Shown here: positions 1 to 64,000 of the stretch, piece after piece
Numbering within the stretch: the first letter of the stretch is position 1
Layout of the letters: each line of letters starts with the position of its first letter
Origin: Sulfobacillus thermotolerans
Lineage (GTDB): Bacteria > Bacillota > Sulfobacillia > Sulfobacillales > Sulfobacillaceae
Direction of reading: 5' to 3'
Assembly: GCA_002951815.1 (NCBI GenBank)
Contig: CP019454.1
Location: 1,302,001 to 1,366,000 of the forward strand
Length of the DNA: 64,000 nucleotides
Notes under the pieces: generated by a model
The model's database searches: none
What the model was told of the DNA's origin: nothing
What the model saw: only the letters and a program-made list of their open reading frames with translations
Position numbers and translations under genes: made by a program

Positions 1-2
1 GG

Positions 3-116
3 GACGCCTGTAATTACATCGTCGAACAGTTCCGCGCCCAAAATTTTACCGCTTCGGAAACCCTCCGGGGTGTTTTGGTCGAGACGAATGCGCATTCGGA
101 AAAAGCTGTGATTTGA
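3..116 (+). CDS. C-terminal fragment of an unidentified protein (partial)
   Basis: The window opens inside a reading frame of 37 codons ending with TGA at 114-116, 20 bases before ndk. The tail contains [13 protein letters not shown], which vaguely recalls the final strand of 6-pyruvoyl-tetrahydropterin/QueD-type synthases (the 'V-x-E-T-x-x-x-A' ending). The match is too short to name the gene. The frame is open from the first base and coupled in direction and spacing to ndk, so a real upstream gene is likely. Confidence 0.4.
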
Positions 117-135
117 CGACAGGGGGATTTTAGCG

Positions 136-549
136 TTGGCAACTACGTTTGTCATGGTCAAGCCTGATGGTGTCAGGCGGGGGCTAGTAGGGGAAGTTAT
201 ACGGAGAATGGAACAAAAGGGCTTGCGGCTAAAAGCCATGAAGTTATTGCAAGTCAGTCCAGAACTAGCAGCGCAACATTATGCTGAGCACCAAGACAAA
301 CCTTTCTATCCCGAGTTGATCGCCTTTATCACGTCGGGTCCCTCTGTCCCGATGGTCTGGGAAGGACGCGAAGCCGTAACGGTTGCCCGGACGATTATGG
401 GGGCTACCGATCCGGTTAAAGCCTTGCCTGGCACCTTGCGGGGAGACTATGGACTGGCCATTACGGAAAATATTGTTCATGGTTCGGACAGTGATGCTTC
501 CGCGGAGCGAGAAATCGGGCTTTATTTTGCCCCGCATGAACTTGTATAG
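136..549 (+). CDS. ndk: Nucleoside diphosphate kinase
   Basis: Transfers the gamma-phosphate of ATP to nucleoside diphosphates through a phosphohistidine, balancing NTP and dNTP pools in the cytosol. The 137-residue protein has the usual single-domain length, the N-terminal F-V-M-V-K-P-D-G strand and the active-site motif N-I-V-H-G-S-D-S with the catalytic His near residue 115. The start is TTG at 136, preceded by AGGGGGA. Two bases separate its stop from the next gene, so the two are probably co-transcribed. Confidence 0.95.
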
Positions 550-551
550 CC

Positions 552-1361
552 GTGCTTAATGCAGCGGTTTTGGGCTTATTCAGCGTGGCGTTTTATGCCG
601 TAGGTATTGAGCCGTTTTGGATTCGCGAAGTATGCTACGATCTGGTTGTCCGCAATTTGGCAAAGGAATTTGACGGTTTCACCATCCTCCATCTGTCTGA
701 TTTTCACGGGCGGGTGGGGGCTTTTTCGTTCCTGCGGCACCACCCAATTAGGGCAGATATGGTAGCGGTCACGGGCGATTTATATGCCTGGCGCACGCTG
801 CCACGGGCGCGCCTTGTTCGGGAAATAAATGGGCTGACGGCACCCGAAGGCGTCTTTTACGTGAGTGGTAATCATGATTATCACAGAGGACGCCTCGACG
901 TGACGCCATGGAATCCCGGGCCGCGCCTCCTCGATAATCGTGTACATCGCATCAAGCGTGGAGAACATAGTCTTTGGGTGGCGGGAATTCCTGATTTGGT
1001 GAAGGGACAACCGGCATGGGAGCGTGTTTTAGGGCAATTGGCGCAGAGTACGGAACCCGCTATTTTGCTCTCCCATCGTCCTGACGCATGGCTCTTGCCC
1101 GGCATTGAGCGGTTTGCATTGGTGCTTGCAGGACACACCCATGGGGGGCAAGTGACAGCCTTTGGGCGCTGGGTACCTGTGCGCCATACCCGGGTAAAAA
1201 AGCCGTATGCGGGCGGTTTGATCACAGCGGATTCCAAACCGCCTCTGATTACGTCGCGGGGCTTAGGGGCATCCGAATTGCCCGTGCGATTTGGCTCCCG
1301 GCCTGAAGTGGTGAAAATTACTCTACATAGCGACGTGGTAGCACACAAAGCGGTAGAATAG
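552..1361 (+). CDS. Membrane-anchored metallophosphoesterase (YkuE-like)
   Basis: A 269-residue calcineurin-fold phosphoesterase. All metal-binding blocks are visible in order: L-S-D-F-H-G (about residue 48), V-T-G-D-L (about 73), S-G-N-H-D-Y (about 105), L-S-H-R-P-D (about 175) and A-G-H-T-H-G-G-Q (about 193). A hydrophobic N-terminus (residues 3-20) suggests an uncleaved membrane anchor with the catalytic domain outside, as in YkuE-type enzymes. The GTG start at 552 has no strong ribosome binding site and probably depends on coupling to ndk two bases upstream. The substrate cannot be told from sequence; YkuE relatives act on UDP-sugars or lipid-linked phosphates. Confidence 0.85.
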   Translation: MLNAAVLGLFSVAFYAVGIEPFWIREVCYDLVVRNLAKEFDGFTILHLSDFHGRVGAFSFLRHHPIRADMVAVTGDLYAWRTLPRARLVREINGLTAPEGVFYVSGNHDYHRGRLDVTPWNPGPRLLDNRVHRIKRGEHSLWVAGIPDLVKGQPAWERVLGQLAQSTEPAILLSHRPDAWLLPGIERFALVLAGHTHGGQVTAFGRWVPVRHTRVKKPYAGGLITADSKPPLITSRGLGASELPVRFGSRPEVVKITLHSDVVAHKAVE

Positions 1362-1392
1362 CGGGAAATGGCATTCATTAGGGGGATAGTCG

Positions 1393-2169
1393 ATGAGAAT
1401 TGCAGTAATAGGGGGAACGGGCGTGTATGATCCAACATGGCTCTCCCAGAGTACGACCGAAGAAGTGGCCACACCGTTTGGGCCCACTCGTGTGACGCGC
1501 GGCCATTTAGAAGGAATGGAAGAGGAGGTCTTTTTTATGAACCGCCATGGGGCGGGACACAAAGTCCCGCCCCATTTGGTGAATTATCGGGCTAATATAT
1601 GGGCGTTGCGGGAGCTAGGCGTCGACCGAGTTGTGGCAACAGCGGCCGTGGGGTCCTTAAATGTGGCTATGCCGCCAGGGGCGTTTGTATTGTGCGACCA
1701 ATTCCTCGACTTTACCAAAGCGCGGGCTTCAACTTTTCATAACGGGGGGGAGTCAGGCGTTGTCCATACCGACATGACAGAGCCATACTGCCCTGATATG
1801 CGGAGTGTTCTCGTCCAAAAGGCTAAGGAATTGGGGATTGCGGCCGTTAATGGAGGCTGTTATGTCACAACCGACGGCCCTCGGTTTGAAACGCCTGCGG
1901 AAATTAAGGCCTACCGGTTGCTTGGCGGTGATGTCGTCGGGATGACCGGTGTACCCGAGGTTGTTCTAGCCCGTGAGCTCGGTTTGTGTTACAGCACTGT
2001 CGCTTTGGTTACGAATTTCGCGGCGGGCATTTCTTCCGAGGTACTTAGCCATCAAGAAGTGTTGGACGTCATGGCACAAAATGTGGCAGGACTGCGCAAT
2101 GTTATCGCGGCGGCGCTACCGTTATTGCAGCATGAACGTACGTGTGCTTGTAGCTTATCCGCGCATTGA
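1393..2169 (+). CDS. mtnP: S-methyl-5'-thioadenosine/thioinosine phosphorylase
   Basis: Purine nucleoside phosphorylase family member of 258 residues that cleaves 5'-methylthioadenosine (from polyamine synthesis) or a related nucleoside into base and methylthioribose-1-phosphate. The phosphate-binding start I-G-G-T-G-V-Y-D, the R-H-G-x-G-H block near residue 52 and the nucleoside-binding G-M-T-G-V-P-E block near residue 183 are present. The start ATG at 1393 follows GGGGGA. It begins a three-gene cluster with an AhcY homologue and an SAH/MTA deaminase, so the true substrate may be the deaminated methylthioinosine rather than methylthioadenosine. Confidence 0.85.
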   Translation: MRIAVIGGTGVYDPTWLSQSTTEEVATPFGPTRVTRGHLEGMEEEVFFMNRHGAGHKVPPHLVNYRANIWALRELGVDRVVATAAVGSLNVAMPPGAFVLCDQFLDFTKARASTFHNGGESGVVHTDMTEPYCPDMRSVLVQKAKELGIAAVNGGCYVTTDGPRFETPAEIKAYRLLGGDVVGMTGVPEVVLARELGLCYSTVALVTNFAAGISSEVLSHQEVLDVMAQNVAGLRNVIAAALPLLQHERTCACSLSAH

Positions 2170-2196
2170 TATCGTGAACCAAAGGAGGACTGAGCC

Positions 2197-3432
2197 TTGT
2201 CAACCATTAAAGATCGCGCTTTAGCCTCAGATGGCCATAAGAAAATGGATTGGGTTGTCGGCCGCATGCCGGTATTAGGCGCCCTGCGTGAGCGTTATGC
2301 GAGTGAAAAGCCCTTTACAGACCAACGTATTGCCATCTCCTTACATCTTGAGGCGAAAACTGCCGTCTTGGCAGAATTGCTCCATATCGGAGGAGCCACG
2401 GTAAGTATTACCAGCTCCAATCCTCTGAGTACTCAAGATGATGTGGCCGCAGCCCTTGCGGAACGGGGCGTGACGGTCCACGCTTTTCGTGGGGCCACTG
2501 ACGAAGAATTCGACCGCTTGCACCAACGGGTCTTAGATTTGGAACCCACACTAATTATTGATGACGGCGGCGAATTAACCGACCGATTGCATTCGTCACG
2601 GTCATCATTGGCTGATCGTGTGAAAGGAGGAGCGGAAGAGACGACCACTGGTGTTACACGGTTGCGTGCGCTAGCCCGAGAAGGAAAACTGCGTTATCCG
2701 ATGATTGCGGTCAATGATGCGGATATGAAGCATTTATTCGACAATCAGTATGGCACGGGGCAATCAACGTGGGATGGGATTATGCGCACGACAAACCTCT
2801 TGATTGCGGGGACAACCGTGGTCGTTGCAGGCTATGGCTGGTGTGGCCGTGGCGTCGCAGAACGGGCTCGGGGGCTTGGGGCTCGCGTCATTGTCACGGA
2901 GGTGAATCCGGTGCGGGCAAACGAGGCGCTTATGGATGGACACCAAGTGATGACGATGGATGAAGCGGCCGGCTATGGTGACTTTTTTGTGACGGTGACG
3001 GGCAACCGTGATGTCATTACGCCCTCACATTTCGCCAAAATGAAAACGGGCGCTGTCCTGGCTAACGCCGGGCATTTTGATGTCGAGGTGGATGTGAAGG
3101 GGCTGCGTGCTATGGCGGTTGAGACGATTCCCGGCCGCAATGCCAACGTAGAAGGCTTTCGTTTGCCGTCAGGTCAGACGGTGTGGTTGCTAGCAGAGGG
3201 CCGTTTGGTGAACTTAGCGGCGGGGGATGGGCATCCTGCGGAAATCATGGACTTAACCTTCGGATTGCAAGCGTTAGCGCTTGAGTATTTATTATCTCAT
3301 CCCTTGTCGCCCGGTGTCTATCCAGTAGACCCTGATGTCGACCAATGGGTAGCCCGCATTCGCCTTAAGGCCCTAGGCATTGGCATTGATACGCTGACTC
3401 CTGAGCAACAAGCCTATATGGCATCATGGTAA
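2197..3432 (+). CDS. Adenosylhomocysteinase-family hydrolase, possibly S-inosylhomocysteine hydrolase
   Basis: A 411-residue NAD-dependent SAHH-family enzyme, cleaving S-nucleosylhomocysteine to homocysteine and nucleoside. Visible are E-E-T-T-T-G-V, the catalytic Lys in V-N-D-A-D-M-K, the NAD loop V-A-G-Y-G-W-C-G-R-G and G-H-F-D-V-E. It has the short C-terminus (…Y-M-A-S-W) of thermophile/archaeal forms and lacks the Lys/Tyr tail that completes the NAD site in eukaryotic enzymes. The base-recognition strand reads H50-x-E52-x-K54, where human SAHH has H55-x-T57-x-E59. That change, with a deaminase gene directly downstream, suggests an inosyl rather than adenosyl substrate. The TTG start at 2197 follows AAAGGAGGA at 2181-2189. 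Confidence 0.85.
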   Translation: MSTIKDRALASDGHKKMDWVVGRMPVLGALRERYASEKPFTDQRIAISLHLEAKTAVLAELLHIGGATVSITSSNPLSTQDDVAAALAERGVTVHAFRGATDEEFDRLHQRVLDLEPTLIIDDGGELTDRLHSSRSSLADRVKGGAEETTTGVTRLRALAREGKLRYPMIAVNDADMKHLFDNQYGTGQSTWDGIMRTTNLLIAGTTVVVAGYGWCGRGVAERARGLGARVIVTEVNPVRANEALMDGHQVMTMDEAAGYGDFFVTVTGNRDVITPSHFAKMKTGAVLANAGHFDVEVDVKGLRAMAVETIPGRNANVEGFRLPSGQTVWLLAEGRLVNLAAGDGHPAEIMDLTFGLQALALEYLLSHPLSPGVYPVDPDVDQWVARIRLKALGIGIDTLTPEQQAYMASW

Positions 3433-3466
3433 GAGTGAGAACGATTCAGGAACGAGGTGAGTAGTA

Positions 3467-4750
3467 GTGAGGTACCGTATACAAGCGGACACCGTGATTA
3501 CCGTGGATGATGCCTTTCATATTTTCCAGCCTGGTCAGGTAACATGGGACGGTCACGTTATTGTCAGTGTGGGTCCGCCTGAACTGGATACAAGTCGCGT
3601 GGACCAAGAGATTAATGTCTCTGGGGGCATCGTTATGCCTGGGTTTTATAACGGCCATAATCATGCGGCAATGACCTTATTGCGTGGACTGGCTGACGAT
3701 AGTCCATTTTTTGAGTGGTTGGAACAGCATATTTGGCCACGTGAAGCTCGCCTAACGTCCGATGACATCTACGTAGGAACGTTACTGGCGGCGATTGAAA
3801 TGATTAAGTCTGGCACGGTTGCATTTGCGGACATGTACTTCGAGATGGAAGCCGTGGCCCGCGCAACAGAAGAGAGCGGTATGCGAGGTTGGCTGAGTCG
3901 TGGGTTGGTTGGCAATGATGATTTGGACTTTGTCAAGCTCAACCAGAGTGTTGAATTTGTTGATGCATGGCGAGGGAAAGCGGAGGGCCGTATTGTGCCC
4001 ATGCTGGGACCTCATGCTCCGTACACCTGTTCACCGGCTTATTTAGCCCGCGTGGGGCAAGTGGCCAAAGATCTCGGCGTGGGTATTCATATTCATTTAG
4101 CAGAAAGTCCTACAGAAGTTCAGCAAATGCAACAGCAATATGGACTGAGTCCCATCGGCGTTGCGTGGCAGGCAGGATTGTTTGAATCCCGGCTGCTGAT
4201 TGCTCACGGGGTCCATATTCAGCCCGAGGATCTTGGGTACCTCACGGGCATGACTGGGGGGATTATTTCGTGTCCTATCAGCAATGCCAAGCTGGGTAAT
4301 GGGATTATGCCCTATTCTTTGTTGTCAGCGCAAAGCGTGCCCGTCGGCTTGGGAACCGATGGGGCGGCATCAACTAACTCGCTGGACATGTTTCTCGAGA
4401 TGAAAGCCATGGCATGGATGCAAAAGCTCGTTGAGGGCCGGCCTGAAGCCTTTAATGCCCGCACAGCCCTTACAATGGCGACGCGGCGGACCGCCGAGAT
4501 TTTAGGGAGTACAGGTGGCGTTTTAGAACCGGGGCGCCCAGCGGACCTCATTGTGGTTGATGCAACGGCAGCGGCGATGACGCCAGAGATTGATCCCGTG
4601 GCCAACGTCGTCTATACGGCTACGGGATCCAATGTACTCTATACCGTGGTAAACGGGGAGATATTACTGGCGGATGGCTTATTAACCCGACTCGATGAAC
4701 GGGCCATCATTCAAGAAGCGAAGCAACGTTTGCAGCATTTGTTTGCATAA
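3467..4750 (+). CDS. mtaD: S-adenosylhomocysteine/5'-methylthioadenosine deaminase
   Basis: Amidohydrolase-superfamily enzyme of 427 residues that deaminates SAH and MTA to the inosine forms. The metal-binding H-N-H at about residue 64, the I-H-I-H-L-A-E-S block (about 208) carrying His and Glu, a further A-H-G-V-H and the G-T-D-G-A-A-S Asp (about 292) complete the mononuclear metal site. N- and C-terminal strands form the usual composite beta-sandwich, ending with P-A-D-L-I-V-V-D. Start is GTG at 3467. It sits 34 bases after the AhcY homologue and 36 before a thioesterase gene. The family also includes 5'-deoxyadenosine deaminases (DadD), so nucleoside range is uncertain. Confidence 0.88.
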   Translation: MRYRIQADTVITVDDAFHIFQPGQVTWDGHVIVSVGPPELDTSRVDQEINVSGGIVMPGFYNGHNHAAMTLLRGLADDSPFFEWLEQHIWPREARLTSDDIYVGTLLAAIEMIKSGTVAFADMYFEMEAVARATEESGMRGWLSRGLVGNDDLDFVKLNQSVEFVDAWRGKAEGRIVPMLGPHAPYTCSPAYLARVGQVAKDLGVGIHIHLAESPTEVQQMQQQYGLSPIGVAWQAGLFESRLLIAHGVHIQPEDLGYLTGMTGGIISCPISNAKLGNGIMPYSLLSAQSVPVGLGTDGAASTNSLDMFLEMKAMAWMQKLVEGRPEAFNARTALTMATRRTAEILGSTGGVLEPGRPADLIVVDATAAAMTPEIDPVANVVYTATGSNVLYTVVNGEILLADGLLTRLDERAIIQEAKQRLQHLFA

Positions 4751-4785
4751 AGCGACATTGTTAAGGATGGTGTTGGGGGTGGCCC

Positions 4786-5202
4786 GTGAATATTAACTGG
4801 GACGACAATCCGTGTTTTGTCTGCGGAATGCATAACGCCGTGGGGTTGCATGCGCATTTTCTGTATGATGCAGCCCAAAATCAGGTCCATTGTGCCTTAG
4901 CGGTTGACAAAATGTGGCAAGGTTTTGAAGGGGTGGTTCACGGGGGCATTATCGCCGGTCTCCTGGATGATGCCATGTGGCATGCGCTTTATCATGAGCA
5001 CGATCTGGTGACGATGACAGCGCAACTAACTGTTCGCTACCGAAGGCCTGTGCCCATTGACACGTTACTGAATATTTATGGGACCGTTAACCAATTTAAT
5101 CGGCGGATTGTGCATACCAAGGCATGGATTGAGAGCTTCGGTGAGACGTTAGTGACAGCAGAAGGGGTTTTTATGCCACCCAAGGAACCGCCGCATGATT
5201 GA
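4786..5202 (+). CDS. Hotdog-fold thioesterase (PaaI/4HBT type)
   Basis: A 138-residue single hotdog domain. The F-E-G-V-V-H-G-G-I block with L-L-D-D-A about residues 45-60 is the hallmark helix and catalytic region of PaaI-like acyl-CoA thioesterases. An N-terminal C-F-V-C-G pair precedes a short G-L-H-A-H-F strand, a feature of many Firmicutes members. The substrate is unknown. The start GTG at 4786 follows GTTGGGGGTGG. The gene overlaps the next one by 8 bases, so the two are translationally coupled. Confidence 0.8.
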   Translation: MNINWDDNPCFVCGMHNAVGLHAHFLYDAAQNQVHCALAVDKMWQGFEGVVHGGIIAGLLDDAMWHALYHEHDLVTMTAQLTVRYRRPVPIDTLLNIYGTVNQFNRRIVHTKAWIESFGETLVTAEGVFMPPKEPPHD

Positions 5203-6253
5203 CCCGTTTCATCTTTTTGAATATAGCGTGGTTTTGCACGTGCATTCGCAGTATTCAGATGGGACAGGAACGGTTGCGGACATTATTCAAGCAGGGCAGG
5301 CTGCGGGAGTGGATATCGTGATTTTGACCGACCATGACACCTTACAGCCACGCCACGACCGTTACGGAGAAGGGTATTATGGGCGCCTATTGTTTTTGGT
5401 TGGTGGTGAAATCACTCCTCAGCAAAACCATCTATTAGCCTTATTTGTTGACCAGTTACCGAACCCCGACCTCCCTTGGGGGGACATTGTTCAGGCGGTG
5501 AACCGTCGTGAGGGATTGTCTTTTGTTGCCCACCCGGTTGACCAGGGGAGTCCCTTTCTAAAATTACCCTCGTACCGGTGGACCGAGCGAGGAGTCAGGA
5601 CGTTTACGGGGATTGAAGTGTGGAACCACTTATCCAGTTGGCTGCCATCGGTTACTAATACCCCGACCGCACTGAGAGCCATTTTGGATCCGTGGTGGCG
5701 TATACAAGGACCTGACCCAGCGGCGTTGCAATTGTGGGATGAACTCGGGCAGATGCAGCGAGTGGTTGGCATTGCTGGAGTGGATGCCCATGCCGCTCGC
5801 GTCGGCGGCAGACGCTTGGGTTTTACGGTGTTTCCTTATCTGGTGAGCTTCCAAACGCTTCGAACGCAGATCTATGTACCCCAGCCGTTAACGTATCATG
5901 ATTTGGGTTTTGACCAGCAATTAATTTATGATGCCTTGAAGGAAGGGCGGGTGGCCCTGATGGCGTGCCGCGAGGGCACGGAAAAAGGGTTTCGCTTGTG
6001 GGCACAAACGTCCACCCATAAATGGCCGATGGGGAGTGAGGTCCCGTGGCAATCGGGACTTACCCTCAAAGCGACCAGTCCGGTTTTGGTTTCGTGGCGC
6101 GTATGGCATAACGGGATGCTGGCAGGAGACGGCGTAGGTTTGATTGGTGACTGGCCGATAACAGGGCCCGGTGTGTGGCGAGTAGAATTGCTCCGGGGCC
6201 GCAAGCAGCGGCCCTGGCTTTTTAGCAATCCGATTTATGTGCGAGAAGCCTAA
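5195..6253 (+). CDS. PHP-domain metallohydrolase (CehA/McbA-like)
   Basis: A 352-residue protein whose first 60 residues hold the PHP signature: L-H-V-H-S-Q-Y-S-D-G (about 12-21) and L-T-D-H-D-T (about 48-53), then V-G-G-E, A-H-P and G-V-D-A-H near 195, giving a full set of metal ligands. The C-terminal 100 residues look like a beta-rich accessory domain. Such stand-alone PHP proteins are phosphoesterases or ester hydrolases of varied substrate. ATG at 5195 lies inside the end of the thioesterase gene. Its last 4 bases overlap the end of a minus-strand gene. Confidence 0.8.
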   Translation: MIDPFHLFEYSVVLHVHSQYSDGTGTVADIIQAGQAAGVDIVILTDHDTLQPRHDRYGEGYYGRLLFLVGGEITPQQNHLLALFVDQLPNPDLPWGDIVQAVNRREGLSFVAHPVDQGSPFLKLPSYRWTERGVRTFTGIEVWNHLSSWLPSVTNTPTALRAILDPWWRIQGPDPAALQLWDELGQMQRVVGIAGVDAHAARVGGRRLGFTVFPYLVSFQTLRTQIYVPQPLTYHDLGFDQQLIYDALKEGRVALMACREGTEKGFRLWAQTSTHKWPMGSEVPWQSGLTLKATSPVLVSWRVWHNGMLAGDGVGLIGDWPITGPGVWRVELLRGRKQRPWLFSNPIYVREA

Positions 6254-6567
6254 AGTTGTCCGCCATAATGCCGGACGATATCGGCCACATTATTTCGGTC
6301 TTCAGCAGGGACCACAGCGGTCAACAACCATGCATCGGGTGCGATACCTTGGGTGCTCCATAAGTAGCTAGAGGCGCTATGAAGATTGGTTGTAAACAGC
6401 CCGTGACCGTCATCCAAAGAGAGCATATTGTTTTGTGTGTCATAGGCGGATTGCGCGGGAATCGGGTCAATCTCCACCACATCAAAACCTTCTTCACGCA
6501 AGCGGGTTTGGCACTTTTGCGCATCTTCCATCCGCGAAAAAAATGCCAAGATGTTTTTGTCGTTCAA
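6250..6567 (-). CDS. Hypothetical small protein, stress-protein-like ferredoxin fold
   Basis: A 105-residue protein of unknown function. It starts like proteins of the YflT/general-stress 17M group (a short strand I-L-A-F-F, then a helix and a F-D-V-V-E-I strand), with an acidic middle and no membrane segment; this resemblance is weak. I take the start as TTG at 6565-6567 because a perfect AAGGAGG lies 8 bases before it. The upstream ATG (6588) would put that ribosome binding site inside the coding region. It is convergent with the PHP gene and overlaps it by 4 bases. Confidence 0.6.
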   Translation of the reverse strand: MNDKNILAFFSRMEDAQKCQTRLREEGFDVVEIDPIPAQSAYDTQNNMLSLDDGHGLFTTNLHSASSYLWSTQGIAPDAWLLTAVVPAEDRNNVADIVRHYGGQL

Positions 6568-6691
6568 TCGGGTCGCCTCCTTGTGCATGCTAGTGTGGTC
6601 ATTATCGGGGGAATCTATAACCCATTCATCGAGGCATTGGACAATGTGCTAAGATAGGCCTACGGTTAATGAAGGACGGGATAGGGGTAGC

Positions 6692-9400
6692 ATGCGAACA
6701 GATTTTGTGGTGTTGGATTTAGAAACCACGGGGCTTAATCCTGAAGGGGATCGCATTATTCAGGTGGCTATGCTACGTGAGATCAACGGTTGCGTCGAGC
6801 GTCTGGACTTTTTTGTCAATCCCGAACAACCCATACCGTCTTTTGTGAGACGATTGACCGGCTTTCAGGATATCGATTTTACTCTCTACCCTACGATTGA
6901 CCACGTCATCAATGAGGTTAGGGCGTTTATCGGGGATCGGCCGGTTGTGGGCCATCAAATCAGTTTTGATTTAGCGTTTTTAGCTAAGGTCGGTGTGAGG
7001 GTTGTCGATGCCATTGACACATTGGAATGGGCGCGCATTGCTTTGCCCATTCAAAGCAGTTACCGTCTAGAAAGTTTAGCGCCGGAAGATCATGGATTTC
7101 ATGATGCACGCAATGATGTCGAAGCAACGTATCACTTGGTCTACCGGATTCGTGAGGCTTTAAGCCAGTTGCCCAAGGAAACACAGGCGGATTTGCGGTA
7201 TCTATTGGGAAACGAGTGGGAATGGTGGGATGTGACCGACTCCGGGACAGCCTTTCATTCACCCCTGGATTTTCCCGTCGCCGAAGTGCCTCTGACGGGA
7301 GAATTACCTCAGATGACCCACGGGTATAATGCTCACGATTGGTTAACGGAGCGGTCGCCTATTGGCAAGAGTTTTAGCGCTTTTGAGCGAAGGCCCTCAC
7401 AAGAAACCATGTTGTCGGCAGTGGACCGGGCTTACGAGGACGGAACAATCCTGATGGTCGAGGCGGGAACCGGTACGGGCAAGAGCTTGGCATATTTAAC
7501 GCCGGCGTTGTTAGCCTCTCTTGGGCGTGGAGAACGGACCGTTATTGCGACATATACATTGGCATTGCAAGAACAATTGTGGAATAAAGACTTACCCGTC
7601 GCCCAGCAGCATCTGCCGGTGCGTTCCGCGATGGTGAAGGGGCGTGGGCAATATATTTGTTTGCTCAAAGCCGATGAATTGCGACAAACCACGACGATGC
7701 TTAACGAATCGCGGGGGCGCCGTTTGGCATTAGCCAGACTACTGACATTTATTGCATTGACGGACCGTGGAGACTTTGACGCTTTCAATCCCTCGTCTCA
7801 TGAGAGCAAACAATTGTGGCAAGATGTTTTGGCCGATCGCCATGCCTGCGCAGGTTCGCGTTGTGTCTATGCGGGATCGTGTTATATGCGTCTGGCCCGG
7901 CGTCAGGCCGAAACCAGTCACATTGTGGTCGTTAATCATGCGTTGCTGGCCGCCCACATGGCCACGCCAGGGGTTCTTCCAGACTTTGATCACGTCATCA
8001 TTGATGAAGCGCATCATTTTAGTGATGTTGTGGAGCGCGCATTTGGGATGGATGTGAATATTGTAGATTTTACCCAGGTCTTAGGGGAAATGGTGGCTCA
8101 TAATGGGCTCTTTGATCACTTGAAAGCTCATCCCGACTTATTTGGATTGGTGGAAACGGTACGGGATCAGGCCATGCAACTTAGAGATCGCTTGGCACGC
8201 GTGGAACAGGCCTTGCTGAGTCAAACCCCCCCGTCTGATTATGGGAGGCAGTCGGTGCGGGTGACGGAGGATCTCTACGCCCAATGGGCTGGTACCGGCA
8301 TTGATTCGGCGATTCAATCGTTGCGGTATACACTCGCGGCGGTGGCGCAAGTGTCTCGCGACATTTGGGCGTCCGCTGAAGCGATATTAGGTGATGCCGT
8401 GAAGACTGATGCAGGCTGGCTAAGATTTCAGAAGTGGGCAGAAGATGTCTATGATTTTAGCATTCACATGGATCAGTGGGGGCCGCCTCAAGAGGCCGTT
8501 GTGAGCTGGTGGGAGGCCCGACGATTAGACACAGAGCCTCAGGTTACGTTGCGCCAAGGGCCTGTGGATGTGTCGAAGTTAGTGAATGACACCCTATGGG
8601 AGAAGGTCAAAACAGGCGTTTTAACGTCAGCAACGTTAAGTATTGCGGGCGATTTTCAATATATGGCGCGGACGTTGGGAGTCCCGAAATCTCGTCTGCG
8701 GGCGATTCAGTTACCGTCGGCATTTGATTTGCGCCATAATAGCTGTTTGGCGATTCCCACTGACGCGCCAGATGTCAGTAATCCTCAGCATGTGCATGCG
8801 TTGGCACAATTTTTACTCGACGTGGTGCCCATTATTGAGGGAAGAACATTGGTGCTAACGACCTCACACAGGACGTTACGGGCGCTGGCCGATCTTATTC
8901 GTGATGAGTTGGAGGCTATAGGGATCATCACATTGGCGCAAGGGATTGATGGCCCTAGTGTGCGCTTAGTCTCTCAATTTAAGGAGACGCCGCGCTCTGT
9001 ATTGATTGGGGCATCAGGTTTGTGGGAAGGCGTGGATGTGCCGGGCCCGGGTCTTTCCCTGGTGGTGATGACGCGGTTACCGTTTGGTGCCCCGGGCGAA
9101 CCGCTCGAAGAAGCCCGGATGGAACGACTCCAAGCAGCTGGGAAATCAGCTTTTTACGCGCACACCTTGCCGAAAGCTGTATTGCGTTTCCAACAAGGCT
9201 TCGGCCGGCTATTGCGGACACGTCAGGACCGTGGAGTTGTTGTCGTCTTCGATCCACGTTTGATTACAAGTCGGTACGGAACCAAGTTTATTCAAGCGCT
9301 CGGGGGACCGCATCTTGAGACCCAGCCTCAAAGGGCTCTTGTGACGTGGATTAGGGAATTCTTTAAGGAGAAAGAAGGAGAGCAGGACCGTGAAATTTAA
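6692..9400 (+). CDS. dinG: DinG-family 5'-3' helicase with N-terminal DEDD exonuclease domain
   Basis: A 902-residue fusion. Residues 1-165 are a DnaQ-like exonuclease: L-D-L-E-T-T-G (motif I), G-H-Q-I-S-F-D (II) and H-D-A-R-N-D (III). The rest is an XPD/DinG superfamily 2 helicase with Walker A E-A-G-T-G-T-G-K-S near residue 258 and D-E-A-H near 437. Four cysteines between them (Q-Y-I-C at about 324, then A-C, R-C and S-C at about 386-397) fit the iron-sulphur cluster of XPD-like helicases. Many Bacillus DinG proteins have the exonuclease but have lost these cysteines, so keeping both is worth noting. Role: repair of stalled forks or R-loops. Its end overlaps surE by 11 bases. Confidence 0.9.
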   Translation: MRTDFVVLDLETTGLNPEGDRIIQVAMLREINGCVERLDFFVNPEQPIPSFVRRLTGFQDIDFTLYPTIDHVINEVRAFIGDRPVVGHQISFDLAFLAKVGVRVVDAIDTLEWARIALPIQSSYRLESLAPEDHGFHDARNDVEATYHLVYRIREALSQLPKETQADLRYLLGNEWEWWDVTDSGTAFHSPLDFPVAEVPLTGELPQMTHGYNAHDWLTERSPIGKSFSAFERRPSQETMLSAVDRAYEDGTILMVEAGTGTGKSLAYLTPALLASLGRGERTVIATYTLALQEQLWNKDLPVAQQHLPVRSAMVKGRGQYICLLKADELRQTTTMLNESRGRRLALARLLTFIALTDRGDFDAFNPSSHESKQLWQDVLADRHACAGSRCVYAGSCYMRLARRQAETSHIVVVNHALLAAHMATPGVLPDFDHVIIDEAHHFSDVVERAFGMDVNIVDFTQVLGEMVAHNGLFDHLKAHPDLFGLVETVRDQAMQLRDRLARVEQALLSQTPPSDYGRQSVRVTEDLYAQWAGTGIDSAIQSLRYTLAAVAQVSRDIWASAEAILGDAVKTDAGWLRFQKWAEDVYDFSIHMDQWGPPQEAVVSWWEARRLDTEPQVTLRQGPVDVSKLVNDTLWEKVKTGVLTSATLSIAGDFQYMARTLGVPKSRLRAIQLPSAFDLRHNSCLAIPTDAPDVSNPQHVHALAQFLLDVVPIIEGRTLVLTTSHRTLRALADLIRDELEAIGIITLAQGIDGPSVRLVSQFKETPRSVLIGASGLWEGVDVPGPGLSLVVMTRLPFGAPGEPLEEARMERLQAAGKSAFYAHTLPKAVLRFQQGFGRLLRTRQDRGVVVVFDPRLITSRYGTKFIQALGGPHLETQPQRALVTWIREFFKEKEGEQDREI

Positions 9401-10181
9401 CCGGATTCTTGTGACAAATGACGACGGCATTGGAGCGGAGGGCATTAAGCTGCTGACGGGCATGCTCAGTGCCGTGGCTCGGGTTTACGTGGTGGCGCCT
9501 GAATTGGAGCGCAGTGCCATGGGTCATGCTATCACCATGCACAAACCGTTGCACGCAACGCCCGTTGAAATAGAAGGCGCCACGCAAGCGTGGCGCATTA
9601 ATGGAACACCCGCGGATTGTGCAAAATTGGGGGTGGAAGCGCTTTTGCCTGCGCGGCCTGACCTCTTGCTGTCAGGCATTAACCATGGGTCCAATTTAGG
9701 ACGGGACATTTATTACTCCGGGACCGTATCTGCCGCCATGGAAGGGATGTTTTTGGGCGTTCCCTCCATGGCTTTGTCTTATGCAGGAGATGATCGCGAG
9801 GGGCTAGAGTGGTCGGCTAGGTTTGTGAGATGGTGGGTGACCCAATCGGAATTTATTCAGCCCCCGAATGGCATGTTATACAATGTGAATTTTCCGCAAT
9901 GGAATCATCAGCCTCCTCATCAGATGGTGTGGGTGAGATTAGGGCAGCGCAGGTATTCTAATGATTTCCACAAGCGTATTGATCCGCGCGGCCGTGCGTA
10001 TTATTGGATGGCAGGAAGGCCGCACGACGCTATCCAGGAAACCGATACCGATGTGGGGGCATTGGCTGGGGGGATGATAACAGTGACACCGCTGCAAATG
10101 GATGCGACGGCCTATCCATTCATTGCGGACAAAGAGGCGTTACCTATTCCGTCTCAGCTTGGCGAAGGCTTGTGGCCATGA
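9390..10181 (+). CDS. surE: 5'/3'-nucleotidase SurE
   Basis: Dephosphorylates nucleoside 5'- and 3'-monophosphates and helps survival in stationary phase. The 263-residue protein has the metal site T-N-D-D-G near the N-terminus, the S-G-I-N-H-G-S-N block with its metal-binding Asn at about residue 94, and Y-S-G-T-V-S-A-A. The GTG start at 9390 follows AAGGAGAG and lies inside the end of dinG, so translation is coupled. The 3' end runs 38 bases into a convergent minus-strand gene. Confidence 0.93.
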   Translation: MKFNRILVTNDDGIGAEGIKLLTGMLSAVARVYVVAPELERSAMGHAITMHKPLHATPVEIEGATQAWRINGTPADCAKLGVEALLPARPDLLLSGINHGSNLGRDIYYSGTVSAAMEGMFLGVPSMALSYAGDDREGLEWSARFVRWWVTQSEFIQPPNGMLYNVNFPQWNHQPPHQMVWVRLGQRRYSNDFHKRIDPRGRAYYWMAGRPHDAIQETDTDVGALAGGMITVTPLQMDATAYPFIADKEALPIPSQLGEGLWP

Positions 10182-10626
10182 TTGCCATCGTTTGATCAGG
10201 AGCAGATTGGCCGTCATACCAAGAAATGACTTGAACCATCAAACATCCGGTGGGGCTATCGTAGCGCACAATTAAGCCTGGGATAAAAACGTTCGCGACG
10301 GATTGGCTGTCTAAATGCTCCGTGCTATCTAGTACAAATACGCCATGTGCTACGGAGGGCCACAGTCCTCCTAGCTTTTCTTGAAATACACGAAGTGACA
10401 AGTCTGCGGCCACCTCAATGTGCCACCATGTGCGCGGCGCACCGCATGGCGTGACAATCATGTGGCAACTTGACCGGGAGCCTTTACCGCTTAATGGCTG
10501 GAATTGTTGGCGCCGTGCTGGGCACGCTTGTAGATGATGGGCCATGCCCGATTCCTGTCGAATCTTCTTGCAAAAATTACACTGTCCTAAACTGTCGTGG
10601 GCAATATTTAACTGAGGTCTCGCCAT
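10144..10626 (-). CDS. Zinc-finger protein of pRiA4b ORF-3-like type (hypothetical)
   Basis: A 160-residue protein with an N-terminal C-x2-C-x12-H-x4-C finger (C-N-F-C-K-K … H-H-L-Q-A-C), followed by a domain reading W-W-H-I-E-V-A-A-D and L-G-G-L-W-P. It resembles hypothetical proteins annotated as plasmid pRiA4b ORF-3-like, in which a small finger precedes a W-x-H-(I/L)-E-V domain. Function is unknown. I take ATG at 10624-10626 as the start since GGGGAGA precedes it by 4-5 bases; the GTG five codons upstream would bury that site. It is convergent with surE, overlapping by 38 bases, and has no operon partner. Confidence 0.65.
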   Translation of the reverse strand: MARPQLNIAHDSLGQCNFCKKIRQESGMAHHLQACPARRQQFQPLSGKGSRSSCHMIVTPCGAPRTWWHIEVAADLSLRVFQEKLGGLWPSVAHGVFVLDSTEHLDSQSVANVFIPGLIVRYDSPTGCLMVQVISWYDGQSAPDQTMAIMATSLRQAETE

Positions 10627-10756
10627 AAAATCTCCCCGCACGTAATCATAATTGTCATTTGAGTGTAACGTCTCAGATAAAGGCTGTCTAGGTGGGAAAA
10701 GGTTCCGCTATAACTTGTGTTAGTCGCGGACAGTCTAAAGACGAGGGGGGCTGATT

Positions 10757-10963
10757 ATGGCTGAAGGCAAGAAACCAGTGGAACCAGGCTCAGAAGAGGC
10801 GTTAGATGACCTCAAAGAAGAGGTGGCGGAGGATTTAGGATTGGATGATGATATTCGGGAGCGGGGTTGGGGAAACATGACGACTCGCGAAGTCGGGAAA
10901 ATTGGCGGGAACATGGTTCGTCGCCTTGTCAAAAGTGCCGAGCAACAGATGTCTAAGGAATAA
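10757..10963 (+). CDS. Small acid-soluble spore protein, alpha/beta family, SspF-like
   Basis: A 68-residue DNA-coating spore protein. E-E-V-A-E-D-L-G-L matches the GPR protease-cleavage region of the alpha/beta family, G-W-G-N-M matches the G-W-G-E-I motif specific to SspF, and the second helix is G-K-I-G-G-N-M-V-R-R-L-V-K-S-A-E-Q-Q. These proteins saturate forespore DNA and protect it from UV and heat. The start ATG at 10757 follows GAGGGGGG. A monocistronic unit is implied by the rho-independent terminator directly after the stop. Expression by sigma-G is expected for the family, but I could not place a convincing promoter. Confidence 0.9.
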   Translation: MAEGKKPVEPGSEEALDDLKEEVAEDLGLDDDIRERGWGNMTTREVGKIGGNMVRRLVKSAEQQMSKE

Positions 10964-10968
10964 ACGTA

Positions 10969-10999
10969 AACGCCGGCTTAGGTCGGCGTTTTTTTTTTT
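10969..10999 (+). terminator. Rho-independent terminator after SASP gene
   Basis: A 7-bp stem AACGCCG/CGGCGTT with an 8-base loop is followed by an uninterrupted run of T. It begins 6 bases after the SASP stop codon. Confidence 0.9.
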
Positions 11000-11075
11000 C
11001 GAAAATGTCGTCCTCGTCCTGTCATCGAACGGTTATACGCCGCGTAGGTTGTCTTAGGAGAGGAGACGAGGTCAG

Positions 11076-11432
11076 GTGAGCGTAGGCGTTATCTTAAGAG
11101 GCGTGTTAGCCGGTTTTGTGGCGGCAGCCCTAGTGGCTTTTATTTTAGCCTTAGTGGATTATAATACGACCCTAGCTGGCTCTGTATTGTCAATCTTGTT
11201 ATGGGCCGCATTATTGGTGGTAACAGGAATCAGTGGATGGGTTGCAGGCCGAGGTGCTGAACATGCGGGGTGGATACACGGAAGTCTAGCGGCGTTGACA
11301 CTCTTTTTGGTAGGGAAAGTAATCGGAGAAAATGTTCATGTGGGTCAGGGAGGCCCGTTATGGGTCGGACTGGTTGCGGCATTGATTGCGGGAATGATTG
11401 GCGGGATGTGGGGATATAGTATGCAATATTAG
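11076..11432 (+). CDS. TIGR04086/YrzE-family four-helix membrane protein
   Basis: A 118-residue, very hydrophobic protein with four predicted membrane helices (about residues 6-26, 33-55, 66-84, 92-114) separated by glycine-rich turns. The pattern L-R-G-V-L-A-G and the closing G-M-I-G-G-M-W-G fit the TIGR04086/YrzE family found in spore formers. No function is established. The GTG start at 11076 follows AGGAGAGGAG. It stands alone between the SASP terminator and the next ribosome binding site. Confidence 0.7.
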   Translation: MSVGVILRGVLAGFVAAALVAFILALVDYNTTLAGSVLSILLWAALLVVTGISGWVAGRGAEHAGWIHGSLAALTLFLVGKVIGENVHVGQGGPLWVGLVAALIAGMIGGMWGYSMQY

Positions 11433-11488
11433 GCCGTCTGAATAAAATCTCGCTTTTGGTGCATTCTGGTAATTGAGGAGGATGCACA

Positions 11489-12850
11489 ATGGCGGGAATC
11501 ATTTCTTCAACCATGCTTTCAGCGGCTCTATCATTGTCCTTATTGGCGCCCAACACTATTCCGCAGAGTTGGATACAAGGACATGATCCTGTAGCGGTGG
11601 CAACAGTCCAAGCGCAGCTGGATGTATTGGGTTATAATGCCGGCCCTCTGACCGGTCAGGTCACCCCAAATTTTTACCATAGTGTCGCAAATTTTGTAAC
11701 GCAATTCGGGATCGGTCCTAAGGCATCGTTCACGACGCAAGTTGCAGATATTGTCCATACCCTTCCGGCATTGCCCTCGTATGTATCGGGGGCGAGTGTG
11801 TTGGCTGTCCAGTCATGGCTTCAGGAGTGGAAGTTGTACCAGGGGGCCTTAAATGGGCGCATGTCACCGGCTCTTAGCCAATCGGTCAAAAAATTTCAAA
11901 CGATTGCGGGATTGTCCGCGACCGGTGTCTTAAATGGACCAACGTTATCAGCGTTAGCGCATTTGGCTACTGTCCGCGTTGCGGCGCATAAAAGATGGAC
12001 GTATGCGGCCCAGCCGGGTGATAAGATGCGCCTGTTGGCATGGGCAGCTGGCGTCCCCCTAAAGACGTTCGAAAGGGCTAATGCCGAACATGGAACTCTA
12101 TTGTGGGTGGGGCAACCGGTTGTTTTTTATCCTAAGGTTTCGGCACACACCAACCCCATCCAAAAACCAGATAAGCGAGCCTCGTCACCCCGCGTTAAAA
12201 TCCCGGCGCACAGGGATTTGAGCTCCGTTCAATCACAGCCCGCGGCTCAATCCTCCTCAGGATCCTCAACCCCCTCAACAGGGGTATTGAGCAATCTCCA
12301 ACCCATTGCGGCGTTCGTTCTATATGATCCCCAAAAGGCGGTAATTCAAGCGCTATTATCGGCCCAAAAACGTTATCCTCATGCCCTGATTGATGTGGCA
12401 ATCACTGGGGAGTGGGCCTTAACGCATACGCGTTTAATGAAAGCTTTGGCCAAATCAGGTAATGAAATCATCATGGACGGGTATTCAGGCGTCTCATTAA
12501 ACACATTGCCCGATTGGGGCATACGCCAAGAAGTCACATGGTCAGTTAAAGCGCTCTCGCAAACGACCGGGCAGACGCCCGTATTTATCAGCCAATCGGT
12601 ACCTTTTCAATCATCTGTCCTGGGCGAGATTGGCGCACAAAATGTTATTGCGCTCTCTCCTAGTGTTGTCGTAACCCAAAGTCATTGGGCGACGGTAATG
12701 GTACATGCCTTACTCGACCATCCTGAAGGTGTGGTGGGAAGTGTCTATGGTCCCCAATCGTCACAGGGCTGGGACAGGGTGTTCCAACGCTTAGCGACAG
12801 ATCATTTTGTCTTTTTGACATTAGGGCAAGTGTGGGCGAATGGGGGATAA
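11489..12850 (+). CDS. Secreted peptidoglycan-binding protein with degenerate NodB-like domain
   Basis: A 453-residue protein. After a hydrophobic N-terminus (about 5-20, with no basic n-region) come two PG_binding_1-like repeats (about 34-95 and 100-160), a LysM-like segment (about 170-215), a Ser/Pro/Gln linker (220-270) and a C-terminal domain (270-450) with the layout of a polysaccharide deacetylase. Where NodB enzymes have N-H-G/T-x-x-H, this one has M329-D330-G-Y-S-G, and no Asp-Asp is visible in the first motif, so it is probably catalytically dead. It may bind or scaffold cortex or cell wall. ATG at 11489 follows GAGGAGGA. The perfect inverted repeat at 12875-12903 lies downstream. 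Confidence 0.7.
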   Translation: MAGIISSTMLSAALSLSLLAPNTIPQSWIQGHDPVAVATVQAQLDVLGYNAGPLTGQVTPNFYHSVANFVTQFGIGPKASFTTQVADIVHTLPALPSYVSGASVLAVQSWLQEWKLYQGALNGRMSPALSQSVKKFQTIAGLSATGVLNGPTLSALAHLATVRVAAHKRWTYAAQPGDKMRLLAWAAGVPLKTFERANAEHGTLLWVGQPVVFYPKVSAHTNPIQKPDKRASSPRVKIPAHRDLSSVQSQPAAQSSSGSSTPSTGVLSNLQPIAAFVLYDPQKAVIQALLSAQKRYPHALIDVAITGEWALTHTRLMKALAKSGNEIIMDGYSGVSLNTLPDWGIRQEVTWSVKALSQTTGQTPVFISQSVPFQSSVLGEIGAQNVIALSPSVVVTQSHWATVMVHALLDHPEGVVGSVYGPQSSQGWDRVFQRLATDHFVFLTLGQVWANGG

Positions 12851-12874
12851 TTTCATGATGGCCCGTACATATTA

Positions 12875-12903
12875 CTCCCAGATGGCTAAGCACCATCTGG
12901 GAG
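12875..12903. terminator. Bidirectional hairpin between convergent genes
   Basis: A perfect 11-bp stem (CTCCCAGATGG / CCATCTGGGAG) with a 7-base loop sits midway between the ends of the 11489-12850 gene and the minus-strand SASP gene. Neither side has a long T run, so termination strength is uncertain, but position and symmetry suggest it serves both strands. Confidence 0.55.
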
Positions 12904-12918
12904 GGTTGGATTCAAGAT

Positions 12919-13143
12919 TTAGTCCGAGCGAGACGATAAGGATTCTTCGGCTTGGCGGATCATGACCTTCACCATGTTTCCGCCAATCTTGCCGCCAATA
13001 CGTCCGAGTTGACGCGATGGCATATCGGCCCATCCTTTCGTGAGGATTTCATCAGTTAATCCTAAGTCTTCCGCCACTTCATATTTAAATTGATCGCGGA
13101 TTTGGGGCGATAACAATGACGGTCCTTGCTTACGGCGCGCCAT
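12919..13143 (-). CDS. Small acid-soluble spore protein, alpha/beta family, SspF-like
   Basis: A 74-residue second SspF-type SASP. It shares F-K-Y-E-V-A-E-D-L-G-L (GPR-cleavage region), G-W-A-D-M and the C-terminal helix G-G-N-M-V-K-V-M-I-R-Q-A-E-E-S-L with the family, and starts M-A-R-R-K like B. subtilis SspF. Compared with the 10757 paralogue it has an extra G-R-I-G-G-K turn before the G-G-N-M-V helix. ATG at 13143 is preceded by GGGAGGA. A sigma-G-like minus-10 lies about 40 bases upstream, so forespore expression is likely. Confidence 0.9.
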   Translation of the reverse strand: MARRKQGPSLLSPQIRDQFKYEVAEDLGLTDEILTKGWADMPSRQLGRIGGKIGGNMVKVMIRQAEESLSSRSD

Positions 13144-13180
13144 AATGCATTCCTCCCTTGTGGATTATTGATGACGTCAT

Positions 13181-13187
13181 TAGTATG
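13181..13187 (-). promoter_or_regulatory. Candidate sigma-G minus-10 for the SASP gene
   Basis: On the minus strand this reads CATACTA, the consensus sigma-G minus-10, 37 bases before the start codon of the SASP gene. The minus-35 at 17-18 bases further up (AACATG/ACATGC) is a poor match, so only the minus-10 half is convincing. Confidence 0.5.
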
Positions 13188-13334
13188 CCGAAAACACTCT
13201 TCGGGCATGTTAGGATGATCATGACACAACAAGCCACATTTCCCGGGCATAAGTTCCGATCCTTCTTTAATGTGTGGCGAACCTGCTATAATAATTTAAA
13301 CAACGGCAAGAGACTGTAAGTGGAGGCGTCACGG

Positions 13335-13529
13335 ATGAAGGTATCAGCAGACCATGAAAAACTTGTCGCGCTGGGGCAACGGCGGTTTAATGGGTTTACC
13401 CCATATCAAGTGGTTACATTTCTCAATCAAGTGTTAAAGGAGCGCGGTGTTATCTTCGGCCTGCGGCAGCTAGGGGAGGACAACGAGCTGACTATCTACG
13501 ATATTACTGATAATGCCGGCCAGCCCTAA
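13335..13529 (+). CDS. YpmA-like (DUF4264) small protein
   Basis: A 64-residue soluble protein. The central pattern V-V-x-F-L-N-Q-V-L-K-x-R-G-V-I-F-G-L and the closing L-T-I-Y-D match the layout of the DUF4264/YpmA family of Firmicutes (L-N-x-x-L-K…M-F-G-L…T-I-Y). No function is known. The start is ATG at 13335 because GGAGG lies 8 bases before it; the GTG at 13320 contains that site. Its last 17 bases overlap the Nudix gene. Confidence 0.65.
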   Translation: MKVSADHEKLVALGQRRFNGFTPYQVVTFLNQVLKERGVIFGLRQLGEDNELTIYDITDNAGQP

Positions 13530-13926
13530 AATTGGAGTAGCCGCCGCCATTTTAAATCACCAGGGCGAACTCCTCATCGTGCAGCGTGGCCATCCGCCCG
13601 AACAAGGATTATGGGCCTTGCCTGGAGGCCGTGTGGAGTGGGGCGAATCGCTTGCCGGAGCCTTGTGTCGTGAGATTTCGGAAGAAGTGCATTTGCATAT
13701 TGCTCCGGGACCGTTGTTGCATGTAGCAGAAATTGTGACGCCAACGGTCCATTTTATTGTGTTGGATTACGCGGCCACGGTAATAGGCCAGGAGAGTCTC
13801 CGCCCAGACTCAGATGCGCTGTCGGCGTGTTGGATTTCTCCCCAAGACATCGGTTCACGAGATTGGGCTGCAGGGATGGACCAGTTCTTTGCCTCAAAGG
13901 CTGTACGAGATTATTTATGTCTGTGA
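13513..13926 (+). CDS. Nudix hydrolase
   Basis: A 137-residue Nudix-fold pyrophosphohydrolase. The Nudix box starts at G-G-R-V-E-W-G-E and closes with R-E-I-S-E-E-V-H, fitting G-x5-E-x7-R-E-U-x-E-E-x with His in place of the usual final Gly. Such enzymes remove damaged or excess nucleotides or cofactors; the substrate is not evident. ATG at 13513 lies within the end of the YpmA-like gene, and its own end overlaps the lipoprotein gene by 10 bases, so the three genes form a tightly coupled group. Confidence 0.85.
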   Translation: MPASPKIGVAAAILNHQGELLIVQRGHPPEQGLWALPGGRVEWGESLAGALCREISEEVHLHIAPGPLLHVAEIVTPTVHFIVLDYAATVIGQESLRPDSDALSACWISPQDIGSRDWAAGMDQFFASKAVRDYLCL

Positions 13927-14705
13927 ATTTAAAATGGGCCATGGCTGCGGCGGCATTACTCATGATACTCTCCGGGTGTGGTTCGAATAACTACTTAGTG
14001 CCTCCAGGAGCTCACGCGAATAATGGTCAGATTGCGGCTGACCAGCAAGCGGTTGAAGAGCGGTACCAGGCCTTGCAGTTTAACTTGCAGCGGGCGGTAG
14101 CCACCGAAGAAAGTGCGTTGGTGAAAGACCCGACTTGGGCAGCCGGGTATAGTCGTCTGGGGCAGCTTTTCTGGGATGCGGATCAACCTCATGCTGCACT
14201 GAAAGAAGCGCAGCGAGCATGTGCTTTGGCCCCCAAGAGCCAGACCTATTGGAATAATTTAGGGGGAATGGCGGTGAGTATGCAGCAGTGGTCATTGGCA
14301 CGCCATGCCTATCACCATACTTTGCACTTAGACCCCGCTAATTGGCAAGCCATGGTGGGACTAGGGCAAATTGCTGTGGCTTTGCATCAATGGAATAATG
14401 CCCGGGTTCTTGCTGACAAGGCATTAGCGGTAGCGGGACCACAAGGTCCCATTTACGTGTTATTTGGTGAAGTCGCTCAAAATGCCAATGACTGGACGAC
14501 AGCGGCGACGTATTATCGCAATGCGATTGCTGCGAATCCCGCCTGGTGGGAAGGTTATTATGACATGGCGATTGTCGACGTGCATTGGGGTGAAATCGCG
14601 CAAGCCGAGAGTAATATTCGTCAAGCATTGCATGACAATCCCGATAGTGCGGCACCGTGGATCTTACTGCAGTCTTTGCCTCAGACCAGTTCCACCCGCC
14701 CATAA
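13917..14705 (+). CDS. TPR-repeat lipoprotein
   Basis: A 262-residue exported protein. The start at ATG 13917 gives a signal peptide with a hydrophobic core and a clear lipobox L-S-G-C (Cys at about residue 21), which a longer upstream frame would hide. After a short linker come four to five tetratricopeptide repeats (about residues 75-250), recognisable by repeated W/G-x-x-L-G and A-x-x-A-x-x-x-x-P periods. TPR lipoproteins usually hold protein complexes together at the membrane. No ribosome binding site is obvious; translation is probably coupled to the overlapping Nudix gene. Confidence 0.78.
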   Translation: MSVNLKWAMAAAALLMILSGCGSNNYLVPPGAHANNGQIAADQQAVEERYQALQFNLQRAVATEESALVKDPTWAAGYSRLGQLFWDADQPHAALKEAQRACALAPKSQTYWNNLGGMAVSMQQWSLARHAYHHTLHLDPANWQAMVGLGQIAVALHQWNNARVLADKALAVAGPQGPIYVLFGEVAQNANDWTTAATYYRNAIAANPAWWEGYYDMAIVDVHWGEIAQAESNIRQALHDNPDSAAPWILLQSLPQTSSTRP

Positions 14706-14736
14706 TCACCCAAGCGGGTGAAGGAGGAAAAAGTTT

Positions 14737-15978
14737 ATGGTGCGCGCTGAACGTGTGATTTTGGTGGGGACGGCTGATAAAGGGGAAAGTGCTAGACGCC
14801 GTGGATTGCAAGAGCTGGATGAATTAGCATTGTTAGTGGAACAAGCAGGCGGCGAGGTTGTTGACCGATATTTGCAGGCGCGAGACAATCCCGAGGTAGG
14901 GCTGGGGCCGGGAGCATTGCAGGAAGTCGCGCAAAGAGTCTTGGAATTAGACAGTGGGGTCGTCGTCTCTAATGACGATTTGGCGCCTTCGCGTCTGCAT
15001 CAATGGGCGCGTGTCCTCGGACCAGGTACGCGGATTATTGATAGAACCCAGGTTATTCTTGACATTTTTGCGCAAAGAGCATTCTCCCGGGAAGGCCGAG
15101 TCCAGGTGGAATTAGCTCAATTGCAATATTTATTACCCCGTTTGCGTCACTCCGGGACAGCGCCTTCTCGGGCGGGGGCGGGAATTGGAACGCGTGGTCC
15201 CGGTGAAACTCATCTCGAGATGGATCGCCGCAAAATTCGTTCGCGTATTAAAGCGTTGGAAGAGGCAATCGAGACGCTTCAAAAGGAACGCGCCGCTCGG
15301 CGTAGACGTCGGCAGCATCACCGGGTTCCTCTGATTACCTTGGTCGGCTACACCAACGTGGGGAAATCGACTTTGTTCGAACGATTAACGCGCCGGGCTC
15401 AATTAGCTCAAGATGCGCTATTCGTAACGTTAGATCCTAGTGTGCACAGAATTCTTATTCCAGGGGTTGGACCCGCTTTGCTGACCGATACCGTTGGGTT
15501 CGTTGAACGGTTGCCGCATACGCTAGTGGCAGCATTTCGCGCCACATTAGACGAAGTGGTGGAAGCCGATGTGCTCTTAGAGGTGCTGGACGCATCCAAG
15601 CCGACGCTTGACCAGCAACAAGAAGCGGTGGAAGAGGTTTTAAACGATATTGGGGCTAGTCACATCAAACGTATTAAAGTCTATAACCAATGGGATAAAT
15701 TGCCGGCTGATACGATAAAGCCGCAAGATGGAATAGCTGTATCAGCGCGGTATGACCAGGGTTTCGCTGGCTTATATACAGCGATTAGTCACGCCTTAGA
15801 GGACTTTTTCATCGACCAGTGGCTCTTTGTGCCTTGGAATGATGCCGTCGTATGGAAACGCATATATCAAGAAGCGACCATCATTGCGCGGCATGATACG
15901 GAAGATGGATCCCGCATGCTGATTCGTGCGCCGCGTGCGGTTTTGCCAGGGCTCATCCATCTTTCGGATGACCCCTGA
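14737..15978 (+). CDS. hflX: GTPase HflX
   Basis: A 413-residue ribosome-associated GTPase that splits stalled 70S ribosomes. The N-terminal HflX domain (about 20-110), a coiled linker (about 160-190, rich in Arg/Glu) and the G domain are all present: G1 G-Y-T-N-V-G-K-S-T about 203, G3 D-T-V-G-F about 250, G4 N-Q-W-D about 315. The motif G-P-G-E-T about residue 155 is typical. ATG at 14737 follows AAGGAGG. A short hairpin (CACCC/GGGTG, 14707-14720) abuts this site. Confidence 0.93.
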   Translation: MVRAERVILVGTADKGESARRRGLQELDELALLVEQAGGEVVDRYLQARDNPEVGLGPGALQEVAQRVLELDSGVVVSNDDLAPSRLHQWARVLGPGTRIIDRTQVILDIFAQRAFSREGRVQVELAQLQYLLPRLRHSGTAPSRAGAGIGTRGPGETHLEMDRRKIRSRIKALEEAIETLQKERAARRRRRQHHRVPLITLVGYTNVGKSTLFERLTRRAQLAQDALFVTLDPSVHRILIPGVGPALLTDTVGFVERLPHTLVAAFRATLDEVVEADVLLEVLDASKPTLDQQQEAVEEVLNDIGASHIKRIKVYNQWDKLPADTIKPQDGIAVSARYDQGFAGLYTAISHALEDFFIDQWLFVPWNDAVVWKRIYQEATIIARHDTEDGSRMLIRAPRAVLPGLIHLSDDP

Positions 15979-16018
15979 GGAACTTGCGTCCGGGCTCTTT
16001 TTACTCCAGGTCTTCATG

Positions 16019-16046
16019 TTGACATGATATATTGGAACAATAGTGT
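16019..16046 (+). promoter_or_regulatory. Candidate sigma-A promoter for miaB
   Basis: A perfect TTGACA at 16019-16024 is followed after 16 bases by TAGTGT, a weak minus-10. It lies 33 bases before the miaB start codon. Confidence 0.45.
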
Positions 16047-16078
16047 TTGTCACATATTGTGAGGAAGGGGTAGGAACT

Positions 16079-17467
16079 ATGGCGTCCCCCAAGTTTTATA
16101 TTCGAACCTATGGGTGTCAAATGAATGAACGAGACTCGCAAATTATGGCGGGGCAATTACAGCAGATGGGCTATGAGCGAGCTGACAAAGAAACGTCGGC
16201 TGATCTCATCATTGTCAATACATGTGCTGTTCGAGGGAGCGCAGAGGAGCACGCTTTCGGTTATATTGGACAGTTAAAGCAGTTGAAGGACGAGAAGCCG
16301 CAGATGCGCCTTGCAGTGGCGGGGTGCATGTCTCAAGAACCGGGAACGGTCGCTTGGCTCAAAAAGCATGCGTCCCATGTGGATTTGGTCTTTGGTACGC
16401 ATAACTTGCATGAGCTGCCCAAATTATTGGACGAAGTGGAGCAGCACGATGAAATGGTGGTCGACGTTTGGAAAAGTGCGGGTGAGGTTGTTGAACACTT
16501 GCCGTCGCAGCGTGCTGAAGGTGTGCAGGCCTTTGTCAATATCATTTACGGATGTGACAAGTTTTGCACGTATTGCATTGTGCCGTTCACACGTGGAAAA
16601 GAACGTTCGCGTGAAGTCGCTGCTATTGTGGAAGAAGTGCAGTCGTTGGCCCGAGAAGGGTACCAGGATATTACGGTGCTGGGCCAAAATGTCAACTCTT
16701 ATGGCCATGACTTAAATCCCGCGGTAGATTTAGGCGACTTATTACAGGAACTGGAAAAGATTGATGGTGTGCGGTGGTTGCGGTACACCACATCACACCC
16801 GCGTGACTTTAGTTCGCGCTTGATTGAAGTGATTGCGGCGAGTGAAAAGATTACTCACCATGTTCATTTGCCTGTGCAGGCCGGTTCGAATGCCATCTTG
16901 AAACGTATGAATAGGAAGTACACCCGTGAGCACTATTTGGATCTAATTGATCAAGTTAAGCGGGCGATTCCTGATGTCACGCTGACCACCGATATTATTG
17001 TTGGCTTTCCTGGCGAAACCGAAGAAGATTTTGAACAAACCTTGGACCTTGTTCGCACGGTGCGATATGATGCGGCCTTTACGTTTTTGTATTCGCCTCG
17101 GGAGGGAACGCCAGCTGCACGGTGGGAAGGGCGCGATCCTGTCCCCAATCCTGTAAAAAAGGAGCGCTTAAACCGATTGATGGAGCTTCAGTATCAAATT
17201 AGCTGGGAGGCTAATCAACGGTTGATCGGACGCACGGAGTTGGTGTTAATCGAGGGGCTAAGTAAAAAGAATCCGAACGTGTGGGCGGGGCGGACGCAAT
17301 CTAATAAGGTGGTATTAGTTGCCCGAGATCCCGCTGAGGACTTAATTGACCGTTTCGTGCCCGTAAAAATCACGGAGGCCAAAACGTTCTATTTAGCGGG
17401 TCAAGTAGCGGGAAAGCCCGTTTCTGATGTATCGCCTAGGCGCCGGGTTGAACTGCCGCTCGTATAA
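16079..17467 (+). CDS. miaB: tRNA-2-methylthio-N6-dimethylallyladenosine synthase
   Basis: A 462-residue radical-SAM methylthiotransferase that adds the 2-methylthio group to i6A37 of tRNAs reading U-starting codons. The N-terminal UPF0004 domain begins Y-G-C-Q-M-N and carries the three auxiliary-cluster cysteines (about residues 13, 49, 83). The radical-SAM C-x3-C-x2-C is in C-D-K-F-C-T-Y-C (about 157-164). A TRAM domain ends the protein. I place the start at ATG 16079, after GAGGAAGGGG, rather than at the GTG twelve codons upstream. Confidence 0.93.
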   Translation: MASPKFYIRTYGCQMNERDSQIMAGQLQQMGYERADKETSADLIIVNTCAVRGSAEEHAFGYIGQLKQLKDEKPQMRLAVAGCMSQEPGTVAWLKKHASHVDLVFGTHNLHELPKLLDEVEQHDEMVVDVWKSAGEVVEHLPSQRAEGVQAFVNIIYGCDKFCTYCIVPFTRGKERSREVAAIVEEVQSLAREGYQDITVLGQNVNSYGHDLNPAVDLGDLLQELEKIDGVRWLRYTTSHPRDFSSRLIEVIAASEKITHHVHLPVQAGSNAILKRMNRKYTREHYLDLIDQVKRAIPDVTLTTDIIVGFPGETEEDFEQTLDLVRTVRYDAAFTFLYSPREGTPAARWEGRDPVPNPVKKERLNRLMELQYQISWEANQRLIGRTELVLIEGLSKKNPNVWAGRTQSNKVVLVARDPAEDLIDRFVPVKITEAKTFYLAGQVAGKPVSDVSPRRRVELPLV

Positions 17468-17497
17468 CACGTTGCGGGACGAAAGAGGGGAACTTTC

Positions 17498-18643
17498 GTG
17501 GCATCGACTTACAAACGCAGGACACCCGAGGAGATCCTTGAAGATATTCGGCGCATGAGTCGTGGTCGGCATCGGGTCTATTTGGGTGCGGCACCGGGAG
17601 TGGGAAAAACCTTTACCATGTTGGGAGATGCCCATATCGCCCTGGATCAGGGCATTGACGTGGTTATTGGGATTATCGACACACACGGCCGCGAAGAAAC
17701 GCAGGAGCTCACCCAGGGCATCGAAGCGGTTCCCCTTGCTAAGGGGACCTATAAGGGGCTTGAGGTCGGGGAATTAGATGTAGCCGCGGTGATGGCGCGA
17801 GGACCTGATGTCGTCTTGGTGGATGAGTTGGCTCATACCAATGCCGATAATTGCAAAAATCGCAAACGCTACCAAGATGTTGAAGACTTATTAGCAGCTG
17901 GTATTAATGTCTGGTCGACATTAAATATTCAGCACTTGGAGTCGCTTAATGATACCGTTCGGCAGATCACAGGCATTCGCGTCCGCGAGACCGTCCCCGA
18001 TTACATTGTTCGCGAAGCAAATGAAATCCGTCTCGTGGATTTAACACCGGAGGCGCTCATTGAACGGCTAAAACGTGGAAAAGTTTATCAAGGACGCCGG
18101 ATTGACCAAGCGTTGCAAAACTTTTTCCGGACGGGAAATTTGACGGCACTGCGTGAATTGGCTTTACGGGCGGTCGCCGATGACACCGATGACCGTCTAG
18201 AAACGTATATGAATCGGCACGCTATTGAGGGACCCTGGCCTACCCATGATCGCATCATGGTGGCGGTGACGCCCTCTCCGAACGGTGCGCGTTTGCTGCG
18301 CCGTGGCTACCGCATCGCGCAGCGATTGAAGGGAGAATTTTATGTGGTCATCGTGCGTCCTGCGGACGGCAGTCAGTTTCCCACAAAGGACGAACAGGCA
18401 TTGGCGTCGCATATTAACTTGGCCAAGCAGTTAGGAGCGCAAGTCTTTGAGTTGCGAGACAATAACGTTCCTCGGGCGATTGTCAATTTTGCACGGGAAC
18501 ACCATGTGACAGAAATTGTCATGGGAGAATCATTGCGGACACGGTGGCAAGAGCTCTTTAAGGGGTCGGTCATCAACGAAGTTTTGCGACAAACGAGCAA
18601 TATTGATATTCTCGTGGTAGGACACGAACGTGATCATGACTAG
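17498..18643 (+). CDS. Stand-alone KdpD sensor fragment (KdpD N-domain plus USP domain)
   Basis: A 381-residue protein corresponding only to the cytoplasmic N-terminal part of the potassium sensor kinase KdpD. It has Walker A G-A-A-P-G-V-G-K-T (about 30-38), the V-D-E-L-A-H-T-N Walker B block (about 108-115), and a universal-stress-protein domain from about 250, closing with I-D-I-L-V-V-G-H. The membrane, GAF and histidine-kinase parts are absent and there is no kdpFABC or kdpE nearby. In some bacteria this region binds cyclic di-AMP. The GTG start follows AGAGGGG. The last codons lie inside a 16-bp inverted repeat. Confidence 0.85.
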   Translation: MASTYKRRTPEEILEDIRRMSRGRHRVYLGAAPGVGKTFTMLGDAHIALDQGIDVVIGIIDTHGREETQELTQGIEAVPLAKGTYKGLEVGELDVAAVMARGPDVVLVDELAHTNADNCKNRKRYQDVEDLLAAGINVWSTLNIQHLESLNDTVRQITGIRVRETVPDYIVREANEIRLVDLTPEALIERLKRGKVYQGRRIDQALQNFFRTGNLTALRELALRAVADDTDDRLETYMNRHAIEGPWPTHDRIMVAVTPSPNGARLLRRGYRIAQRLKGEFYVVIVRPADGSQFPTKDEQALASHINLAKQLGAQVFELRDNNVPRAIVNFAREHHVTEIVMGESLRTRWQELFKGSVINEVLRQTSNIDILVVGHERDHD

Positions 18644-18665
18644 AAGGGCTGATCACGTTCGTGTC
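18621..18665 (+). terminator. Perfect 16-bp inverted repeat spanning the kdpD-like stop codon
   Basis: GACACGAACGTGATCA at 18621-18636 is matched exactly by its complement at 18650-18665, with a 13-base loop holding the TAG stop. The arm therefore also encodes the final residues. Only TT follows, so it may be a bidirectional terminator between convergent genes or an mRNA-stabilising structure. Confidence 0.6.
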
Positions 18666-18700
18666 TTATGATATTACCGATATTACTGAGTCGATGTCCA

Positions 18701-19897
18701 TCATGTGATCTGGCGGTGTTGCGGTGATACAGGTGCCATGGCGCTGGCTTTCTTTCCAGAGGATGATGTTTTAGGTTTAGGAGCCGCCTTTAGAGCCTTG
18801 GCTACACGGTTCCACCATTGGGCATCTTCGTATCCGACGCGCCAGAATCCGACTCCCCCTAGGTGATCCTTTTCCGCGAGCTTAATCCGGTCTACTGCGC
18901 CTCGGTCATTGACGAACCATAAGGTGTACTTCACGCCATTTTGCGTATAGTTATCATACGCTTCTTTATCCGTGGGATCCCACGTATAGGTACCATATTT
19001 GTGTTGGTACATGATTTTCAATGGAATGGTGGTAGCTTTCGTAGATCCCGCTTTCCACAAATAGCCGTAATCGGCAATGCCCAGATATAATTTCGACGGT
19101 TTGATGCCTGTTTTCAGTGCTAAGTCAATGCTCTTCTTGACCCATGGATAAGGACTCACCGGACCTGGGGCGGTGCCATTACTATGCAAATCGTACGCCA
19201 TTAAGACCATGCTGTTAACGTCGGCCGACAAGGCTTTAAGATCATATGCCCCCGATTGCCCAGTTCCTGCGGTCAGCGGGACGACGGACATGGAAATAGA
19301 TACATTTTTGGGCATTTTTGCATGCAACTCGTTCATAAAATCGACGAGAAGCGGGCGGTCAGCGGCTTTGAGTTTCTGAAAATCAATTTGTACGCCGGGG
19401 TAGTGATTGTCCGTGACAATCTTGACAATTTGATCCACGGCCTGTGTTCGCAATGCGGCGGTTGAGAGCATGCCATCAGTACCCATATAGTTGTTAAACA
19501 AGGGCATCAGCGGCAAATGGGCTTGTTTTGCTAATGTCGCGGCATTCCCTTCAGGTTTGGCAATGACTGTTCCTTGCGACGTGACTTCGTACCAAAATGG
19601 GGAAAGATACGTCACCAATGATGGATGGGCTTTAACAAACGTGAAGGGATTAGGACTGACATGGGCCATGGTTTGATCATAAAAGGCAATGACTTTGAGT
19701 TCTCCAGGACCGGTCGTAGCCCCGCCCGTTGCCGCCTTTTTCACGGTTGTCGCTGCTTTATTGGCGGATTTTCGTGTGGCTTGCGTGGCTTTTTTTACGG
19801 GTGCCGGCTTTTGGGGTTCGGCGGACAGACCGCATCCTCCAATGAGAATGCTTGCGGACCCTAAAGTGGTGAACAGTTTAATAGTGCGCTTGTTCAT
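18701..19897 (-). CDS. GH18-like lipoprotein with substituted catalytic residue
   Basis: A 398-residue exported lipoprotein. The signal peptide ends in L-I-G-G-C (Cys22), followed by a Lys/Ala/Thr-rich linker (28-62) and a glycoside hydrolase 18 barrel similar to spore-germination YaaH/SleL-type domains. At the strand-4 motif, normally D-G-x-x-I-D-F-E, it reads P167-G-V-Q-I-D172-F-Q174: the acid/base Glu is Gln and the first Asp is Pro, so hydrolase activity is unlikely. The ending strand G-V-G-F-W-R-V-G-Y fits the fold. The start ATG at 19897 is chosen from AAAGGAGG; the longer frame lacks a site. Probably a wall- or glycan-binding protein. Confidence 0.78.
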   Translation of the reverse strand: MNKRTIKLFTTLGSASILIGGCGLSAEPQKPAPVKKATQATRKSANKAATTVKKAATGGATTGPGELKVIAFYDQTMAHVSPNPFTFVKAHPSLVTYLSPFWYEVTSQGTVIAKPEGNAATLAKQAHLPLMPLFNNYMGTDGMLSTAALRTQAVDQIVKIVTDNHYPGVQIDFQKLKAADRPLLVDFMNELHAKMPKNVSISMSVVPLTAGTGQSGAYDLKALSADVNSMVLMAYDLHSNGTAPGPVSPYPWVKKSIDLALKTGIKPSKLYLGIADYGYLWKAGSTKATTIPLKIMYQHKYGTYTWDPTDKEAYDNYTQNGVKYTLWFVNDRGAVDRIKLAEKDHLGGVGFWRVGYEDAQWWNRVAKALKAAPKPKTSSSGKKASAMAPVSPQHRQIT

Positions 19898-20009
19898 GCT
19901 GTGCCTCCTTTGGCTGTGGAACACATAGTCCGACGGGACAAATTGCAGTTCTATTATGAGTCGCATCGTTAAGGGCCATACTGGAAGTGTTAGGGAAGGT
20001 TGGAGGCAA

Positions 20010-20492
20010 ATGGGGTGGAGCGTGAAAAAGTTTTGGCTAGGTGTTCTAGCAGGGACCATGGTGACTTTGGGGACAGAGGTCAGCTGGCTTGTCACGGGCG
20101 GGGTGCACATTACCTTGCCAGTATCTATTGTGTCGCAAGCGCTGACACAGAGCCTCCAAGGAATCCAAAGGTCGCAGTGGAAGGCGATGGGGAATACAGT
20201 GGAACAACATATGCGTCCGGAATTAGTGCGTTCTGTTAATAAAATCGTCGGAACGGTCCATATTCAGGTCGATGGCCTTAACGTGGGCATTAATCCACGT
20301 AACGAACAGCGCTTGCGCGAACGGTTGCTTTCCGAAATGAGCCAGGCCGTGACCGCCTATCTCACTCAAGGTGGTGGGCACGTCGCGCTCGCTATCGATC
20401 TCGAGAAGGTATTTTTGTCCCATCCGCAAGAAATTTTCCTGACTGAACGGGTGGGACCGTTGACGGTACCGGTCTTCGTGACGATTCCCTAA
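20010..20492 (+). CDS. Membrane-anchored hypothetical protein
   Basis: A 160-residue protein of unknown function. It has an N-terminal basic segment, one membrane helix (about residues 9-32), then an outside domain of mixed helix and strand, with a long helix around residues 90-115 and the ending V-P-V-F-V-T-I-P. I recognise no family. The start is uncertain: ATG at 20010 has GGAGG only 3 bases upstream, GTG at 20019 is close by, and an in-frame ATG at 19956 would extend it by 18 residues. It diverges from the GH18-like gene and precedes the rpsB promoter. Confidence 0.6.
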   Translation: MGWSVKKFWLGVLAGTMVTLGTEVSWLVTGGVHITLPVSIVSQALTQSLQGIQRSQWKAMGNTVEQHMRPELVRSVNKIVGTVHIQVDGLNVGINPRNEQRLRERLLSEMSQAVTAYLTQGGGHVALAIDLEKVFLSHPQEIFLTERVGPLTVPVFVTIP

Positions 20493-20494
20493 CC

Positions 20495-20523
20495 TTGTCG
20501 TAATTCGCTAATTGTGCTATAAT
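20495..20523 (+). promoter_or_regulatory. Sigma-A promoter of the rpsB operon
   Basis: TTGTCG (20495-20500), 17-base spacer, perfect TATAAT (20518-20523). It starts 3 bases after the preceding stop codon and leaves a leader of about 85 bases before rpsB. Confidence 0.85.
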
Positions 20524-20559
20524 TCGCTAGGATTTTTTACCACACACGCTGTTCTTTTC

Positions 20560-20609
20560 CCTGGTGTTGATCAAAAGCGATAGGAGCAGCGGAGGATAAA
20601 ACCAGGAGG
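20560..20609 (+). promoter_or_regulatory. rpsB leader pairing that masks half of the Shine-Dalgarno
   Basis: CCTGGT at 20560-20565 is complementary to ACCAGG at 20601-20606, and the latter overlaps the AGGAGG ribosome binding site (20604-20609) of rpsB. In other bacteria S2 represses its own operon through a leader structure; here the pairing offers a way to do so. The structure is inferred by eye. Confidence 0.4.
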
Positions 20610-20615
20610 TATATG

Positions 20616-21332
20616 ATGGCTGTCATTTCGATGAAGCAACTGCTAGAAGCGGGCGTGCACTTCGGTCACCAAACCCGGCGTTGGAACCCCAAAATGAAAC
20701 CCTACATTTTTACAGAACGAAACGGGATTTACATCATTGATTTGCAAAAGACTGTTCGCAAAGTGGATGATGCCTATAATTTCGTTCGCCAAATCGGCGC
20801 AAGCGGCGGCCGTATGCTGTTCATTGGGACAAAAAAGCAAGCCCAAGAAGCTGTCGCGGAAGAGGCTCAACGTTCTGGAGATTATTATGTCAATCAACGA
20901 TGGCTTGGTGGGATGTTAACCAATTTTGACACCATTAAAAAACGCGTCAAACGGTTGGCAGAATTGAAGGAACAAGAAGCCTCGGGCCAGTGGGACCGTC
21001 TGCCGAAGAAAGAAGTCAGTATGTTAACCCGGCAGAAAGAGAAGCTTGAAAAATATTTGGGTGGCATTGAAGGGATGACGCAACTGCCGGCAGCGGTTTT
21101 TGTTGTGGATCCTCGTAAAGAACACATTGCGGTCACGGAAGCGCGCAAACTGGGCATTCCTATTGTCGGCATTGTGGACACCAACTGTGATCCCGACGAA
21201 ATTGATTACATCATTCCCGGTAATGACGACGCCATTCGAGCTGTAAGATTGTTGACGGCCAAAATGGCTGATGCGCTGATTGAGGGTCGTCAAGGTGGAG
21301 TTGCTGAAGAAGAAGTTGCTGAAGCCCAGTAA
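20616..21332 (+). CDS. rpsB: 30S ribosomal protein S2
   Basis: A 238-residue small-subunit protein. It begins with the family-standard [18 protein letters not shown] and contains the signatures [11 protein letters not shown] and [12 protein letters not shown]. Two ATGs lie in tandem; the second (20616) is chosen because it stands 6 bases from AGGAGG and gives the canonical N-terminus. First gene of the operon with tsf, pyrH and frr. Confidence 0.97.
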
Positions 21333-21355
21333 GCATGCCTAATATGATGGGACCA

Positions 21356-21379
21356 GAGGGCGACCGTAAGGTCGCTCTC
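21356..21379 (+). other. Hairpin between rpsB and tsf
   Basis: GAGGGCGACC pairs with GGTCGCTCTC around a GTAA tetraloop, a nearly perfect 10-bp stem ending 20 bases before the tsf start. No T run follows, so it is more likely an mRNA stability or processing element, or an attenuating pause, than a full terminator. Confidence 0.5.
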
Positions 21380-21398
21380 ATTACGAGGAGGATACTCT

Positions 21399-22010
21399 GT
21401 GATACCCGCAAGTGATGTTAAGAAACTCCGCGAACAAACCGGCGCCGGCATGATGGAGTGCAAAAAGGCTCTGGAGCAAGCGGACGGAGATTTTGCCCGC
21501 GCCGTCGATATTTTACGCGAGCGGGGCCTGGCTCAGGCGGCCAAGAAGGCCGGCCGCGATGCTAACGAGGGATTGATTGAGAGCTATATTCACCTCCAAG
21601 GTCGCATAGGGGTGTTGCTCGAAATCAATTGTGAAACAGATTTCGTGGCCAATACTCCTGACTTTCACAACTTGGCGCATGACATTGCGATGCATATTGC
21701 AGCCGCTAATCCGCGTGTTGTGAGCCGTGATCAGGTATCAGCTCAAGACATTGAACATGAGCGGCAAGTGTTAATGGCGCAAGCGCAGAATGAGGGTAAA
21801 CCCGCCGCCATTGTCGAGAAAATGGTCGAGGGGCGACTAGAAAAATTTTATAAAGAGATTTGTCTCTTAGATCAGCCGTATGTGAAGAATCCCGATGTAA
21901 CGATTGACCAATTATTGAAAGAGCATATTGCCCGGTTGGGAGAACATATTGTGGTTCGCCGGTTTGCTCGGTTTGAGCGCGGTGAAGAACTCCCAGGAGT
22001 ACCAGTTTAA
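21399..22010 (+). CDS. tsf: Translation elongation factor Ts
   Basis: A 203-residue nucleotide-exchange factor for EF-Tu. The N-terminal UBA-like domain has [16 protein letters not shown], and the core domain has the T-D-F-V-A-N contact motif (about residue 80). It is the short form lacking the duplicated core region of E. coli EF-Ts, as in Thermus-type proteins. The start is GTG at 21399, after CGAGGAGGA. Confidence 0.95.
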
Positions 22011-22020
22011 ATGCTTTGAA

Positions 22021-22044
22021 GGAGGGGGCGGGAGCGTCCCCTCC
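22021..22044 (+). other. Hairpin between tsf and pyrH
   Basis: GGAGGGG (22021-22027) pairs with CCCCTCC (22038-22044) around a 10-base loop, between the tsf stop and the pyrH ribosome binding site. No T run follows it. It may modulate the ratio of tsf to pyrH expression. Confidence 0.4.
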
Positions 22045-22072
22045 TATCTTGGCGTTATATGGAGGAAATACA

Positions 22073-22804
22073 ATGGCTGATCAGCCCAAATATCACCGTA
22101 TTGTACTTAAGCTGTCTGGGGAAGCCTTGGCGGGTGCCGCTGGATATGGAATTGATCCGATTGTTGTCGATAGTATTGCCCGACAAATCAAGGACGTGTT
22201 AAGTTTAGGTGTGCAGATTGCGGTTGTTGTCGGGGGAGGCAATATTTGGCGAGGTCTCTCGGGTTCCTCTAAAGGCATGGACCGCGCAACGGCTGATTAT
22301 ATGGGCATGTTGGCTACCGTTATTAATGCGCTGGCGTTAATGGACGCATTGGAAAAACACGGTGTTCCCGTTCGGGTACAGACCGCCATCGAGATGAAAG
22401 AGGTTGCTGAGCCCTATATTCGGCGTCGGGCGATTAATCACCTCGACAAAAATCGTGTGGTGATATTTGCTGCAGGCAACGGAAATCCGTATTTTTCTAC
22501 GGATACAACGGCGGCTCTGCGCGCGGCGGAAATTGAAGCCGATGTGATGTTGAAGGCAACGAAAGAGTCTGGGGTATACGATGCTGATCCGCGCACGAAT
22601 CCGGAAGCTAAGAAACTAGATGAAATTGGTTACCTAGATATTTTGAAAGAAAACTTACGGGTGATGGACGCGACGGCTACCTCTTTATGTATGGACAACG
22701 ATATTCCGATTGTGGTGTTTAACATGAATCAATTTGGTAACATCCGCAAAGTCGTGTTAGGTGAACCGATTGGGACGTTTGTGAGGAGCGAACATCGTGG
22801 TTAA
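22073..22804 (+). CDS. pyrH: Uridylate kinase
   Basis: A 243-residue hexameric UMP kinase of the amino-acid-kinase fold, making UDP from UMP and ATP. Visible are [17 protein letters not shown] and D-A-T-A-T-S-L. The start at ATG 22073 is supported by GGAGGA 6 bases upstream; the longer frame starting at 22016 crosses the intergenic hairpin. It overlaps frr by 8 bases. Confidence 0.95.
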
Positions 22805-23354
22805 AGACATTCTGTCCGACGCAGAAAGCAAAATGACAAAAACGGTGGAATCCTTTGAGAGAGATTTATCGTCGATGCGTGCTGGGCGTGCGCATCCGGG
22901 TCTGCTTGAAAAGATTCCGGTGGATTACTATGGGGCGATGACCCCCATTCAGCACCTGGCCGCTATTTCTGTCCCGGAATCGCGCATGCTGGTTGTGCAA
23001 CCTTTTGACCCGAGTGTGATGTCGGCCATTGAAAAAGCTATCATTAAGGCAGACATTGGGGTGTCGGTGAGATCAGATGGTCCCATGCTGCGGGTAAGCG
23101 TGCCGGCCTTGACCGAAGAACGGCGCAAGGACTTAGTGAAACAATTACGTCGTCTTTTGGAAGAGGAAAAGGTGGCCATTCGTAATATTCGACGGGACGC
23201 ACTGGAAAGTCTCAAGGCCGAGCAAAAAGACCACACTATTACGGAAGACGACGAACGCCGTGGTCAGACCGAGGTTCAAAAACTTACGGATCGCTTTATT
23301 AAGGAGTTGGATGTGTTAGCCGAGCATCGCGAAAAGGATATTTTAACTCCTTAA
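22797..23354 (+). CDS. frr: Ribosome recycling factor
   Basis: A 185-residue two-domain protein that, with EF-G, splits the post-termination ribosome. The pattern [10 protein letters not shown], the V-x-Y-Y-G hinge and the E-E[12 protein letters not shown] helix are typical. The GTG start at 22797 lies within the end of pyrH, after GTGAGGAG, so expression is coupled to it. Confidence 0.96.
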
Positions 23355-23392
23355 CGAAGCTCGGGCGATACGTCGATCTGTTGGGAGGTTGG

Positions 23393-24151
23393 ATGGAAAC
23401 TGAGGCTCGTCACGATGCGTTAGTAAATCGCCAAGAACTCATCGAATCCGGAAATGTGCCGCGCCATATCGCTATCATTATGGATGGTAATGGGCGTTGG
23501 GCACGGCAAAAAGGCTTGACTCGGGCCGAGGGCCATCGGCAAGGGGTCAAAGCGCTGAAGCCTATTGTGAAGGAATGTGCAGCCATAGGTGTTGATGTTC
23601 TTACGGTTTATGCTTTTTCGACCGAAAATTGGTCGAGGCCGCAAAACGAAATTGACGCCCTGATGGCTCTTCTTGTGGAGTTCTTGCGTTCGGAAACGGA
23701 GGAACTTAAAGCTGAAGGTGTTTGTATCCGCACCATCGGCAACATTTCAGGATTGCCTGAGCTCGCCCAGCGGGCGATTCAAACGGCTATGGCAGCCACG
23801 GCTCAACAAACACGGATGGTGTTGAATCTGGCCCTTAATTATGGTGGACGGGACGAAATTGTTCGTGCTATTAACCGTTGGATTCAGGACAACCGTTCGC
23901 TGACAGACAACGTTCTTCTCACCGCACCGGCTATGGCGTCGTATTTGGATACAGCTGGCCTTCCCGATCCCGATTTGTTAATTCGTTCCAGTGGTGAAAT
24001 GCGCATTTCTAATTTTCTTTTATGGCAACTCGCGTATGCCGAGATATACGTGACAGAGACGTTGTGGCCTGATTTTGACCCGGCGGAGCTTCACAAGGCT
24101 ATACATGCCTACCAACAACGGGTGCGCCGTTTCGGCGGCCTTCGGGAATAA
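23393..24151 (+). CDS. uppS: Undecaprenyl diphosphate synthase
   Basis: A 252-residue cis-prenyltransferase making the C55 lipid carrier precursor for peptidoglycan. The catalytic strand I-M-D-G-N-G-R-W-A near residue 28 holds the essential Asp. N-Y-G-G-R-D-E-I and the R-S-S-G-E-M-R-I-S-N-F-L-L-W-Q ending block are present. ATG at 23393 follows GGGAGG; a TTG four codons upstream is possible but overlaps that site. The product is reused via UppP, encoded at 59378. Confidence 0.95.
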   Translation: METEARHDALVNRQELIESGNVPRHIAIIMDGNGRWARQKGLTRAEGHRQGVKALKPIVKECAAIGVDVLTVYAFSTENWSRPQNEIDALMALLVEFLRSETEELKAEGVCIRTIGNISGLPELAQRAIQTAMAATAQQTRMVLNLALNYGGRDEIVRAINRWIQDNRSLTDNVLLTAPAMASYLDTAGLPDPDLLIRSSGEMRISNFLLWQLAYAEIYVTETLWPDFDPAELHKAIHAYQQRVRRFGGLRE

Positions 24152-24163
24152 GGAGTTACGCGC

Positions 24164-24946
24164 GTGCTGGGACTGCGAATACTCACAGCAACTTTTGGCA
24201 TTCCCGTAGTGGTTCTCCTCATCTATTTAGGTGGATGGGTGTTAACAGGTGGAGTTGCCATTTTGGCTGCGATTGGTGTTGTTGAAATTGCTCGCATGTT
24301 CCGCTCCCGTGGAATTGTTTTTTATCCATGGTTAACGGTGGTATGGGTGTGGAGCATTATGGCGGCGGTGGGATTAGGGCGAGGGCTGGTACCAGTTCTT
24401 GTCTTAGGCGCGGCTGTCGTGGCCATTGTGTCATTACTAAGCTCGCCGCAGGAAAGCTTTCAAGGGGCCGTCACCACGACATGGGTGGCGGTTTATTTGG
24501 GTTTATTTTTTTCCTATTTGCCGATGATTCGTCATTTGGTACACGGACAAGTCTTTGCTTATGTGTTTTTTGCGGTGATTTGGGCGACAGACACCACGGC
24601 GTTTTTTGTTGGACGACAATGGGGACGGCATAAATTAATGCCGCGCGTAAGTCCAGGGAAGACATGGGAAGGCACGGTGGCGGGGACCGTGAGCGGTGTC
24701 GTTGTGGCCGGAGGGGCTTTTTGGTTTTTGCATCTTGTTGTATGGCACGCCCTCTTATTTGGCTTTACGGTGAGCATTGTCGGGCAAATTGGAGATCTTT
24801 TAGAATCAGCGATTAAACGTTATACAGGGGTTAAAGACTCCGGAAGTCTTCTGCCTGGACATGGTGGTGTCCTTGACCGATTCGATTCTTCTTTATTGGC
24901 TTTACCAATTGCTTATTATTTGTTGATAGGCTTGGGCATACATTAG
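24164..24946 (+). CDS. cdsA: Phosphatidate cytidylyltransferase
   Basis: A 260-residue integral membrane enzyme making CDP-diacylglycerol from phosphatidate and CTP. It has about seven membrane helices and the family signature near the end, K-D-S-G-S-L-L-P-G-H-G-G-V-L-D-R-F-D-S. GTG start at 24164 after AAGGAG, 12 bases behind uppS. Confidence 0.94.
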   Translation: MLGLRILTATFGIPVVVLLIYLGGWVLTGGVAILAAIGVVEIARMFRSRGIVFYPWLTVVWVWSIMAAVGLGRGLVPVLVLGAAVVAIVSLLSSPQESFQGAVTTTWVAVYLGLFFSYLPMIRHLVHGQVFAYVFFAVIWATDTTAFFVGRQWGRHKLMPRVSPGKTWEGTVAGTVSGVVVAGGAFWFLHLVVWHALLFGFTVSIVGQIGDLLESAIKRYTGVKDSGSLLPGHGGVLDRFDSSLLALPIAYYLLIGLGIH

Positions 24947-24965
24947 CTGCATGGAGGCCATGCTG

Positions 24966-26000
24966 ATGGGCAGCTATGTGCGTATGCTTCTAATTTGGAT
25001 AGGCTTGTTATTTAGCGTCTATGCATTCTGGAAATGGTACAGTCCGATTTTCATGCCATTTTTAGGGGCTTTTGTTTTATCTGTATGGCTTGAGCCACTG
25101 GTACATCGGATGGAGCGATGGGGGTTGTCTCGGGCCATGGCCGCGTTTGTGACGTTGGGTGCGGCCATGGTGGCTCTTTTATCCATTGTGGTGTTGTTGG
25201 TGAGTGTCATGGTGACTGAGTTGGCGCAGGTGGTAAAAACATTGCCGGCATTGACTCTGCCTGTGGAACGCATCGCCACCCGCGTACTATTCGGTTGGAG
25301 TCAATTGCGGCAGGTTCTCGGATTAAATCCTGGGGAATGGCACAGCCAATTAGGTTCGGTCATGAGGCTCCTCGAATCAATCTTAAGGACCTTGGGGAAT
25401 TTTCTCGTGCATCTGCCGGACAGCATGTTAATGTTAATGGTAGCGTTAATTGCGGCGTTTTTCATGATGCGTGATAAGGAACACATATTGCAGGTGGCCG
25501 TTAAGTGGGTGCCTCCGCCTATTAGGCCCTACGTCCATCATGTGCATGACGACATTTTGGCCGGTGCTTTAGGGTTTTTGAAGGCGCAAGGGACCTTGAT
25601 CGCGTTGACGACCTTCGGGACAATGGCGGGTCTCATCTTTTTTGGGTTTAAGTATGCCGTGCTGATTGGAGTTCTCGCAGGACTGTTGGATTTTGTCCCC
25701 TATATGGGGCCGACGACATTGTTGGCTCCATGGGCGGTCGTAGCATTTCTGTCGGGGGCGATGATGGATGGCGTTAAGGTCTTAACGGTTATGCTGGGGG
25801 TGGCCTTGTTGCGGCAATTTACGGAGCCGCGGCTTGTCGGACAAAACATGGGCCTGCATCCCTTAGTGGCGTTGGCAGCCTTATATTTTGGGGTGCGTTT
25901 GTTTGGTCCGGCAGGGTTTATTCTCGGCCCCATTTCTGCCGTGGTCATCAAGGTTTTAGCAGAAGTGCTGGTTGCCCCTCCGGGTGACATTGGCGTATAA
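24966..26000 (+). CDS. AI-2E family transporter (YtvI/PerM-like)
   Basis: A 344-residue polytopic membrane protein of the AI-2E/PerM superfamily, with seven to eight helices and the conserved G-L-L-D-F-V-P-Y-M-G-P segment near residue 240. Members export small molecules or exchange ions, and the substrate here is unknown; the position inside a lipid/isoprenoid operon is unusual. I use ATG at 24966, which lies 8 bases after GGAGG. The ATG at 24951 would put that motif inside the gene. Confidence 0.8.
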   Translation: MGSYVRMLLIWIGLLFSVYAFWKWYSPIFMPFLGAFVLSVWLEPLVHRMERWGLSRAMAAFVTLGAAMVALLSIVVLLVSVMVTELAQVVKTLPALTLPVERIATRVLFGWSQLRQVLGLNPGEWHSQLGSVMRLLESILRTLGNFLVHLPDSMLMLMVALIAAFFMMRDKEHILQVAVKWVPPPIRPYVHHVHDDILAGALGFLKAQGTLIALTTFGTMAGLIFFGFKYAVLIGVLAGLLDFVPYMGPTTLLAPWAVVAFLSGAMMDGVKVLTVMLGVALLRQFTEPRLVGQNMGLHPLVALAALYFGVRLFGPAGFILGPISAVVIKVLAEVLVAPPGDIGV

Positions 26001-26027
26001 GGGCGCAATAAGGAAGGCGAGGACATT

Positions 26028-27185
26028 ATGACGCAGATCATCATTCTCGGGGCTACAGGCTCTGTCGGCGAGACGGCATATCGCGTTATTCAGGCGCAAC
26101 CCGACCGAATTGCTGTAGACGGGTTAGTGGCACACCGACAAGCGGAAAAGTTGTGGGAGATGGGACAACGTCTCCATGCTAATTGGATTGGACTGACGGA
26201 CCGCGAACAGGCGGCGGAGCTTCGCCACCAGCACCAGGGACAATCAGGCCCTCGCATTATCAGCGGCATGGATGACATTTTAGAAGCCATCGCGATTTCG
26301 CCAGCGACCAAAGTGATTGGGGCTATGAGTGGATTTTCAGGTCTCATGCCGACGTTAACCGCGCTTGAGAATGGCAAGGACATTTTATTGGCCAACAAAG
26401 AAACGCTCGTGGCTGCCGGAGATTTAGTTCAGCGGGTTGCCTTGCAACGGGGCCGTAAAATTCTTCCCGTTGATAGTGAACACTCGGCGATATTTCAGTG
26501 TCTCGCACTGAATCAGCCATTCAAGCGTATTTTGCTGACATGTTCTGGTGGGCCGTTTCGGGGACGTACCAAAGAAGAATTAAAGACCGTTACGGTGGAG
26601 GACGCATTGCGCCATCCCAATTGGTCGATGGGAGCGAAAATTACCATTGATTCCGCGACGTTAATGAATAAAGGACTCGAGATCATCGAGGCGCACCACT
26701 TGTTTGGGGTACCCTATGAACAAGTTGAAGTGCTTATTCACCCGCAGAGCATTGTGCATTCGCTCGTGGAATTTGTTGATGGGGCGACCATGGCGCAACT
26801 GGGGTGGCCGGATATGGCCGTTCCCGTCCAAGTTGCTCTGAGTTGGCCCGAGCGGTGGCCGTTGGCTGGACCAGCTTTGGATTTGACGCAGCAGCCGTTG
26901 ACATTCGATAAGCCAGACACGGACACGTTTGAAGCATTGGACTTGGCACGGCAGGCGGGAATAGCAGGGGGATTGATGCCGACGGTTCTCAATGCTGCTA
27001 ATGAGGTCGCCGTCGGGTTGTTTCTTAGTCGGTCAATCCGATTTCTTTCCATCGTTGAGATTATCAAGGACGTGTTGGGAGCGTTTACGGACAACACATC
27101 TGTGGTGGCACTCGAGCAAATTCTCGAAGCCGACAGGTGGGCACGGAGGCAAGCAGAAGACATGGCGATGCGTTATCGCCTTTAA
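26028..27185 (+). CDS. dxr: 1-deoxy-D-xylulose 5-phosphate reductoisomerase
   Basis: A 385-residue NADPH-dependent enzyme of the MEP isoprenoid pathway. G-A-T-G-S-V-G-E binds NADPH, L-L-A-N-K-E-T-L-V-A-A-G and P-V-D-S-E-H-S hold metal- and substrate-binding residues, and K-G-L-E-I-I-E-A-H follows. With ispG downstream and uppS upstream it makes this operon a partial isoprenoid-to-lipid-carrier route. ATG start after AAGGAAGGCGAGG. Confidence 0.95.
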   Translation: MTQIIILGATGSVGETAYRVIQAQPDRIAVDGLVAHRQAEKLWEMGQRLHANWIGLTDREQAAELRHQHQGQSGPRIISGMDDILEAIAISPATKVIGAMSGFSGLMPTLTALENGKDILLANKETLVAAGDLVQRVALQRGRKILPVDSEHSAIFQCLALNQPFKRILLTCSGGPFRGRTKEELKTVTVEDALRHPNWSMGAKITIDSATLMNKGLEIIEAHHLFGVPYEQVEVLIHPQSIVHSLVEFVDGATMAQLGWPDMAVPVQVALSWPERWPLAGPALDLTQQPLTFDKPDTDTFEALDLARQAGIAGGLMPTVLNAANEVAVGLFLSRSIRFLSIVEIIKDVLGAFTDNTSVVALEQILEADRWARRQAEDMAMRYRL

Positions 27186-27197
27186 GGGGGACAGCCG

Positions 27198-28220
27198 ATG
27201 ACGACGGTAATCGCCATTATTTTGGTGTTTGGCGTGCTGGTAACGGTTCACGAGCTTGGCCATTTTCTGGTTGCCAAAGCCTTTGGCATGCGGGTCGAAG
27301 AATTTGCGGTGGGCTTTGGTCCAGCCTTATATAAAAGGCGGGTGGGCGAGACAGTCTATGCCTTACGGATTATTCCGCTCGGCGGCTATAATCGTTTAGC
27401 CGGTATGGAAGGGAATAAGACGGCTGATCCTCGTGAATACCCCAATCGTCCGCTTTGGCAAAGATTCTTGGTGGTGCTGGCGGGGCCGATAATGAATCTC
27501 ATTTTAGCCGCTATCTTGTATGCTGTCTGTTTTGGACCGGTCGGTATTCCGACCCCCACGACAACCGTCCAGCAGGCCATTCCCCATTATCCTGCCTATG
27601 AAGCCGGCATTCGTCCGGGAGATCGGATTATCCAAATCGACCGAACGCGTATCACCAATTGGGAAACGTTAGCGCATGCGATTGTTAATCACAAAAACCA
27701 TCCGATGAACGTGACGGTGGAGCGTGATCACACGCGGCGCACATTCAAACTGCAGACGCGGTATGACAAGAAATTGAAAGAGTATATTATCGGGATTCAA
27801 CCCGCCTTTGTCACGGTCCATCAAAATTTTGCCGCGGCCACGATGTCTGGTGTCAGGCAGACAGTGGATTTGTCCGGGCAATGGTTTGGGGCTCTGTACC
27901 GGTTGGTGACGGGGCATGGACCCTTTGACCTCACAGGCCCTGTTGGGATTGCAGAACTTGTTGGGCAAGCTGCCCATACGGGTCTTGTGGATGTGTTGTT
28001 ACTGTCCGCGGCACTGTCTGCAAACCTGGGACTGTTTAACATTTTGCCCATTCCGGTCTTGGACGGTAGCCGACTATTTCTCATGATTGTTGAGGCGATT
28101 CGTGGGAAACCCATGGATCCTGACCACGAAAACATGATTCATTTTGTGGGCTTTATTATCCTGATGGCGTTGGTGTTGTTTGTGACCTTTCGTGAGGTCG
28201 AACATTTATTCCATGCTTGA
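27198..28220 (+). CDS. rseP: Site-2 zinc metalloprotease RseP/RasP
   Basis: A 340-residue intramembrane protease that cuts anti-sigma factors and leftover signal peptides. The zinc site is H-E-L-G-H at about residues 16-20 and the second motif reads I-P-V-L-D-G-S-R near residue 285, where most relatives have L-D-G-G. A single PDZ domain occupies about 110-180. Four membrane helices. ATG start at 27198, 12 bases after dxr. Confidence 0.93.
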   Translation: MTTVIAIILVFGVLVTVHELGHFLVAKAFGMRVEEFAVGFGPALYKRRVGETVYALRIIPLGGYNRLAGMEGNKTADPREYPNRPLWQRFLVVLAGPIMNLILAAILYAVCFGPVGIPTPTTTVQQAIPHYPAYEAGIRPGDRIIQIDRTRITNWETLAHAIVNHKNHPMNVTVERDHTRRTFKLQTRYDKKLKEYIIGIQPAFVTVHQNFAAATMSGVRQTVDLSGQWFGALYRLVTGHGPFDLTGPVGIAELVGQAAHTGLVDVLLLSAALSANLGLFNILPIPVLDGSRLFLMIVEAIRGKPMDPDHENMIHFVGFIILMALVLFVTFREVEHLFHA

Positions 28221-28266
28221 TATGCAAGGGCATGATAAGATAAGAGTATCGTCGACCGACAAAAAA

Positions 28267-28301
28267 GGGGGGTGTGCCCGAACATCATTCGGGCCCATAT
28301 G
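28267..28301 (+). promoter_or_regulatory. Hairpin between the ispG Shine-Dalgarno and start codon
   Basis: The Shine-Dalgarno GGGGGG (28267-28272) is 26 bases before ATG 28299, too far for direct use. Between them a perfect 7-bp stem GCCCGAA/TTCGGGC (28276-28294) with a 5-base loop would fold out, leaving about 7 unpaired bases, a normal spacing. This suggests initiation across a hairpin; it could also respond to a ligand or protein. Confidence 0.4.
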
Positions 28302-29390
28302 AGTAAAGCGGTAAGAGTGCGTGATGTGGTGATTGGTGGAGGCGCTCCGGTCGTTGTCCAAGGGATGACCAAGACAGATACTCGCGACGTAAAAAACACG
28401 TTGGAAGAAATCGCTCGCTATGTGGACGTAGGCTGCGAGATTGTACGGGTGGCTGTTCCAGACCACGAGGCGGCGCAAGCCGTTGGGGAAATTGTCAAGC
28501 GCTCTCCAATTCCTGTTGTTGCTGACATCCATTTTGACTACCGGTTGGCCTTAGAAGTCATTCGGCAAGGAATCGACAAATTACGGCTTAACCCGGGCAA
28601 TATTGGCGCACGGGAACGGGTGGAAGAAGTCGTTAAGGCTGCGAAAGAGCGACAAATTCCCATTCGCATTGGGGTGAACTCAGGATCGATTGAGAAGGGG
28701 CTGTTGCAAGATTATGGGCGCACAGCAGAAACCCTAGTGAAGTCGGCAGAGCATCACATCCAAATTCTTAACGACTTAGATTACGATAATATTGTGGTGT
28801 CCTTGAAAGCTTCAGATGTTCCGACGATGGTCGCCGCGTATCGCTTAATGGCACAGCGTCATGACTATCCCCTCCATTTGGGCGTCACGGAAGCGGGAAC
28901 CTTGTTTCAAGGCACGATAAAGTCGGCTATCGGCATTGGCTCTTTATTGGCCGATGGCATTGGCGATACGATTCGAGTGTCTTTGACCGGGCCGGGCGAA
29001 GAAGAAATTCGGGTGGCATGGGAAATTCTAAAAAGTTTAAAGTTGCGGGAACGTGGCGCCAATATTGTCGCCTGTCCGACCTGTGGTCGGTTACAGTTTG
29101 ATATGTGGCCGGTGACTAATGAGTTAGAACGGCGGCTCGCCGTTATTAAAGAACCCGTGACCGTGGCAGTGATGGGCTGTGCGGTAAACGGGCCAGGCGA
29201 GGCTCGCGAGGCCGATGTCGGATTAGCGGGCGGTAAAAATATGGGCCTGATTTTCCGGCATGGACAAATTGTCCGGCGTGTTGACCAAGAGGACATGGTC
29301 GAAGAATTATGGAAAGAAATTTTGGATGCAGCCGAGGAGGTTCGCGTGGGTGGAAAAAGTTCTCAAGGAGATCACCCCGAAGTCAAGTGA
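28299..29390 (+). CDS. ispG: 4-hydroxy-3-methylbut-2-en-1-yl diphosphate synthase (flavodoxin)
   Basis: A 363-residue [4Fe-4S] enzyme of the MEP pathway, reducing MEcPP to HMBPP. The start M-S-K-A-V-R-V and V-V-V-Q-G-M-T-K-T-D-T-R-D match family N-termini. The cluster ligands are in A-C-P-T-C-G-R and M-G-C-A-V-N-G-P-G-E. An in-frame GTG at 28272 would add nine residues but sits on the Shine-Dalgarno. The end overlaps proS by 41 bases. Confidence 0.93.
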   Translation: MSKAVRVRDVVIGGGAPVVVQGMTKTDTRDVKNTLEEIARYVDVGCEIVRVAVPDHEAAQAVGEIVKRSPIPVVADIHFDYRLALEVIRQGIDKLRLNPGNIGARERVEEVVKAAKERQIPIRIGVNSGSIEKGLLQDYGRTAETLVKSAEHHIQILNDLDYDNIVVSLKASDVPTMVAAYRLMAQRHDYPLHLGVTEAGTLFQGTIKSAIGIGSLLADGIGDTIRVSLTGPGEEEIRVAWEILKSLKLRERGANIVACPTCGRLQFDMWPVTNELERRLAVIKEPVTVAVMGCAVNGPGEAREADVGLAGGKNMGLIFRHGQIVRRVDQEDMVEELWKEILDAAEEVRVGGKSSQGDHPEVK

Positions 29391-30780
29391 TTTCTCACAA
29401 TGGTACGTTGATGTTATTCGTAAGGCGGATATGGTGGATTATGCGCCGATGAAGGGCTTTATGGTCATGAAGCCCTATAGCTATCGCATCTGGGAATTTA
29501 TCCAAGAACAGATGGATCGGCGCTTCAAAGCCACGGGTCATCAAAACGCCTATTTTCCTCTTTTAATTCCGGAGCATTTGCTAGCACAAGAAGAAGAACA
29601 TATAGAAGGATTTTCAGCGGAAGTCGCATGGGTGACCATGGGCGGTAACGAGCAATTGGCCGAACGTTTAGCGATTCGCCCCACGTCGGAAACGATTATC
29701 GGCGCGATGTATGCGCAATGGATCCACTCCTACCGGGATCTCCCGGTACTAATCAATCAGTGGGCCAACGTGCTGCGGTGGGAGAAAGCGACGCGACCGT
29801 TTTTACGCACGACCGAATTTCTGTGGCAAGAAGGGCATACGGTACACCGCACAGCGGATGAGGCATTGGCGGAGACGCTTCAGCAGTTGGAAATTTACCG
29901 TGAAGTTATTGAAGAATATTTAGCCGTGCCTGTCATTGCGGGCGTTAAGAGTGCCGGGGAACGTTTTGCGGGCGCTGTCGATACATACACCTTAGAGGCC
30001 TTAATGGGTGATGGACGCGCGTTACAATCTGCGACCTCCCATTTTCTAGGGCAGCATTTCTCAAAGGCGTTTCAGATTCAGTATCTCGATGAAGATGGGG
30101 AATTGAAGTACGGCTGGACTTCATCATGGGGAAGCTCTACACGTTTAATTGGTGCCGTGATTATGGTGCACGGAGACGACAAGGGGCTAAGGTTGCCACC
30201 CAAAATTGCGCCGATTCAAGTGGTGATTGTCCCGATTGGGAAAGGGGCTGAACGCGAAGCCGTTGTCGCGCACGCTAAAGCATTGGAAGCACAATTGGCC
30301 AATGCGTTTCGGGTCAAGCTAGACGACCGGGATGAATTTACCCCGGGATACAAATTTAATGATTGGGAAATGCGCGGGGTGCCTTTGCGGGTGGAGCTGG
30401 GGCCTAAAGACCTAGCGAAACAACAAGTTGTCCTGGCTCGCCGCGATACGGGAGAAAAGCTGAGCGTATCAGAATCTCAATTGGTGGAGACCGTGCAACA
30501 CCTTTTAGATGCTATCCAATCTGAGTTGTTTCGGCAGGCATTGGAATTTCGTGAGTCGCATACGATGTCTGTTGAAAGTTACCAAGAAATGGCACAAAAT
30601 GGATATCGAGGCTTTTTCCGTGGAGACTGGTGTGGAAGCGAGACATGCGCGGACCATTTGAAGGCGGAAACGGGCATGACGATTCGGTGCCTGCCATTTA
30701 ACGAAGAGCCGGTAACGGGTCACTGCATTGTGTGCGGTCAGACTAGTCGTTATCGCGCGCTGTTTGCCCGAGCCTATTAA
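29350..30780 (+). CDS. proS: Prolyl-tRNA synthetase, archaeal/eukaryotic-like type
   Basis: A 476-residue class II synthetase charging tRNA-Pro. It begins V-E-K-V-L-K-E-I-T-P-K-S-S-D-F-S-Q-W-Y and lacks the long editing insertion of E. coli ProRS. It has motif 2 (R-W-E…R-P-F-L-R-T-T-E-F-L-W-Q-E) and motif 3 (G-W-T-S-S-W-G-S-S-T-R-L-I-G). The C-terminal C-G-S-E-T-C…C-x2-C zinc-like domain marks the short archaeal/eukaryotic-type class also found in many Clostridia and Thermus. The GTG start at 29350 follows GAGGAGG inside ispG. Confidence 0.93.
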   Translation: MEKVLKEITPKSSDFSQWYVDVIRKADMVDYAPMKGFMVMKPYSYRIWEFIQEQMDRRFKATGHQNAYFPLLIPEHLLAQEEEHIEGFSAEVAWVTMGGNEQLAERLAIRPTSETIIGAMYAQWIHSYRDLPVLINQWANVLRWEKATRPFLRTTEFLWQEGHTVHRTADEALAETLQQLEIYREVIEEYLAVPVIAGVKSAGERFAGAVDTYTLEALMGDGRALQSATSHFLGQHFSKAFQIQYLDEDGELKYGWTSSWGSSTRLIGAVIMVHGDDKGLRLPPKIAPIQVVIVPIGKGAEREAVVAHAKALEAQLANAFRVKLDDRDEFTPGYKFNDWEMRGVPLRVELGPKDLAKQQVVLARRDTGEKLSVSESQLVETVQHLLDAIQSELFRQALEFRESHTMSVESYQEMAQNGYRGFFRGDWCGSETCADHLKAETGMTIRCLPFNEEPVTGHCIVCGQTSRYRALFARAY

Positions 30781-30814
30781 GCGAAGTTTTTGCAAACGAG
30801 GGTGTGGGGGTAGG

Positions 30815-31456
30815 ATGCCGAAGGAACGCGTGGCCGCGATCGTGCCGGCATATAACGAAGAAGCGAATATAGCGGGAGTCCTCCGGGTGTTATGCATGGT
30901 TCCGGAAATCGATCAAGTCATTGTGGTCAATGACGGCTCCTGTGACCGCACCGCAGCCGTGGCGGCAAGTTTTCCATCGGTGCTTGTTATAGACCAAGCC
31001 GAGAATCAGGGTAAGGGCGCTGCACTGAAGGCGGGAGCTGAAGCGGCTGATGCGGATATTCTCTTGTTTCTTGATGCAGATTTGATTGGATTAACCGTTG
31101 GCCATGTCCAGCAACTGTTAAAGCCCGTGATCGATCAAGAAATTGATGCCACAGTGGGCATTTTTGATGGAGGACGCACGAGTACTGATTGGGCGCAAGC
31201 TTTGGCCCCCTTCTTGTCCGGTCAGCGGGCCATTCGCCGCACGCTGTTGACGGGCGTCGACCATATCAATGAGTCACGTTATGGTGTAGAGTTGCAATTG
31301 CATAGGCAATTAAAACGGATGGGTAAAGCACCTAAGGAAGTCATCTTAAAGGATGTGTCTCAGGTGATGAAAGAAGAAAAGTTAGGCTTGGCCAAGGGCT
31401 TTGCGGCTCGGATGCGCATGTATTGGGAAATTATTCGCGAAATTCCCAGAATGTAG
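30815..31456 (+). CDS. Family 2 glycosyltransferase
   Basis: A 213-residue cytosolic GT-A enzyme. V-P-A-Y-N-E-E at the N-terminus, V-V-N-D-G-S near 36 and the F-L-D-A-D-L metal-binding D-x-D near 90 are the GT2 hallmarks. No membrane helix is seen and the C-terminus is short, so it resembles soluble DPM1-type enzymes. Donor and acceptor are unknown. The start at ATG 30815 follows GGGGGTAGG. It lies between proS and polC, where Bacillus has no such gene. Confidence 0.82.
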   Translation: MPKERVAAIVPAYNEEANIAGVLRVLCMVPEIDQVIVVNDGSCDRTAAVAASFPSVLVIDQAENQGKGAALKAGAEAADADILLFLDADLIGLTVGHVQQLLKPVIDQEIDATVGIFDGGRTSTDWAQALAPFLSGQRAIRRTLLTGVDHINESRYGVELQLHRQLKRMGKAPKEVILKDVSQVMKEEKLGLAKGFAARMRMYWEIIREIPRM

Positions 31457-31553
31457 GGCATTATTGGCTCGCGGGCCAGACAAGGGCAGGGCGTGGCACT
31501 GGTTGCTGCACCGTAGCTCCCCTTAAGGGTTTATATAACGAAAGGATGGAAAC

Positions 31554-31808
31554 ATGGCGGTACGGTTAGGGGATAGACAACAGCAACCGCCGGTGTTTTG
31601 GTTGCTGAAAGACTACGAACGGTCTTGGACCCGTCGAATGACGCTATTTACCATACGTCTGCTCTATGACGCAAGGCGTGGCGTTATTCCTTCGATGTTT
31701 TTGCCCCAACGCCGATTTGGTTTGACAGCGTCTTTGATGGAGAAGGGGGGAAGCAACGCTCCTCCCCACCGTGACGGTCGGGGTCTGGGCGCAGCGACTC
31801 AGCGATGA
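31554..31808 (+). CDS. Hypothetical basic small protein upstream of polC
   Basis: An 84-residue arginine-rich protein with no recognisable domain. The first 55 residues contain aromatic and basic stretches (P-P-V-F-W-L-L-K-D-Y-E-R-S-W-T-R-R), and the tail is low-complexity. Support for translation comes from AAAGGATGG before ATG 31554 and from the ATGA overlap of its stop with the polC start, which implies coupling. I do not recognise a family. Confidence 0.5.
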   Translation: MAVRLGDRQQQPPVFWLLKDYERSWTRRMTLFTIRLLYDARRGVIPSMFLPQRRFGLTASLMEKGGSNAPPHRDGRGLGAATQR

Positions 31809-34800
31809 CTGCTCAACTTCAGAACTGGTTACAGCAGGCGGGATACAATGGTCTGACTCACTTTGAACCGCTTTGGGTCGAGGTTAGGCCCACTAAGGTG
31901 CGCATCGTCCTCGTCCGTAAAGCCTCACAAGACGAGGACCTTTTGCGTCACCTGGCGGCAGTACTACAGAGGGAGTGGGGCCGTGAGGTGGAATGGCTGG
32001 AGTATCCATGGGCGCACGATCCCTATGAACGGTTGCAGCAAATTTTTGCTTTAAGCAACTCCGAAGTGCGGCAGCTCGTGGTCCGTGACGGTGTGACATT
32101 GACAGATCAAGGATTGGTGGTCACATTTCCCAATGCCATTGCGGAAAGTCTGTTTGCGAAATGGGGCGGGGTGGAACGAGTACGGCGGTTTTGGCCCGAG
32201 ATGCCTGCGTGGCATCAATCGGTGCGACAAGCTGAAGCTCCCGTGCCTGATCCCGTGGTTGCGGTCGAGCTGCCGCAGAGCCGAAGTGAGGACCGTGCGG
32301 CGATTGTAGGACGGGGAATCCCTGAAGGAGAGGCTGTTGCTCTGGGGGAGTTGCCGCCAGCGGGCGAGGTGGTCGTCTTTGGACAGATTGTCAGTTCCGA
32401 AATGCGACTAAGCCGGGATAACCTCCGGCATTGGAGCGCTGTCATTACCGATTTGCAGCATGCGTTGCGGATACGGTTGTCGGAGCGACGGGGACAGCCA
32501 TTTCCGGCAGTGGAAACATGGACTCCAGGGCAATATCTTAAGGTCAAGGGCAGTTTAGAGGAGGACAAGTATTCTAAAGAGACGGTATTACGCATTCGAG
32601 ATGGTGGACGTGTCGATGGGCCGCCGCCTCCCCATGATGCGTCGGAAGCCAAACGCGTGGAACTTCATATACACACCAAAATGAGCGCGGGGGATGGCTT
32701 AGTGGCGTTGCCTGAGCTGTTTCAACTGGCTAAGAACCTAGGTCATACGCATGTCGGCGTTGTTGACCATGGTGTGGTGCAGACGTATCCGGAGCTGGAA
32801 ACGTTAAGCCAAAAATTTGGCATTCAAGCGATTTACGGCGTCGAAGTCAATATGGTTGACGATGTGATGACCGCTCTGACAGGCCCAGGCACTGTGTCAG
32901 CGGAGCAACCTATTGTGGTGTTGGACGTGGAAACCACGGGACTATCGCCCCGAGAGCACGAAGTGATTGAAATTGGTGCCGTGAAGATTGTTGGTGGCGC
33001 TATCGTTGACCAGTTTCATCGCATGGTCAAACCCATGCGAAGCATATCTCAGGCCACGCAGGAAATTACGGGCATTCGCCCTGAAGAGGTGCTCGATGCT
33101 CCTAGTTTTGAGGAAGTGTTTCGAAACTTCTTTGCCTTTGCTTCCGGGTCGGTTTTGGCCGCACATAATGCGCGATTTGATATCGGGTACATTTCGCAGG
33201 CGTTTGCGCGTCTTTTTCCTACGGATCCATGGGACTTTTGCGTGATTGATACGTTGACGCTAGCGCGCATTCGATTACCGGGGTTAAAGGCTTACGGCTT
33301 AGGCCCATTAACCAATGCGTTGAAAATTCCACTGTCTCAGCACCATCGGGCGTTGGCCGATGCCGAGGCGACAGGTCTTTTGCTATTAAAGTTGTTACAA
33401 AATGAGGATGGCACATTGCGTGCTTTAGAAACGTTGCGCGATCTTGTGCCTCAGCCCTATACAATTGGGCGGCCGACTCCCGTTACGCTGTTATTGCGTT
33501 CTCAAGAGGGAGTCGAGGCGCTCTACCGCCTCATTAGTCAGTCGCACTTGGAGACATTTCACCGGGTCCCTAGAGTGTTTCGGTCGGCCCTGGAGGCCGG
33601 GCGCTCTCATTGGCTTTTGGGTTCGCCTATCCATGGGGGAGAGCTTCAAGAAGCGCTATTTCGAGGGGCCTCGCCACAAGAAATCCAATCCATTTGTCAG
33701 TTTTACGATTATTGGGAAGTAGCGCCTCATTCCGCTTTGCGCCAGATGGCGCGGGACGAAAATCTTGGCGGTGACGAAGCGGTCACACAATGGATTTCCG
33801 AGTTAGTCCAGCTCGGGATAGCACACAAAAAACCCACGCCGGCTGTGTCGGATGTCCATTATTTGTATCCTTACCAAAAGGCATTTCGGGATATTTTAGC
33901 GACGACGGCCAAGGGTGAATTGCATAATCATGACGATCAGCTGCACTTTCGGACAACGACTGACATGATGGAAGAGATGGCGTGGTTAGGGCCTGAGTTG
34001 GCTCAGAAAGTGGTGATTGATGATACTCAGGCGATTGCGGCCCAGTGCCCTGTCATTAAGCCCGTGCCAGATGGACTGTTCTCGCCTAAATTAGAGGAAG
34101 CCGAACGTGTTGTTCGCGAAGAGCCTATTGCGCGGGCGAAGAGTCTTTATGGCGATACGTTGCCTGACATTGTTCAGGCGCGCCTGGATAAAGAAATTCG
34201 GTCAATTGTGGACAACGGTTTTTCGAGTATTTATTATATCGCTCACCGGTTGGTCAAAAAGTCTTTGGATGACGGCTACTTGGTAGGTTCGCGAGGTTCA
34301 GTGGGGTCGTCATTGGTGGCGACCTTCCTCGATATCACCGAGGTCAACCCCTTGCCGCCGCATTATCGGTGTCCGCAATGCCGCTATACCGAGTTTATTA
34401 CGGATGGCTCCTTTGGATCGGGATATGATTTGCCAACCAAATTGTGTCCGCAGTGTCAGCATCCGTTAGTGGGAGATGGCCAAGATATTCCGTTTGAAAC
34501 GTTTCTCGGGTTCAAAGGCGACAAAGTGCCTGATATTGATTTAAATTTTTCAGGGGACTATCAACCGGAAATTCACAAATATACTGAGGTTCTGTTTGGA
34601 GAGGGCCATGTGTTTCGTGCCGGCACCATTGCGACCATTGCCCAAAAAACCGCCATTGGACTTGTGCTGGCATGGGCTCGGGAAAATGGACGGGAGGTCT
34701 CTGGAGCTGAGTTGGAATGGTTGGCCTCTGGTATTACAGGCGTAAAACGTACGACGGGACAACATCCCGGAGGCTTAATGGTGGTGCCTCGTGACGAGGA

Positions 34801-35950
34801 TATTCATCATTTTTGTCCGGTGCAACATCCCGCAGATCTAAAGACCTCTGACATCATTACGACTCACTTTGATTATCATTCAATTGAAGGGCGTTTGTTG
34901 AAGCTTGACTTGCTAGGACACGATGATCCGACAGCTATTCGTATGTTGGAAGATCTGACGGGCATTTCAGCCAAGGCCGTTCCTTTTCAAGACGAAGCCA
35001 CCATGAGTCTGTTTCGGGGAGTGCAGGCACTTGGGGTCAAACCAGATGATATTGGCACACCGGTGGGAAGTTTAGGGATCCCCGAATTCGGGACAAGTTT
35101 TGTTCGACGTATGCTGGTTGATACCAAACCTCAGACGTTTGCCGAACTCGTGCGTATATCAGGCTTATCCCATGGTACGGAGGTGTGGGCGAATAATGCG
35201 CAAGATATCATTCGCCAGAATTTAGCGGGTTTGTCGGATGTTATCGCAACGCGTGATGACATTATGCTGTACCTCATCAGTCGGGGAATGGAACCGCAAG
35301 TAGCGTTTGGCATCTCGGAATCGGTACGTAAAGGAAAAGGGCTTAAGCCTGAGCAAGAACAAGCCATGAGAGAACACCAGGTTCCAGCTTGGTACTTAGA
35401 GTCGTGTCGTAAAATTAGTTATCTGTTTCCCAAAGCGCACGCGGCTGCTTATGTCATGATGGGGTGGCGCATTGCGTGGTTTAAAGTGCACCATCCGCTG
35501 GCGTTTTATGCCACCTATTTTTCGGTACGGGCATCAGACTTCGATCCGGATCCGGTGTTAGCGGGGGTTAAAGGAATTAATAAGGCGTTGGCAGAGATCG
35601 AAGAAAAGGGCAATCAAGCAACAGCGAAGGAGAAAGGACTGATTACCGTGTTGGAGATTGCCCGAGAAATGCTAGCGAGGCGATTTCAGTTTTATCCTGT
35701 TAGTTTGGAAAAGTCCCATGCCTCTCGATTTGTCATTGAGGACAATGGGTTGCGAATTCCCTTTGCTGCCCTGCCGGGATTAGGAGTTCAAGCGGCAGAG
35801 AACATCATTCAAGCGCGGGCCCAAGGACCATTCCTCTCCGTGGACGACCTCCGTCAACGGGCCCATGTGTCTAAGTCAGTCATTGACTTACTTCGGGCCC
35901 AAGGAGCTTTGAAGAATCTCGGGGAGACTAATCAGCTTGCTTTCTTCTAG
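31805..35950 (+). CDS. polC: DNA polymerase III alpha subunit, PolC type
   Basis: A 1381-residue replicative polymerase of Gram-positive bacteria. Order of domains: N-terminal region (1-170), OB fold (about 195-270), first half of PHP with H-I-H-T-K-M-S at about 285, inserted DEDD proofreading exonuclease (L-D-V-E-T-T-G at about 371 to H-H-R-A-L-A-D-A about 515), rest of PHP, then the polymerase. The palm has R-G-S-V-G-S-S and P-D-I-D-L-N-F-S, and a four-cysteine zinc module (C-P-Q-C…C-P-Q-C, about 860-885) lies between them. Starts with ATG overlapping the previous stop and overlaps the MFS gene by 14 bases. Confidence 0.96.
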   Translation: MTAQLQNWLQQAGYNGLTHFEPLWVEVRPTKVRIVLVRKASQDEDLLRHLAAVLQREWGREVEWLEYPWAHDPYERLQQIFALSNSEVRQLVVRDGVTLTDQGLVVTFPNAIAESLFAKWGGVERVRRFWPEMPAWHQSVRQAEAPVPDPVVAVELPQSRSEDRAAIVGRGIPEGEAVALGELPPAGEVVVFGQIVSSEMRLSRDNLRHWSAVITDLQHALRIRLSERRGQPFPAVETWTPGQYLKVKGSLEEDKYSKETVLRIRDGGRVDGPPPPHDASEAKRVELHIHTKMSAGDGLVALPELFQLAKNLGHTHVGVVDHGVVQTYPELETLSQKFGIQAIYGVEVNMVDDVMTALTGPGTVSAEQPIVVLDVETTGLSPREHEVIEIGAVKIVGGAIVDQFHRMVKPMRSISQATQEITGIRPEEVLDAPSFEEVFRNFFAFASGSVLAAHNARFDIGYISQAFARLFPTDPWDFCVIDTLTLARIRLPGLKAYGLGPLTNALKIPLSQHHRALADAEATGLLLLKLLQNEDGTLRALETLRDLVPQPYTIGRPTPVTLLLRSQEGVEALYRLISQSHLETFHRVPRVFRSALEAGRSHWLLGSPIHGGELQEALFRGASPQEIQSICQFYDYWEVAPHSALRQMARDENLGGDEAVTQWISELVQLGIAHKKPTPAVSDVHYLYPYQKAFRDILATTAKGELHNHDDQLHFRTTTDMMEEMAWLGPELAQKVVIDDTQAIAAQCPVIKPVPDGLFSPKLEEAERVVREEPIARAKSLYGDTLPDIVQARLDKEIRSIVDNGFSSIYYIAHRLVKKSLDDGYLVGSRGSVGSSLVATFLDITEVNPLPPHYRCPQCRYTEFITDGSFGSGYDLPTKLCPQCQHPLVGDGQDIPFETFLGFKGDKVPDIDLNFSGDYQPEIHKYTEVLFGEGHVFRAGTIATIAQKTAIGLVLAWARENGREVSGAELEWLASGITGVKRTTGQHPGGLMVVPRDEDIHHFCPVQHPADLKTSDIITTHFDYHSIEGRLLKLDLLGHDDPTAIRMLEDLTGISAKAVPFQDEATMSLFRGVQALGVKPDDIGTPVGSLGIPEFGTSFVRRMLVDTKPQTFAELVRISGLSHGTEVWANNAQDIIRQNLAGLSDVIATRDDIMLYLISRGMEPQVAFGISESVRKGKGLKPEQEQAMREHQVPAWYLESCRKISYLFPKAHAAAYVMMGWRIAWFKVHHPLAFYATYFSVRASDFDPDPVLAGVKGINKALAEIEEKGNQATAKEKGLITVLEIAREMLARRFQFYPVSLEKSHASRFVIEDNGLRIPFAALPGLGVQAAENIIQARAQGPFLSVDDLRQRAHVSKSVIDLLRAQGALKNLGETNQLAFF

Positions 35951-37103
35951 CAACGAACAAACCTCGCTGTGGCCGTTATTGCTGGCCACTCTCGTGGTTC
36001 AAAGTGCCTTTGGTACAATTCTTCCGTTGTTGCCGCTTTTTGTCAAAGCCCGCGGGTTGCCATTAAGCTGGCTGGGTATTATGGCCGCTTTATATGCTCT
36101 GGTAGCTTTTGTGGGTCAATTGTTCTTCGGCCGACTGTCTGATATTTGGGGACGCAAGCGGTTTATGCTTTTGGGAACGGCCTTAAGTACGCTTGGCACC
36201 CTCTTTTTTTTGATTCACACGGCGCCTATTTACTTTCTCGGATTTCGCGCCTTGCAAGGGCTGGGTGTCGCGGCCTTTCTCCCAGCTGCTAATGCTCTGG
36301 TGGCCGACCGCGTGCCGAGCCACCGGAGAGGACGGGCTTTTGCTTTATTGTCGTCATTTTATATGGCCGGCTTTGCTGTGGGGCCGATGATCGGCGGTCT
36401 GGCGAGTGCGGTGGGAGGTCTTAGCCTGCCCTTTGAAGTCGGGGTGGTATTAGGTGTGATCGCCATCATCGCCGTGCTGTTTGGGATACGCGAGTCTAGT
36501 CCTATGCCACGCTCGGTGCAAAAAGAGGCCAAACCACATCCCATACCGTGGAATACTCTCGGGCGCTGGCTGGTCTTGAATTTTGGATGGATGGGGCTGG
36601 GAGGCATGTACGATGCCACGTGGAGCATCTATATGGACCAGCTTGGGGCTTCTCACATTGTCATTGGCTTGTCGTGGACGTTGTTTGCGCTGCCGTACTT
36701 ACTTTTTAATTTCTTGGCGGGACGATTGGCGGATAAGGCAGCGTGGCGTTCACGGCTCATCTATGGTGGGGCGCTTCTTAATGGAATCATCGTGCTATTG
36801 TATGTCGCGTCCGATTCTCCGAGTGTGTCCATTGCCTTGTCGGTGCTTGAAGCTGTTTCTATGAGTCTTATCACACCATCGCTTAATGCGGATGTCATGA
36901 GTCATTCCCAAACGGCTACGCGTGGTCAAATTCAAGGGCTATTTCAGTCCGCCGGCACTTTAGGATCTTTTTTTATGGCACTTGCGAGCGGGTATCTTTT
37001 ACCTTATGGTCCCAAATGGGCGCTTTTAGCGGGTGCTTGTGTGCTTTTTCTGAGCGTAGGTACGTCATGGGTATGGGGAAATGGGGCGACAATGTCCTCG
37101 TAA
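35937..37103 (+). CDS. Major facilitator superfamily transporter
   Basis: A 388-residue permease with 12 predicted helices. The loop 2-3 motif reads G-R-L-S-D-I-W-G-R-K-R, the standard MFS motif A, partly repeated in the second half as G-R-L-A-D-K-A. It looks like a drug or metabolite exporter; substrate unknown. The TTG start at 35937 lies within the end of polC after GGGGAGA. It occupies the position where rimP normally stands before nusA. Confidence 0.82.
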   Translation: MLSSSNEQTSLWPLLLATLVVQSAFGTILPLLPLFVKARGLPLSWLGIMAALYALVAFVGQLFFGRLSDIWGRKRFMLLGTALSTLGTLFFLIHTAPIYFLGFRALQGLGVAAFLPAANALVADRVPSHRRGRAFALLSSFYMAGFAVGPMIGGLASAVGGLSLPFEVGVVLGVIAIIAVLFGIRESSPMPRSVQKEAKPHPIPWNTLGRWLVLNFGWMGLGGMYDATWSIYMDQLGASHIVIGLSWTLFALPYLLFNFLAGRLADKAAWRSRLIYGGALLNGIIVLLYVASDSPSVSIALSVLEAVSMSLITPSLNADVMSHSQTATRGQIQGLFQSAGTLGSFFMALASGYLLPYGPKWALLAGACVLFLSVGTSWVWGNGATMSS

Positions 37104-37119
37104 CGGGGCATTCCCACGG

Positions 37120-37149
37120 TTGTTCTTTGCAGGAGAAATGTGCTAAGAT
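37120..37149 (+). promoter_or_regulatory. Candidate promoter of the nusA operon
   Basis: TTGTTC (37120-37125), 18-base spacer, TAAGAT (37144-37149), about 122 bases before nusA. Both boxes are one or two bases from consensus. Confidence 0.5.
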
Positions 37150-37205
37150 AGTGCTGTGACAGTTTTGATAACTTTAAGAGGCAGGCTGGTCTCGGACCGG
37201 ACTTG

Positions 37206-37228
37206 GAGTGGGAGCTTCCCACTCTTTT
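37206..37228 (+). terminator. Intrinsic terminator/attenuator in the nusA leader
   Basis: GAGTGGGA/TCCCACTC, an 8-bp stem with a 3-base loop, is followed by TTTT (37225-37228). It lies between the candidate promoter and nusA, so it would stop transcription into nusA unless bypassed. A GGTC/GACC hairpin just upstream may be the alternative structure. Confidence 0.55.
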
Positions 37229-37271
37229 CGCTTGACAGGGGCTAAGGCTCCTTTGAGGGGGGATGTTTGGT

Positions 37272-38321
37272 GTGAACGCGGAGCTGCTAGGTGCTCTTGA
37301 CGATCTCGAGCGAGAAAAGGGTATAGACAAGGAAATTCTGTTTCAGGCCATAGAATCGGCATTGATTTCGGCATACAGGAGGAACTTTGCTTCCGCTCAA
37401 AATGTCCGAGTACGTATTGACAGGGAAAGCGGTGCGACCCAAGTGTGGGCCCAAAAGACAGTCGTGGCTGAAGTGCAAGACCATCGTCTGGAAGTGGGAC
37501 TTGATGAAGCGCGAGAAATACGGCCCGGATCTATTGAGGGTGACATTTTGGAATTTGAGGTGACGCCCAAAAACTTTGGGCGGATTGCGGCACAAACGGC
37601 AAAACAAGTCATCGTCCAGCGGATACGAGAAGCGGAACGTGGTCTCATCTACGAGGAATTCGTGGGCCGCGAAGGCGATATTGTCACGGGGACGATTCAA
37701 CGAAGCGAGCGGGGCCTTATCTATATTAATTTGGGCCGGACCGAAGCGATTATGATGCCAAGCGAGCAGGTTCCTAATGAACGTCTGCGCCTCAACGAAC
37801 ATGTGAAATTATACGTGGTCGAGGTGAAGAAGACCAACAAAGGACCGCAAATTTTTGTTTCACGGAGCCATCCGGGGTTGATTAAGCGATTATTTGAACT
37901 CGAGGTGCCGGAAATTCATGATGGCATTGTGGAGATCAAGGGGATTGCTCGAGAACCAGGGGCACGGACTAAAATTGCCGTGTGGGCTGAAGACCCCAAT
38001 ATCGATCCGGTTGGGTCGTGCGTAGGGGCCAAGGGTACGCGGGTGCAAGCCATTGTCCAAGAACTTCATGGTGAAAAGCTTGATATTATTCGTTGGGATC
38101 GGGATCCCACCATTTTTGTTGCGAACGCGCTGTCTCCTGCGCAAGTGACCGAAGTCGTGGTAGAACCGGATACGCGCGCAGCGCGGGTCGTTGTGCCAGA
38201 TAACCAATTGTCTTTAGGAATTGGTAAGGAAGGGCAAAATGCTCGGTTAGCAGCCAAGTTGACCGGATGGAAAGTGGATTTGCGATCCGAGTCTCAGGTA
38301 TCTGGTGGGGGCCTGTGGTAA
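37272..38321 (+). CDS. nusA: Transcription termination/antitermination factor NusA
   Basis: A 349-residue RNA-polymerase-binding factor with N-terminal domain, S1 domain (about 135-200) and two KH domains (about 200-345), without the acidic repeats of E. coli NusA. The start M-N-A-E-L-L-G-A-L-D-D-L-E-R-E-K-G-I is typical. I use GTG at 37272, 9 bases from GGGGGG; the ATG at 37263 abuts that site. It shares one base with the start of rnpM. Confidence 0.94.
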   Translation: MNAELLGALDDLEREKGIDKEILFQAIESALISAYRRNFASAQNVRVRIDRESGATQVWAQKTVVAEVQDHRLEVGLDEAREIRPGSIEGDILEFEVTPKNFGRIAAQTAKQVIVQRIREAERGLIYEEFVGREGDIVTGTIQRSERGLIYINLGRTEAIMMPSEQVPNERLRLNEHVKLYVVEVKKTNKGPQIFVSRSHPGLIKRLFELEVPEIHDGIVEIKGIAREPGARTKIAVWAEDPNIDPVGSCVGAKGTRVQAIVQELHGEKLDIIRWDRDPTIFVANALSPAQVTEVVVEPDTRAARVVVPDNQLSLGIGKEGQNARLAAKLTGWKVDLRSESQVSGGGLW

Positions 38322-38599
38322 TGAAGACGCGAAAAATCCCAATGCGTACCTGCGTGGCATGTCGGACAACGCGCCCTAAGCGTGAATTGATTCGCGTGGT
38401 GCGAACGCCGACAGGAACGGTGGTTGTAGACCGTAAAGGGAAAGTGTCTGGCCGGGGGGCATACATTTGCTCCACGGTGGATTGTTTTGATTTAGCAGTT
38501 CGCAGTAAGAAGCTTGAGCATGCGCTCGATGTGGTCTTGGATTCGGAAATTGTAGACCAGCTACGGCAAATGGTCGCAAAGGAGAACATCAGTGGATAA
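38321..38599 (+). CDS. rnpM: RNase P modulator RnpM (YlxR)
   Basis: A 92-residue RNA-binding protein. C-V-A-C-R near residue 11 and the signature G-R-G-A-Y-I-C near 48 define the YlxR family, which in B. subtilis binds RNase P RNA and regulates its activity. The start ATG at 38321 overlaps the nusA stop by one base. Its end overlaps ylxQ by 8 bases. Confidence 0.9.
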   Translation: MKTRKIPMRTCVACRTTRPKRELIRVVRTPTGTVVVDRKGKVSGRGAYICSTVDCFDLAVRSKKLEHALDVVLDSEIVDQLRQMVAKENISG

Positions 38600-39164
38600 C
38601 TGGTTAAACTGGATAGGTTTGGCGAAACGTGCTGGTAAGCTGGCGCCTGGTCATAATCAAGTGCAGATTGCATTAACGAATCATGATGCACGCCTCGTGG
38701 TTATCGCAAAGGATGCAGGCGAGTCAGTTTATCGCAAGTACCACCTGTGGGCCCAGAACCTTGATGTGCCTCTTTTACAAGCCGGATCCATGTCCGATCT
38801 TGGCAGGGCTATGGGAATGGGGCCGCACGCGGTACTTGCGATTTTGGACCAATCAATCGCCGACCGTTTAGCCGCCCAGTTTGGAGTGCCATCAGGGGGG
38901 ATGAATTTTGACAGAAAAAGAAAAAGTACGGGTGTACGAACTAGCCAAGGAAGTGAAACTAGACAGTCGCCGTCTGATCGACCTGCTTCACCGTCTCCAC
39001 GTAGAAAATATCAAAAATCACATGAGCACCGTGGAACCCGAGGCGGTTCAGACCGTGAAAAACATCATGGAAGGCAAGTTACCGCCGGAACCGAAGTCGC
39101 AAGAACCGGCAGTCAGCGAACCAGTGAGAAAGACCGAACCCACGCCGAGCGTCCCCGCCCATAG
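38592..39164 (+). CDS. rplGA: L7Ae-family RNA-binding protein YlxQ with long overlapping extension
   Basis: The first 105 residues are the YlxQ/L7Ae fold ([11 protein letters not shown]-like start, A-x-D-A-G-E-S and G-P-H-A-V-L-A-I-L), which binds kink-turn RNA. Instead of stopping there, the frame continues for another 85 residues of Arg/Ser/Thr/Pro-rich sequence, entirely inside the first 257 bases of infB in another frame. Normal family length is about 100. The extension may be translated or may just reflect absence of stops in that frame. GTG start within the end of rnpM. Confidence 0.8.
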
Positions 39165-41598
39165 CGAAGGACCGACAGTGGCCGGTACGCCACTAGTGTC
39201 GTCATCTCATGATGAAAAAAATCACGTGTCAACCTCTGCAAAACCCATGGCTAATGGGGCCAGACCAGATAATCGGTCGCCTCGACCCACGAACGGTCGA
39301 GACAATCGACCTTATCCGCCGCGCGAAGGTGCAAATGGGCGTTCCGCTGCATCCGCGTCAAGCAACCGGCCCGCAAGTGCCAGTACCTCGCGTCCACAAA
39401 CGTCATACAATGCCGGGGGAACGCGGACTGGAGGAGCTGGATATAACGGCGGCAACCGGCCAGCTGGTGGGGGGGAGCGGCGTGGCCCCGGTCCGTCTCG
39501 TCCTTCGGGGCCGCGTCCCCAAGGGAGCGGATACAATGGACCGGGACCTCGTCCTTCCGGCCGTCCTGGAGGAGCGCCTGCGGGGGCTTCTTCAAACCGT
39601 TCAGGAGGAACCGGACCGCGCCCCGCGAGTCGTCCGATAGGGGCTCCGCTTGCCGCCCCCCCCACGCGTCCTGCTCGGGAGCAAAATCGCCGAGGGGCTT
39701 ATAACAAGGACCGCCGTACGACCCCGGCTATGTCCTCAGGTCGCCGGAAAAACGCGTGGGAAGACGAAAATTACGGGAGCAAGCATCGGTCGAAATCGCA
39801 AAAAAACCAAGTCAAGCAGCAAGAAACGGTCATGCCGCCGGTGCAGCGTCACATTATCATTTCCAGTGCCATTATGGTCAAGGATCTGGCGGACCAATTA
39901 GGCGTCAAAGCGACCGAACTGATTAAGCGCCTGATTGGATTAGGGGTAATGGCCGGCGTGAATCAGGAGCTCGACCGGGAGACGGCCGTGATCATTGCAA
40001 CAGAATTTGGTGCCACGGTTGAGGAACGGGCCACCCAAGAAGAGCAGGAAGAGATTATTTTGCAAGGGGAAGACGATAGCCCGGAGAGTTTGACGGAACG
40101 TCCTCCTGTCGTCACCGTGATGGGGCATGTTGACCATGGGAAGACCTCGTTGCTGGACCGCATTCGCGCAACTCGGGTGACCCAGTCCGAAGCAGGGGGC
40201 ATCACCCAACACATTGGAGCTTCTGTGATTGAGTGGAACGACCGTAAGGTGGTCTTTCTGGATACGCCGGGGCATGAAGCGTTTACGTCCATGCGTGCAC
40301 GAGGAGCACAAGTGACGGACGTGGCTGTTTTGGTCGTGGCGGCCAATGACGGTGTCATGCCGCAAACGGTTGAGGCGATTAACCATGCTAAGGCTGCGAA
40401 CGTCCCGATTGTCGTGGCGATTAACAAGATCGACTTACCGGGCGCTAATCCCGACAAGGTCCGCACGGAACTAAGCAATTACGGACTTATCGCCGAAGAG
40501 TGGGGTGGAGATACCATTATGGTGCCGGTATCTGCGCGCACAGGTGAGGGCATCGAGAATTTACTAGAAGCTCTGATTTTGCAAGCGGACGTTTTGGAGC
40601 TGAAAGCCAACAGCCAGCGGGCAGCACAAGGGACCATTATTGAAGCAAAGTTGGATAAAGGCCGGGGACCGGTGGCTACGGTTTTGGTCTCGCGGGGCAT
40701 GCTCAATGTGGGAGATGTCTTTGTGGCAGGGGCCGTCTATGGCCGCGTGAGGGCCTTAATTAACGATCGTGGGCAACGGGTGAAGAGTGCAGGGCCATCT
40801 ATGCCGGTGGAGGTTTTGGGATTCAATCAGCTGCCCGAAGCAGGCGATGATTTTGTCATTTTGGCCGATGAGCGCCAAGCGAAAAGCATCGCGGATTCGC
40901 GGCAAGATCGGATTCGCCGTCAGTCCGAGCCCAACGCACGCGGAGTATCGTTGGATGACTTTTTGCAGCGTCTCAAGGACGAAGCGGTCAAAGAGCTCAA
41001 CTTGGTTATCAAGGCCGATGTGCATGGGTCTGCTGAGGCCTTGGCGCAGTCCGTGAGTAAATTGTCTAACGACGAAGTGCGCGTACGGGTGCTTCATGCG
41101 GGAGTTGGATCCATTACGGAAACCGATGTCATGTTGGCGCAGGCATCCAATGCTATTATTGTGGGCTTTGGTGTTGGTGTAGAGAACAAGGCCCGACAAA
41201 TCGCGGAGAAAGAACACGTCGATATTCGTAGTTACCGGGTCATCTATGATGCTATTGATGATATCAACAAGGCATTGCGCGGGATGCTCGAGCCGAAGTT
41301 CCAAGAAGTCATTTTGGGAAGAGCGGAAGTGCGGGAAGTGTTCCGTGTTCCCAAGATCGGGGCCATTGGCGGGTGCTATGTCACCGATGGGAAAATTTTG
41401 CGTTCGGGTAAGGTGCGGGTCTTGCGTGACGGGGCGGTCATTCATGAAGGGAATATTGCCTCTCTTAAACGCTTTAAAGATGATGTTCGGGAAGTGGCTA
41501 CCGGGTTTGAATGTGGTATTGGCCTAGAGAAATTTAACGATATTAAGGTCGGAGATATTTTTGAGGCCTTTAGTGAAGAAGAGGTCAAAGCCAGCTGA
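38908..41598 (+). CDS. infB: Translation initiation factor IF-2
   Basis: An 896-residue GTPase placing fMet-tRNA on the 30S subunit. It has the IF2-N helix-turn motif [10 protein letters not shown] (1-55), a long Pro/Gly/Arg/Ser-rich disordered linker (about 65-300), a second IF2-N domain (about 310-365), then the G domain with G-H-V-D-H-G-K-T-S about 404, D-T-P-G-H-E about 450 and N-K-I-D about 505, and domains II-IV. The TTG start at 38908 has AGGGGGG 9-11 bases upstream. The linker region is unusually GC-rich. Confidence 0.95.
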
Positions 41599-41614
41599 AA
41601 GTGAGGGTGTGCTT

Positions 41615-41962
41615 GTGAACAAAGCCCGAGCAGAACGGATCGCGCTTTCCATTCAGCAAGAACTGGGTGCGATGCTGTTGCGCGATGTGAAAGATCCTCG
41701 TATTGGATTTGTGAGCGTGACGCACGTGGAGCTCTCACGAGACTTGTCGGTGGCGAAAGTTTTTGTGAGTCACATGGGCAGTGCAGAGGAAGCTGAGGCC
41801 AGTCTTGCAGGACTCAAGAGCGCTACGCCTTTCCTGCGAGGGGAAATTGCGCGTCGGCTGCATTTGCGGCTGGCGCCGCAGCTCGATTTTCGTTTGGACA
41901 AGTCGATTGTCGATAGCATGCATATTCAAGAAATCATTAAAACCCTGCCCGGTCACGAATGA
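41615..41962 (+). CDS. rbfA: Ribosome-binding factor A
   Basis: A 115-residue KH-like protein required for maturation of the 16S 5' end and cold growth. It has R-A-E-R-I-A-x-S-I-Q-Q-E-L, V-K-D-P-R-I-G-F-V-S-V-T and a C-terminal D-F-R-L-D-K-S-I. The GTG at 41615 is chosen because it leaves the standard short N-terminus; the longer frame overlaps infB. No ylxP gene stands between infB and rbfA. Confidence 0.93.
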   Translation: MNKARAERIALSIQQELGAMLLRDVKDPRIGFVSVTHVELSRDLSVAKVFVSHMGSAEEAEASLAGLKSATPFLRGEIARRLHLRLAPQLDFRLDKSIVDSMHIQEIIKTLPGHE

Positions 41963-41987
41963 CGGGCGGGGATGAATGGAGTGTTCT

Positions 41988-42857
41988 GTGGCGAACGGAT
42001 TTCTCAACGTCTATAAACCGGCGGGCATGTCGTCACATCAGGTTGTGCAACGCATTCGCCGTTTGACGCACGAACGTCACGTGGGTCATGCTGGGACATT
42101 GGATCCCGATGCGACCGGGGTATTGCCAGTGGCGCTGGGACAGTTTACCCGTCTATTAGAGTGGGCCGTTCTAACACCCAAGGTCTATCGGGCTGCCATT
42201 GTTCTGGGACGCTTAACCCATACCGGGGACCGCGCAGGGGATGTGGTCGGGGAATCAGGAGCTCCTTTTCCCGATCGACACGCTCTAGAAAATATTTTAC
42301 CATGGCTTACAGGGACTATCTGGCAATTTCCCCCGCAGGTCTCGGCCCTTAAGCAAGGGGGCCAGCGGTCATATCATAAGGTCCGACAGGGTCAAACGGT
42401 CTGGCTCGATCCGCGACCGGTCGAAATAGAGGCCATTAAGGTACTAGACGGGGTGGGCGATCGGTGGTACGTTGAGGCTGTTGTCGGTTCAGGCACCTAT
42501 ATTCGCGCCTTAGCCCGTGACCTGGGCTTTTTACTGGGCCACGCGGCCTCTTTAGAATCGCTTGAACGGACGCAAGTTGGGGCGTTTTCTGCGCAAGACG
42601 CATGGCGTCTCGATGACTTGGAAGCTAATCCGAACCAATGGCAAGACGCGCTCGTAGCCGGGACACAGATGCTCAGCCTCAGTACTTGGCCTGTCACCGC
42701 TGATCAAGCCGCGATGCTGTGGTCAGGGAATGTGGCGGGGATTCCACCATTGCCAGGGTCTGGTCCCACAGCCCTCGTCTACGAGAAGCAGATTGTGGCG
42801 GTGGTAGATGGTCCTCCGTGGCACTTTCGCAAAGTACTCGTAAAGGGTGAACGATAA
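41988..42857 (+). CDS. truB: tRNA pseudouridine(55) synthase
   Basis: A 289-residue enzyme converting U55 of the T-loop. The catalytic Asp lies in G-H-A-G-T-L-D-P-D-A-T-G, K-P-A-G-M-S-S-H begins the protein and R-A-L-A-R-D-L-G sits near 170. Start: GTG at 41988, 6 bases after GGAG, gives the family-typical N-G-F-L-N-V-Y-K; an ATG four codons upstream is also possible. The stop overlaps the ribF start (TAATG). Confidence 0.94.
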   Translation: MANGFLNVYKPAGMSSHQVVQRIRRLTHERHVGHAGTLDPDATGVLPVALGQFTRLLEWAVLTPKVYRAAIVLGRLTHTGDRAGDVVGESGAPFPDRHALENILPWLTGTIWQFPPQVSALKQGGQRSYHKVRQGQTVWLDPRPVEIEAIKVLDGVGDRWYVEAVVGSGTYIRALARDLGFLLGHAASLESLERTQVGAFSAQDAWRLDDLEANPNQWQDALVAGTQMLSLSTWPVTADQAAMLWSGNVAGIPPLPGSGPTALVYEKQIVAVVDGPPWHFRKVLVKGER

Positions 42858-43783
42858 TGGAGCGCATAGTGGCCAACGCATTTGCGTCGCCCAGTGTAGT
42901 GATGATTGGCAATTTTGATGGTGTTCATCTCGGCCACCAAGCGTTGATCCAACATGCCAAAACCATTGCATCAGGTCATGGGTGGCGCATTATTGCCTTG
43001 ACCTTTGACCCCCATCCCGCCATGGTCTTAAGGTCGGTGCCCCCAGAACATTTTCTCATTACGCCGACGGATGTAAAGCTGTACTGGCTTGAACAATTCG
43101 GCGTAGAGTTTGTGAAAATCCTGCCCTTTGATCGCCAGCTGGCTGCTGTTCCCGCGCTTCCTTTTCTAGCCCATGAAGTCAAAGCGGCGCTCAATGCGCA
43201 TGCGGTGGTTGTGGGTTTTAATTTTACATTTGGGGCGCAAGGCGCGGGACGGGCCGAGACGTTAATCGAGTGGGGACGCCTCAATGGGACTATCGTGGAT
43301 GTGGTTGAACCCGTGGAAGGAGACCACTCGGCGCAGGTGGTCTCAAGTTCTGCGATTCGGCAAGATATTCAAGCAGGCCAAATCGGCACAGCGAATGAAC
43401 GCCTCGGGCATCCTTTCGTGGTAATGGGACCCGTGCAGCATGGGGATGGACGCGGGCGGACCATAGGGGTTCCAACGTTAAATGTCGGGGTTCCGTCGTG
43501 TCAGATTATGCCTCCTTATGGAGTCTATGCGGGATTTCTTAGAGGAACGGATGGTTCCCGTTATGCGGCGGTAGCCAATTGGGGAGTACGTCCGACGTTT
43601 GGACAGTCTTTACCAGTGTTGGAAATTCATGTGCTCGATAAAATATTAGACGACTGGTATGGACATCGCGTATCATTTGATTTTATAGAGCATGTGCGCG
43701 CTGAACAGAAATTTGACGGTGTTGACGCATTGATTCGACAAATTCAGAAGGATATCGAAAAAGCCCGTCAGTTGCTGACTTAG
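42857..43783 (+). CDS. ribF: Bifunctional riboflavin kinase/FAD synthetase
   Basis: A 308-residue two-domain enzyme making FMN and FAD. The N-terminal adenylyltransferase has G-N-F-D-G-V-H-L-G-H (about 17-26) and S-S-S-A-I-R near 158. The C-terminal riboflavin kinase has G-R-x-I-G-V-P-T-L-N near 196. ATG at 42857 shares its A with the truB stop. Confidence 0.95.
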   Translation: MERIVANAFASPSVVMIGNFDGVHLGHQALIQHAKTIASGHGWRIIALTFDPHPAMVLRSVPPEHFLITPTDVKLYWLEQFGVEFVKILPFDRQLAAVPALPFLAHEVKAALNAHAVVVGFNFTFGAQGAGRAETLIEWGRLNGTIVDVVEPVEGDHSAQVVSSSAIRQDIQAGQIGTANERLGHPFVVMGPVQHGDGRGRTIGVPTLNVGVPSCQIMPPYGVYAGFLRGTDGSRYAAVANWGVRPTFGQSLPVLEIHVLDKILDDWYGHRVSFDFIEHVRAEQKFDGVDALIRQIQKDIEKARQLLT

Positions 43784-43800
43784 CGGGGTCATGATACAAT
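43772..43800 (+). promoter_or_regulatory. Sigma-A promoter before the small ORF and rpsO
   Basis: TTGCTG (43772-43777), 17-base spacer, TACAAT (43795-43800), overlapping the ribF stop. It provides independent expression of the 67-residue gene and rpsO. Confidence 0.7.
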
Positions 43801-43828
43801 AAACTGTCTTTGGACTGGAGGAAGCTTA

Positions 43829-44032
43829 ATGCAAACGGATACCTGGCGTGAAATGGTGGGGAAAGTGTCTGCCATTTGTGTCACCGGGGAGTTTAAGCGC
43901 TTGCAGCGTCAACTCGAAGAGCTTTATCGGCGGGCAGGAGTTTCCCAACCGGCAGTACAGGCTTATCAAGACGCATTGCTTTCCATCTTGGCACAAGATG
44001 AGGAATCTGGCGCGGTCTTGACTGCGCATTAA
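43829..44032 (+). CDS. Hypothetical 67-residue protein before rpsO
   Basis: A small, mostly helical acidic protein with no recognised domain; heptad-like spacing of Leu ([11 protein letters not shown]) suggests a short coiled coil. Evidence for translation is CTGGAGGA before ATG 43829, a good promoter 28 bases upstream, and tight spacing to rpsO (25 bases). Bacillus has no gene here. Confidence 0.6.
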
Positions 44033-44057
44033 CGCTATTGAGAAGGGGGGAGAACGA

Positions 44058-44327
44058 ATGGCCCTACAGGAACAACAAAAGCAGGCCATCATTGCGGCTA
44101 ATCGGCTGCATGAATCGGACACGGGGTCGCCGGAAGTTCAAATCGCGTTGTTGACTCAGCGCATTAGTGAACTCACCGAGCACTTGAAGATTCACAAAAA
44201 GGACCATCACTCCCGGCGTGGACTGTTGACCATGGTCGGACATCGTCGCGCGTTGCTGAATTACCTGCGAAAGACCGACAGCGCACGATATCATGCCTTG
44301 ATACAACGGTTGGGATTGCGTCGATAG
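44058..44327 (+). CDS. rpsO: 30S ribosomal protein S15
   Basis: An 89-residue four-helix protein binding the central 16S domain. [16 protein letters not shown] and H-H-S-R-R-G-L-L-x-M-V are the family blocks. ATG follows GAAGGGGGGAG. A rho-independent terminator starts at its stop codon. Confidence 0.97.
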
Positions 44328-44351
44328 AGCGGGACATTCCCGCTCTTTTTT
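44327..44351 (+). terminator. Rho-independent terminator of rpsO
   Basis: GAGCGGGA/TCCCGCTC, an 8-bp stem with a 3-base loop (CAT), then six T. The stem begins at the last base of the rpsO stop codon. Confidence 0.9.
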
Positions 44352-44411
44352 ACCACACAAGAAGATTTCTGGGAACCGTATACGGACCCAAGGCTGTACA
44401 GGAGGGTACAT

Positions 44412-46613
44412 ATGGAGGCTATCACTACCGATTTTTTGGTAGGCGGCCGTACGTTGACGTTGGAAACCGGAAAAATGGCCAGGCAAGCGAATGCCTCTGT
44501 GGTCGTTCGGTACGGGGATACCGTCGTCTTAGTGACGGTCGTCTCGTCTCGCGAACCAAAGGAAAATTATGACTTTTTTCCTTTAACCGTTGATGTCGAA
44601 GAACGCCTTTATGCGGTGGGTAAAATTCCCGGAGGCTACATCAAACGCGAAGGTCGGCCCAGCGAAGCGGCAATTCTGGCCGCCCGATTGACGGATAGGC
44701 CCATTCGTCCGTTATTTCCGGAAGGGTTTCGCAATGAAGTACATGTTGTTGCCAGCATTTTATCGGTGGACTACGATCATTCGCCAGAAATTTGCGGCAT
44801 GATTGGGGCATCGGCGGCTCTAAGTTTGTCGGACATTCCTTTTGATGGACCGATTGGAGCGGTTCAAGTCGGATATGTCGGTGGCCAGTTTATCATTAAT
44901 CCTACCGCAGAACAGGAAAAAGTTAGCGAACTTAAGCTAATGATTGCGGGCACCTATGATGCGATCTTAATGATCGAGGCGAGTGCCAATATTGTCTCAG
45001 AGGCAACGATGCTCGATGCTATCTGGTTTGGCCATGAAGAAATTCGGCGCATTATTGAAGGCATTCAACGCTTTCAGGAGATGGCGGGAAAACCGAAAGC
45101 CGAATATCCGGTGTTTTTGCCGAGTCCTGAACTCGTTCAAGCCACGAAGGATATCGCCTATGACAAACTGCTAGAAGCGATGCGTAATCCGGACAAGCAG
45201 CAGCGGGGCCAGGACATTGAGCAGGTGAATAAAGAGGCGCGTCAAATCTTGCTCGAACAATTTCCAGAGCAAGAAGCGATGATTGGGGCAACGCTCAAGA
45301 AAGTTCTCAAAGAAGTGGTCAGGCAGGCGATTATTAAAGACGGCATCCGACCCGACGGACGTGGATTTGATGAGATCCGTCCCATTTCGATCGAAGTGGG
45401 CGTACTACCGCGCGTACATGGCACCGGATTGTTTACCCGCGGCCAAACGCAGGCTTTAACGGCAATGACACTAGGGCCGTTGTCCGATCAGCAGATGCTC
45501 GATGGCATCAGCGCCGAGGAATCGCGCCGTTATATGCACCACTACAACTTTCCGCCTTTTGCTACTGGGGAATCGGGACCTATGCGGGGACCGAATCGGC
45601 GGGCCATCGGTCATGGGGCACTAGCCGGACGTGCCTTGGAACCCGTCATTCCCTCAGAGTCTGAATTTCCCTACACCTTGCGCTTGGTCTCCGATATCTT
45701 AGAGTCGAACGGATCCAGCTCGATGGCGTCTGTGTGTGGCAGCACCTTAGCCCTTATGGATGGGGGTGTACCCATCAAAGCGCCCGTCGCGGGAATTGCC
45801 ATGGGGTTGGTGAAAAATGAAGATGGGATTGCCATTTTGACCGACATCCAGGGGCTAGAGGATGCCTTAGGGGACATGGATTTCAAAGTGGCAGGCACAC
45901 GCGACGGAATTACGGCCATTCAGATGGACATTAAAATTCATGGACTATCGCGCGAAATCCTAGAAACAGCCCTGGACAAGGCACGCAACGCCCGTTTGTT
46001 CATTCTGGACAAAATTGAGGCGGTAATTCCCACTCCGCGTAAACATCTCTCGCTGCATGCACCACGCATTTTGACGATGTCGGTAGAGCCAGACAAAATC
46101 CGTGAGGTTATTGGACCCGGCGGAAAGACCATCAACAAAATTATCGAGGCCACCAAAGTGGGGGACAAGAAGGTGGATATCGATATTCAAGATGATGGGA
46201 CGATCTATATTGCTGCGCTCAACGAAGAAGTGGGACGCAAGGTTCAGCAAATGATTGAAGACTTGACACGCACTGTTCAGGTCGGTGAAGTGTTTACCGG
46301 GCGAGTAACGCGTTTGATGAATTTTGGGGCCTTTGTGGAGCTTTTACCGGGGAAAGAGGGGCTTGTGCACATCTCCCAGCTCGCCTATCAACGCGTCAAC
46401 AAAGTCGAAGATGTGGTTAACGTCGGAGATATGCTCACGGTGAAGGTGATCGAAATAGATAGCGCGGGACGCATTAACCTTTCGCATAAAGACACCATGC
46501 CAGTGCCTGAAGGATACGAACCGCCAAAACCGCGGCCAGCACAAGACCGGGAGCGCGGGGCAAGTCATCGACCTTCTACGCACTCGGGTCCACGGCGTGA
46601 TGCGGGACGGTGA
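44412..46613 (+). CDS. pnp: Polynucleotide phosphorylase
   Basis: A 733-residue phosphorolytic 3'-5' exoribonuclease. Two RNase PH domains are separated by a helical linker (the second begins near residue 310, with R-P-D-G-R), followed by KH (I-G-P-G-G-K-T-I, about 565) and S1 (about 625-695) domains. [16 protein letters not shown] is the catalytic region. ATG after AGGAGGG. Its stop overlaps the nfo start (GTGA). Confidence 0.96.
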
Positions 46614-47440
46614 AACTTGGCGCACAACTGTCCACCACGCGTGGTCTGAAGACAGCCATTATGGAGGCGTCTGAACGCGGTCTCTCCGTGTTACAAGTGT
46701 TTAGTCGTAGTCCGGTTGGTGGACAAAGTAAAGAATTGCCCAAAACGGGGACGGTATCGGCCTGGTTGGAACAGGCCCACATCCGCCCGTTTTTTGTTCA
46801 TGCGCCGTATTTTGTGAATCCGGCAGCCACTGATCCCACAATGCAGGAACGAGCCCGAGCGGTCTTGGCAGAAGAAATGGTTCGCGTCAAGCGGTTGCAT
46901 GGAGACTTTTTGGTGTTGCATCCAGGTCATTGCCAAGGCATTGGAGATGAGGCTAAGGCAGCAGGACTAGAAATACTGGCCGGCACGCTCCGTTACATGT
47001 TGACGCGTCCGGGTATCATTTTGATGGAAAACACGGCAGGACAGGGCCGCGAATTGGGCAGTACCTTTGATGAACTCCATGAATTGTTTCGCCATTTGGG
47101 ACGAATACGCCGTGTCGGGATTCTGTTAGATACCGCACATGCCATGGCGGCGGGGTTTCCCCTGCACACCACTGAAGATGTGACGCGGTTTCTTGGCGCG
47201 GTGGAGCGGGGGGTGGGCCTTAACCGGGTTCGCGGTGTGCATCTTAACGACAATGCCTATCCCGTGGGTTCCCACCGCGACCGCCATGCACATTTACTAA
47301 CCGGACATCTCGGATTACCCGCGCTTAAGGCGTTGCTCAGAGAGGTACGCGACCGTTCATGGCCTCTTATTCTCGAAACGCCTGGTTCGACCGTAGAGGC
47401 TCGTGAGCACGATCTATGGCAGATTGAACAGCTCCTTTAG
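46610..47440 (+). CDS. nfo: Deoxyribonuclease IV (AP endonuclease)
   Basis: A 276-residue TIM-barrel zinc enzyme that cuts DNA at abasic sites. Zinc ligands appear in order: [39 protein letters not shown] and I-L-E-T-P-G. GTG at 46610 overlaps pnp by 4 bases, so this repair gene is coupled to RNA turnover; the synteny with Bacillus lacks it here. Confidence 0.9.
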
Positions 47441-47499
47441 ATGCCCATTGTTCTACCTCTTTGGCTGTCCACATAGGACAAGGAAGGAGGGAGAGCACG

Positions 47500-48246
47500 A
47501 TGTGGATTAAAGTCATTTCCTTAAGATCACCAGCAACCAAAGTAGTTGCCCTTTTCTTGTTGTTTTTAGCTAGTGTCGCGATCTTTCATTCACCGGCCAC
47601 GGCACCTGTGCCGACAACGGAGAATTTAGAGCCAGGACCTGTGTACCGAGTTGTCACAACACAACGGGCCATGGCTTTAACCATCAATGTGGTGTGGGGA
47701 ACACAATACGTGCCGCAATTGCTGCAAGCGCTGACAGCTGCCCATGTCAAAGCGACCTTCATGGTGGGGGGAGTATGGGCTAAGAAGAATCCGACAGTGC
47801 TCGAACAGATTGTGAAAGACGGCATGCAAGTAGGCAACCATGGCTGGGCACATGGACATCCGGCTACGATGTCCGTAAGCGAGAATGTCGCAGATATCCA
47901 AAAGACAAATGAGATAGTTCACCAGCTTGTGGGGGTGACTCCTGCCGTGTATGCTCCTCCTTATGGAGAACTTGGCGGCGCGGTGTTAAAGGCGACGTCG
48001 TTATTGCATATGCCGTTGGTGATGTGGACGATTGACACGATTGATTGGCGCCCGTCGTCCTCCGTGCCTTATATGGTGAATAAGGTTCTGGCCAAAGCCC
48101 GCCCTGGGGCCATTGTTCTCATGCATCCAACGGACCGCACGGTTAAAGCTTTGCCTCTTATTATAGAGGGATTAAAGAGTCAAGGATACAATTTAGTGAC
48201 GGTCTCCGCGCTATTAAAAATGGGGACCCCTGTCGGCGATGGTTAA
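47500..48246 (+). CDS. ylxY: Polysaccharide deacetylase YlxY-like, sporulation type
   Basis: A 248-residue exported NodB-fold protein with an N-terminal membrane anchor (about 15-30). Motif 1 has N-V-V-W-G-T, without the catalytic Asp-Asp, as is usual in YlxY. Motif 2 G-N-H-G-W-A-H-G-H and motif 3 A-P-P-Y-G-E are kept. YlxY follows pnp in B. subtilis, and this is the same position after nfo. The start at ATG 47500 follows AAGGAGGG; the longer frame contains that site. Confidence 0.88.
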   Translation: MWIKVISLRSPATKVVALFLLFLASVAIFHSPATAPVPTTENLEPGPVYRVVTTQRAMALTINVVWGTQYVPQLLQALTAAHVKATFMVGGVWAKKNPTVLEQIVKDGMQVGNHGWAHGHPATMSVSENVADIQKTNEIVHQLVGVTPAVYAPPYGELGGAVLKATSLLHMPLVMWTIDTIDWRPSSSVPYMVNKVLAKARPGAIVLMHPTDRTVKALPLIIEGLKSQGYNLVTVSALLKMGTPVGDG

Positions 48247-48388
48247 TGGTGTGGTAAAGTACCTAGATGTGAAGTCTGTAGGATGATAACGAACGAGGGA
48301 ATGAGCTTCGTATAAGGATAACCGGAAATTTAAGCGCTGTCATGAGGATCTGGGGCAGTGGAAAGGCAGGAGAAGCGATATCAATTAC

Positions 48389-49639
48389 TTGACTCCATTG
48401 TCATCGGGTTTGACGTTAGCATGGGATGACTATGGTTCATTGGGCACAACCGCAATAGCTTTTTACGTCCATGTCGGTTCGCGGGATGAGAACCCTGAGT
48501 TATTTGGGGCGGCGCATTTCCTTGAGCACGCGGTCTTTAAGGGCGCACGGTCATGGTCGGCTCGCGATATCGCCAATATTCAAGATCGTCTAGGCGGGGA
48601 AATCAATGCCTTTACGACGCGGGATTATACCGTCTTTTATGCCAAGGTCTTGGCGTCAAAAGCGGCGGATGCGTTGGAACTTCTGTGGGCCATGGTCAGC
48701 GAACCCTGGTTGCGCGAAGACGATATTGGGAAAGAGCGCCAAGTGATTTTAGAAGAGTTGCTGGAAGCCGAAGATGATCTCGAAGACCGCGCTACCGAAC
48801 TCTATATGGCTGCACTCTACCCCGATGAACAATTTCATCATGATATTTTGGGGAGTCGGCGTAGCTTACGCCAGTTAAACGCTGAACAACTAAAAAACTT
48901 TCACCGAAAATTTTATCATCCCGACAATATCACGTTAGTCCTCAGTGGGGAAGGCGTCGAAGAGTTGAAGGTCTTGGCTGAATCGTTGCGGTGGCCGCAC
49001 CCTTTAGGCCCCAGTATCACCCCGGTACGTTTGGGCCCGAAGATTGGTCCTCACATAGAAATATTGTCACGTCCTGGAGAGCAAGTGCATGTTACGATGG
49101 GGGTTCCTGCTCCACGAATGTTTGATGCGGACCATGACGCGGCTTTGGTCTTGTCAACTATTTTGGGAGGCCAGAATTCGTCCCGGTTATGGCAGCGATT
49201 GCGGGAAGACGAAGGTCTCGTGTATACCGTCTCGGCCTCTTATAGTGCGATGAAGGATTGGGGAGAGTTGTCCATTTATATGGCAATGAGTCCACAATCG
49301 GTGCCGCAAGCATTGGAGGCAGCCACTCAAGAGGTTATGAATTTATTGGAATATGGGCCCACGGAGGAGGAACGGGCATGGGCTCTGACCCAAGCGGAAA
49401 CCGCGATGGCATTCACCATGGAAACACCTGATGGACGCATGGCGCGACTCGGCGCTTATGCCGTTTACGGAGCCTCTCCGTTAGACCCCAAAGCCCGCTT
49501 GTCGCGTCTAGAGCAAGTGAGTTGCGAGCAAATTATGCGAGTCTCGCGCGAGATCTTGGCTGTAAGACCGTGGGCTGTGGCGGCATGCGGGCCAGTCCAA
49601 GGATTGGAACGAGTGCTACAGACTGCGTTACACGCATAA
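48389..49639 (+). CDS. M16-family zinc peptidase (YmxG/MlpA-like)
   Basis: A 416-residue processing protease of the pitrilysin family. The inverted zinc motif H43-F-L-E-H47 and the distal Glu in I-L-E-E-L-L-E-A-E are present; the inactive second domain follows. Same neighbourhood as B. subtilis mlpA (ymxG). The start is uncertain: TTG at 48389 has AGGAG 16 bases away, and an in-frame GTG at 48350, with GAGG 6 bases upstream, would add 13 residues. The 142 bases before TTG hold no promoter I can name. Confidence 0.85.
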   Translation: MTPLSSGLTLAWDDYGSLGTTAIAFYVHVGSRDENPELFGAAHFLEHAVFKGARSWSARDIANIQDRLGGEINAFTTRDYTVFYAKVLASKAADALELLWAMVSEPWLREDDIGKERQVILEELLEAEDDLEDRATELYMAALYPDEQFHHDILGSRRSLRQLNAEQLKNFHRKFYHPDNITLVLSGEGVEELKVLAESLRWPHPLGPSITPVRLGPKIGPHIEILSRPGEQVHVTMGVPAPRMFDADHDAALVLSTILGGQNSSRLWQRLREDEGLVYTVSASYSAMKDWGELSIYMAMSPQSVPQALEAATQEVMNLLEYGPTEEERAWALTQAETAMAFTMETPDGRMARLGAYAVYGASPLDPKARLSRLEQVSCEQIMRVSREILAVRPWAVAACGPVQGLERVLQTALHA

Positions 49640-49662
49640 TGTCTTCTAAGGAGGAATGCCTT

Positions 49663-49923
49663 ATGCGTTTTAGTGAACTGGCTTCCAAAGAAATTATCAA
49701 CTTAACCAATGGTGAACGGTTAGGGCCTTTAGGGGATACCGATTTGGAAATTGATCCCACAAGTGGAGCCATTTTTTCGATTTTAGTGCCTCCGCGTGGA
49801 CGGTTGGTCCGTCAAGGTCGGACGACGGTAATTCCTTGGCGGGTTATTCGCCGCATTGGGCCAGAAGTTATGATCGTTGATCTCGATGAATCTGCACAAC
49901 CCACGGAATTTGGAGAAAATTAA
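49663..49923 (+). CDS. ylmC: YlmC/YmxH-family PRC-barrel sporulation protein
   Basis: An 86-residue PRC-barrel protein found in spore formers. It opens with F-S-E-L-A-S-K-E-I-I-N-L-x-x-G-E-R-L-G and ends with acidic D-L-D-E. The synteny M16-ymxH-spoVF is conserved in Bacillus. ATG at 49663 follows AAGGAGGA; an upstream frame extension overlaps the M16 gene and is rejected. Function unclear. Confidence 0.82.
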   Translation: MRFSELASKEIINLTNGERLGPLGDTDLEIDPTSGAIFSILVPPRGRLVRQGRTTVIPWRVIRRIGPEVMIVDLDESAQPTEFGEN

Positions 49924-49985
49924 CCCTGAGTTCCTTTCAATGTCCGGGCATACTAACTCCGGTCATTTGAAAAGGAGGGATTGAG

Positions 49986-50462
49986 ATGAAGAAGACAGTC
50001 GTCGGTGCCTTTAAAAATCACCATGATGCTGAAGAGACGGTCTCTGTGCTAAAAGACCGGGGTGTGCCAGAAAAGGATATTTCGTTGGTGGCACGACACG
50101 AAGGGCATGTTCAAGAAGGTCACCCGGGTGACGGTATGCATAACTTAGGGAATGGGATTGGCTGGGGCGGCACGCTCGGAGGTATCACGGGTCTGTTAGC
50201 AGGAGTTGGAGCCTTAGCGATTCCGGGTGTTGGCCCGATTATTGCCGCCGGCCCGTTAGCGGCCACGCTAACCGGAGCTGTTGCAGGCGGGGTAGCTGGA
50301 GCCCTTGTGGATTATGGCATTCCCAGCAACGAGAGTCATGGCTATGAGAAGCGTCTTAAAGAGGGTGATGTCTTGTTGATGGTGCGCTCTGATGCACCGG
50401 AAGTCGATAAAGCCCAGCACCTTTTTGAAGAACATGGAGCCACGGACATTCACGTCCACTAA
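49986..50462 (+). CDS. General stress protein 17M-like (YflT domain)
   Basis: A 158-residue protein with an N-terminal alpha/beta domain beginning V-V-G-A-F-K-N-H-H-D-A-E, a Gly/Ala-rich hydrophobic helical hairpin (about 55-105) reminiscent of glycine-zipper segments, and a C-terminal strand-helix repeat. The glycine-zipper may insert in membranes. Starts at ATG after AAAAGGAGGG. It has its own pair of terminators downstream and sits between ylmC and dpaA, unlike Bacillus. Confidence 0.72.
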   Translation: MKKTVVGAFKNHHDAEETVSVLKDRGVPEKDISLVARHEGHVQEGHPGDGMHNLGNGIGWGGTLGGITGLLAGVGALAIPGVGPIIAAGPLAATLTGAVAGGVAGALVDYGIPSNESHGYEKRLKEGDVLLMVRSDAPEVDKAQHLFEEHGATDIHVH

Positions 50463-50470
50463 TTCTCTTT

Positions 50471-50494
50471 AAGGTCCGGCTGTGTACGGACCTT
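50471..50494 (+). terminator. Hairpin after the stress-protein gene
   Basis: AAGGTCCG/CGGACCTT, a perfect 8-bp stem with an 8-base loop, starts 9 bases after the stop codon. Only TTT-rich sequence, not a long T run, follows. Confidence 0.55.
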
Positions 50495-50509
50495 TGGTCT
50501 AACGAACAG

Positions 50510-50573
50510 AAAACCACTAGTGTCTCATCCGATTGCGCATAGCGAGTTGGATGAGACACTGGTGGTTTTTATT
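50510..50573 (+). terminator. Long 21-bp hairpin terminator before dpaA
   Basis: The arms 50510-50530 and 50549-50569 pair over 21 bases with one G-U wobble, enclosing an 18-base loop, and end in TTTTTATT. The stem is unusually long for a plain terminator and starts with a run of A, so it would work in both directions. Confidence 0.8.
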
Positions 50574-50610
50574 ATCTCACCGCCAATGCCCCCTATTTGG
50601 CTGGGAAGTT

Positions 50611-50665
50611 CTGACACTACGGCTTACGGAACGTCAGGCTTGGATGTTCCGTATAGTGACACCAG
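50611..50665 (+). promoter_or_regulatory. Bulged inverted repeat in the dpaA leader
   Basis: TACGGAAC (50625-50632) pairs perfectly with GTTCCGTA (50646-50653); outside it CACTA/TAGTG and then CTG/CAG extend the helix with one-sided bulges. It ends 30 bases before the dpaA start. It may be a protein-binding operator or a leader RNA structure; no known class recognised. Confidence 0.35.
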
Positions 50666-50695
50666 AGGGATAAGAATGCAGAAAGGGATGAGAAT

Positions 50696-51565
50696 GTGGC
50701 AACAAGGGTTGTCGTAGCTGGTGGTGATGCGCGCGATGCATGGTTATGTCAGTTTCTGGAGAATCAAGGATTTACGGTGGAAGCTTGGGGCTTTAGCGCG
50801 CCAGGAATCGCCCCGTACCGTGAATCGGGGGAGCCCGTGGCCATCTTTATAGGACCAATGACGGGCATTGATGCGGATGGTTCAATGAAGACGATGGATG
50901 GCCGTGTCATTCTCACCCCCGACTTCTTAGCGCGGATGGCCCACGGCGGTCTTATCGCTGCGGGGTTAATTGCGGCTCCTGTGACGTTATGGGCAAAGCG
51001 TTATGGACTCACGACGGTGGAGTACCGTAATCAAACTACCTTTATGTGGCTCAATACGGTGCCAACGGCAGAGGGGGCGATACGCGCAGCGATTGGACGT
51101 TCGGGGTTTACGCTCTATCATCGCCCCGTGGGCATTTTAGGATTTGGGCGTGTCGGGGCGATTTTGGCGCTTCGCCTCCAGAGTTACGGAAGTTTCGTAG
51201 AAGTGTTTGACCGTTCGGTCGAAAAACGGGCTATGGCGTCTGCAATGGGATTTCCCGTCCATCCTCTCGACCCGGTGTGGTGTCCGCCGCTAGATGGGCT
51301 GTTCAATACGATACCGGCTCCGGTGATTACCCGGGAGTGGATCGATACGACAGATCCGGCTTGGATTATCGATCTGGCGTCACTGCCAGGGGGTTTGGCC
51401 AAAGGGCTGGAGACGGATTCGCATGTCATGGCGCGATATGAATCGTATTTGGGGGTCCCGGGTCACATTGCGCCTAGGCGGGCTGCGGAAATCATTTGGG
51501 AGACGTTAGCGTCCATCTTGCAGGAAAATGCGGTGAAAGCTACGGTACAACGGGAAAGGAACTGA
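50696..51565 (+). CDS. dpaA: Dipicolinate synthase subunit A
   Basis: A 289-residue NAD(P)-binding subunit that converts dihydrodipicolinate to dipicolinic acid in the mother cell for loading into spores. G-G-D-A-R at the N-terminus and the Rossmann turn G-I-L-G-F-G-R-V-G near 150 are typical of SpoVFA. GTG start at 50696 after AAAGGGATGAG. Five bases separate it from dpaB. Confidence 0.92.
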   Translation: MATRVVVAGGDARDAWLCQFLENQGFTVEAWGFSAPGIAPYRESGEPVAIFIGPMTGIDADGSMKTMDGRVILTPDFLARMAHGGLIAAGLIAAPVTLWAKRYGLTTVEYRNQTTFMWLNTVPTAEGAIRAAIGRSGFTLYHRPVGILGFGRVGAILALRLQSYGSFVEVFDRSVEKRAMASAMGFPVHPLDPVWCPPLDGLFNTIPAPVITREWIDTTDPAWIIDLASLPGGLAKGLETDSHVMARYESYLGVPGHIAPRRAAEIIWETLASILQENAVKATVQRERN

Positions 51566-51570
51566 AAAAC

Positions 51571-52167
51571 ATGACAGAGGGAGAACTCAACGGAGTAAAA
51601 ATCGGCGTAGCCATGGCCGCTTCCCATTGCAATATGCACCGTGCTGTCGCTACAATGAAGCTATTAGTGGACCAGGGTGCCATTGTCACGCCGATTGTAT
51701 CGCCCAGTATTCTTCACGTAACAACACGATTTGGGTCCGGCGATTATTGGGCAGAACAAATTACAGCGGTTACAGGCCAAGAAATCCTCACGACGATTCC
51801 CGAGGTGGAACCCAGCGGACCGCAACGTTGGTTTGATGTCGTGCTGGTCATGCCGTGCACTGGCAACACCTTGGCCAAGATTGCTAATGCCATTAATGAT
51901 TCTCCCGTAACCATGGCGGTAAAAGCGCAATTGCGCAATGGGGGGCCGGTCTTGTTGGCTATTACCTCAAATGACCTTTTAGGCCTCAATGCAGTTAATT
52001 TAGGGCGGTTGCTTGGCGCACGCAACATTTATTTTGTCCCGTTTGGTCAAGATGACCCAATACGGAAGCCGCGTTCTATTGACGCGCATCTTGAACTCAT
52101 TGTCCCTGCGGTCCAAGCGGCTCAGCGCCAAGAGCAGATGCAACCCATTTTAGTGCCATGGAATTGA
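51571..52167 (+). CDS. dpaB: Dipicolinate synthase subunit B
   Basis: A 198-residue flavoprotein-fold subunit of dipicolinate synthase. G-V-A-M-A-A-S-H-C-N-M-H and M-P-C-T-G-N-T-L-A-K near 110 are family features. Start at ATG 51571 follows AAAGGAACTG. Dipicolinate is made from the same pathway as asd, dapG and dapA directly downstream. Confidence 0.92.
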   Translation: MTEGELNGVKIGVAMAASHCNMHRAVATMKLLVDQGAIVTPIVSPSILHVTTRFGSGDYWAEQITAVTGQEILTTIPEVEPSGPQRWFDVVLVMPCTGNTLAKIANAINDSPVTMAVKAQLRNGGPVLLAITSNDLLGLNAVNLGRLLGARNIYFVPFGQDDPIRKPRSIDAHLELIVPAVQAAQRQEQMQPILVPWN

Positions 52168-52190
52168 TACTGTAGGAGTTGACGGATCAA

Positions 52191-53192
52191 GTGAACGCAT
52201 TGCGTATTGCCGTTGTTGGAGCAACAGGACTCGTTGGGCAAAAAATTCTTGAAATTCTTGAGGAACGCAACACGCCGGTGCGCTCGTTGGTGGCGCTGGC
52301 TACGGAAGGACATGGCCGATTTATAGAATTTCGAGGACAACAAGTTCCTGTGCAAAGTGTGGATGCGGCGCATTGGGACGAAATTGACGTGGCATTTTTT
52401 GCGGCCACGAATGATGTGAGTCGGCACTACGCCCCCCTGGCTACAGCCCACGGCGTAACGGTTATCGACAAATCGAGTTACTTCCGTATGGATCCAACCG
52501 TACCTTTGGTGGTTCCCGAAGTAAATGCTGAGGTTATAGGGGACGCTCGTCTTATTGCTTCGCCTAACTGTTCAACGATTCAGATGGTCGTGGCACTTGA
52601 GCCTTTGCGTCAGCGCTACGGGCTGCGGCGAGTGATTGTCTCGACGTACCAGGCTGTTTCAGGCACTGGCCGCGAAGCGATGGAGACCTTGCGCCATGAA
52701 GCGGCGCAAACATTGGCTCAAGAGCCTGTAACGCCGAGTACTTATCCCACCCCGATTGCGTTTAACGTGTTGCCTTATTGTGATAAGTTCGGAGATCTGG
52801 ACTATACGGGCGAAGAATGGAAACTTACGCGCGAGACCCAGAAGATTTTTCGCCTGGAATTGCCTGTTAGTGCAACCGCGGTTCGAGTGCCCGTAGCTGT
52901 GTCCCACGCCGAAGCAGTCTACGTCGAGTTAGAGCGACCTTTTGAGGTCGACGAGGTGCGCACGCTATTGCGGGAGGCCCCGGGAATTCGCGTCGTGGAT
53001 GATCCTGAGCATGGCATTGTGCCCACACCGTTAGAAGCTGCTGGACAGGATTTGGTGTTCGTTGGACGCATTCGCCGGGATCCCTTTATTGCTCAAGGAC
53101 TTCATTTATTTGTAGTGGCCGATAATCTGCGCAAAGGGGCTGCGACCAACGCTGTACAAATTGTCGAAACACTCGAAGAACGTTGGTCCTGA
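52191..53192 (+). CDS. asd: Aspartate-semialdehyde dehydrogenase
   Basis: A 333-residue NADPH enzyme reducing aspartyl phosphate. G-A-T-G-L-V-G-Q binds NADP; the catalytic Cys is in S-P-N-C-S-T-I-Q near residue 124, and a conserved His lies in the C-terminal half. I start at GTG 52191 (AGGAG upstream); a TTG at 52179 touches that site. Its end is 16 bases before dapG. Confidence 0.92.
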   Translation: MNALRIAVVGATGLVGQKILEILEERNTPVRSLVALATEGHGRFIEFRGQQVPVQSVDAAHWDEIDVAFFAATNDVSRHYAPLATAHGVTVIDKSSYFRMDPTVPLVVPEVNAEVIGDARLIASPNCSTIQMVVALEPLRQRYGLRRVIVSTYQAVSGTGREAMETLRHEAAQTLAQEPVTPSTYPTPIAFNVLPYCDKFGDLDYTGEEWKLTRETQKIFRLELPVSATAVRVPVAVSHAEAVYVELERPFEVDEVRTLLREAPGIRVVDDPEHGIVPTPLEAAGQDLVFVGRIRRDPFIAQGLHLFVVADNLRKGAATNAVQIVETLEERWS

Positions 53193-53208
53193 CAGGGAGG
53201 AGATTTCT

Positions 53209-54444
53209 GTGTCTTTGGTGATCCAGAAATTCGGCGGGACTTCGGTGCGTGACGCAGCGCGTCGTGACATTGTGGCGCAATGGGTTCAAAAAGCTGTGCG
53301 AGAAGGGCACCATGTCGTGGTTGTGGTGTCGGCAATGGGACGGCTTGGCGATCCGTACGCGACCGATACGCTCTTATCGTTACTAGATAATGGCACCGAA
53401 GGCGCGTTGGATGAACGCGATCTTTTGATTTCTTGTGGAGAAATTATCAGCGCGGTGATTCTTGCGGGTCATTTGCGGTCGGTGGGGTTGCAGAGCCGGG
53501 CCATTACGGGTGGAGATGCGGGGATTGTCACCGATGCGAATTTTGGTGATGCGCGCATTGTGGAGGTCAAACCTCAAGCCTTAGAAAGTTTAGTGGCTCA
53601 GGGGATCGTTCCGGTGGTTGCGGGATTTCAAGGGCGAACGCCCGATGGGCGGGTGGCGACGCTGGGACGCGGAGGATCTGACACCACTGCTGTAGCCTTA
53701 GGGGCAGCGCTAGGGGCAGAGGTTGTCGATATTTTTACCGATGTCGATGGGATTAAAACAGCCGATCCCCGCATTGTCCCAGAGGCGCGGACGATTTCTT
53801 CGTTAGATTACGAAGAGGTGTTTCAGTTGGCCAATCTTGGCGCGAAGGTGATTCATCCTCGGGCGGTAGAAATTGGGAGACAGTTTGGCGTGACGATCCG
53901 CGTCCGATCCACGTTTTCGGAGTCGTTAGGCACTATTATTGCGTCGGGTCAGGGCATATTGGATGCGTGGGGCCACCGTGATCCGGACCATTCTGTAACC
54001 GGTATTACCCAACTAGACCACTTGCTGCAATTTCGTGTCACGCCACCGGAAACTATGCACAAAGATTGGGCGTTTCAACTATTTATGGCATTGGGCGAAC
54101 GCGGCGTTTCCGTGGATTTGATTAATCTCTTTCCCGACCAAGTGTACTTTTGTGTGCCGCCCGAGAAAAATGCTGTGACCCAAGAAATTCTCGAAACTAG
54201 CGGGTTTGGCTATGAGGCGTTTGACGATCGGGCTAAAGTGTCCATTGTCGGGTCCGCTATTCAAGGACTTCCAGGAGTCGTAGGACGGGTGATGGCGGCC
54301 ATGGCGCAATCGGATATTGAAATTCTGCAATCGGCGGATTCGCATTCGACGATCACCCTTTTATTGCATCGCTCTGATATGGAAAGGGCGGTGAGTGCAT
54401 TACACAAACAGTTCCATTTGGCTGAGGAGGTGCCCAAAGGATGA
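53209..54444 (+). CDS. dapG: Aspartate kinase
   Basis: A 411-residue amino-acid kinase with two C-terminal ACT domains (about 265-411). K-F-G-G-T-S-V at the N-terminus and G-R-G-G-S-D-T-T near 165 are catalytic blocks. The position after asd and before dapA matches B. subtilis dapG, the diaminopimelate-sensitive isozyme active during sporulation; the feedback ligand itself is inferred. GTG at 53209 follows GGGAGGAGA. Confidence 0.9.
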   Translation: MSLVIQKFGGTSVRDAARRDIVAQWVQKAVREGHHVVVVVSAMGRLGDPYATDTLLSLLDNGTEGALDERDLLISCGEIISAVILAGHLRSVGLQSRAITGGDAGIVTDANFGDARIVEVKPQALESLVAQGIVPVVAGFQGRTPDGRVATLGRGGSDTTAVALGAALGAEVVDIFTDVDGIKTADPRIVPEARTISSLDYEEVFQLANLGAKVIHPRAVEIGRQFGVTIRVRSTFSESLGTIIASGQGILDAWGHRDPDHSVTGITQLDHLLQFRVTPPETMHKDWAFQLFMALGERGVSVDLINLFPDQVYFCVPPEKNAVTQEILETSGFGYEAFDDRAKVSIVGSAIQGLPGVVGRVMAAMAQSDIEILQSADSHSTITLLLHRSDMERAVSALHKQFHLAEEVPKG

Positions 54445-55352
54445 GATGGCCACGAGTTTTTACAGCAATGATTACACCCTTCACCGAGGAAGGCAGCATC
54501 GATGTCGAAGCCGCCGAAGGGTTGGCGCGGCATTTGGTGGCTCACGGAACGCAGGGAGTAATTTTGGCAGGCTCGACCGGGGAAGCTTTTAGCCTGAGTC
54601 CTGATGAGCGGTACCGGTTGTACACGGCTGTGCGCCGGGGGGCGGGTGACATGGTGCCGGTGTGGATGGGATGTGGCACGAATGACACCCGGTCAACGGT
54701 TGACTTGGCGATGGCGGCCGATGAGTGGGGTGCGGATGGGGTACTGGTTGTGTCGCCATACTACAATAAGCCTTCGCAAGAAGGGTTAATTCGTCACTTT
54801 GGGGAAGTCCTCCACCATGTTACCTGTCCGGTTATGCTCTACAATGTCCCTTCGCGTACCGCTAGTATGGTCGAGGCCGACACCGTGGCCAAGATAGCCA
54901 AGAAAGCGCGTGCACCTTTTGCGGTGAAAGAGGCTTCCGGTACGATCGAGCAAATTATTCGCTTAGATCAAATTCTGGGGTCTGAGGTGCCGATTTTTTC
55001 CGGTGACGATAGTCTATATCTAGCGAGTTTGGCCGTTGGCGCGTATGGTTTGGTATCGGTGGCATCGCACGTGGTAGGAATGGAAATGGAACAGATGACA
55101 GAACTCTTTATATCTGGCCATCCTGACGAGGCGAGGATGCTACACGCGGACCTCTGGCCTTTGTTTAAACAACTCTTTGTTGTTTCAAATCCCATTCCCC
55201 TTAAATGGTTGCTACATCGCTTGGCGTTGGCTCCGCGAACGGTGCGAATGCCCTTAGTCATGCCGGAGGATGCGGTATTTGGTGACTTATGGTTGGCGTA
55301 CTTGCGAGCGAAGCATATTCGCCAGATGCCTATAAGCTCTGTAAAAAATTAG
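54441..55352 (+). CDS. dapA: 4-hydroxy-tetrahydrodipicolinate synthase
   Basis: A 303-residue class I aldolase condensing aspartate semialdehyde with pyruvate. The Schiff-base Lys lies in V-K-E-A-S-G near residue 163, the Tyr in Y-N-V-P-S-R-T near 135, and G-S-T-G-E-A-F near 47. ATG overlaps the dapG stop by 4 bases. Its product feeds both lysine/cell wall and dipicolinate. Confidence 0.94.
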   Translation: MRWPRVFTAMITPFTEEGSIDVEAAEGLARHLVAHGTQGVILAGSTGEAFSLSPDERYRLYTAVRRGAGDMVPVWMGCGTNDTRSTVDLAMAADEWGADGVLVVSPYYNKPSQEGLIRHFGEVLHHVTCPVMLYNVPSRTASMVEADTVAKIAKKARAPFAVKEASGTIEQIIRLDQILGSEVPIFSGDDSLYLASLAVGAYGLVSVASHVVGMEMEQMTELFISGHPDEARMLHADLWPLFKQLFVVSNPIPLKWLLHRLALAPRTVRMPLVMPEDAVFGDLWLAYLRAKHIRQMPISSVKN

Positions 55353-55358
55353 TGGCCA

Positions 55359-55388
55359 TTGCGTGCAATAGTCCAACCGCGTTATAAT
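55359..55388 (+). promoter_or_regulatory. Promoter of the RNase J leader
   Basis: TTGCGT (55359-55364), 18-base spacer, perfect TATAAT (55383-55388), just after the dapA stop. Transcription would begin around 55395. Confidence 0.65.
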
Positions 55389-55394
55389 TAACGC

Positions 55395-55522
55395 AACGAC
55401 TTAGTGCTCGGTGGTCAAATGGGGTGTAGCGGTTCAGCATAGCGCGGAAGGGAGCTGAAAGCGCCGCCTCAAATCAGATGCCCCTGGCATAAGTCCCTAG
55501 TCGGATGGCTAGGGGCATTTTG
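55395..55522 (+). ncRNA. Unidentified structured leader RNA with terminator/antiterminator
   Basis: From the promoter to the RNase J gene lies about 130 bases with strong structure. A hairpin GCGG-TTCAGC … GCTGAA-(AGCG)-CCGC sits at 55429-55467. ATGCCCC (55478-55484) can pair either upstream with GGGGTGT (55421-55427, two G-U pairs) or downstream with the AGGGGCAT arm (55511-55518), the latter making an 11-bp terminator followed by TTTT. The two pairings exclude each other, the logic of a riboswitch or attenuator. I matched it to no known class. Confidence 0.55.
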
Positions 55523-55561
55523 ATGTGCTCCGTGTGCGGGATAAATAGGAGGTGGGTTACA

Positions 55562-57233
55562 CTGGCACGCCCAGGACCCGGTAAATTACAGTTTATCCCC
55601 TTAGGGGGATTGGGAGAGATTGGAAAAAACATTTCGGCTGTTGTCTATGGCAACGATATTATTTTGATCGATTGCGGGCTAGCGTTTCCGGAAGTCGATA
55701 TGCCCGGAATTGATTTGGTTTTGCCTGACATTACCTATTTGCTGGAGAATAAGGACCGCGTACGCGCGATTTTTCTGACGCATGGTCACGAGGATCACAT
55801 TGGAGCTATTCCCTATTTTCTGAAGCAAATCTCTGTTCCCATTTATGGGACCCGGTTGACGATGGGAATTGTAGAGATGAAACTGCAAGAACATCAGGTG
55901 AGTCTGCATCCCAAGTCCCATCCGGTGGAGCCCGGTGATACGGTCAAGGTCGGGAATTTTTCCGTTGAATTTTTCCGCGTTAACCACTCGATTCCTGATG
56001 CGACCGGCTTAATTATTCGCAACCCAGTCGGAACGATAGTGCATACAGGGGACTTTAAATTTGATCACACGCCTGTCGATGGACACGTTGCGGATTTTCA
56101 TAAGTTGGCGCAAGTCGGATCGGAAGGCGTTTTGTTATTGTTGGCCGATAGCACCAATGCGGAACGACCGGGTTATACCCCTTCGGGAAAAAACGGTAGG
56201 GAAAACCTTAGACCGCATTATCGAACAGGCCAAAGGGCGGGTGCTTGTCTCGTCGTTTGCGTCGCAAGTGCACCGCATTCGTCAGGTCGTGGAGTCGGCT
56301 GTTCGCCATGGGCGTCATGTTGCCGTTGTCGGACGTAGTATGGAAAATATCGTGCAAAAAGCGATTGAGCTCAAATACCTTGATTTTCCTGAAGGTACTT
56401 GGATGTCGCTGGATGCGGTATTACGCCAGCCCCCCCAAAAGACGTTGATTTTAACTACGGGCTCGCAAGGCGAACCAATGTCTGCCTTGACGCGCATCTC
56501 GACGTCCGACCATAAAAAAGTGGAAATCTATGCGGGAGATACCGTAATCATTTCGGCGACCGCTATTCCGGGCAACGAAAAAATGGTGTCTCGGACGGTC
56601 AACAACTTGTACCGTTTGGGCGCGGATGTTTACTATGGCCGCGATTTAGGCATTCACGTGTCGGGACATGCTTGCCAAGAAGAGTTAAAACTCATGCTCA
56701 ATCTGGTCAAGCCGAAGTTCTTTATTCCAGTTCATGGGGAATATAGGCATTTGGTGCATCATGCGCAATTGGCTCGGGATATAGGAATGGACCCTAGCCA
56801 TATTTTAATTGGCGATAATGGTAGCCTATTTGAACTCACGGCGGACTCGATGCAGTTGGTAGGACAGGTGCCTGCGGGTAAGGTATTAGTCGATGGCTTT
56901 GGCGTCGGTGACGTCGGCAATATTGTATTGCGTGACCGCAAACAATTGTCGAATGACGGGATTTTGATTGTGGTGGTGGGTATGGATGCCCAATCTGGTC
57001 TTTTGGTTTCAGGCCCCGACATTGTGTCCCGGGGATTTGTGTATGTGCGTGAGTCCGAAGCCTTACTCGACGAAGCACGGTCGCGGGTCAAAACGGCGTT
57101 GACGACGATGGAAGGGGGCACTTTGACGGAGTGGTCCGCAATTAAGGGCGTTGTGCGCGATACCCTGGGCCGATTCCTTTGGGACCGGACCAAGCGGCGA
57201 CCGATGATTTTGCCGATTATCATGGAAGTGTAA
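55562..57233 (+). pseudogene. rnj: Ribonuclease J, interrupted by an apparent +1 frameshift
   Basis: Reads as RNase J, the metallo-beta-lactamase/beta-CASP 5'-3' exo- and endoribonuclease. G-H-E-D-H-I-G-A (about residue 75) and H-T-G-D-F-K-F-D hold zinc ligands; P-V-H-G-E-Y in the second half belongs to the beta-CASP part. The first half ends its good homology at the GGGAAAAAA tract (56185-56193); the rest continues in the +1 frame. Removing one base restores a normal 556-residue protein. It could be a sequencing error, a real mutation, or recoding. The best start is CTG at 55562, 9 bases from AGGAGG; no ATG or GTG fits. Confidence 0.8.
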
Positions 57234-57253
57234 GCAGTTCCCGCAGGGTTTTG

Positions 57254-57283
57254 CCTGCCGTCCTTTGTGGCGGCAGGTTTTTT
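57254..57283 (+). terminator. Terminator after RNase J
   Basis: CCTGCCG/CGGCAGG, a 7-bp stem with a 10-base loop, then TTTTTT. It separates rnj from the convergent ytrHI genes, whose stop overlaps its T run. Confidence 0.88.
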
Positions 57284-57767
57284 ACATCACGGCCGGGCCG
57301 GGTTCAGGCCGTAGGGAAATCATCAGCTCGGTATCAGGGCCTAACAGCAGGGTTTCGACTCGAATGCGGTAAAGTTTTGTGCCAATCGTAATAATACGGT
57401 TGTTGAAAAGATGATAGACGATAGGGGCTTTCAATGAGTCTAGGGGAAGACCCAGCAATGCCTGGGTATAAGGGGAAAGAGCCTCAATAACATCGGATTT
57501 GGCAACCGGGGCGCGCAATATCATAACATCGACGTTTTGAATATAAAGGTGGGGTTGGGCCGTCTTATTAATCCGCCCCACCTCTTCTTTGAGTCGATTG
57601 GCTTCGTTGTGCCACTGCGTCGCTTCCGCCTGCCATTTTTTTGCGGACAAATCCGCGTATTGGCGTTCGCGTACTCCCAATCCTTGCATCAACGCGAATC
57701 CAAGTAAGAGTCCCAGCACAAAGCTCGCGAGACTGGGGGTTAGCCTTTTCACAGAGTAACCAGCCAT
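57282..57767 (-). CDS. ytrI: Sporulation membrane protein YtrI-like
   Basis: A 161-residue protein with one membrane helix (about 15-32), then a helix rich in Trp, Glu and Lys that may be a coiled coil (about 38-75), and a beta-rich end. It directly follows ytrH with a 19-base overlap, the arrangement found in B. subtilis. Start taken at ATG 57767; the site before it is weak and the longer frame would run through ytrH. The match to YtrI rests on position and layout more than on motifs. Confidence 0.6.
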   Translation of the reverse strand: MAGYSVKRLTPSLASFVLGLLLGFALMQGLGVRERQYADLSAKKWQAEATQWHNEANRLKEEVGRINKTAQPHLYIQNVDVMILRAPVAKSDVIEALSPYTQALLGLPLDSLKAPIVYHLFNNRIITIGTKLYRIRVETLLLGPDTELMISLRPEPGPAVM

Positions 57768-58111
57768 GTTAGCAGCCAATATCCCGTTTGGGCGCCCAAG
57801 TACGCAGTCACAATAGCGACGCCATCTCGCACGATGGCGGGTAAAGCTCGGGCGAAAACGCCGCGTTCTAAGTTTTCTAAGGCGGTGAGAGTCCCGCCAA
57901 TCGCGATGGCTACAGCCCAAATGCGTATGCGATAAGCGGTTTGCGCAGGATCTTGTGGCCCCTTTCCTGCTAACCATAGGCCGAAGGATCCCAAAAGGCC
58001 TCCACCAATAGTGACCCCTAGAGCTAAGAAAAATGGAGGAAGTCCGGTTTGCACGGTTTTATTGATAGCTTGTTGTAGGGTCTGCATAGTAAGCAAGAGC
58101 TGATTAGGCAT
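57749..58111 (-). CDS. ytrH: Sporulation membrane protein YtrH
   Basis: A 120-residue four-helix membrane protein. F-F-L-A-L-G-V-T-I-G-G-G-L-L-G-S-F-G near residue 25, I-W-A-V-A-I-A-I-G-G-T near 70, L-E-R-G-V-F and Y-L-G-A-Q-T-G close to the end match YtrH. It contributes to spore resistance in B. subtilis (sigma-E). ATG at 58111 follows GAGGGGGA. Confidence 0.85.
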   Translation of the reverse strand: MPNQLLLTMQTLQQAINKTVQTGLPPFFLALGVTIGGGLLGSFGLWLAGKGPQDPAQTAYRIRIWAVAIAIGGTLTALENLERGVFARALPAIVRDGVAIVTAYLGAQTGYWLLTWLVTL

Positions 58112-58252
58112 GTCAATCCCCCTCATTACTCCAACATATGACCGTGATCCATCGCTCAGCACGCAATGTGGGAATCTCCCAAGCCCAAGGGTATGAAAAG
58201 GAGTCTTTGTCAAACACTATCACGGCTAGGCATGATGAGGAGGGAACGAACG

Positions 58253-59020
58253 GTGCGACAGGGTCACCATGTAGGGAACGAAGCAGAAGAGCCGCAGGTT
58301 CCAGATCAGCGGCAGAAAAAGAGGCATCAAGATCCCGGAGAAAACATTCAAGAGTTTGGCAGCACGAAAATCCCGACCGCGAAGTCGTCGATTCACACGA
58401 TGGTCATTATTGGTCAAATTGAGGGGCACGTTGTCCTGCCATCGCAAAACAAAACGACCAAGTATGAACATGTCATTCCCCAGTTGGTCGCTATTGAAGA
58501 GAGTAAGGATATCAAGGGCCTGTTATTAATCTTGAACACGGTGGGCGGCGATGTAGAAGCCGGTCTCGCCTTGGCGGAAATGGTTGCGAGCTTATCCAAA
58601 CCCTCTGTCTCTTTGGTGTTAGGAGGCGGACACTCCATTGGTGTCCCGGTTTCCGTGGCAACAGACTACAGTTTTATCGCCGCCACTGCGACAATGACGA
58701 TCCATCCGATTCGCATGAATGGGATGGTGATTGGCGTACCTCAGACCTACGAGTATTTGGATAAAATGCAGGACCGTGTTGTGAACTTTGTCACCATGCA
58801 TTCCCATATTTCGGACCATGATTTTCGCAAGTTGATGTTTACGACCGGGGAACTGGCGCGGGATATTGGCACTATTCTGGTGGGCAAAGACGCAGTCGAC
58901 GTGGGGTTGATTGATGAAGTGGGAGGGATTGATAAGGCGTTGCGACATCTTGAAGGGATGATTGCTGAACAACACCGCAAACCCCGCCGGGCGAGAACAG
59001 AGAAAAAGGAGGTACAATAG
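58253..59020 (+). CDS. tepA: ClpP-like translocation-enhancing protein TepA
   Basis: A 255-residue ClpP/crotonase-fold serine protease. [10 protein letters not shown] and G-G-G-H-S-I-G-V-P hold the oxyanion and catalytic-Ser regions; H-P-I-R-M-N-G follows. TepA is thought to degrade signal peptides or help secretion. The N-terminal 50 residues are polar and variable. I start at GTG 58253, 8 bases after GAGGAGGG; longer frames include it. The start of ylzJ is one base after its stop. Confidence 0.88.
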
Positions 59021-59021
59021 G

Positions 59022-59234
59022 ATGCTCTATACGCCCTTGGCTATGGAAGACATTTATCCCCGCGACCCCCATGATCGGGAACTCACGGCATGGTGGATTG
59101 ACGGCCGCTTGTGCTTAATCCGGCGCGATGGGGATGGTTCCGCGCGCTTGGAACGGTTGTTATCCACCGATCCGATGGACTATCTGGATGAGCGATTTCA
59201 ACCGAATCGCTTGGTTTCGACTATGATTTTTTAA
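59022..59234 (+). CDS. ylzJ: YlzJ-like small protein
   Basis: A 70-residue protein starting M-L-Y-T-P-L-A-M-E-D-I, as in YlzJ of B. subtilis, which likewise follows tepA near spoIIIE. ATG at 59022 follows AAGGAGGT. No function is known. Confidence 0.8.
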   Translation: MLYTPLAMEDIYPRDPHDRELTAWWIDGRLCLIRRDGDGSARLERLLSTDPMDYLDERFQPNRLVSTMIF

Positions 59235-59253
59235 GTCTTCTCTACATCCCTAT

Positions 59254-59288
59254 GCCCTCGTCCTAGGAAGGAACGAGGGCTTTTCTCT
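59254..59288 (+). terminator. Terminator after ylzJ
   Basis: GCCCTCGT/ACGAGGGC, 8-bp stem, inner TCC/GGA pairs, then TTTTCTCTT. Ends the tepA-ylzJ unit. Confidence 0.85.
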
Positions 59289-59377
59289 TGGGAACCTTCG
59301 ACGGCATTATTTTCGTGGCACGGTTATAATTTCCTGTCTCTTCTAATTACCCATATTATAGAAGGGAGAGACGTGCT

Positions 59378-60157
59378 GTGTGGCGTATTGCGTTACTGGG
59401 TCTCATTCAAGGTTTAACGGAATTCTTGCCGGTAAGTTCTTCGGGTCATTTAATTGTGTTGGGGCGATTAATATCGTTGCCGTCGTCTGGTGCCCAACTC
59501 GAAGTGGCTTTGCATGTTGGGACGCTGGTAGCCGTATTTGTGGGGTATCGGCAGGAATTGGCGCAATGGATAAGAGAGCTGGCCGCTGGGCATTCTCGGA
59601 GTTTTCGGTTTCTTGGTCAATTAATTGTCGCGTCAGTGCCGGCTGCAGTTGTGGGATATTGGGCTGGCGAATGGATAACGCAGTGGTTTATTCCCATAGC
59701 TGTGGCCGCTGGCTGGGGGGCAACGACGGTGGCTTTATGGCTTACTCCGCCGGCCGAGCATGGACACCGCTCCTTGGAAAGTCTGTCTTGGGGCCAAGCC
59801 TTTATAATAGGGATTTTTCAGGCATTTGCCTTATGGCCAGGGCTGTCCCGGTCCGGCTCGACGATTTTTGCCGGACGCGTCTTGGGGCTATCGGCGGATG
59901 ATGCGGCTCAATTGTCGTTTTTCATGGCTATTCCAGTGATTGCGGGGGCGGCCTTTTTAATCTTGCATAAAAGCGCATTTAGTGAATTGCGTATCGATCC
60001 GTCCGTCTTGGTCGGAATGGGTGTGGCTGCCATTAGTGGGGTTTTTGCGATAAAATGGGTTAAGCATGCACTGGGAGTGACGCGCCTATGGCGACAATTT
60101 GGATGGTATACGTTGATGTTGGCCTTACTCACGTGGGGCCTATCTATGGCGCATTAA
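59378..60157 (+). CDS. uppP: Undecaprenyl-diphosphatase
   Basis: A 259-residue membrane enzyme that recycles the C55 carrier lipid after wall synthesis (BacA family; confers bacitracin tolerance when overexpressed). G-L-T-E-F-L-P-V-S-S-S-G-H near the N-terminus and P-G-L-S-R-S-G-S-T near 150 form the active site; about 8 helices. GTG at 59378 follows GAAGGGAGAG. A TATAAT at 59325-59330 may be the minus-10 of its promoter, but a minus-35 is not clear. Confidence 0.94.
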   Translation: MWRIALLGLIQGLTEFLPVSSSGHLIVLGRLISLPSSGAQLEVALHVGTLVAVFVGYRQELAQWIRELAAGHSRSFRFLGQLIVASVPAAVVGYWAGEWITQWFIPIAVAAGWGATTVALWLTPPAEHGHRSLESLSWGQAFIIGIFQAFALWPGLSRSGSTIFAGRVLGLSADDAAQLSFFMAIPVIAGAAFLILHKSAFSELRIDPSVLVGMGVAAISGVFAIKWVKHALGVTRLWRQFGWYTLMLALLTWGLSMAH

Positions 60158-60252
60158 GTTTGGACCCGATGATGACGGCAGCGTTGACGCCACATGATGG
60201 GTTTAAGCCATGACAGCCATCAAGTGTTAAAGAGTGGTTAGGAGGATTTGTA

Positions 60253-62430
60253 ATGGGGTCGGTGCTCAAACAAATTACCAAGGATATGCGTCGAGAAATT
60301 GGAGGGATTCTTCTCGTAGCCTTGGGATTGTTGGGCTATTTATCATTAGTATTTCCCCATTCAGGCCGGTTAACGCGTGATTTGGGTCAGGGTTTATTTT
60401 TTGCATTTGGTCTGCTGGCGTGGGCCATTCCTGCCTTTGTGATTGTCGCTGGGTTATTACGGTTATTAAACCGTCCCTCCTTTACAGGAAATCGTCGGGG
60501 CTGGGGAGCCGTCATTGGAATTGTTGGCCTGTTTATCTTATTGCCTTTTGCAGACAAGCTGGAGGCGGGATTTCTAGCGACGCGGCTGGAAGAAGGCATT
60601 GCCCACGCTATCGACCCTGTCGGGGCTTTTCTCCTAGGCCTTGTCCTCTTATTGATTGGGGGCATGCTCTATACAGGAATGAGTGCGGTGGCCATGGGGG
60701 TGATGGTCGGACAAGTTCTTTGGGTGATGATGCGTGGGGTGGGTAAGGCTTTGAGCGCGGGGTACCATGTGTTGCGCGAATGGGTTTACCCCGAAGTGCA
60801 AGAGACGAAGCATCGTCAAAAGGCCGTGACGCCAAGGTCCCCCAAGACCTCGCCTAAGCCGATGAGGCAAGTGGAGACGGAGTCACAGACGGCTATACTG
60901 GCGCCGAAAATCGCCGATCCCATGGCAGAGATGCGGGAAGCTTCGCATCCGACTGCACCCGCGCCGCCTCCGAAAATTTTGGCACCGCTAGGCGCCATGA
61001 ACTATTTGCCACCTCCTCTCAGTGTGTTGGCCGCGCCGGTTCCTCCCCAGGCGGATCGCCGGGGATTTAGTGCAGCTGAACGTGCCCAAATTCTGGTGAC
61101 CGCTCTGAAACAGTTCGGTATTGATGTCAAGTTGGGGGACGTCAGCCAGGGCCCGACGATTACACGATTTGAAATCATTCCCCCTCCGGGGGTTAAAGTG
61201 TCCCGCATTGTCAATTTGACCGATGACATCGCCCTATCGCTGGCAGCCACGGGTGTGCGCATTGAGGCTCCTATTCCAGGTAAATCGGCTATTGGCATTG
61301 AGGTTCCAAATGATGAAATTACGCCTGTGCTCTTGCGAGAGGTCTTAGAAAGCCCAGAATTTGCTCAATCGGCTTCCCCTTTAGCTGTTGGCTTAGGACG
61401 TGATGTGGCGGGGGCCCCGGTGATTGCCCGTCTCGACCAAATGCCACATTTGTTGGTTGCAGGGGCAACGGGTTCTGGCAAAAGTGTCTTGATTAATGTG
61501 TTGATTACCAGCTTGCTTTTTCGCGCGAGTCCTGATGTTGTTCGGCTTTTATTGATTGATCCGAAGGTCGTAGAGTTGTCGATTTATAACGGCATTCCCC
61601 ATTTATTAAGTCCGGTGGTGACGGAACCCAAAAAAGCAGCCGGAGCCCTGCGTTGGGCGGTTGCGGAAATGGAAAGGCGTTACCGTCTTTTCGCGGATAT
61701 GGGGGTTCGTGACGTGGCGCGATATAATCAGACGGCTGAAGAACGTCTGCCCCTGATCGTCATCATTATTGATGAGCTTGCGGATTTAATGATGGTGTCA
61801 CCCCAAGATGTTGAAGAGTCCATTGCTCGCTTGGCGCAGATGGCGCGCGCGGCGGGGATCCATTTGGTTGTGGCGACCCAGCGCCCATCTGTTGACGTGA
61901 TCACCGGGACTATTAAGGCGAATATTCCCTCCCGCATTGCGTTTGCCGTTTCATCACAGGTGGATTCTCGCACGATTCTCGATGGAGCCGGAGCCGAGAA
62001 GCTTTTGGGACGCGGAGATATGTTGTTTCATCCGGTAGGTGCAAGCAAACCCCAGCGCTTGCAAGGGGCTTTTATTCACGAAAAGGAAATCGAGGAAATT
62101 GTCACCTATCTCGTAGAGCATGCTCAGGCCTCGGAATCTGTAGATGACGCTATCGAATTCCAAGAGAGTCCAGACTCTCCGGCATCGGTACCGCAAGAAA
62201 CGGATAATTTGTTTCAAGATGCCGTAAGAATAGTCGTGGAAAGTGGGCAAGCCTCAACATCGATGTTGCAGCGCCGGATGCGAGTGGGATATACCAGAGC
62301 TGCGCGCTTAATCGATGCGATGGAAGAGCGCGGATATATTGGGCCTGCTGAGGGGGCAAAAGCTCGGGATGTGCGCATTACTATGGCCGATTTTCAGCGC
62401 ATCTTTATGAATGAGACTCCATCAGCTTAG
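60253..62430 (+). CDS. spoIIIE: DNA translocase FtsK/SpoIIIE
   Basis: A 725-residue septal DNA pump that moves the chromosome into the forespore or daughter cell. Four membrane helices (about 15-175), a Pro-rich linker (about 195-270), an alpha-beta motor domain with Walker A G-A-T-G-S-G-K-S near 409 and I-I-D-E-L-A-D-L-M near 508, and a C-terminal winged-helix gamma domain (about 655-720). The position after tepA-ylzJ matches spoIIIE. ATG after TAGGAGGA. Confidence 0.94.
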
Positions 62431-62490
62431 CGTCAAGATGCCCCAATGCCTAGATGTGATTTTTGTGGCATTGGGGCATCTCGTTTGACG
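62431..62490. terminator. Large inverted repeat between spoIIIE and the reductase
   Basis: GATGCCCCAATGCC (62437-62450) pairs fully with GGCATTGGGGCATC (62467-62480), and CGTCAA/TTGACG flank it at 62431 and 62485. It lies between convergent genes and can serve both strands; the T run is short. Confidence 0.7.
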
Positions 62491-62527
62491 AATCTACAAA
62501 GTGCTTGTTTCCTTCGTTCTGAAGCGA

Positions 62528-63394
62528 CTAGACCGCATGGGTAAGAGCGTCGAAGTCTTCTTGGCTTAGCGTCACTGCTGCAGCGGCCACATTTTCTTCC
62601 AAGTGCTGTATGTTTGAGGTGCCGGGAATGGGCAAGATCACTGGGGAGCGCTTTAACAACCAAGCGAGAGCCAGTTGGGAGGGCGTGGCACCTAACCGTT
62701 TGGCCATCTCGGCCAGTGGGCCTTGGGGAGCAGCAAGAGCTCCAGTGGCCAGGGGAAACCACGGGATAAAGGCCAGATGATGGGCTTCACAGTACTTTAA
62801 CACCGGCTCTGCCTCGCGTTTCGCCAAGTTATATAAGTTCTGGACGGAGACAATTGTGGCATACTGACTGGCCTCACTGAGTTGCTCGAGGGTCACTTCG
62901 CTGAGTCCGATGTGCCGTATTTTTCCCTCTTTTTGCAAGAGGGTGAGTTCACCTAGTTGGTCGGCGAGAGGGACCTTGGGGTCAATGCGGTGCAACTGCA
63001 ATAAGTCAATGCGCTCGAGTCCTAGATGGCGTAAATTTAGTTCGACTTGTTGACGAAGATATTCGGGTCGTCCTACTGGGCGCCAGTCATTGGGCCCCGA
63101 ACGCGTCAACCCGACCTTGGTGGCAATTACAAGACCTTCCGGGTAGGGATGAAGGGCCTTTTTGATGAGAAGGTCTGCGACAAAGGGGCCATACGCATCA
63201 GCCGTGTCGATGAGATTGACACCGAGATCGATGGCTCGGCGCAGAATACGTAAAGCTCCCTCGGGATCACGCGATTCGCCCCAAACGCCAGGGCCCGGGA
63301 GCTGCATGACGCCATATCCTAATCGATGAACAGGCAAATCTTCGCCAATGCGAAAAGTGCCCGATGCTGCTGCTGAGATGTTTTCTCCTGCCAT
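62528..63394 (-). CDS. Aldo/keto reductase
   Basis: A 288-residue NADPH-dependent TIM-barrel oxidoreductase. [10 protein letters not shown] (Asp/Tyr), A-T-K-V-G (Lys) and L-L-Q-L-H-R (His) are the four catalytic residues, and I-P-G-T-S-N near the end binds the cofactor. Substrate unknown. The start ATG at 63394 has AGGAGGG 12 bases upstream; the longer ATG at 63433 lies on a TATAAT (63432-63437, minus strand) that looks like the promoter. Confidence 0.9.
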
Positions 63395-63513
63395 GTGTCG
63401 AGAAGTCCCTCCTAGTTGTTGTGACTGGTCCATTATAGGGCACGGCCATATATTACTCTACCTGCAAATATCATATCTGTATATTTCCAGGAGGTTTAAG
63501 CTGCTTGCTGTCA

Positions 63514-63532
63514 ATCTCTGATGATCTCTGAT
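63514..63532. repeat. Tandem ATCTCTGAT repeat upstream of tnpA
   Basis: ATCTCTGAT occurs at 63514-63522 and 63524-63532, one base apart, in the AT-rich stretch before the recombinase gene. It could be a binding site for the MerR-like domain of TnpA at the element end. Confidence 0.4.
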
Positions 63533-63564
63533 AATATGTTATAATATAATAAGGTGATTGTATT

Positions 63565-64000
63565 ATGGATGAGCAGTTTGTCAGTATCGGCAAGGCGGCC
63601 AAGATGCTCGGCATGAGCATCGACGGACTCCGGAAGTGGGAACGCGAAGGGCGCCTGATTCCGGTGCGTACCGTGACGAATCATCGGCGCTATCGGGTCG
63701 CGGACTTACGCGCCCTGATGCACGAGGATGCGCCTGATGTTGCTAGGGATACTCGTTGTCTCCTCTATGCCCGCGTCTCGACCACAAAACAACAAGACGC
63801 GGGGAACTTGGATCGTCAACTCGGGCGGTTAACCGCGTTCGCTGCGGAGCAGCGATGGACTGTGGTGGCGGCTCTTACCGATGTCGCGAGCGGCTTGAAT
63901 GAAAAACGGCGGGGTCTCCATCGGTTGCTGGAGCTTGCTCAGCAACACCAAGCGGGCATTGTGGCTGTGGAATCCAAGGATCGATTGGCACGCTTCGGGT
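63565..64000 (+). CDS. tnpA: IS607-family TnpA serine recombinase (partial)
   Basis: An open frame of 145 codons running off the window. Residues 1-55 are a MerR-like helix-turn-helix (I-G-K-A-A-K-M-L-G-M-S, R-R-Y-R-V-A-D-L); from 66 the serine-recombinase domain begins, with L-L-Y-A-R-V-S-T holding the catalytic Ser, and D-R-L-A-R-F near the end. This is the layout of IS607-type TnpA, usually followed by TnpB, which is beyond the window. ATG follows AAGGTG. The leading side of the element probably lies between 63435 and 63565. Confidence 0.85.
   Translation, partial: MDEQFVSIGKAAKMLGMSIDGLRKWEREGRLIPVRTVTNHRRYRVADLRALMHEDAPDVARDTRCLLYARVSTTKQQDAGNLDRQLGRLTAFAAEQRWTVVAALTDVASGLNEKRRGLHRLLELAQQHQAGIVAVESKDRLARFG

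Follow-up and report, generated by a model that had tools for sequence, protein, structure and literature searches.

A conserved leader RNA with a 5′-end helix and an overlapping terminator-like hairpin upstream of the RNase J gene in Sulfobacillus and relatives

The RNase J gene rnj of Sulfobacillus thermotolerans is preceded by a leader RNA that is conserved in Sulfobacillus and relatives and is absent from the Rfam catalogue. It is proposed to represent a cis-acting transcription-attenuation element of rnj, with RNase J itself as the most likely regulator, a reading to which a probability of roughly 0.5 is assigned. RNase J occupies a central place in the mRNA decay of many Gram-positive bacteria. 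Within the open-access literature, no leader RNA was found to be reported for its gene, and Rfam contains none either.

Results

Locus, promoter and start of rnj

Within the window, i.e., the whole stretch of 64,000 nucleotides that was analyzed, the leader sits between dapA (54441–55352) and rnj (55562–57233, forward strand), in the position in front of rnj that had been given in an earlier note made from the sequence alone. The complete genome of the Sulfobacillus carrying the window comprises 3.3 Mb. The leader RNA (55396–55524, forward strand) extends from a putative +1 near 55396 to just beyond a U-tract and is conserved in all 11 genera of the family. It is preceded by a sigma-A type promoter (55359–55388, forward strand) composed of TTGCGT (55359–55364), an 18-nt spacer and TATAAT (55383–55388). 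This promoter had been noticed before, and alignment of the leader-upstream regions of relatives corroborated it, both the placement of the -10 box and the TTGC within the -35 box being conserved. Furthermore, the conserved leader start is located 7 nt past the -10 box in most relatives. Since conservation thus starts at the predicted +1, it was counted in favor of an attenuation leader.

The window copy of rnj contains a one-base frameshift near 56186–56195, adjacent to a GGGAAAAAA run; the gene is in frame in all of the 24 relatives checked. The frameshift, which leaves the leader untouched, probably stems from a sequencing error or else arose recently by mutation. The translation initiation region (55547–55564, forward strand) consists of the Shine-Dalgarno sequence AGGAGGTG (55547–55554) and a probable CUG start codon (55562–55564). 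In most leaders of three families (L010–L068), CUG is the first in-frame codon at ribosome-binding distance, 8–9 nt past GGAGG. In many members, the only in-frame competitor near the CUG is a GUG embedded in the Shine-Dalgarno sequence, a GUG that is out of frame in the window species and its sister. Genera g4, g7 and g10 feature an AUG near the place of the CUG. Judged from these reading frames, rnj appears to start at CUG in most members. A short AUG-GGG-UGU-AG frame of the window was considered as a leader peptide and rejected, as it is absent from relatives according to the alignment inspected by eye.

Distribution of the leader

By means of BLAST, the leader was found in 20 of 41 related genomes, always directly upstream of rnj, and dapA was located upstream of it in only about half of these genomes. 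A covariance model (R1) built from the 20 leaders detected the element in 33 of 34 family genomes at E<=1. All high-quality genomes (23/23) and all genera (11/11) were positive, showing a single strong match each upstream of rnj, and matches in incomplete genomes were not convincing, e.g., in G007 (61% complete, E 0.88). Searches of the class and the phylum with the same model yielded no convincing match beyond the family, and no second gene carrying the element was found in family, class or phylum. A match in G103 outside the order (E 5e-4) was rejected because it lies away from the rnj loci of that genome. Likewise, three weak matches from the phylum (L195–L197) were discarded, none of them being located at rnj; L195 resembles, by eye, what we take to be the terminator of a cobalamin riboswitch. 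A loose pattern scan of genome contigs returned almost exclusively chance matches, except for Sulfobacillus records.

The covariance model fails to detect versions of the leader in two sister families of the order. Inspection of the rnj upstream regions of these families revealed the same layout in divergent versions, which start approximately 7 nt past TATAAT or TATACT and possess a 5′ end resembling ACGACUGUGUGCGGCGGUU or ACAACUUUGUGCGUGGUGU followed by a hairpin. A terminator-like hairpin was recognized in these versions, except in genus g12.

In that genus, which belongs to family f2, the rnj leaders (L063, L065, L066, L068) share the related 5′ end GCGUGCGGYGG without a U-tract and without a clear terminator. 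Their 5′ end can pair with the segment just before the Shine-Dalgarno sequence, a pairing that is uncertain, and they perhaps represent a translational variant. In other families of the class (L064, L070, L071, L073), rnj is separated from a TATAAT-like box (TAAAAT in L071) by terminator-like hairpins. These hairpins have neither similarity to the Sulfobacillus leader nor a match in Rfam, and may be attenuators or dapA terminators.

Conserved hairpins of the leader

The architecture of the leader was deduced from a structural alignment of 23 members (A2). In the helix P1, the 5′ strand GACUUAGUGCUCGGUGG (55398–55414, forward strand), the putative antiterminator that sequesters the 5′ end of the transcript, is paired with the 3′ strand CCCCUGGCAUAAGUC (55481–55495, forward strand), GACUU(A)-UGCU-GG-GG matching CCCC-GGCA-(U)AAGUC. 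The 5′ strand is nearly invariant and P1 is paired in 100% of cells across the 23 species; 13 of its 14 pairs never vary in the alignment, so that P1 shows no covariation within the family. RNAalifold proposed the upper part of P1 and the terminator unprompted. When the leader was folded up to the terminator 3′ arm, almost every member, f3 and genus g14 among them, was predicted to contain P1 in its minimum free energy structure; P1 was partial in g15 and absent in g12. Moreover, shuffle tests on single sequences lent support to P1 for many members of the family (p about 0.01–0.07); it was not significant in g2, g9, g10, one of the two g4 members and the sister families.

Hairpin P2 (55433–55459, forward strand) is formed by UUCAGC (55433–55438) and GCUGAA (55454–55459). 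It is paired in 97% of cells, and four of its pairs are changed on both sides, resulting in 31 double-change cells, a count reached by none of 500 shuffles. Covariation thus bears out the compact hairpin domain that the earlier note had postulated. The apex loop is purine-rich and RACGGG-like. Conservation extends to loop residues and to the GGyGG strand within P1. Folding of the single sequence was only mildly better than that of shuffles (z -2.25). Despite this value, conservation across 11 genera together with the covariation of P2 establishes a leader structure beyond chance.

Terminator and competing folds

The terminator-like hairpin T1, GUCCCUAGUC-GGAU-GGCUAGGGGC (55493–55522, forward strand), comprises 10 pairs at 55493–55516 followed by AUUUUG. 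It is paired in 100% of cells in the 23 members and includes one doubly-changed pair. The U-tract is short, namely UUUU, or UUU in some genera, and is absent in g12. In the earlier note, ATGCCCC had been regarded as the terminator arm. The corresponding pairing with AGGGGCAT (T2) can indeed form in the window, but it is paired in 83.9% of cells across members without covariation, and most genera favor GUCCCUAG as the terminator arm; in the main genera, T1 (GUCCCUAGUC/GGCUAGGGGC) is the better supported terminator pairing. The antiterminator proposed there, GGGGTGT paired with ATGCCCC, had to be rejected as not conserved, 44.7% of cells being paired in the 23 members versus 30–44% in slid controls. 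Of the suggested attenuation switch, the architecture with two competing folds was retained, and the role of the antiterminator passes from GGGGTGT to the 5′ end of the transcript, GACUUAGUGCUCGGUGG.

The complementarity underlying P1 and T1 is universal among the members, and competition between the two helices is apparent from the sequence and from predicted energies. In the main genera, their overlap is limited to three bases, GUC (55493–55495). Forcing the full P1 is predicted to leave a terminator of 7 pairs, and forcing the full T1 to free the first ~8 nt of the transcript. The P1-extended and the T1-complete fold are predicted to be 1.9 kcal/mol apart in the window, and about 0.3–3.8 kcal/mol in five other divergent members; the predicted fold of the full leader accommodates the P1 core together with T1. 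In g9 (GCCCCUGGC/GCCAGGGGC) and the f2 genera g14 (CCCCCAGC/GCUGGGGG) and g15, the P1 3′ strand, by way of its CCCC-GC part, doubles as the terminator 5′ arm, and exclusion of the two folds is therefore complete there. Hence, two features characteristic of a transcription attenuator were found, namely a terminator-like hairpin with a short U-tract (UUUU) between promoter and start codon, and an alternative helix that is conserved and, through the shared GUC, incompatible with the complete terminator.

Furthermore, AUGUGC following the U-tract (55523–55528, forward strand) is complementary to GCAUA of the P1 3′ strand, and the bases just past the U-tract are conserved (UGUG) in members. The segment GCAUAAG fitted the post-U-tract segment (CUUGUGC and variants) of the matched species better than permuted ones (0/5000 permutations), a comparison that is confounded by kinship. 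A third pairing between these segments is only suggestive.

Comparison with Rfam

No covariance model of the Rfam 15 families matched at the gathering threshold, neither in the window nor in the leaders of relatives. The best sub-threshold match was NsiR1 with 14.4 bits (threshold 39, E 1.9), and the T-box model gave no match. This agrees with the visual comparison in the earlier note, in which lysine, glycine, SAM, T-box, preQ1, fluoride and SRP RNAs had been found not to correspond. The same note had recommended an Rfam search and a covariation analysis of relatives' leaders, and had named a family match or a lack of conservation or covariation as evidence against its switch-like RNA. Both analyses were carried out: no family matched, the leader is conserved in 11 genera and P2 covaries.

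Discussion

From this architecture, we infer actual termination, the direction of the response and the identity of the regulator as follows. Once CCCCUGGCAUAAGUC is transcribed, the RNA would fold back to pair its first ~19 nt with this segment, and the resulting P1 would hide the 5′ end. As the shared GUC would then keep the base of the terminator open, the polymerase would continue into rnj (ON state). Opening of P1 in its lower part would allow the terminator stem to close down to the U-tract and transcription would halt (OFF state), with ~8 nt at the 5′ end left unpaired. P2, which lies between the two strands of P1 and carries the purine-rich loop, probably serves as sensor domain. An excess of RNase J would act on the emerging 5′ end, tip the balance towards the terminator and thereby curb its own synthesis. 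Points that weigh against this reading are the near-invariance of P1 within the family, its non-significant shuffle tests in the sister families, the short U-tract and the limitation of the P1–T1 overlap to three bases in the main genera.

RNase J, considered the most likely regulator, acts on single-stranded 5′ ends. According to PMC5419742 and excerpts of PMC10303841, its 5′ exonuclease activity requires an accessible 5′ end, and pairing of the 5′ end shields mRNA against RNase J1 (PMC5419742). Autoregulation is established for the RNase genes rne, pnp and rnc (PMC3997798) and, as excerpts of PMC10303841 state, for rny. Moreover, the element accompanies one gene, occurs in one copy per genome and includes the 5′ end of the transcript in the switch, which together point indirectly to autogenous control by RNase J. 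A narrower version, in which the leader acts as an inbuilt sensor for RNase J and seizing or trimming of the first ~8 nt stops P1 from holding the terminator open so that rnj transcription ends, is doubtful. If it were true, a 5′ exonuclease would gauge its own free activity via a three-base branch migration, and CUG initiation would act as a second brake.

Other explanations share the same architecture. A 5′ helix around a hairpin domain with an overlapping terminator is also the layout of a riboswitch expression platform, so P2 and its purine-rich loop could be the aptamer for a small molecule or ion that stabilizes P1 or the terminator, and the conserved loop residues and GGyGG strand of P1 would fit this function. 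However, no Rfam riboswitch matched, the P2 region is variable in both length and sequence, with a small unpaired core, and the sole target across the family, a housekeeping nuclease gene, argues mildly against it; confinement to one gene would fit autogenous control better than it fits a metabolite riboswitch. A riboswitch is accordingly regarded as unlikely. The RACGGG-like apex loop of P2 would equally suit contact with another RNA-binding protein or with a trans-acting antisense RNA, but neither a conserved leader peptide nor a T-box was detected in the alignment and the Rfam search, respectively, and control by such a factor is likewise judged improbable.

The leader might also sense nothing, the 5′-protecting helix and a partial terminator merely fixing the rnj level or releasing a stable short RNA. 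The stabilization of mRNA against RNase J1 by 5′-terminal pairing (PMC5419742), the weakness of the U-tract and the predicted coexistence of the P1 core with T1 are consistent with such a passive element. Nevertheless, the overlap between P1 and the terminator is kept by differing solutions, T1 in most genera and T2 in g9, g14 and g15, which suggests that competition has been selected, and a passive role is likewise considered unlikely. For the preferred reading, autogenous attenuation by RNase J, a compact bistable leader present across an order makes it possible to test directly whether a 5′ exonuclease can regulate its own transcription via the 5′ end of the message that encodes it.

Among known systems, riboswitches, T-boxes and ribosomal-protein leaders of Firmicutes resemble the rnj leader in combining a competing helix with a terminator between promoter and gene, but the leader belongs to none of these families. 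In the case of rny of Bacillus subtilis, excerpts of PMC10303841 describe a Gram-positive decay nuclease that limits its own mRNA via the 5′ region with trimming by RNase J1; this system differs in that cleavage takes place in the ORF and the 5′ UTR, and the excerpts describe no conserved switch or terminator. The rne 5′ UTR element of enterobacteria (rne5, RF00040) is likewise a hairpin leader of the gene for a major mRNA-decay nuclease, and autogenous control is known there. Whereas rne5 works via mRNA decay by RNase E, the rnj leader, which has no Rfam match, features a terminator that overlaps the helix formed by the 5′ end.
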